From the IMG/VR virus record IMGVR_UViG_3300023196_000719, positions 1 to 21,811 of that record: 21,811 nucleotides of DNA; one strand, given 5' to 3'. This document shows positions 1 through 21,811 of the stretch, piece by piece. This stretch comes from a virus. The notes under the pieces are model-generated. The model made no database searches, had not been told where the DNA came from, and saw only the letters and a list, made by a program, of their open reading frames with translations. Every line of letters begins with the position of its first letter. Position 1 is the stretch's first letter. The position numbers and the translations under genes were made by a program.

Positions 1-71
1 ATTCAAGAGCTCAAATGAAAGAAGGAGCTAAAAACTTACCTTGGGAAGCTGAGGCTTATAAAAATTCATAA
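1..71 (+). CDS. C-terminal fragment of an upstream gene (partial)
   Basis: Reading from base 3, one frame is open to a TAA at 69-71 and encodes the last 22 residues of a protein, ending NLPWEAEAYKNS. The other two forward frames hit stops within the first 30 bases. The stop lies 16 bases before the next start, which fits the tight packing elsewhere. Too little remains to name a family. It could instead be non-coding sequence that happens to be open. Confidence 0.5.
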   Translation, partial: SRAQMKEGAKNLPWEAEAYKNS

Positions 72-87
72 ATAAACAAACTGAAAA

Positions 88-594
88 ATGTCAAAATTAA
101 AAAACGCATCAAAACCACCTTTCTATAAGACTGGACCTTTATATCTTCACGCTGAAGATCATGATACTCCTGGCTCAAGTGGACCTGCTAAACCTAAAGC
201 AATTGAATCTAGTAAAAAACCTGGCTTGCCAGGCTACCAACCTCTTGGTGATGCCGATAAAATGAAAGGTAATAGTGTTGAAGCACAAGCGTTTAATACT
301 ATCAACGCTAGGTCTCAAAAAAAGATGAAAGAAGAGCATAAGCAACGGGATTTAAATACTAAATCTGTAAAAGTAGGAGATAATTTTAATATTGGCCATA
401 AGGTTGTTGGTATAGATGAAAAAACAGGTGATGTTTTTAGTAGAAAAGGTAATAATGTACAAGTTTATAAAAGCTCTAGGAGAGACGCGCAAAGATACGC
501 ACGATCGATAGGGCAAGGATATACGGCTAAATTTACACCACAAAAAATAAAACACGGCTATAATAGCGCTGGTAATCTTTTTGAAAGAAAATAA
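88..594 (+). CDS. hypothetical basic protein, 168 aa
   Basis: No family is recognised. The N-terminal third (residues 1-60) is rich in Pro, Gly, Lys and Ser and looks disordered. Residues 70-95 are a charged, probably helical stretch. Residues 95-130 alternate in a way that suggests a small beta domain (motif VGDNFNIGHKVVGIDEKTGDV). The C-terminus is Arg/Lys-rich. There is no signal peptide or membrane segment. The start is the first ATG after the upstream stop and follows an A-rich leader (AACTGAAAA). The TAA stop overlaps the holin start as TAATG, so the two are probably translationally coupled. A small virion or lysis-associated protein is possible, but that rests only on position. Confidence 0.75.
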   Translation: MSKLKNASKPPFYKTGPLYLHAEDHDTPGSSGPAKPKAIESSKKPGLPGYQPLGDADKMKGNSVEAQAFNTINARSQKKMKEEHKQRDLNTKSVKVGDNFNIGHKVVGIDEKTGDVFSRKGNNVQVYKSSRRDAQRYARSIGQGYTAKFTPQKIKHGYNSAGNLFERK

Positions 595-998
595 TGAAGA
601 AATTATTTCAATGGCTTACTGGTGGAGTGATAAAAGAAGTTGGTAACGTTATTGATAAACTTACTACAACTAAAGAAGAGAAACTAGAGGCTCAAAGATT
701 AATACAAGAAATATTAGAAAAAGCTGATAGTGAAGCTCAGGCTCAAGTTACTGACCGTTGGAAAGCTGATATGCAAAGTGATAGCTGGTTGTCTAAGAAT
801 ATAAGACCTATGGTTTTAATATATTTAACATTTATATTTAGTGTTTTATCTTTTGCAGATGGTAATATAGGTAGCTTTAAAGTAGATGAATCTTATACGC
901 CAATATTTCAGTCTTTACTTATAACAGTATACGGAGCTTACTTTGTTGGTCGTACTTGGGAAAAAAATAAAAAATCAAGTGATAATAAAATTAAGTAA
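594..998 (+). CDS. phage holin, 3TM-holin-like
   Basis: Likely the holin, which sits in the inner membrane and permeabilises it to time lysis. Residues 1-50 form an amphipathic or helical region with a Gly-rich start (WLTGGVIKEVGNVIDKL) and then a charged helix. The signature DRWKADMQSDSWLSKNIRP (residues 54-72) leads into a hydrophobic segment at about 72-88. A second hydrophobic segment lies at about 102-119, followed by a Lys-rich tail. This arrangement, and the SDSWLSKNIRP motif just before the first strong membrane segment, match the 3TM holin family found in many tailed phages and gene transfer agents. The first ATG overlaps the preceding stop. No endolysin is visible nearby, so its partner probably lies upstream of the window. 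Confidence 0.85.
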   Translation: MKKLFQWLTGGVIKEVGNVIDKLTTTKEEKLEAQRLIQEILEKADSEAQAQVTDRWKADMQSDSWLSKNIRPMVLIYLTFIFSVLSFADGNIGSFKVDESYTPIFQSLLITVYGAYFVGRTWEKNKKSSDNKIK

Positions 999-1025
999 AA
1001 ATAAAACTAATTAAATCAAATCAAA

Positions 1026-1292
1026 ATGTCAAAAATCAAAAAAGAACAATTAGAGAAAATTCAAAGTCAACAAAGTAGACTTCAAGCTATATTTACGGAT
1101 ATAGGTGCTTTAGAAGCACGTAAGCATGAGGTTTTACACGCTCAAGCTGCTATTTCTCAAGAAATAAATATCACTAAAAAAGAGCTTGAAGATGAATACG
1201 GAGCTATTAATATTGATATTACAGATGGTAGTTATACTTCCATTGAAGAAAAAGATGATACTGAATTGTCAGTTGTTAAATCAATTAACTAA
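1026..1292 (+). CDS. small coiled-coil protein, 88 aa
   Basis: Residues 1-58 are strongly heptad-patterned and charged (KKEQLEKIQSQQSRLQ, then LEARKHEVLHAQAAISQEI), predicting a coiled coil. The conserved-looking tail is LEDEYGAINIDITDGSY, then an acidic end. Small proteins with this coiled coil plus a GAINIDITDG-type ending recur in marine phage late operons, usually without an assigned role. A structural or chaperone-like part is possible. The start follows an A-rich leader containing the repeat AAATCAAATCAAA. The TAA overlaps the next ATG (TAATG at 1290-1294). Confidence 0.85.
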   Translation: MSKIKKEQLEKIQSQQSRLQAIFTDIGALEARKHEVLHAQAAISQEINITKKELEDEYGAINIDITDGSYTSIEEKDDTELSVVKSIN

Positions 1293-1519
1293 TGAGCTCT
1301 GTAGTTAGAAAAATAAGTATAGGTTCTGATTACAAAAATGATGCAATGCATTATGCTGTAGGTCAAAAAGTTTATGGAGGTCATACTATATCAGCTATAT
1401 TATACTCCGAAGACGATAACTCTTACAGTATCTATATCAAAAAGAAAGATGAGGTAATGCCATGGAAGAAATTCAATTCTAACATGGCTATATCTGTTGA
1501 ATACGATTTAGAATACTAA
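1292..1519 (+). CDS. hypothetical protein, 75 aa
   Basis: A small, probably all-beta protein of unknown function. It begins with a conserved-looking segment (KISIGSDYKNDAMHYAVGQ) and contains an amphipathic strand pair (NSYSIYIKKKDEVMPWKKF). No catalytic motif, cysteine cluster or membrane segment is visible. It is joined to both neighbours by TAATG overlaps (1290-1294 and 1517-1521), so it appears to be translated with the coiled-coil protein upstream and the GroES-like protein downstream. I recognise the pattern as typical of Bacteroidota phages but cannot give a function. Confidence 0.8.
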   Translation: MSSVVRKISIGSDYKNDAMHYAVGQKVYGGHTISAILYSEDDNSYSIYIKKKDEVMPWKKFNSNMAISVEYDLEY

Positions 1520-2124
1520 TGAAGAGTTTATTTGACTTTATTGTAAGACCAACAAACAAAAGATACGACAACGAAATCAAAATAGGTGACAAAAGCCTTA
1601 TAACTAATAGTAACACTGAAGATTTTAAAGCTGTTAGCAATAGAGCTGTGGTAGTTTCTACTCCATCAGCGTATTCTACGTTAATTAAAGAAGGTGATAT
1701 AGTTATTATACATCATAACGTTTTTAGAAGCTTTTTTGATATTAGAGGTAAAAGAAAAGACAGTAGATCTAAGTTTGTAGACGATCTGTACTTTTGCTCA
1801 CCTGACCAAATATATTTATATAATAATGGTGATGATTGGAAGTCTTTTAGAGATAGGTGTTTCGTAAAACCACTGTTAGATAATAATGATCTAACGCTGG
1901 ATAAAGAAAGAAAGCTTATAGGAATACTAAAATATGGTAATAGTTCCTTAGAAGCCGTTAAAATCGTTCCTGGTGACCTAATAGGTTATACTCCATATGG
2001 TGAGTTTGAATTTATAATTGACGGAGAGCGTTTATACTGTATGAAATCAAATGATATTGTAATTAAATATGAATACAAAGGAGACGAAGAAGAATATAAT
2101 CCAAGCTGGGCAAATAGCAGTTGA
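1519..2124 (+). CDS. tandem GroES-like co-chaperonin candidate, 201 aa
   Basis: Two repeats can each be laid against GroES. Repeat 1 (about residues 5-105) has a strand FDFIVRP, a loop region with SLIT, then NRAVVVSTP and KEGDIVIIHHNVF. Repeat 2 (about 112-185) has DRCFVKPLL, LIGILKYGN, VKIVPGDLIGYTPYGEF and IDGERLYCMKSNDIVIKYEY. These parallel the GroES pattern of DRVIVK, GEVLAVG, VGDIVIF and a C-terminal strand with a DIL-type ending. The C-terminus is acidic, ending NPSWANSS. By analogy with T4 gp31, it could cap a chaperonin to help the capsid protein fold. SLIT at residues 26-29 lies where the GroES mobile loop would be, so it may be the chaperonin contact; that is inference. The last 56 bases overlap the next gene. 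The stop is TGA, the only TGA in the window. Confidence 0.6.
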   Translation: MKSLFDFIVRPTNKRYDNEIKIGDKSLITNSNTEDFKAVSNRAVVVSTPSAYSTLIKEGDIVIIHHNVFRSFFDIRGKRKDSRSKFVDDLYFCSPDQIYLYNNGDDWKSFRDRCFVKPLLDNNDLTLDKERKLIGILKYGNSSLEAVKIVPGDLIGYTPYGEFEFIIDGERLYCMKSNDIVIKYEYKGDEEEYNPSWANSS

Positions 2125-2341
2125 GGAATTAATTAAGGTTGCTAAAGAGCCTATTGTTGATTCTGACGAGGATATATCTGCTGATAGATTAAAAAATGCA
2201 GCAGCTACAAAAAAGCTAGCTATATTTGATGCATTCGAGATACTTACTCGTATACAAGAAGAAGAGGATAGAATAAATGAAAAACCTGTAGAGACTAAAG
2301 AAAAAAGTTTCAGAGGTTTTGCTGAAGGAAGATCTAAGTAA
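2069..2341 (+). CDS. putative small terminase subunit or terminase-associated protein, 90 aa
   Basis: A short, charged, mostly helical protein directly before the large terminase, the usual place for the DNA-recognising small subunit. Visible features are a basic N-terminus, a helix with AGQIAVEELIKVAKEP, the segment ADRLKNAAATKKLAIFDAFEIL, and a basic tail ending GFAEGRSK. No clear helix-turn-helix can be named, so the assignment rests on position and size. It is shorter than most small terminases, which often exceed 140 residues. The ATG at 2069 lies inside the preceding gene in another frame (56-base overlap). No later ATG would keep the conserved-looking helices. Its TAA overlaps the terminase ATG (TAATG). 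Confidence 0.6.
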   Translation: MNTKETKKNIIQAGQIAVEELIKVAKEPIVDSDEDISADRLKNAAATKKLAIFDAFEILTRIQEEEDRINEKPVETKEKSFRGFAEGRSK

Positions 2342-4551
2342 TGTACGAGCAGTCACTATATAAAATATTACCTGATCATGTTAAGTCTAAGGTTGTAAAC
2401 AAGAAAAATAGATATAACAAGTGGGAGTACGGCTATAACAAAGAGTTTGATATGATTGTTATCAGTAAAACTGGTAAAATAGGTGATATATACGAAATAC
2501 AAAACATTAAAATAGCTTTACCAAAAGAGGATAATGTTTTTGAGTTTGAAGGAAAAAGATGGAGACACACTGAATATCCAAAAGAGCTTTTAAAAATAAA
2601 ATCAGTATTTGATTGGGACGAGCATCCTTTACAATTTAAAGAAAAATGGTATGACTATATTGATAAAGAATTTAAAAGGCGTGAAGAAGGTTTTTGGTTT
2701 TATAACAAGAACAAGCCTACTTATATTACTGGTACTCACTACATGTACTTGCAGTGGTCCAAGATTGATGTTGGGCAACCAGACTTTAGGGAGTCAAACA
2801 GATTATTCTTTATATTCTGGGAAGCTTGTAAGGCAGATGTACGGTGTTACGGAATGTGTTATCTTAAAAACCGACGGTCAGGTTTCTCTTTCATGGCATC
2901 AGGTGAGACGGTTAACCAGGCAACAATATCCACAGATTCAAGATTTGGCATTTTATCAAAGTCCGGGCCAGACGCCAAAAAGATGTTTACTGATAAGGTC
3001 GTACCCATCTCAGTTAATTACCCCTTCTTCTTCAAACCAATCCAGGACGGTATGGACAGGCCGAAGACAGAACTTGCGTACAGAGTACCCGCGTCAAAGT
3101 TTACCAGAAAAAAGCTTGACACCAATGAGAAGCTACAGGAAATCACCGGGCTCGATACAACGATCGACTGGAAGAACACCGGGGACAACTCGTACGATGG
3201 TGAAAAATTAAAACTATTAGTCCACGATGAAAGTGGTAAATGGGAAAGACCTACAAACATACTAAACAACTGGAGAGTTACAAAGACTTGTTTACGATTA
3301 GGTTCTAGAGTTATAGGTAAGTGTATGATGGGATCAACATCAAATGCTTTAGATAAAGGTGGTGAGAATTTTAAAAAATTATACTATGATTCCGATGCAA
3401 CAAAAAGAAACCGCAACGGACAGACTAGCTCGGGACTATATTCTTTGTTCATACCTATGGAATGGAACTACGAAGGATTCATTGACGCTTATGGATTACC
3501 TGTATTCGATACACCGGAAAAGGAAATATTAGATCCTTTAGGTGATATTATAGATCAAGGTGTTATAGAACACTGGCAAAATGAAGTTGATGGTTTGAAA
3601 GATGACCAAGATGGATTAAATGAGTATTACAGACAGTTTCCGCGTACAGAGGAGCATGCTTTTAGGGATGAGGCTAAAGAGTCTTTATTTAACTTGACTA
3701 AAATATATGAACAAATAGATTACAATGCTGATCTACAAAATACCTCTACCATTACAACAGGTAGTTTTATGTGGGAGAATGGTATAAAAGATAGTAGAGT
3801 TTTATTCTATCCAAACAAAGATGGAAGATTCAGAATATCATGGGTTCCACAAATCGAGTTACAGAATAGAATAGTAATAAAGAATGGTATTAAATACCCT
3901 GGTAATGAACACTGTGGGGCTTTTGGTTGTGATAGTTATGATATATCAGGGACTGTTGACAAAAGAGGTTCTAATGGATCATTGCATGGCTTAACAAAGT
4001 TTTCTATGGAAAACGTACCACCTAACATATTCTTTTTAGAATATATAGCTAGACCTCAAACTGCTGAGATATTTTTTGAAGATGTATTAATGGCTTGCGT
4101 ATTTTATGGTATGCCAATACTAGCAGAAAATAATAAACCTAGATTATTGTACCATTTTAAAAGAAGAGGTTATAGAGGTTTTTCAATGAATAGACCAGAC
4201 AAAATATATAATAAACTATCTGTAACGGAAAGAGAAATAGGTGGAGTGCCTAACTCTAGTGAAGATATGAAGCAAGCTCATGCCGCAGCTATAGAGACAT
4301 ATATTGAAGAAAACGTAGGTAACACACCTAATGGTTGTGGAAGTATGTATTTTCAAAGAACGCTGGAAGACTGGGCTAAATTTAATATAAACAATAGAAC
4401 AAAACACGATGCCTCTATAAGTTCGGGGTTAGCTATAATGGCCTGTAATAAAAACAGGTATACGCCTGTAGCTAAAAGAGAGCACAAGAAAATAGATTTA
4501 GGTATAAAGCGATACAACAACAAGGGAACGTCGTCAAAAATTATAAGATAA
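2341..4551 (+). CDS. terL: terminase large subunit (DNA-packaging ATPase/nuclease)
   Basis: The motor that pumps DNA into the prohead through the portal and cuts the concatemer. The ATPase half has a lambda-type deviant Walker A at residues 174-183 (YLKNRRSGFS, with Lys176 upstream of the usual place). Walker B is LLVHDES at 292-298 with Asp296 and Glu297. A motif III candidate is GSTSN at 331-335. The RNase H-like nuclease half offers acidic residues at Asp531/Asp534 (GCDSYD), Glu596 (ILAENN) and Asp690 (HDAS). At 736 residues it is longer than the common 450-650 and close to crAss-like terminases. It follows the putative small subunit by TAATG and abuts the portal gene with no gap. Residues about 167-286 are encoded by an unusually GC-rich tract. 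Confidence 0.95.
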   Translation: MYEQSLYKILPDHVKSKVVNKKNRYNKWEYGYNKEFDMIVISKTGKIGDIYEIQNIKIALPKEDNVFEFEGKRWRHTEYPKELLKIKSVFDWDEHPLQFKEKWYDYIDKEFKRREEGFWFYNKNKPTYITGTHYMYLQWSKIDVGQPDFRESNRLFFIFWEACKADVRCYGMCYLKNRRSGFSFMASGETVNQATISTDSRFGILSKSGPDAKKMFTDKVVPISVNYPFFFKPIQDGMDRPKTELAYRVPASKFTRKKLDTNEKLQEITGLDTTIDWKNTGDNSYDGEKLKLLVHDESGKWERPTNILNNWRVTKTCLRLGSRVIGKCMMGSTSNALDKGGENFKKLYYDSDATKRNRNGQTSSGLYSLFIPMEWNYEGFIDAYGLPVFDTPEKEILDPLGDIIDQGVIEHWQNEVDGLKDDQDGLNEYYRQFPRTEEHAFRDEAKESLFNLTKIYEQIDYNADLQNTSTITTGSFMWENGIKDSRVLFYPNKDGRFRISWVPQIELQNRIVIKNGIKYPGNEHCGAFGCDSYDISGTVDKRGSNGSLHGLTKFSMENVPPNIFFLEYIARPQTAEIFFEDVLMACVFYGMPILAENNKPRLLYHFKRRGYRGFSMNRPDKIYNKLSVTEREIGGVPNSSEDMKQAHAAAIETYIEENVGNTPNGCGSMYFQRTLEDWAKFNINNRTKHDASISSGLAIMACNKNRYTPVAKREHKKIDLGIKRYNNKGTSSKIIR
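2840..3200. other. GC-rich, codon-shifted tract inside terL
   Basis: Hand counts give 138 G+C in 300 bases (46%) for 2881-3180, against 86/300 (29%) for 2401-2700 and 100/300 (33%) for 3541-3840. Third positions change most: runs of TTC, TAC, GAC, AAC, AAG, ACC, CCC, CGG and GGG replace the TTT, TAT, AAA and AGA used on either side. The reading frame is intact throughout. The tract encodes the Walker A region and stops just before Walker B. The edges are approximate. Recombination with a higher-GC relative or a chimeric assembly are the leading explanations. Confidence 0.75.
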
Positions 4552-6942
4552 ATGAAAGTATACACCAATGGTAATAGCTCTTTTCCTAGCCAAGTAGTTA
4601 GCGATGAAGTTAAAGCAAGCTTAGATTATGGTATTCAAGTAGCTAGAGCTATTGAAGGAGAGTGGTTTCAAGAAGGTCGTTCCGGTAATAGATACGCTCA
4701 AAGTTATAGCAATTATCACCAACTTAGACTATATTCTAGAGGCGAGCAGTCTATTGCTAAATATAAAGATGAGTTATCTATAAACGGTGATTTATCTTAT
4801 TTGAATTTAGACTGGAAACCAGTACCAGTCATACCTAAGTTTGTAGACATTGTTGTTAATGGAATGTCTAATAAAGAATATGATATAGTTGCTTACGCAC
4901 AAGATCCTGAGAGTCAAAAGAAAAGAACTGATCATGCTAGTGAAATAGCGGCAGATATGGTTGCCCAAGATTTAATTCAACAGGCAAAAGAAAATACTGG
5001 AAAAGATTTTTCAAGATCAAACTTAAAACAAGAAGAGTTACCATCTACTCTTGAAGAGTTAGAACTACACATGCAACTATCTTATAAGCAAGGTGTTGAA
5101 GTAGCTGAAGAAGAAGTAATAAATAATACTTTAGCAAGAAATAAGTATAACTTAATTAGACGTAGATTAAATCACGATTTAACAGTATTAGGTATTGCTG
5201 CAGTAAAAACAGGTTTTAACCCATCAAACGGAGTAACTATTGATTATGTTGATCCAGCTTATATGGTTTACTCATATACTGAAGATCCTAACTTTGATGA
5301 TATATACTATGTTGGTGAAGTAAAGTCCATAACTATATCTGAATTAAAAAAACAGTTTCCAGATATATCTGAAGATGAGCTAGAGGCTATACAAAAAATG
5401 CCAGGTAATTCTCAGTATATAACAGGTTGGGGTAATTATGATTCAAACACTGTTCAAGTTATGTATTTTGAATACAAGACTTATATGAACCAGGTGTTCA
5501 AAATAAAAACAACAGATAACGGGTTAGAAAAAGCTATAGAAAAAACAGATAGCTTTGATCCACCTTCTAATGATAATTTCGAAAGAGTAAGTAGGAGTAT
5601 AGAGGTCTTATATACCGGAGCTAAAGTTTTAGGTAATAACCATATGTTAGAGTGGAAACTCGCTGAAAACATGTCTAGACCTTTCGCTGACACAACTAAA
5701 GTAGAAATGAACTACTCTATATGTGCACCTAGAATTTATAAAGGTAGAATAGAATCTATAGTAAGTAGAATAACTGGTTTTGCAGATATGATTCAGTTAA
5801 CTCACTTAAAGTTACAGCAAGTAATGTCTAGAATAGTACCTGATGGTGTGTTCTTAGATATGGATGGTTTGGCTGAAGTTGACTTAGGTAATGGTACAAG
5901 TTATAATCCTGCGGAAGCTCTTAATATGTATTTCCAAACAGGTAGTGTTGTCGGTAGATCTTTGACTCAAGATGGAGGTATGAATGCGGGTAAAGTTCCT
6001 ATTCAAGAATTAGCTTCATCATCAGGTCAAGCTAAAATACAGAGTTTAATAGGTACTTATCAGTATTATTTACAGATGATAAGAGATGTAACCGGGCTAA
6101 ACGAAGCAAGAGATGGTTCTACGCCAGATAAAGACTCTTTATTAGGTTTACAAAAAATGGCAGTCAATGCATCTAATACAGCTACAAGACACTTAATGCA
6201 GGCTCAGTTGTTTTTAACTTTGAGAGTATGTGAGAATATTTCTTTAAAAATAGCAGATTCTTTATCATACCCATTAACAGCTAACTCATTAAAGCAAAGT
6301 ATATCTAATTATAACTTTCAAACACTTACTGAAATTGAAAACTTAAATCTACATGATTTTGGTATATATCTAGAACTAGAGCCTGACGAAGAAGAAAAAG
6401 CCAAGCTAGAGCAAAATTTACAAGTAGCATTACAAACTGGAAGCGTAGATCTTGATGATATTATAGACATAAGACAGGTTAGAAATTTAAAAATGGCTAA
6501 CCAGTTATTAAAGCTTAAGAAAAAGAAACGTCATCAACAAAAAATGGCTGATCAACAAGCTAACATACAGGCTCAGGCACAAGCAAACGCACAGTCTGCT
6601 GAAAAAGCTGCAATGGCTGAAGTTCAGAAACAACAAGCTCTAACTCAGGAGAAAGTAAGTATAGAGCAAGCAAAATCTCAGTTTGAAATACAACGTATGC
6701 AAACAGAGGCTCAAATAAAAAGAGAGCTAATGGCTGAAGAATTTAACTATCAGTTTCAATTAGCAAAAATAAAAGCTGATGCCGAAAAAGGTAGAGAGAC
6801 TGAAATAGAAGATCGTAAAGACGAAAGAACAAGAATACAAGCTACACAGCAATCAAAAATGATAGCTCAAAGACAAAACGATGAGTTGCCTAAAGACTTT
6901 GAATCATCTGCTTTTGATGATTTAAGTGGTTTTGGGCTGTAG
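4552..6942 (+). CDS. portal protein, 796 aa
   Basis: Forms the dodecameric channel at one capsid vertex that docks the terminase during packaging and the neck afterwards. The N-terminal part has the pattern HQLRLYSRGEQS ... KYKDELSINGDLSYLNLDW ... PVIPKFVDIVVNGM (about residues 55-110), which I recognise from portals of crAss-like and related marine podoviruses. The middle contains beta-rich wing sequence and long helices (QLTHLKLQQVMSRIVPDG, DVTGLNEARDG). Residues about 633-766 form a long Gln/Lys/Ala coiled coil, likely the barrel or a crown-like extension. The tail is acidic and ends DDLSGFGL. Length and position between terminase and scaffold fit. The stop is TAG followed at once by a second TAG, unusual here because most genes end in TAA. 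Confidence 0.92.
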   Translation: MKVYTNGNSSFPSQVVSDEVKASLDYGIQVARAIEGEWFQEGRSGNRYAQSYSNYHQLRLYSRGEQSIAKYKDELSINGDLSYLNLDWKPVPVIPKFVDIVVNGMSNKEYDIVAYAQDPESQKKRTDHASEIAADMVAQDLIQQAKENTGKDFSRSNLKQEELPSTLEELELHMQLSYKQGVEVAEEEVINNTLARNKYNLIRRRLNHDLTVLGIAAVKTGFNPSNGVTIDYVDPAYMVYSYTEDPNFDDIYYVGEVKSITISELKKQFPDISEDELEAIQKMPGNSQYITGWGNYDSNTVQVMYFEYKTYMNQVFKIKTTDNGLEKAIEKTDSFDPPSNDNFERVSRSIEVLYTGAKVLGNNHMLEWKLAENMSRPFADTTKVEMNYSICAPRIYKGRIESIVSRITGFADMIQLTHLKLQQVMSRIVPDGVFLDMDGLAEVDLGNGTSYNPAEALNMYFQTGSVVGRSLTQDGGMNAGKVPIQELASSSGQAKIQSLIGTYQYYLQMIRDVTGLNEARDGSTPDKDSLLGLQKMAVNASNTATRHLMQAQLFLTLRVCENISLKIADSLSYPLTANSLKQSISNYNFQTLTEIENLNLHDFGIYLELEPDEEEKAKLEQNLQVALQTGSVDLDDIIDIRQVRNLKMANQLLKLKKKKRHQQKMADQQANIQAQAQANAQSAEKAAMAEVQKQQALTQEKVSIEQAKSQFEIQRMQTEAQIKRELMAEEFNYQFQLAKIKADAEKGRETEIEDRKDERTRIQATQQSKMIAQRQNDELPKDFESSAFDDLSGFGL

Positions 6943-6993
6943 TAGTTTAGCTTTAAATAAAAGCAAATATTAACTATTTAATTATATTATATT

Positions 6994-8127
6994 ATGTCAG
7001 AAGAAAAACAAGAGGGAGAGTTCTCCTTGAAAGGTAAAAAAATTAAACCTAAGAATTTAGGTAAAACGAAAGACGAACCTATTAAAGTTGATTTATCTAA
7101 ACCCGCTGAAGAGACGGTTGTTGAGGAAGTTACAAAAATTGTAATTGATACTGAAGAAAATAAACCAGAAGAGGTTATAGAAAACACAGAGGTTACTCAA
7201 GATGATACACCTATTATACAGGAGATAACTGAAGAAGATTCTCAAAACGAAGTAGAAATTTTAGAAGAACAATTAGAGCAAGCTATTGTAGAAGAGAGCG
7301 CTGGAATTAATTTACCAGAAAATATTGAAAAGCTAGTTTCTTTTATGGAAGAGACCGGTGGTACAATTAACGACTACGTTAGATTAAACGCTGACTACTC
7401 TAATGTTGATAACGATACATTACTTAGAGAGTATTATAAAAAAACAAAGCCTTATTTAGATAATGAGGATTTAAGTCTCTTACTTGAAGATTTTTCATAT
7501 GATGAAGATCTAGACGAAGAAAGAGATATACGCAAGAAGAAACTTGCATTTAAAGAAGAAGTTGCAAAAGCCAAAAGCTTTTTAGAGGAAACAAAGAGTA
7601 AATACTACGACGAGATCAAGTTGAGACCGGGCGTAACTCAAGAACAACAAAAAGCTGTGGACTTTTTCAATAGATATAACGAAGAGCAAGGCAAAGCCGA
7701 GCAACAACATGAGTTATTCAAAGACCAAACTAAAAAACTATTCTCACAAGATTTCAAAGGTTTTGATTTCAATTTAGGAGAAAAGAAATTCAGGTATGGT
7801 GTAAAGGATCCTAGTAAAGTTGCAGAAACCCAGTCAAACATTAGTAACATCGTAGGGAAGTTCCTTAATAAAGATGGTAGTGTTAAAGACCCAGCGGGTT
7901 ATCACAAGGCTATGTACGCCGCTGCTAACGTCGATACTATTGCTAATCATTTTTATGAACAAGGAAAAGCTGATGCTGTCAAACAAGTTATAGACAGTTC
8001 AAAAAATCCAAGTCAAGCCTTAAGGCAATCGCCTCAAACAGGTTTTAAAGATGGTATCAAAGTAAAGGTGTTAAATGAAGGTGCTTTAAGTTCATCGAAA
8101 TTAAAAATAAAAAAAATAAAAATTTAA
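6994..8127 (+). CDS. putative capsid scaffolding protein, 377 aa
   Basis: Lies between portal and major capsid protein, the standard scaffold position. Residues 1-110 are very acidic and low in complexity (many Glu, Thr, Val, Asp). Residues 110-280 are charged and helical with coiled-coil character. The C-terminus is short and strongly basic (SSKLKIKKIKI); a basic helical end that touches the capsid shell is known from other scaffolds such as that of P22. No protease triad is evident, so a fused maturation protease is not supported. The start ATG follows an AT-only leader (TTAATTATATTATATT) without a Shine-Dalgarno sequence. The role is inferred from position and composition; a core or internal head protein is the alternative. 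Confidence 0.7.
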   Translation: MSEEKQEGEFSLKGKKIKPKNLGKTKDEPIKVDLSKPAEETVVEEVTKIVIDTEENKPEEVIENTEVTQDDTPIIQEITEEDSQNEVEILEEQLEQAIVEESAGINLPENIEKLVSFMEETGGTINDYVRLNADYSNVDNDTLLREYYKKTKPYLDNEDLSLLLEDFSYDEDLDEERDIRKKKLAFKEEVAKAKSFLEETKSKYYDEIKLRPGVTQEQQKAVDFFNRYNEEQGKAEQQHELFKDQTKKLFSQDFKGFDFNLGEKKFRYGVKDPSKVAETQSNISNIVGKFLNKDGSVKDPAGYHKAMYAAANVDTIANHFYEQGKADAVKQVIDSSKNPSQALRQSPQTGFKDGIKVKVLNEGALSSSKLKIKKIKI

Positions 8128-8146
8128 CATTTAAAATCATTTAAAA
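8128..8146 (+). promoter_or_regulatory. tandem-repeat 5' leader of the capsid gene
   Basis: The 19 bases between the scaffold stop and the capsid ATG are two copies of a nine-base unit, CATTTAAAA, separated by a T, with the second copy running into A-ATG. There is no Shine-Dalgarno purine run. A-rich, unstructured leaders promote initiation in Bacteroidota, so this may be a strong translation leader for the most abundant virion protein. The unit recurs once at 20869-20877, just before another ATG. Confidence 0.5.
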
Positions 8147-9577
8147 ATGGCATTAAACAACGCATTCGGTTCAATTAAACCGAGTCAAAAACAACAATTA
8201 TTATCTGATAACTATTTAAGTTTTACAGATGGATCAGGAAACGATTTTGCACAACAATATCTACCTGAAATTTATGAACAAGAAGTAGAGCGTTACGGAA
8301 ACAGAACATTATCTGGATTCTTACGTATGGTAGGTGCTGAAATGCCTATGACTTCTGACCAAGTAGTATGGTCTGAGCAAAACAGATTACACATCGCTTA
8401 TAATGATGTAACTGTTGCTACAGCTACTACTTTAACATTTGTAACTGGTGGAACATCTCAAGTAAACAATGTTATCTCTAAAAATGATACTATCGTAGTT
8501 TTAGATCCTGCAAACGGACTAGAAGTAACTGCATTAGTAACAGACAGCGTTAACAACGGAGCTGGTACTTTAGCTACTCTTACAGTTGCTACTTATACTG
8601 GAGCTGATCTTGATGATACTTTCAACGTATTAGATACAGACTTGAAGATTTTTGTATACGGTTCTGAGTTTCAAAAAGGAACTGGAGACTCTGACATAAA
8701 GTCAATTACTCCTTCTTTCACTCAGTTCTCTAACTCACCTATCATCATTAAAGACAAATACGCTATCTCTGGATCTGACGCTGCTCAGATTGGATGGGTT
8801 GAAGTTGCTACTGAAGATGGAACTGGAGGATATTTATGGTATTTGAAAGCTGAGTCTGAAACTAGACTACGTTTTGAAGATTACTTAGAAATGTCTGTAG
8901 TTGAAGGAACTAAAGCTGCTGCTGGATCTGGTGTTGCTACTATCGCTGGAGATGTTGCATACAAAGGAACTGAAGGTTTATTCGCTGCTGTAAAGTCAAG
9001 AGGTAACATATATTCTGGATTTGCACCTGCTGCTGGAGATTTAACTGACTTTGACGAAATTCTTAAAAACTTAGATACTCAAGGAGCTATCGAAGAAAAT
9101 ATGTTATTCGTTAACCGTCAACTTTCTTTAACTATTGACAACATGTTAGGTGGAGTATCTGCTGGACCAAATGGTGGTGTTGCTTATGGATTATTTGAAA
9201 ATTCAGAGGATATGGCATTAAACTTAGGTTTCTCAGGATTCAGAAGAGGTTCTTATGACTTCTACAAAACTGACTGGAAATACTTAAACGATGCATCTAC
9301 TAGAGGAGCTGTTGCTGATTCAGGTATCGAAGGTATCTTAGTACCAGCTGGAACTTCTACAGTTTATGATCAAATTTTAGGAACTAACATCAGAAGACCA
9401 TTCTTACACGTGCGTTATAGAGCATCTCAAAGTGATGACAGACGTATGAAGTCTTGGTTAACTGGATCTGTTGGTGGAGCTTACACTTCTGATCTTGATG
9501 CAATGGAAGTACACTTCTTATCTGAAAGATGTTTATGTGTACAAGCAGCAAACAACTTCGTATTGTTTACTAACTAA
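8147..9577 (+). CDS. major capsid protein (HK97 fold expected), 476 aa
   Basis: Builds the icosahedral shell. The C-terminal block RPFLHVRYRAS ... DRRMKSWLTGSVGGAYTSDLDA ... VHFLSERCLCVQAANNFVLF (residues about 417-474) is a pattern I associate with capsid proteins of crAss-like and allied phages. The N-terminus (FAQQYLPEIYEQEVERYGNRTLSGFLRMV) would form the N-arm. Residues about 85-172 are rich in Thr, Val, Asn and Asp and look like an inserted beta domain. Length fits crAss-like capsid proteins. Codon use is biased, with Gly mostly GGA, whereas the terminase uses more GGT; this fits heavy expression. The gene follows a tandem-repeat leader and is followed by a hairpin terminator. Confidence 0.93.
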   Translation: MALNNAFGSIKPSQKQQLLSDNYLSFTDGSGNDFAQQYLPEIYEQEVERYGNRTLSGFLRMVGAEMPMTSDQVVWSEQNRLHIAYNDVTVATATTLTFVTGGTSQVNNVISKNDTIVVLDPANGLEVTALVTDSVNNGAGTLATLTVATYTGADLDDTFNVLDTDLKIFVYGSEFQKGTGDSDIKSITPSFTQFSNSPIIIKDKYAISGSDAAQIGWVEVATEDGTGGYLWYLKAESETRLRFEDYLEMSVVEGTKAAAGSGVATIAGDVAYKGTEGLFAAVKSRGNIYSGFAPAAGDLTDFDEILKNLDTQGAIEENMLFVNRQLSLTIDNMLGGVSAGPNGGVAYGLFENSEDMALNLGFSGFRRGSYDFYKTDWKYLNDASTRGAVADSGIEGILVPAGTSTVYDQILGTNIRRPFLHVRYRASQSDDRRMKSWLTGSVGGAYTSDLDAMEVHFLSERCLCVQAANNFVLFTN

Positions 9578-9594
9578 TACAAGAGTAAATTACT

Positions 9595-9643
9595 GTAATT
9601 CTTACCCTCGTTATATTGACGGGGGTAATTATTACTTTTATTA
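9595..9643 (+). terminator. intrinsic terminator after the capsid gene
   Basis: An inverted repeat pairs 9602-9610 (TTACCCTCG) with 9620-9628 (CGGGGGTAA), nine pairs including one T-G wobble, around a 9-base loop. After a 2x2 internal mismatch the stem continues with five more pairs (GTAAT 9595-9599 with ATTAC 9631-9635). A T-rich run (TTTTATTA) follows at once. This is the strongest hairpin seen between genes in the window. It probably ends or attenuates transcripts after the capsid gene. Confidence 0.8.
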
Positions 9644-9664
9644 ACATTTTTATTTTATTATATT

Positions 9665-10492
9665 ATGGCAAATCAAGCTAAAAAAGCAGTAGTAAAAGCA
9701 GAGGTTGCACCTCAGCCTATAAAAACAAAACAAGTAAAAGTAGAACCAGCTGAACCAAAATGGGAGATTAAAGATAGAACCTATATTTTAAAAGGTTCAT
9801 ACACTCCATTAACAGCTACTTTACCATCAAGACATTCTGGTAGATTTCCTTTGTTGTGGTTCGATGAAAAAACCGGGGAGCAAAAAGAATTAAGATACGC
9901 AACCAATCAAAATTCACCACTTGTAGAAAAACAAAAAGGTGAAGCAACACTTGGTCACGTGATATTTAAAAATGGTACTTTATTTGTACCTAAACAAAAA
10001 CAAAATTTACAGAAACTATTATCTATTTATCACCCTTCTCTAAACGTTAAGTATTATGAGTTTAGTAAAGTAGAAAAAGCAACTGATGATTTAGTATATT
10101 TAGAAATGGAGATTGAAGCTTTAAATGCAGCTAAATCCATGGATATTGATCAAGCAGAGGCCATATTAAGAGTAGAAGTAGGTTCTGAAGTATCTAAGAT
10201 GACTAGTAGAGAAATAAAAAGAGATCTTCTTATGTTCGCTAAGAATAATCCAGATTTATTTATTGATCTAGCTAATGATGAAAATGTTCAATTAAGAAAC
10301 TTTGCTATTAAAGCAACTGAAGCAGGTATAATAAAACTATCAGCAGATCAAAGAACTTTCGTCTGGGCTTCTAATGGTAAAAAACTTATGACTGTTCCTT
10401 TTGACGAACACCCATACTCAGCTATGGCAGCTTTCTTTAAGACAGATGAAGGATTAGAAATTTTTAAATCTATAGAGAAAAAGTTCATATAA
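9665..10492 (+). CDS. conserved-looking phage protein of unknown function, 275 aa
   Basis: No function is recognised, though the sequence resembles a protein often found just after the capsid gene in uncultured marine phages. Residues 1-35 are Lys/Ala/Val-rich and flexible. Then come a beta-rich domain (WEIKDRTYILKGSYTPLTATLPSRHSGRFPLLWFDEKTG, quoted only to show the many aromatic and Pro residues: see W34, Y41 and the LLWFDE block) and a helical domain (about 140-200, with AEAILRVEVGSEVSKMTSRE). The C-terminal block includes LSADQRTFVWASNGKKL and KTDEGLEIFKSIEKKF. There is no membrane segment. The gene sits alone between two hairpin terminators, so its dose may be set separately from the capsid protein. 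A head decoration or head-completion role is possible. Confidence 0.8.
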   Translation: MANQAKKAVVKAEVAPQPIKTKQVKVEPAEPKWEIKDRTYILKGSYTPLTATLPSRHSGRFPLLWFDEKTGEQKELRYATNQNSPLVEKQKGEATLGHVIFKNGTLFVPKQKQNLQKLLSIYHPSLNVKYYEFSKVEKATDDLVYLEMEIEALNAAKSMDIDQAEAILRVEVGSEVSKMTSREIKRDLLMFAKNNPDLFIDLANDENVQLRNFAIKATEAGIIKLSADQRTFVWASNGKKLMTVPFDEHPYSAMAAFFKTDEGLEIFKSIEKKFI

Positions 10493-10505
10493 CATGTAAT
10501 AATCA

Positions 10506-10543
10506 ATATAAGCCGGCTGTTTAAAGCGGTCGGCTATATTTTA
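10506..10543 (+). terminator. intrinsic terminator after the 275-aa gene
   Basis: The arm AGCCGGCTG (10511-10519) pairs with CGGTCGGCT (10527-10535), with G-T wobbles, around the 7-base loop TTTAAAG. An outer ATAT/ATAT extension with one bulged A lengthens the stem. TTTT follows at 10539-10542. It is weaker than the terminator after the capsid gene. It probably reduces read-through into the neck and tail genes. Confidence 0.7.
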
Positions 10544-10567
10544 GTAAATAACCTAAAAAAAGTAAAA

Positions 10568-11254
10568 ATGGCTATAAACATAAACTCAGTTTATAAAGCT
10601 GTTCTAGTTGTTCTAGAACAAGAAAAAAGAGGTGTTTTGACGCCAAATGAATTTAACAAAATAGCTACTCAAGCGCAGCAAGAAATATTCACTCAATATT
10701 TTGATGACTTAAATCAATTATTGGGTATGCCTCAAACATCTTTAGCTTATGCTGATAGAATGGCTTTGTTAGATGAAAAAATATCGATATTTAAAACAAA
10801 CGAAACTTTAACTTTAGTTAACTCAAAAGTAACACCAACTTCAGCTGTTCAAGAATTAGGTTCTGTAATATACAGTAATAGAGAAGCTCAAAGAATACAA
10901 CAATACGAGATTTACACAACTAACCAGTCTCCATTAACAGCACCTACATCTTATTATCCTGTTTATATTTATGAAGGCGGAGAAATAACTTTATTTCCAA
11001 CGCTAACAGGTGATGTTGTTTTGAATTATTTAAAATTTCCAGCTGATGTTAAATGGGGTTTTAATATAGATTCTGAGTTAGGACATTATATTTACAATCC
11101 TTTAGACTCTACTGATTTTGAAATACATAAATCAGATCAACCATTATTAATAGATAAAATATTAGGCTACGCAGGAGTAATGACAAAAGATCAATTTGTT
11201 ATGTCTTTAGCTAACAGTAAAGAACAACAAATAAACGTTAACGATCAAAAATAA
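10568..11254 (+). CDS. neck/tail ring protein A, copy 1, 228 aa
   Basis: Likely one of the ring (adaptor or tail-tube-like) proteins joining portal to tail. The N-terminal helical block (INSVYKAVLVVLEQEKRG ... TPNEFNKIA ... IFTQYFDDLNQLLG) is followed by a beta-rich region and a C-terminal helix. The gene 11850-12608 is a clear paralogue: 43 of the first 72 residues are identical without gaps, and the C-terminal halves keep similar positions (LIDKILGYAGVM against VINRILLYAGVV). It is followed 5 bases later by ring protein B, copy 1. The ring assignment comes from gene order and resemblance to crAss-like neck genes; the fold is not proven from sequence. Confidence 0.75.
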   Translation: MAININSVYKAVLVVLEQEKRGVLTPNEFNKIATQAQQEIFTQYFDDLNQLLGMPQTSLAYADRMALLDEKISIFKTNETLTLVNSKVTPTSAVQELGSVIYSNREAQRIQQYEIYTTNQSPLTAPTSYYPVYIYEGGEITLFPTLTGDVVLNYLKFPADVKWGFNIDSELGHYIYNPLDSTDFEIHKSDQPLLIDKILGYAGVMTKDQFVMSLANSKEQQINVNDQK

Positions 11255-11259
11255 TACCC

Positions 11260-11838
11260 ATGGCAGATACAATTCTTACAAATGCTTTTATATCATTAAA
11301 TGATATAATAAACAACTTTATAATCTCTTACACTGGACCAGGTAAACTTATACCTGACTCAAAACGAACAGAAGTAGTGTTTCACGCTAGACGATGTTTA
11401 CAAGAGTTTGCTTACGAAACTTTAAAAAGTCAATTCATTGCAGATGAATTATTTTTACAATCTCCTTACGCTTTACCTGCTGATTTTGTGAGTGTTGTGT
11501 CTATAATTGTAGATGGTAACACGTATACACAAGTAGAAAGTAATCCTGGAAACGATGAATTCGCCATAAATTACACTACTAAAGTTATTACTTTTAATCC
11601 TGGCAACGTAGGTGACCCTGATTTTGAGTTCAAATATTTATCAAATGCTTTAACTAATGATGAAAATGCTGCTATTCCAAAGCTAGCTGAAGAAGCTTTA
11701 TACGCCTGTATGGTTTACGCTATATTAGCAAATAGAGAAAACACAAATCCAAACTTATTACAAAGATTATTAATAGAAAAAATAGACAAATTAGAAAGAT
11801 CAAAATCTAGATTAATTTTTACTAACTTTTCTGAATAA
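11260..11838 (+). CDS. neck/tail ring protein B, copy 1, 192 aa
   Basis: Probably a second ring or head-completion protein. The diagnostic block is LNDIINNFIISYTGPGKLI ... KRTEVVFHARRCLQEFAYETLKS (about residues 13-57). A small beta region follows, then a C-terminal helical block IPKLAEEALYACMVYAILA with an Arg/Lys-rich end. The same two blocks occur in 12615-13757, which is about twice as long because of an added N-terminal domain and an expanded centre. This is therefore the compact form. Mostly helical ends and size fit head-tail adaptor proteins of short-tailed phages such as P22 gp4, but that likeness is by position and size only. Confidence 0.72.
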   Translation: MADTILTNAFISLNDIINNFIISYTGPGKLIPDSKRTEVVFHARRCLQEFAYETLKSQFIADELFLQSPYALPADFVSVVSIIVDGNTYTQVESNPGNDEFAINYTTKVITFNPGNVGDPDFEFKYLSNALTNDENAAIPKLAEEALYACMVYAILANRENTNPNLLQRLLIEKIDKLERSKSRLIFTNFSE

Positions 11839-11849
11839 ACAAAACAGAT

Positions 11850-12608
11850 ATGGCTATAAACGTAAACTCGGTATACAAAACCGTTTTGCTGATATTAAAT
11901 AAAGAGCAACGTGGTTATATGACTCCAGATGAGTTTAATAAAACAGCCACTAAAGTTCAACTTGATATATTTGAGCAATACTTTGATGACTTAAATCAGC
12001 AGTTACGCGTGCCTCAAGCAGATTTTGATTACAGCGATAGACAAATCGATATAGATGACAAAATAGAAACGTTTAAGTGTTTAGGAAACTCTACCTATAA
12101 CTCAGGCCCAACACTTGGTTTTTTTCCTTTACCTTACAATGATATATTGCAAGGAGGTATACCTATTGTATATGATGATGATCCTGGAAATAATGAATTT
12201 GCTTTTTACAGGCTAGGTACAGTTACTTATAATGATATAGAAATTCAAAGACTACAAAGAAAAGAATTTTACAATATAGATAGATCTGACTTAACAGCAC
12301 CTAGTGAAAACTTTCCTGTTTACCTCTACGAAAGTGGTAAGGTATACGTAAAACCTACTACAATACAAACTGGCGTACAGATGTCTTTTCTTAGAAAACC
12401 TAAAAACGTTATTTGGAACTTTACGTCAAACAATGGTTATTATGAGTTTACAACTACAAACTCCCAAGACTTCGAGCTAAATACTTCCGAGCAAACTAAC
12501 GTTATAAATAGAATACTTTTATATGCTGGTGTAGTTGTTCAAGATCCCACTATAATAAATGTAGCTGCTCAGCAGATAAAACAAGAAGAACAAAACGCAA
12601 AATCTTAA
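11850..12608 (+). CDS. neck/tail ring protein A, copy 2, 252 aa
   Basis: Paralogue of the gene at 10568. It begins with nearly the same residues (MAINVNSVYKTVLLIL against MAININSVYKAVLVVL) and keeps the helix TPDEFNKTA and the block IFEQYFDDLNQQL. It is 24 residues longer, mostly from an insert after residue 75 rich in Pro, Gly and Asp (LGFFPLPYNDILQGGIPIVYDDDPG). The beta region keeps the pattern YNDIEIQRLQRKEFY and APSENFPVYLYESGKVYVKPT. Divergence at the DNA level is substantial, so the duplication is old. It sits 11 bases after ring B copy 1 and 6 bases before ring B copy 2. Confidence 0.75.
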   Translation: MAINVNSVYKTVLLILNKEQRGYMTPDEFNKTATKVQLDIFEQYFDDLNQQLRVPQADFDYSDRQIDIDDKIETFKCLGNSTYNSGPTLGFFPLPYNDILQGGIPIVYDDDPGNNEFAFYRLGTVTYNDIEIQRLQRKEFYNIDRSDLTAPSENFPVYLYESGKVYVKPTTIQTGVQMSFLRKPKNVIWNFTSNNGYYEFTTTNSQDFELNTSEQTNVINRILLYAGVVVQDPTIINVAAQQIKQEEQNAKS

Positions 12609-12614
12609 TAACAG

Positions 12615-13757
12615 ATGGGTTTAATTACAGAAAACAACGCACATTACTACTCAGGCCAACAGGCTTATATTTCAGACTCAAACGCTTTAAATGTTAGTAT
12701 AAAGTGGGTTGGAGACACTAAATTAAAGCCAACTATACAAGGTGCTCAAAACTCTAATTATCAGGTATTTATAAACAACCAACTCAAAACAGAATCTACA
12801 GATTATAACTTAGTTGATGGCTCTGTTGTTATTACTTCTTTACAAGCGGGGGACGTAGTGATTATACAGCTTGTAGAATCTGCTAGACAGGAAAATTATG
12901 GCTCATACGCATATACTAAGTTAGATGACATTGTAAACAACTTTTTAGTAGCTTATGTTGGAGACGGCAAAATGATATTATCTGCAAAAAGAACAGATAT
13001 TGTATTTTTCGCTAAAAGAGCTATGCAAGAGTTTAGCTATGATACATTAAAAAGCGTAAGATCACAAGAATTAAGCGTACCACCAAATCTAAGTATACCT
13101 ATACCTCAAGATTATGTTAATTATGTAAACATATCTTGGATAGATCAGTCAGGTATTAAACATATTATATATCCAACTACTTTAACTAGCAATCCAACAG
13201 AAATACCTTTGCAAGACGATAAAGGTATACCTATGCAAGATAGCTTTGGAAACAATATAGAAGGAAGTTCTATAACAGAAGAAAGATGGAATACTAATGG
13301 TATTGGTGTTATAAATAATCAATTAGAAGACGGATCACCTGTATGGGCTGATGTATATGGTGGAGGTTTTGGCCAAGGTTTTGCTTGGCAAAGTGGTTTC
13401 TATGGGTTACAACCTGAGGTTAGTCAAATAAACGGTTGGTTTACAATCAATGAAAGAACTAATAGTTTTTGTTTCTCAAACGACTTAGTTGGTCGTACGA
13501 TCATTTTAGAGTACATTTCTGATGGTTTAGCTTACGACTTGGATACTAGAGTCCCTAAGATGGCTGAAGAAGCTATGTATGCTTATATTTTACACGCTAT
13601 AATTTCTACTAGAATTAATCAACCTGAGTATTTAGTTCAAAGACTACGTCAAGAAAAAAGTGCTAAATTAAGAAATGCTAAAATAAGATTATCTAATATC
13701 AAGCTAAGCGAATTTGTTCAAGTTATGCGAGGTAAATCCAAGTGGATAAAATCATAA
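12615..13757 (+). CDS. neck/tail ring protein B, copy 2, with added domains, 380 aa
   Basis: Paralogue of the gene at 11260: residues about 95-150 (YTKLDDIVNNFLVAYVGDGK ... KRTDIVFFAKRAMQEFSYDTLKS) and the C-terminus (VPKMAEEAMYAYILHAIIS, then a basic end) match it. Two additions set it apart. The N-terminal 93 residues form a separate beta-sandwich-like domain with the pattern VFINNQLKTESTDYNLVDGSVVI and AGDVVIIQLVE, a form common in phage tail proteins. The centre carries a Gly/Trp/Gln-rich insert around WADVYGGGFGQGFAWQSGFYG. Such additions fit a ring that also binds outer tail parts, which is inference. It ends 5 bases before the muzzle gene. Confidence 0.75.
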   Translation: MGLITENNAHYYSGQQAYISDSNALNVSIKWVGDTKLKPTIQGAQNSNYQVFINNQLKTESTDYNLVDGSVVITSLQAGDVVIIQLVESARQENYGSYAYTKLDDIVNNFLVAYVGDGKMILSAKRTDIVFFAKRAMQEFSYDTLKSVRSQELSVPPNLSIPIPQDYVNYVNISWIDQSGIKHIIYPTTLTSNPTEIPLQDDKGIPMQDSFGNNIEGSSITEERWNTNGIGVINNQLEDGSPVWADVYGGGFGQGFAWQSGFYGLQPEVSQINGWFTINERTNSFCFSNDLVGRTIILEYISDGLAYDLDTRVPKMAEEAMYAYILHAIISTRINQPEYLVQRLRQEKSAKLRNAKIRLSNIKLSEFVQVMRGKSKWIKS

Positions 13758-13762
13758 ATTAA

Positions 13763-16700
13763 ATGGCAGAAGTAAAGAATAGTTTTATATCATCTAAAAT
13801 GAATAAAGATTTAGATGATAGATTAATACCAAAGAACGAATACAGAGACGCTTTAAACATAGCTGTTTCTAGATCAGAAGCAGGTGACGTAGGAGCTTTA
13901 GAGTCTATACTAGGTAACTCTAAGGTTACATCAAGTTCTTATGACACTGCCGGGGAGATAATAGGGTACTTTGTTGATAACACTAACTCTCTTGTTTATT
14001 ACTTTAAAACAGATTGGTATAATGCAGGTCCAGCAGATACTAATGCTAATTGCCAAGTATTAGTTTATAACTCATTAAATAACCAAACTAATTTATTATT
14101 AGAAGGTTATTGGCTTAACTTTTCTACAAAAAATCCTATTTTTGGTGTTAACTTGATAGAAGATCTATTGTTTTGGACAGACAATAGAAATCAACCAAGA
14201 AAAATAAACGTACAAATCGCAGCGAACGAAGGTAGCTCTCACTACTACAAAGAAAATCATATTTCTGTTGCTAAATACAATCCATACCAACCTATATCCC
14301 TTATAAAAGAAGAAGTTGAAGACGTTGTTAGTGTTACTTCAACAACTGTGTTTGATATTCCAGAAAACAATGGAGTAGTCGCTGGTATGACTGTATTAGG
14401 ATCGCAAAACGGATCACCAACAATATCACCAAACGAGTATATAACAGTCGTTAGCGCAGTGGCATCAACAACCTCAGGACAAACTACTGTCACAATATCA
14501 GACGCGCCGACTACAGCTATTTCAGCTACAGATACTATTTATTTCTTATCATCGACTATGACTGATAAATCAAGCGTTAGTACTTGGCCTGGTGATCCTG
14601 ATTACTTAGAAGAAAAATTTGTTAGATTCGCATATAGGTTTAAATTTGAAGACAACGAGTATTCTATTATCTCTCCTTTCACACAGATAGCTTTTATACC
14701 AAAACAAAAAGGTTACTTTATTAACGGGCAAGAAGATAATGCTGTTCAAAGTACAATTGTTAATTGGTTTGAAAACAATGTAAACAACATCGAGTTAATT
14801 ATACCTCTTCCAGACATTATTAGCAATGTTGTTAGTTCTTATAAACTTAAGGAAATTGATATACTTTACAAGGAATCTGATCAAGTAGCTATAAAGGTAG
14901 TTGACTCAATAACGCTAGATGGTGTAACTGGAGATAATAATTTCTACACGTACAACTATCAATCTACAAAACCAATTAGAACGCTTCCAGAGGATCAAAC
15001 TACTAGAGTATATGATAAAGTGCCAGTTAAAGCAATGGGGCAAGAGGTAATTGCTAATAGAGTTGTTTATAGTAATTATCAAACAAAACATACTCCTCCT
15101 CGATCTATAAATTACAATATTAACGTACAGACGAAGATTTCATCAGGTGACTACACTAACTTTGTAGAATATCCAAATCACACAGTTAAGCAAAATAGAA
15201 ATTATCAAGTTGGTATTGTTTTATCAGATAAATTTGGAAGACAATCTGACGTTATATTATCTTCAGGTCAAGGAAACGGTGTTGATGTAGCTGGTGTATT
15301 TTTTGCTGGATCTACTATATATAACGAGTATATACAAGACGAGCCAAGCGGTTCTGGTAATGTTGATGCTGGTGATATGCCTGATGGTGTGATTGATTGG
15401 CCTGGTAGTTCTCTTGTAATGGCGGTTAACACGCCGATAACATCTACAAAAACAGAAAATAGCGCTCCTGGATTATATGCACAAGAAGCCGGAAGGTTTG
15501 ACCTATTAACCTCTAGCACTACTATAATAACAGATTCTACATATACATTTGAAATAGACCCTAATGGAAATATAACTATACCTTCAGAGGGTGAATACTT
15601 AAGAGGTAATACAGTAGATTATGTGTTGGTTACCAACGTTAATAACACAGGTGGTAATGTTTATGAAATAACAACAACCGGTAGAGTAAATAACTTGTAT
15701 GAAATAGAATCTTTAAACCCGATAGACACTAAGTTTAGTTATACCGTAAATACATTAGGATGGTATTCTTACAAAATTGTTGTTAAACAAACAGAACAAG
15801 AGTATTACAATGTATATCTTCCTAGTGCAGTCGCAGGTGGTGATTTTATTGAAGATTCTACAGATACAGATAAATCTGTAAGCTACATAACACTTGTAAA
15901 TGATAACATAAATAAAGTACCAAGAGACTTAGCAGAGGTTGGGCCAGATCAAAAACAATATAGAAGTAGTGTTAAGTTGTTTGGTCGTGTTAAACCAACA
16001 GGTTCAGCAGCAGGAACATTTAGTAGTACTCAATTTTACCCATTTAGGTCTTCAGATATTTCTACATCAATTGGTAATACAGATGATTTACTAGGAGATC
16101 CACTTAGCAGCGATAGAACTGCAGCGATTTTTCAATATGAATCTAACCCTATTGTATCTAGAGTTTCTACAGAAGAACAATTTGGATTAAACTATACAAA
16201 CTTTACTCACAGTCAAGGTAATCTTAGACTAGACAGGTTTCAACTTGCTGTTTACGAAACAGAACCTTTTGTATCTAATTTAGATATTTATTGGGAGACA
16301 GCTTCAACAGGACTTATCTCTGATTTAAACTGGGATGTTAACGTAGGTTTTGATGGTCCAGTTTCTTTGCAGGATACTAACTTTGAATTTTTTGAAAGCA
16401 ACCCAGAAAAAGGTCAAGCTGGAAATATAGATCTAACAGGAACGTTTTATCCATTAAACAATACTGGAGGTGAAATGCAAAACACTGTATTAGGTGGGTA
16501 TACTGTTACAAATGGACTTGGTCAAAATGTTACTAATGATTTTGAGGTAAGTCAAATTCCTTCAACTGGACTTCAACCTAATTCGTATTATGTACAACAC
16601 TTGCGCCCGTTTGTATATGAGTATGGTAGTTCTAATGAAGATGTATTTACTTTTGAAATAGAAATCACAGATCCTAGTCCTAGTTCTTCTTGGAGCTCTG

Positions 16701-18076
16701 TTACACTTCCTTTTGAAGGTAGTTTAACCAATATAATTCCAAGCTTTGTGGTTCCAACACCTCCATATTATTATTTTGACTCTACTTTCACTACAAATCA
16801 AACAATACATGACTTTAAAGATGCTTCAAATGATGCTGTAAATGGATCTGTAGACGCAGCTAATGACACTGTTGGTTTTAGATGGAGGATTAATTCAGGT
16901 AATGGAAACGGTTATTTTGCACTAAACCAAAACACAGGTATATTGAGTTTGACTTCTGCTGGAACAAGTGCATCAATTGGTACATATCCTCTTGTAATTG
17001 AGCTTTGCGACGCAGCTGATAACGGTGTTTTAGACACTGGTAGTATTTGTACTACTAATTCAATCAGCATAGTAAAAGGTTATCCTTTATCTAATCTCGG
17101 TGAATCTCTGGGTAATTCAGAAACATGGGAGTATTATCCAAATGCACAGCCACCAGAACCAAGCAGTATTAGTTACTGTTATTATATTTCAGATGGAGTA
17201 ATAGCCGATGCAAATCTACCTAACGGCGGTGGTGATCAAGGAAATTCATTATTTTACAAACAAGATGGTGTCACTCCTGTTGGTGTGCTAGAGAGAGGAG
17301 AGTTTGGGATTAGATTTGATGCTAGAATAGATCACTTAAGTTCAAATTTAGCTCCAATATCTTCAGATATAGTTATAGAAGCGTACCATAGGCCAACCCC
17401 TTCATCTTCTTGGGTACAAATAAATGATAGTAATGGAAATGTTTCTGATCCAGAGGTACTTGTGCAAAACGACATAAATGACTCAACGCTATTTGAGTAT
17501 TATACGTATTTTGCTCAAAACACGCCGGGTGAATATGCTTTTTTAATTGAAATAGATAACTCTGCAAACACACAAGATGATATAATAGGAGAATATAATA
17601 TTAGTTTATTTGATTTACATTATACGGGTGCGGGACAAGTGCAGCATGTCTATAGATACGACTTGTATACAAACAGCGGTGATGGTTTAACCACAGTACC
17701 TACTACTGGTTGCCTTGGTACTAATCCTATAGACGCTGTATACTCAGAAGTTCCTATAGCGGAATACGTACGTGAGTTTTATGACTCTTCAAATTTAGAT
17801 CAAGTGTATACACCTCCTACAGCTGATAGATACTATGTAAGTGAGCTAAGATGGAGAGAAACTTCCACTGGTTCTATTGGTGTTGATGATAAAATTGCTT
17901 ATGGAGCACCGGTTAACAATGATGGTCAATCAAGAGATACAGCTAAAGGAGTTATTAAATTGAAAGCTGACGGACAAAAAGATGGAGTAGCTAGCATAAA
18001 TGCTCGAAGAGGTGCTAACCCTACTACTTGTAGTAACGGTAGAGGAAACAATAGAACAACTAACTTAATAGTGTAA
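13763..18076 (+). CDS. muzzle/tail-hub-like structural protein, 1437 aa
   Basis: The largest protein here, expected in the distal short tail. The N-terminus (KNSFISSKMNKDLDDRLIPK, then NEYRDALNIAVSRSEAGDVG) is a pattern I associate with the large tail (muzzle) proteins of crAss-like phages and marine relatives. Residues about 75-170 contain WYN and DLLFWTDNRNQPRKINVQ, typical of beta-propeller blades. Several beta insertions follow: about 190-265 (VVAGMTVLGSQNG ... TTVTISDAPT), about 575-655, and a cadherin- or Ig-like unit at about 1034-1096 (NGYFALNQNTGILSLTS ... PLVIELCD). The C-terminus is basic and Gly/Asn/Arg-rich (NARRGANPTT, GRGNNRTTN). There is no signal peptide or coiled coil. The exact role (closure, receptor contact or both) is inferred. 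Confidence 0.82.
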   Translation: MAEVKNSFISSKMNKDLDDRLIPKNEYRDALNIAVSRSEAGDVGALESILGNSKVTSSSYDTAGEIIGYFVDNTNSLVYYFKTDWYNAGPADTNANCQVLVYNSLNNQTNLLLEGYWLNFSTKNPIFGVNLIEDLLFWTDNRNQPRKINVQIAANEGSSHYYKENHISVAKYNPYQPISLIKEEVEDVVSVTSTTVFDIPENNGVVAGMTVLGSQNGSPTISPNEYITVVSAVASTTSGQTTVTISDAPTTAISATDTIYFLSSTMTDKSSVSTWPGDPDYLEEKFVRFAYRFKFEDNEYSIISPFTQIAFIPKQKGYFINGQEDNAVQSTIVNWFENNVNNIELIIPLPDIISNVVSSYKLKEIDILYKESDQVAIKVVDSITLDGVTGDNNFYTYNYQSTKPIRTLPEDQTTRVYDKVPVKAMGQEVIANRVVYSNYQTKHTPPRSINYNINVQTKISSGDYTNFVEYPNHTVKQNRNYQVGIVLSDKFGRQSDVILSSGQGNGVDVAGVFFAGSTIYNEYIQDEPSGSGNVDAGDMPDGVIDWPGSSLVMAVNTPITSTKTENSAPGLYAQEAGRFDLLTSSTTIITDSTYTFEIDPNGNITIPSEGEYLRGNTVDYVLVTNVNNTGGNVYEITTTGRVNNLYEIESLNPIDTKFSYTVNTLGWYSYKIVVKQTEQEYYNVYLPSAVAGGDFIEDSTDTDKSVSYITLVNDNINKVPRDLAEVGPDQKQYRSSVKLFGRVKPTGSAAGTFSSTQFYPFRSSDISTSIGNTDDLLGDPLSSDRTAAIFQYESNPIVSRVSTEEQFGLNYTNFTHSQGNLRLDRFQLAVYETEPFVSNLDIYWETASTGLISDLNWDVNVGFDGPVSLQDTNFEFFESNPEKGQAGNIDLTGTFYPLNNTGGEMQNTVLGGYTVTNGLGQNVTNDFEVSQIPSTGLQPNSYYVQHLRPFVYEYGSSNEDVFTFEIEITDPSPSSSWSSVTLPFEGSLTNIIPSFVVPTPPYYYFDSTFTTNQTIHDFKDASNDAVNGSVDAANDTVGFRWRINSGNGNGYFALNQNTGILSLTSAGTSASIGTYPLVIELCDAADNGVLDTGSICTTNSISIVKGYPLSNLGESLGNSETWEYYPNAQPPEPSSISYCYYISDGVIADANLPNGGGDQGNSLFYKQDGVTPVGVLERGEFGIRFDARIDHLSSNLAPISSDIVIEAYHRPTPSSSWVQINDSNGNVSDPEVLVQNDINDSTLFEYYTYFAQNTPGEYAFLIEIDNSANTQDDIIGEYNISLFDLHYTGAGQVQHVYRYDLYTNSGDGLTTVPTTGCLGTNPIDAVYSEVPIAEYVREFYDSSNLDQVYTPPTADRYYVSELRWRETSTGSIGVDDKIAYGAPVNNDGQSRDTAKGVIKLKADGQKDGVASINARRGANPTTCSNGRGNNRTTNLIV

Positions 18077-18106
18077 TAAACAAAAAAAACAAGTGATTAA
18101 TTAATT

Positions 18107-19690
18107 ATGGCAGCTACTATAGAATTGAAATACTATAACTCTTTTTGGTTAAAGAAGATTAAAAGCATTACAGATGTAGTTTCCGGATCAACACCTGCTT
18201 TTGTTTCTCAAAACAACAACATCATAAACATAAACTCACCAGGTTTTGGGGTTTTTAGTATGAATGTTGGACAAGAAGTAACTATAGAATATAGTGGTGG
18301 TACATATATAGGATACATAACTAAAAGAAATAGTGATACTCAGATTGTAGTAAACCCAACACCAGATCCTGTTATAACAAGCGTTACTAGCTTTGTGCTA
18401 GGACCTATAAAAGACTTTACAAACATACCAAAAGAATACAACGCATCAACAGCGAATATAAATAAAGACTGGTACATAGAAGAAGCAAGAGTGCGTGGTG
18501 GATACAACAACACTACTGTGGATTTTGGTGTTAAAGCATATGCTGTAGATCAAGTTAAAGAAGCTGAAATTAGAGAAAGTTCTCTTATTTATTCAGGTGT
18601 ATATAATTCTAGAACTGGTATAAATAACACTAACCAATTTTCAGTTGCTCAAGATATCACTAGATCTACTGACCCAAGATATGGATCTATACAGAAGCTT
18701 TACGCAGAAGATTCTAATCTTGTTATTTTTCAAGAAAGAAAAGTAAGTAGAGCATTAATAGATAAAGACGCTATATATAGTCAAGAAGGTATGCCTTTAA
18801 CGACTGCTTCTAATTTGGTTATTGGAAATATACAACCATATGCTGGTGAGTTTGGTATATCTAAAAATCCAGAATCTTTTGCAGTTTATGGTTATAGAAA
18901 ATACTTTACAGATGCATCGAGAGGAGCTGTACTTAGGTTATCTATGGACGGTATAACGGAGATATCTAATTACGGTATGTACGATTTCTTTAGAGATAAT
19001 TTTGGATCTTTACAAGGTGGTAAAGCTATTGGAGGTTATGACATATATAACAACTCATACGTATTATCTCTTCAACCGAATAACGAAGAAAATAAAGTAA
19101 CTGTTACTTTTGACGAATCAGTCAAAGGTTGGACAAGTGTTTTAAGTTATATACCTACACAGTTGTTTAGTATTCAAAACAATTTCTTTTCAACTAAAGA
19201 TGGTTCTATATACAAGCATTATACAGATATAGATCTTTTAGGTGCTGTTGTTCCAAGAGCTAACTTCTACGGTGTACAATATGATTCAACTGTAACTAGT
19301 GTATTAAATCTACAACCTTCTGTATCAAAATCCTTTAAAACAATAAATTATGAAGGTGGGCAAAATTGGTCAATGACTAGCTTTGTAACAAACAAAGGTT
19401 TAGTTAACGAAGATCAAGCTAACTTTGTAGATGTTTTCTCTATACCTCTAACATTGCTAGATATGGAAAACAGTTTATTTAAAAATAAATTTAAAAGAAA
19501 AGAAAATAAATACTTTGCTAATCTTATAAATACTAGCTCAGCTACTCAAGGTGAAGTTGTATATGGTCAATCAATTTCTGGAGTAAAAGGATTTTTTGCT
19601 ACAGTTAAAATGACAGCTACTAATACAGCTACATCTGGATCAAATGAATTATTTTCTTTATCTTCAAATTTCTCAGAATCATCATATTAA
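18107..19690 (+). CDS. propeller-like tail structural protein, 527 aa
   Basis: Follows the muzzle-like gene. Residues about 25-95 form a small beta domain (FSMNVGQEVTIEYSGGTYIG). The core has a strong block at about 188-302: YGSIQKLYAEDSNLVIFQE, KVSRALIDKDAIYSQEG, then NPESFAVYGYRKYFTD and AVLRLSMDGITEISNYGMYD. These repeated strand-turn patterns suggest a beta-propeller, as in stabilisation proteins of short-tailed phages (P22 gp10 type). The C-terminal part is Ser/Thr/Asn-rich beta sequence. In some related phages this kind of core may lie in the same polypeptide as the muzzle N-terminus; if so, the two genes here are a split form. That point is from memory and unverified. The leader is GATTAATTAATT with no Shine-Dalgarno. 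Confidence 0.75.
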   Translation: MAATIELKYYNSFWLKKIKSITDVVSGSTPAFVSQNNNIININSPGFGVFSMNVGQEVTIEYSGGTYIGYITKRNSDTQIVVNPTPDPVITSVTSFVLGPIKDFTNIPKEYNASTANINKDWYIEEARVRGGYNNTTVDFGVKAYAVDQVKEAEIRESSLIYSGVYNSRTGINNTNQFSVAQDITRSTDPRYGSIQKLYAEDSNLVIFQERKVSRALIDKDAIYSQEGMPLTTASNLVIGNIQPYAGEFGISKNPESFAVYGYRKYFTDASRGAVLRLSMDGITEISNYGMYDFFRDNFGSLQGGKAIGGYDIYNNSYVLSLQPNNEENKVTVTFDESVKGWTSVLSYIPTQLFSIQNNFFSTKDGSIYKHYTDIDLLGAVVPRANFYGVQYDSTVTSVLNLQPSVSKSFKTINYEGGQNWSMTSFVTNKGLVNEDQANFVDVFSIPLTLLDMENSLFKNKFKRKENKYFANLINTSSATQGEVVYGQSISGVKGFFATVKMTATNTATSGSNELFSLSSNFSESSY

Positions 19691-19700
19691 ATCAAATTAA

Positions 19701-20108
19701 ATGAAATTAAATATACGTAAACTTACCGATAACGATTGGGAAACTCTTTGTTGTTGGTGGGAACAATGGCCTAAGTGGCAAAATCCACCTAAAAGCTTTC
19801 TACCAGATAACGGTACAGGTGGTTTAATGGTTGAAAAAGATAATCAACCTATTGTTGCTGGTTTTCTTTACTTTACAAATTCCGATGCTGTATTACTAGA
19901 ATGGATAGTTTCAAATCCAGACTACAGAGACAAAGATCGTAAAAAAGCTATAGAGCTTTTAATAGCTACGGCGGAAAACGTATGTAAAGAATCTGGTAAA
20001 AAATATATGTTTAGTATAGGTAGAAACAAGCATTTGATAGAAACACACAAAAAACTAGGTTGGGTTGTAGATAAAACCCCATCACATGAACTAATAAAAA
20101 ATATATAA
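19701..20108 (+). CDS. GNAT-fold acetyltransferase-like protein, 135 aa
   Basis: Length and motif order fit the GCN5-related N-acetyltransferase fold. Strand 1 and helix 1 are LNIRKLTDNDWETLCCWWEQ. A conserved-looking loop follows (PPKSFLPDNGTGGLMVE). Strand 4 is AVLLEWIVSNPDYRD, and the acetyl-CoA pyrophosphate-binding loop should come next (residues 76-83, RDKDRKKA). Its usual Gly residues (RxxGxG/A) are replaced by Asp and Lys, so CoA binding may be altered. Strand 5 and helix 4 (KYMFSIGRNKHLIETHKKLGW) match the end of the fold. Small GNAT-like genes of this type occur in marine phage virion operons; the substrate is unknown. It sits 10 bases after the tail gene and 3 bases before the internal protein. 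Confidence 0.75.
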   Translation: MKLNIRKLTDNDWETLCCWWEQWPKWQNPPKSFLPDNGTGGLMVEKDNQPIVAGFLYFTNSDAVLLEWIVSNPDYRDKDRKKAIELLIATAENVCKESGKKYMFSIGRNKHLIETHKKLGWVVDKTPSHELIKNI

Positions 20109-20111
20109 ATT

Positions 20112-20843
20112 ATGGGTATAGTAACCGCAGCAGTAGTAGGCGCAGTAGGATCAGCTGTAGGTTCTGCAGTTGGAGCTAGTAAAGCAAAAAAAGCAGCTGG
20201 TAGAGCTAGAACCGCAAAAGCACAAGCACAAGCAGAGCTAAACACTTTAAAAGCAAATAGGCAGACAGTTATAAATCCATATGAATCAACAACTGATTTA
20301 TCTGGTTTAGCAACTGATCTTTCAAATCAACTATCAAACCCTTTTGCGAGCCTTGGTGTTGCAACTCAAGCTGCTGAGATACAAATAGAACAAGCTGATA
20401 TAGCTTTAGCTAATACTTTAGATACAATAAGAGCCACCGGAGCAAGTGCTGGTGGAGCAACTGCATTAGCTCAAGCAGCTTTAGCTAGTAAAAAAGGAGT
20501 GGCAGCGAATATAGAACAACAAGAAGCTCAAAACGAAAAACTAAAAGCTCAAGGAGAGCAACAACTTCAAGCTCAAAAAATGTCTGAGCAACAACGTTTA
20601 CAAGGTATCGCTATATCTGAAGGTCAAAGACTTCAAGCGGCTGACGCTGCTGGTAAGCAATTTAAGTTCCAAACTCAAGAAAACAGAACTAACGCCGATA
20701 TGGATAGAGCAGCTGGAGCAATATCGCAAGCCCAAGCTCAAGAGGCACAAGCTAATCAAGCTAGAGCAAGTGCTATAGCTGGAGGTATTGGAGCTATTGG
20801 AGGTATAGCTTCCAGTGCTATAGGAGCATTTGGAAAAAAGTAG
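20112..20843 (+). CDS. putative internal virion (ejection) protein, 243 aa
   Basis: Composition and position suggest a protein packed in the head or neck and ejected with the DNA, comparable to T7 gp14 or P22 gp7. The N-terminus is a small-residue hydrophobic segment with a glycine-zipper look (VTAAVVGAVGSAVGSAVGAS). The middle (residues about 30-220) is an Ala/Gln/Lys-rich helical region with coiled-coil character. The C-terminus has a second glycine-zipper segment (ASAIAGGIGAIGGIASSAIG) ending FGKK. Two such segments fit membrane insertion during DNA entry. It ends in TAG, a stop used by only two genes here, directly after an A-AAA-AAG heptamer. A longer form read in the -1 frame is possible. 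Confidence 0.78.
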   Translation: MGIVTAAVVGAVGSAVGSAVGASKAKKAAGRARTAKAQAQAELNTLKANRQTVINPYESTTDLSGLATDLSNQLSNPFASLGVATQAAEIQIEQADIALANTLDTIRATGASAGGATALAQAALASKKGVAANIEQQEAQNEKLKAQGEQQLQAQKMSEQQRLQGIAISEGQRLQAADAAGKQFKFQTQENRTNADMDRAAGAISQAQAQEAQANQARASAIAGGIGAIGGIASSAIGAFGKK

Positions 20844-20935
20844 AGGCTCCGGTAACAGGTAAGACCTCATTTAAAATGATAGACGTAACACAAGACTTTG
20901 GAATTGATGAAAATTATGGAACAAGAGTTGGTTAA
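20834..20935 (+). other. candidate -1 frameshift site and 31-codon extension, or a 19-codon mini-gene
   Basis: The heptamer A-AAA-AAG (20834-20840) is in the right phase (AAA AAG as zero-frame codons) and is followed directly by TAG. In the -1 frame the sequence continues GTA GAG GCT for 31 codons (VEAPVTGKTSFK ... ENYGTRVG) to a TAA at 20933-20935, nearly filling the space to the next gene. Downstream pairing is weak (GAGG 20843-20846 with CCTC 20865-20868). Alternatively, an ATG at 20876, preceded by CATTTAAA like the capsid leader, would start a 19-residue peptide (MIDVTQDFGIDENYGTRVG). The same heptamer also occurs in phase inside two other genes, so on its own it is weak evidence. Confidence 0.4.
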
Positions 20936-20947
20936 AAATAAAAAAAT

Positions 20948-21811
20948 ATGAGTTATAGAAATCCACCTATAATCGTAGATAGATCTACAGACGTTTGGGG
21001 AAAAGCAATAGCTGGTTTCGGGCAACAAGTTGCTCAAGGAATCTTAAGTGCTAGCGAAGCTAGAAGAAAAGCGGAAGCAGCTCAAGCAGCTCAAGCTAGA
21101 AAAGAAGCTCTTGCTCAACAAAAGCTAACAACAGCTACTAGAGCGTCTTATATGGATGCAGCTAGAGATAAATACATTCAAATCAAAAAAAATGGTGGCT
21201 TAAGCTTAGCTCAGCAATTTATGAAGCAAGTTGAGATTGATTTAAACGGTGCTGATGGAAAACCAGGAGCTATAGATGCTTCTGTTCAATTAGCTTTAAA
21301 TACTAGTCTAGATGCAGACCAAAGAGAAGAGTATAATAAAATAGTAGATAGCGCTAAAATGTATCAAACTGAAGCTGTTAGTGGTTTTGCAAACGTTATG
21401 TCTGGATTAGATTATGCAAAAGAAAAAGGTGAAGATATGCAAACAAAACCTGGAGGTTGGACTTATAAAGGAGGTAATAAGAAGGAAAGATTTTCTAATC
21501 AATTATTACACTATGCACTTGATACAGATGTGATGATCAATGATGATGTTATAGAGGACAGAAAGACGTATAAAGGTAAAGAAGGAGAAATATTTGTAGA
21601 GGGTATAACATTAGTTCCTGTAGAACAGTTTAATGAAGGCGGTACTTTTGCAAAAACATTAGATGAAGGTGAATTGAAAGATGTAGAAAAAGTCACTAAA
21701 GGAGATAAGGTTTATTATAAATTTTCTAGCAAAAAAGACGTAAGACAGTGGGATGGTGAGCTTGTAACAGATATTCCAGCTTTACCAGACTATTCTAAGG
21801 TTTACCAAGAA
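20948..21811 (+). CDS. putative large internal virion/ejection protein, N-terminal part (partial)
   Basis: From ATG 20948 the frame is open for 288 codons to the end of the window, so the gene continues beyond it. It begins MSYRNPPIIVDRSTDVWGKA. Residues about 18-35 are an amphipathic segment rich in small residues (AIAGFGQQVAQGILSASEA), followed by an Ala/Gln/Arg helix (EARRKAEAAQAAQARKEALA). The rest is charged and mixed alpha/beta (for example EGEIFVEGITLVPVEQF). Position after a glycine-zipper internal protein fits a second ejection or cargo protein. No lytic transglycosylase or protease motif is visible in the part present. The A-rich leader AAAAATAAAAAAAT supports this start. The 12-base gap from the candidate -1 extension is filled by this leader. 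Confidence 0.72.
   Translation, partial: MSYRNPPIIVDRSTDVWGKAIAGFGQQVAQGILSASEARRKAEAAQAAQARKEALAQQKLTTATRASYMDAARDKYIQIKKNGGLSLAQQFMKQVEIDLNGADGKPGAIDASVQLALNTSLDADQREEYNKIVDSAKMYQTEAVSGFANVMSGLDYAKEKGEDMQTKPGGWTYKGGNKKERFSNQLLHYALDTDVMINDDVIEDRKTYKGKEGEIFVEGITLVPVEQFNEGGTFAKTLDEGELKDVEKVTKGDKVYYKFSSKKDVRQWDGELVTDIPALPDYSKVYQE

Follow-up and report, generated by a model that had tools for sequence, protein, structure and literature searches.

A gp14-like gene in the 21,811-nt stretch of viral DNA analysed here (the whole stretch, hereafter the window) very probably undergoes programmed -1 ribosomal frameshifting at a slippery stop, which would place an exchangeable C-terminal tail on the gene product. 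The original prediction, namely that a short and a long protein could be made through a -1 frameshift, appears to be the best explanation of the sequences at hand, in that the slippery heptamer, the stop codon and a -1 open reading frame (ORF) filling the gap up to the next gene recur in relatives.

Results

The gp14-like gene occupies positions 20112..20843 of the plus strand (all features below are on this strand) and encodes a 243-aa, Ala/Gln-rich protein with hydrophobic Gly/Ala-rich ends; the reading frame is backed by the ORF itself and by 221 distinct homologous genes among the matches listed. Its terminal codons are GGA-AAA-AAG-TAG. That is, as had been claimed, A_AAA_AAG stands in phase as the last two sense codons (20834..20840) and is flush with the 0-frame stop TAG (20841..20843), a codon that ends only two of the 19 complete genes in the window. 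The -1 frame then continues through 31 codons plus TAA (20840..20935; tail VEAPVTGKTSFKMIDVTQDFGIDENYGTRVG) and closes at 20933-20935, leaving 12 nt before the ATG of the next gene at 20948, which also agrees with the earlier description. A single A_AAA_AAG in the window is unremarkable since AAAAAAG occurs 17 times against 16.55 expected, and in-phase copies are also found at 318, 2209 and 3108, the first and the last of which the original prediction had itself pointed out. What exceeds chance is the combination of heptamer, stop and gap-filling -1 ORF, repeated across homologues.

Homologues were collected with eight scans of IMG/VR and one scan of GTDB genomes, the IMG/VR scans each contributing their best 80 matches to queries that were mostly tail-bearing. 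Among the matches listed, at least 663 loci were pooled (the window itself, L081, and nine isolate loci, L394-L402, are left out of this number), at least 615 of them with a complete gene and at least 221 representing distinct genes. We measured the gap from the 0-frame stop to the ATG of the next gene and considered gaps of at least 60 nt to be long; 218 of the 221 genes could be scored, those without a scorable next gene being L008 and two tail-bearers cut by contig ends (L115 and L513). A heptamer was counted when it was in phase, of the form X_XXY_YYZ with Y = A or T, and located within the last three codons.

Long gaps were present in 31 of the 218 scorable genes among the matches listed, and heptamers were strongly concentrated there, i.e., in 25/31 long-gap vs. 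5/187 short-gap genes of the same matches (Fisher p = 2e-22). After thinning at 90% identity, the corresponding fractions were 23/27 and 5/170 (p = 3e-21). GGGAAAN in particular ended 21 of the 31 long-gap genes and none of the 187 short-gap genes; as background within these genes, X_XXY_YYZ was found at 117 and GGGAAAN at three of 42,874 codon positions. The six other long-gap genes comprise three with a -1 tail but no canonical heptamer (L046, L061, L158), two with a +1-frame tail (L107, L497), and L030, which runs into the next gene. In L030, the gp14-like frame enters the start of that gene and stops inside it, representing a fusion or an indel, and L030 was left out of the tail count.

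Assigned by hand, and with the contig-end cases L115 and L513 as well as L046, L061 and L158 included, the genes with a -1 tail number 30 among the matches listed, 27 of them (the window included) bearing an in-phase heptamer equivalent to that of the window. The -1 direction is clear in the 25 heptamer-bearing long-gap genes, 24 of which have a -1 ORF of at least 23 codons vs. only three with a +1 ORF of that length, and in most tail genes the open -1 ORF ends just 5' of the next gene. In the comparison of homologues that was proposed earlier as a check, heptamer, stop and -1 tail do recur in diverged relatives, but 189 of the 221 relatives among the matches listed have no tail. The 32 tail-bearers among these 221 overstate the frequency of tails since the best 80 matches per scan were taken for mostly tail-bearing queries. 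Given that most homologues are without it, the tail should be viewed as an exchangeable module and not as an essential part of the protein.

The dnaX-type designation originally given to the slippery site is correct for the window but does not extend to the family. Of the 27 heptamer-bearing -1 tail genes, 22 have G_GGA_AAN (ending in AAG in 13, AAT in four, AAA in three and AAC in two), four have A_AAA_AAG (the window, L023, L115 and L549) and one has A_AAA_AAC (L490). The stop codon is flush with the heptamer in 21 of these genes, one codon away in five and two codons away in one. What the family conserves is thus the placement of some slippery heptamer at the stop, in most cases of the lambda type G_GGA_AAN, and not the dnaX-type sequence. 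Both A_AAA_AAG and G_GGA_AAG are shift-prone in E. coli according to a review (PMC5009743).

These heptamer types bear directly on two explanations that invoke the A-run of the window. An indel introduced there by sequencing or assembly, with the gene truly reading through in a single frame, could be suspected from the six-A homopolymer and from the existence of in-frame versions of two tails (in L537 and L147; see below). However, L023, which comes from another assembly and encodes a protein 94% identical to that of the window, has the identical heptamer, TAG and tail arrangement (the two tails are 87% identical over 30 aa); 22 relatives carry G_GGA_AAN, with no long run and yet a -1 tail in each; and an indel would not explain why 25 of the 31 long-gap genes have their heptamer at the stop. 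The homopolymer indel, a real alternative in the original prediction, thus does not survive the comparison with L023 and with the tail-bearing relatives, and we consider it extremely improbable. The other explanation, transcriptional slippage, holds that the polymerase adds or skips an A within the run to produce a mixed mRNA pool, for which the six consecutive A of the window and L023 could be suitable. Bacterial transcriptional slippage usually involves runs of some nine nucleotides or more, and 22 of the 27 heptamers are GGGAAAN, in which the A run is only three or four long, making this explanation very improbable too.

The tails of the family are 15-49 aa long, contain no recognised domain, and fall into several related sets (L004/L046/L073/L089/L404, L005/L009, L029/L092, L061/L475, L065/L515/L497, window/L023 and L035/L044), some of which unite genes with quite different bodies. 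Homology between the tails of diverged phages is seen in the first four of these sets and in L065/L515. Related tails are also reached in different frames. L537, which has no shift site, carries in frame the end of a tail of the L534 type (81% identity over 16 aa); L147, also without a shift site, has an in-frame stretch resembling the L046 tail (E 6e-4); and the +1-frame tail of L497 is 82% identical over 17 aa to the -1 tail of L515. Since the same tails recur in frame and via +1, there is strong evidence, at the level of sequence comparison, that the tail peptides are translated. It should be added that L107 and L497 are related genes with different tails, both with a +1-frame tail after GCC TTT GGG TAA C, for which a +1 shift at GGG_T before the stop or a shared indel are possible explanations.

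Translation of the tail could, in principle, also start independently, as a separate mini-gene of 19 codons with its own ATG at 20876, an option that the original prediction had raised and that the -1-frame ATG at codon 13 of the window and L023 tails would allow. The option is rejected for the family, since in 27 of 32 tails no ATG inside the tail would give a product of 15 codons or more, and it leaves the placement of heptamer and stop unexplained; for the window as well, we judge it highly improbable compared to translation of the tail by frameshifted ribosomes.

Patterns of nucleotide change are consistent with a coding role of the tail in several pairs. Differences in seven tail pairs number 40/25/62 at codon positions 1/2/3, and tail dN/dS is 0.14 for L035/L044, 0.36 for L005/L009, 0.17 for L089/L404, 0.18 for L061/L475, and 0.19 for both L004/L404 and L073/L004, although only 0.6 for L004/L046 and not computable for L029/L092. 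For the window/L023 pair, purifying selection on the tail is not evident since its dN/dS is 1.47, based on one synonymous and five non-synonymous changes, vs. 0.13 for the body. This value, together with the patchy presence of tails (21 or more changes needed; see below), is what might be expected if the tail were a decayed leftover, that is, the dead remnant of a formerly in-frame C-terminus, with the shift having no function. Decay would not, however, account for the enrichment of heptamers at the stop, for third-position-biased change being kept in tail pairs, or for most -1 ORFs being open and ending just before the next gene, and we find it very improbable that the tail is such a remnant rather than a frameshift-encoded extension.

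The C-terminus appears to be where these genes exchange material. To explain the tails of 32 genes, a quick tree built from the 221 bodies needs 21 or more changes; L001-L003, which are about 80% identical to the window, end with a different short in-frame stretch and have no tail; and 12 of the 221 genes have an in-frame C-terminal module that is S74-like (Peptidase_S74, chaperone of endosialidase), none of these 12 being tail-bearing. These three observations make the C-terminus an exchange point, and the relatives seem to swap tails like cassettes. The S74-like module is found in L010, L121, L156, L238, L560, L565, L578, L581, L598, L602, L606 and L620, and the Pfam match of L010 to Peptidase_S74 (E 0.0046) is below the cut-off.

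Downstream of the heptamer, a bulged stem-loop is predicted in the window that starts 2 nt past the heptamer (20843..20868; RNAfold -7.3 kcal/mol, z -1.3); the window and L023 have two differences in this stretch, one in the loop and one in a bulge. The earlier impression that downstream structure is weak is partly justified for the window but not for most tail-bearing relatives, which have a clearer stem. Over a span of 36 nt from the stop onward, the mean folding energy is -7.3 kcal/mol in 30 tail genes vs. -0.5 in 189 others, and the mean folding z is -0.92 vs. 0.14 (p = 2e-7); when the span at the stop is compared to a later span of the same tails, the difference in z reaches only p = 0.016. 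Counting stems of 4 bp or more that contain three or more G-C pairs and start within 14 nt of the stop, one is present in 22 of the 32 tail genes and in none of the 189 others, a contrast that partly reflects base composition because the latter are AT-rich spacers. In L035 and L044, a 6-7 bp stem is kept and the loops are changed.

Within the predicted stem-loop of the window lies the element GGC-N6-16-TAAGNCC (20845..20866), which occurs at a fixed distance (+4 nt, counted from the stop codon's first base) in nine of the 221 genes, all tail-bearing (the window, L004, L023, L046, L054, L061, L404, L475 and L515), in two different reading frames and in no tail-less gene, with 14 occurrences in total in 1.06 Mb. 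RNAalifold on these nine relatives gave three pairs and no compensatory changes, so that the hairpin of this subgroup is without covariation support. The element may represent a second kind of stimulator.

As to the protein itself, gene order and weak profile matches make it a probable internal virion (ejection) protein, and it is likely to be gp14-like by function, without membership in the Pfam family. It has no significant family match in PHROG or Pfam; none of 12 records of relatives exceeded the curated cut-off of Pfam T7_gp14 (PF24072), the best match being E 1.6e-4 with 16.8 bits vs. a cut-off of 27. For L010, an in-frame variant, there is a match to a 'DNA ejection protein' PHROG (8.6e-7), although its C-terminal module may carry that match. 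An AlphaFold model of the gp14-like protein was too poor for fold comparison (mean pLDDT 57.8), and searching PDB sequences with a profile of the family returned only designed proteins and a t-SNARE construct (E 0.048-0.65). The relative MW202828 has a counterpart of 302 aa followed by genes of 644 aa and ~3,860 aa, the same order as in gp14-gp15-gp16 ejection clusters (PMC8954989). In the window, the next gene (20948..21811) is partial, the window ending within it; it occupies the place expected for a gp15-like ejection protein and had no match in PHROG or Pfam.

Flanking genes point to Pachyviridae and Elemovirus, and the nearest terminases are those of one uncultured phage record and then of Flavobacterium, Cellulophaga, Tenacibaculum and Maribacter phages. 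The sole genome record with the feature among the matches listed (L404) carries the title Bacteroidetes. From these relationships, we infer Bacteroidota as the host phylum of what we take to be podoviruses. No cultured tail-bearing phage was found, given that tblastn of the window and L050 proteins had no match in 50,697 phage records, where the low-complexity filter may hide Ala/Gln-rich proteins. A tail would have no room in two elemo phages that are in culture or in Cellulophaga phage phi18:3, where the start annotated for the next gene lies 1-2 nt after the probable counterpart.

A few further features of the neighbourhood were observed. Directly 5' of the gp14-like gene is a small gene (19701-20108) of phrog_17252, a PHROG without assigned function, that also adjoins structural genes in Cellulophaga, Maribacter, Tenacibaculum and Flavobacterium phages; in MW202828, this position is taken by a gene with the annotation N-terminal acetyltransferase subunit. 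The neighbouring window genes 13763-18076 and 18107-19690 match different parts of phrog_14478, which has 1474 positions, with 1-181 and 932-1230 as the best stretches; it looks as though a single family of structural proteins were divided here between two genes. Finally, 10568-13757 holds a tandem duplicated gene pair, with 10568-11254 and 11850-12608 being 40% identical (E 3e-56) and 11260-11838 and 12615-13757 having two stretches in common (E 7e-19 and 1e-14).

Discussion

The mechanism that we propose is as follows. Ribosomes translating the gp14-like gene would meet A_AAA_AAG immediately before TAG, and the majority would terminate to give the 243-aa protein, while a fraction would slip back one base, with both tRNAs re-pairing in the -1 frame, aided by the adjoining stop codon and the short hairpin just 3' of it. 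The slipped ribosomes would read 31 further codons and produce a 274-residue form with a C-terminal tail, so that tailed subunits would be the minority. We infer that the slippage is ribosomal, that both forms are present in the virion, that the protein is of the gp14 type, and that the tail makes contact with a partner, either of the core or of the cell envelope. More tentatively, and as a possibility that we would not yet call probable, the gene end may serve as a slot in which recoding appends C-terminal cassettes to an ejection protein of these phages. Short tails would then be exchanged between phages at the slippery stop and used in whichever frame they land (-1, +1 or in frame), the rate of slippage would set the number of tailed pore subunits, and the tail would adapt the machinery of ejection to a host envelope or a partner protein.

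Frameshifted phage extensions are known mainly from capsid and tail genes, and our analysis would add a protein that probably acts in ejection and is found across a large Bacteroidota phage group, with slippery sites acting as landing points for exchangeable tails. In practical terms, a gene caller would end the product at the stop and miss the tail. With tails that are reached by -1, by +1 or in frame, or that are absent, the family is also a natural series in which to ask what determines the proportion of tailed and untailed subunits of the internal core. We found no frameshift in a gp14-like or ejection gene in the portions of the open-access literature covered, and neither the available part of the ejection-protein review PMC8954989 nor that of the flavophage paper PMC8776804 mentions 'frameshift'.

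A -1 frameshift extension is thus of a known kind, and its occurrence in a gp14-like gene and the cassette behaviour appear to be undescribed. The frameshift site of lambda G-GT, the tail assembly chaperone, is GGGAAAG. The family studied here shares this type of heptamer (G_GGA_AAG) with lambda but involves no tail chaperone and has a podovirus-like gene context; further, the lambda shift adds a second domain that recruits tail subunits, whereas that of the gp14-like gene would provide an extension only. T7 gp14 (internal virion protein B, an outer-membrane pore) is similar in size, gene order and, weakly, in profile (PMC8954989), although the family falls below the Pfam cut-off in 12 of 12 records. 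In gene 10 of T7/T3 (gp10A/gp10B) and in Lactobacillus phage A2, a -1 shift near the 3' end yields a C-terminally extended structural protein (PMC5009743). The likeness lies in this shift and the extended form that results, but in those systems the extended products are major capsid or tail proteins and the additions are often Ig-like domains, as opposed to a tail of 15-49 aa on a protein with a probable role in ejection; the type of site and the arrangement of the stop differ as well. Ig-like extensions provide a parallel for cassette behaviour: depending on the phage, an extension of the same kind may lie in frame or require a -1 or a +1 shift, which has been explained by mobile modules (Fraser et al., cited in PMC5009743). 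The same indifference to frame is seen here in L515 (-1), L497 (+1), and L537 and L147 (in frame), with the differences that the tails are short, not Ig-like in length, and that the slippery site usually abuts the stop.
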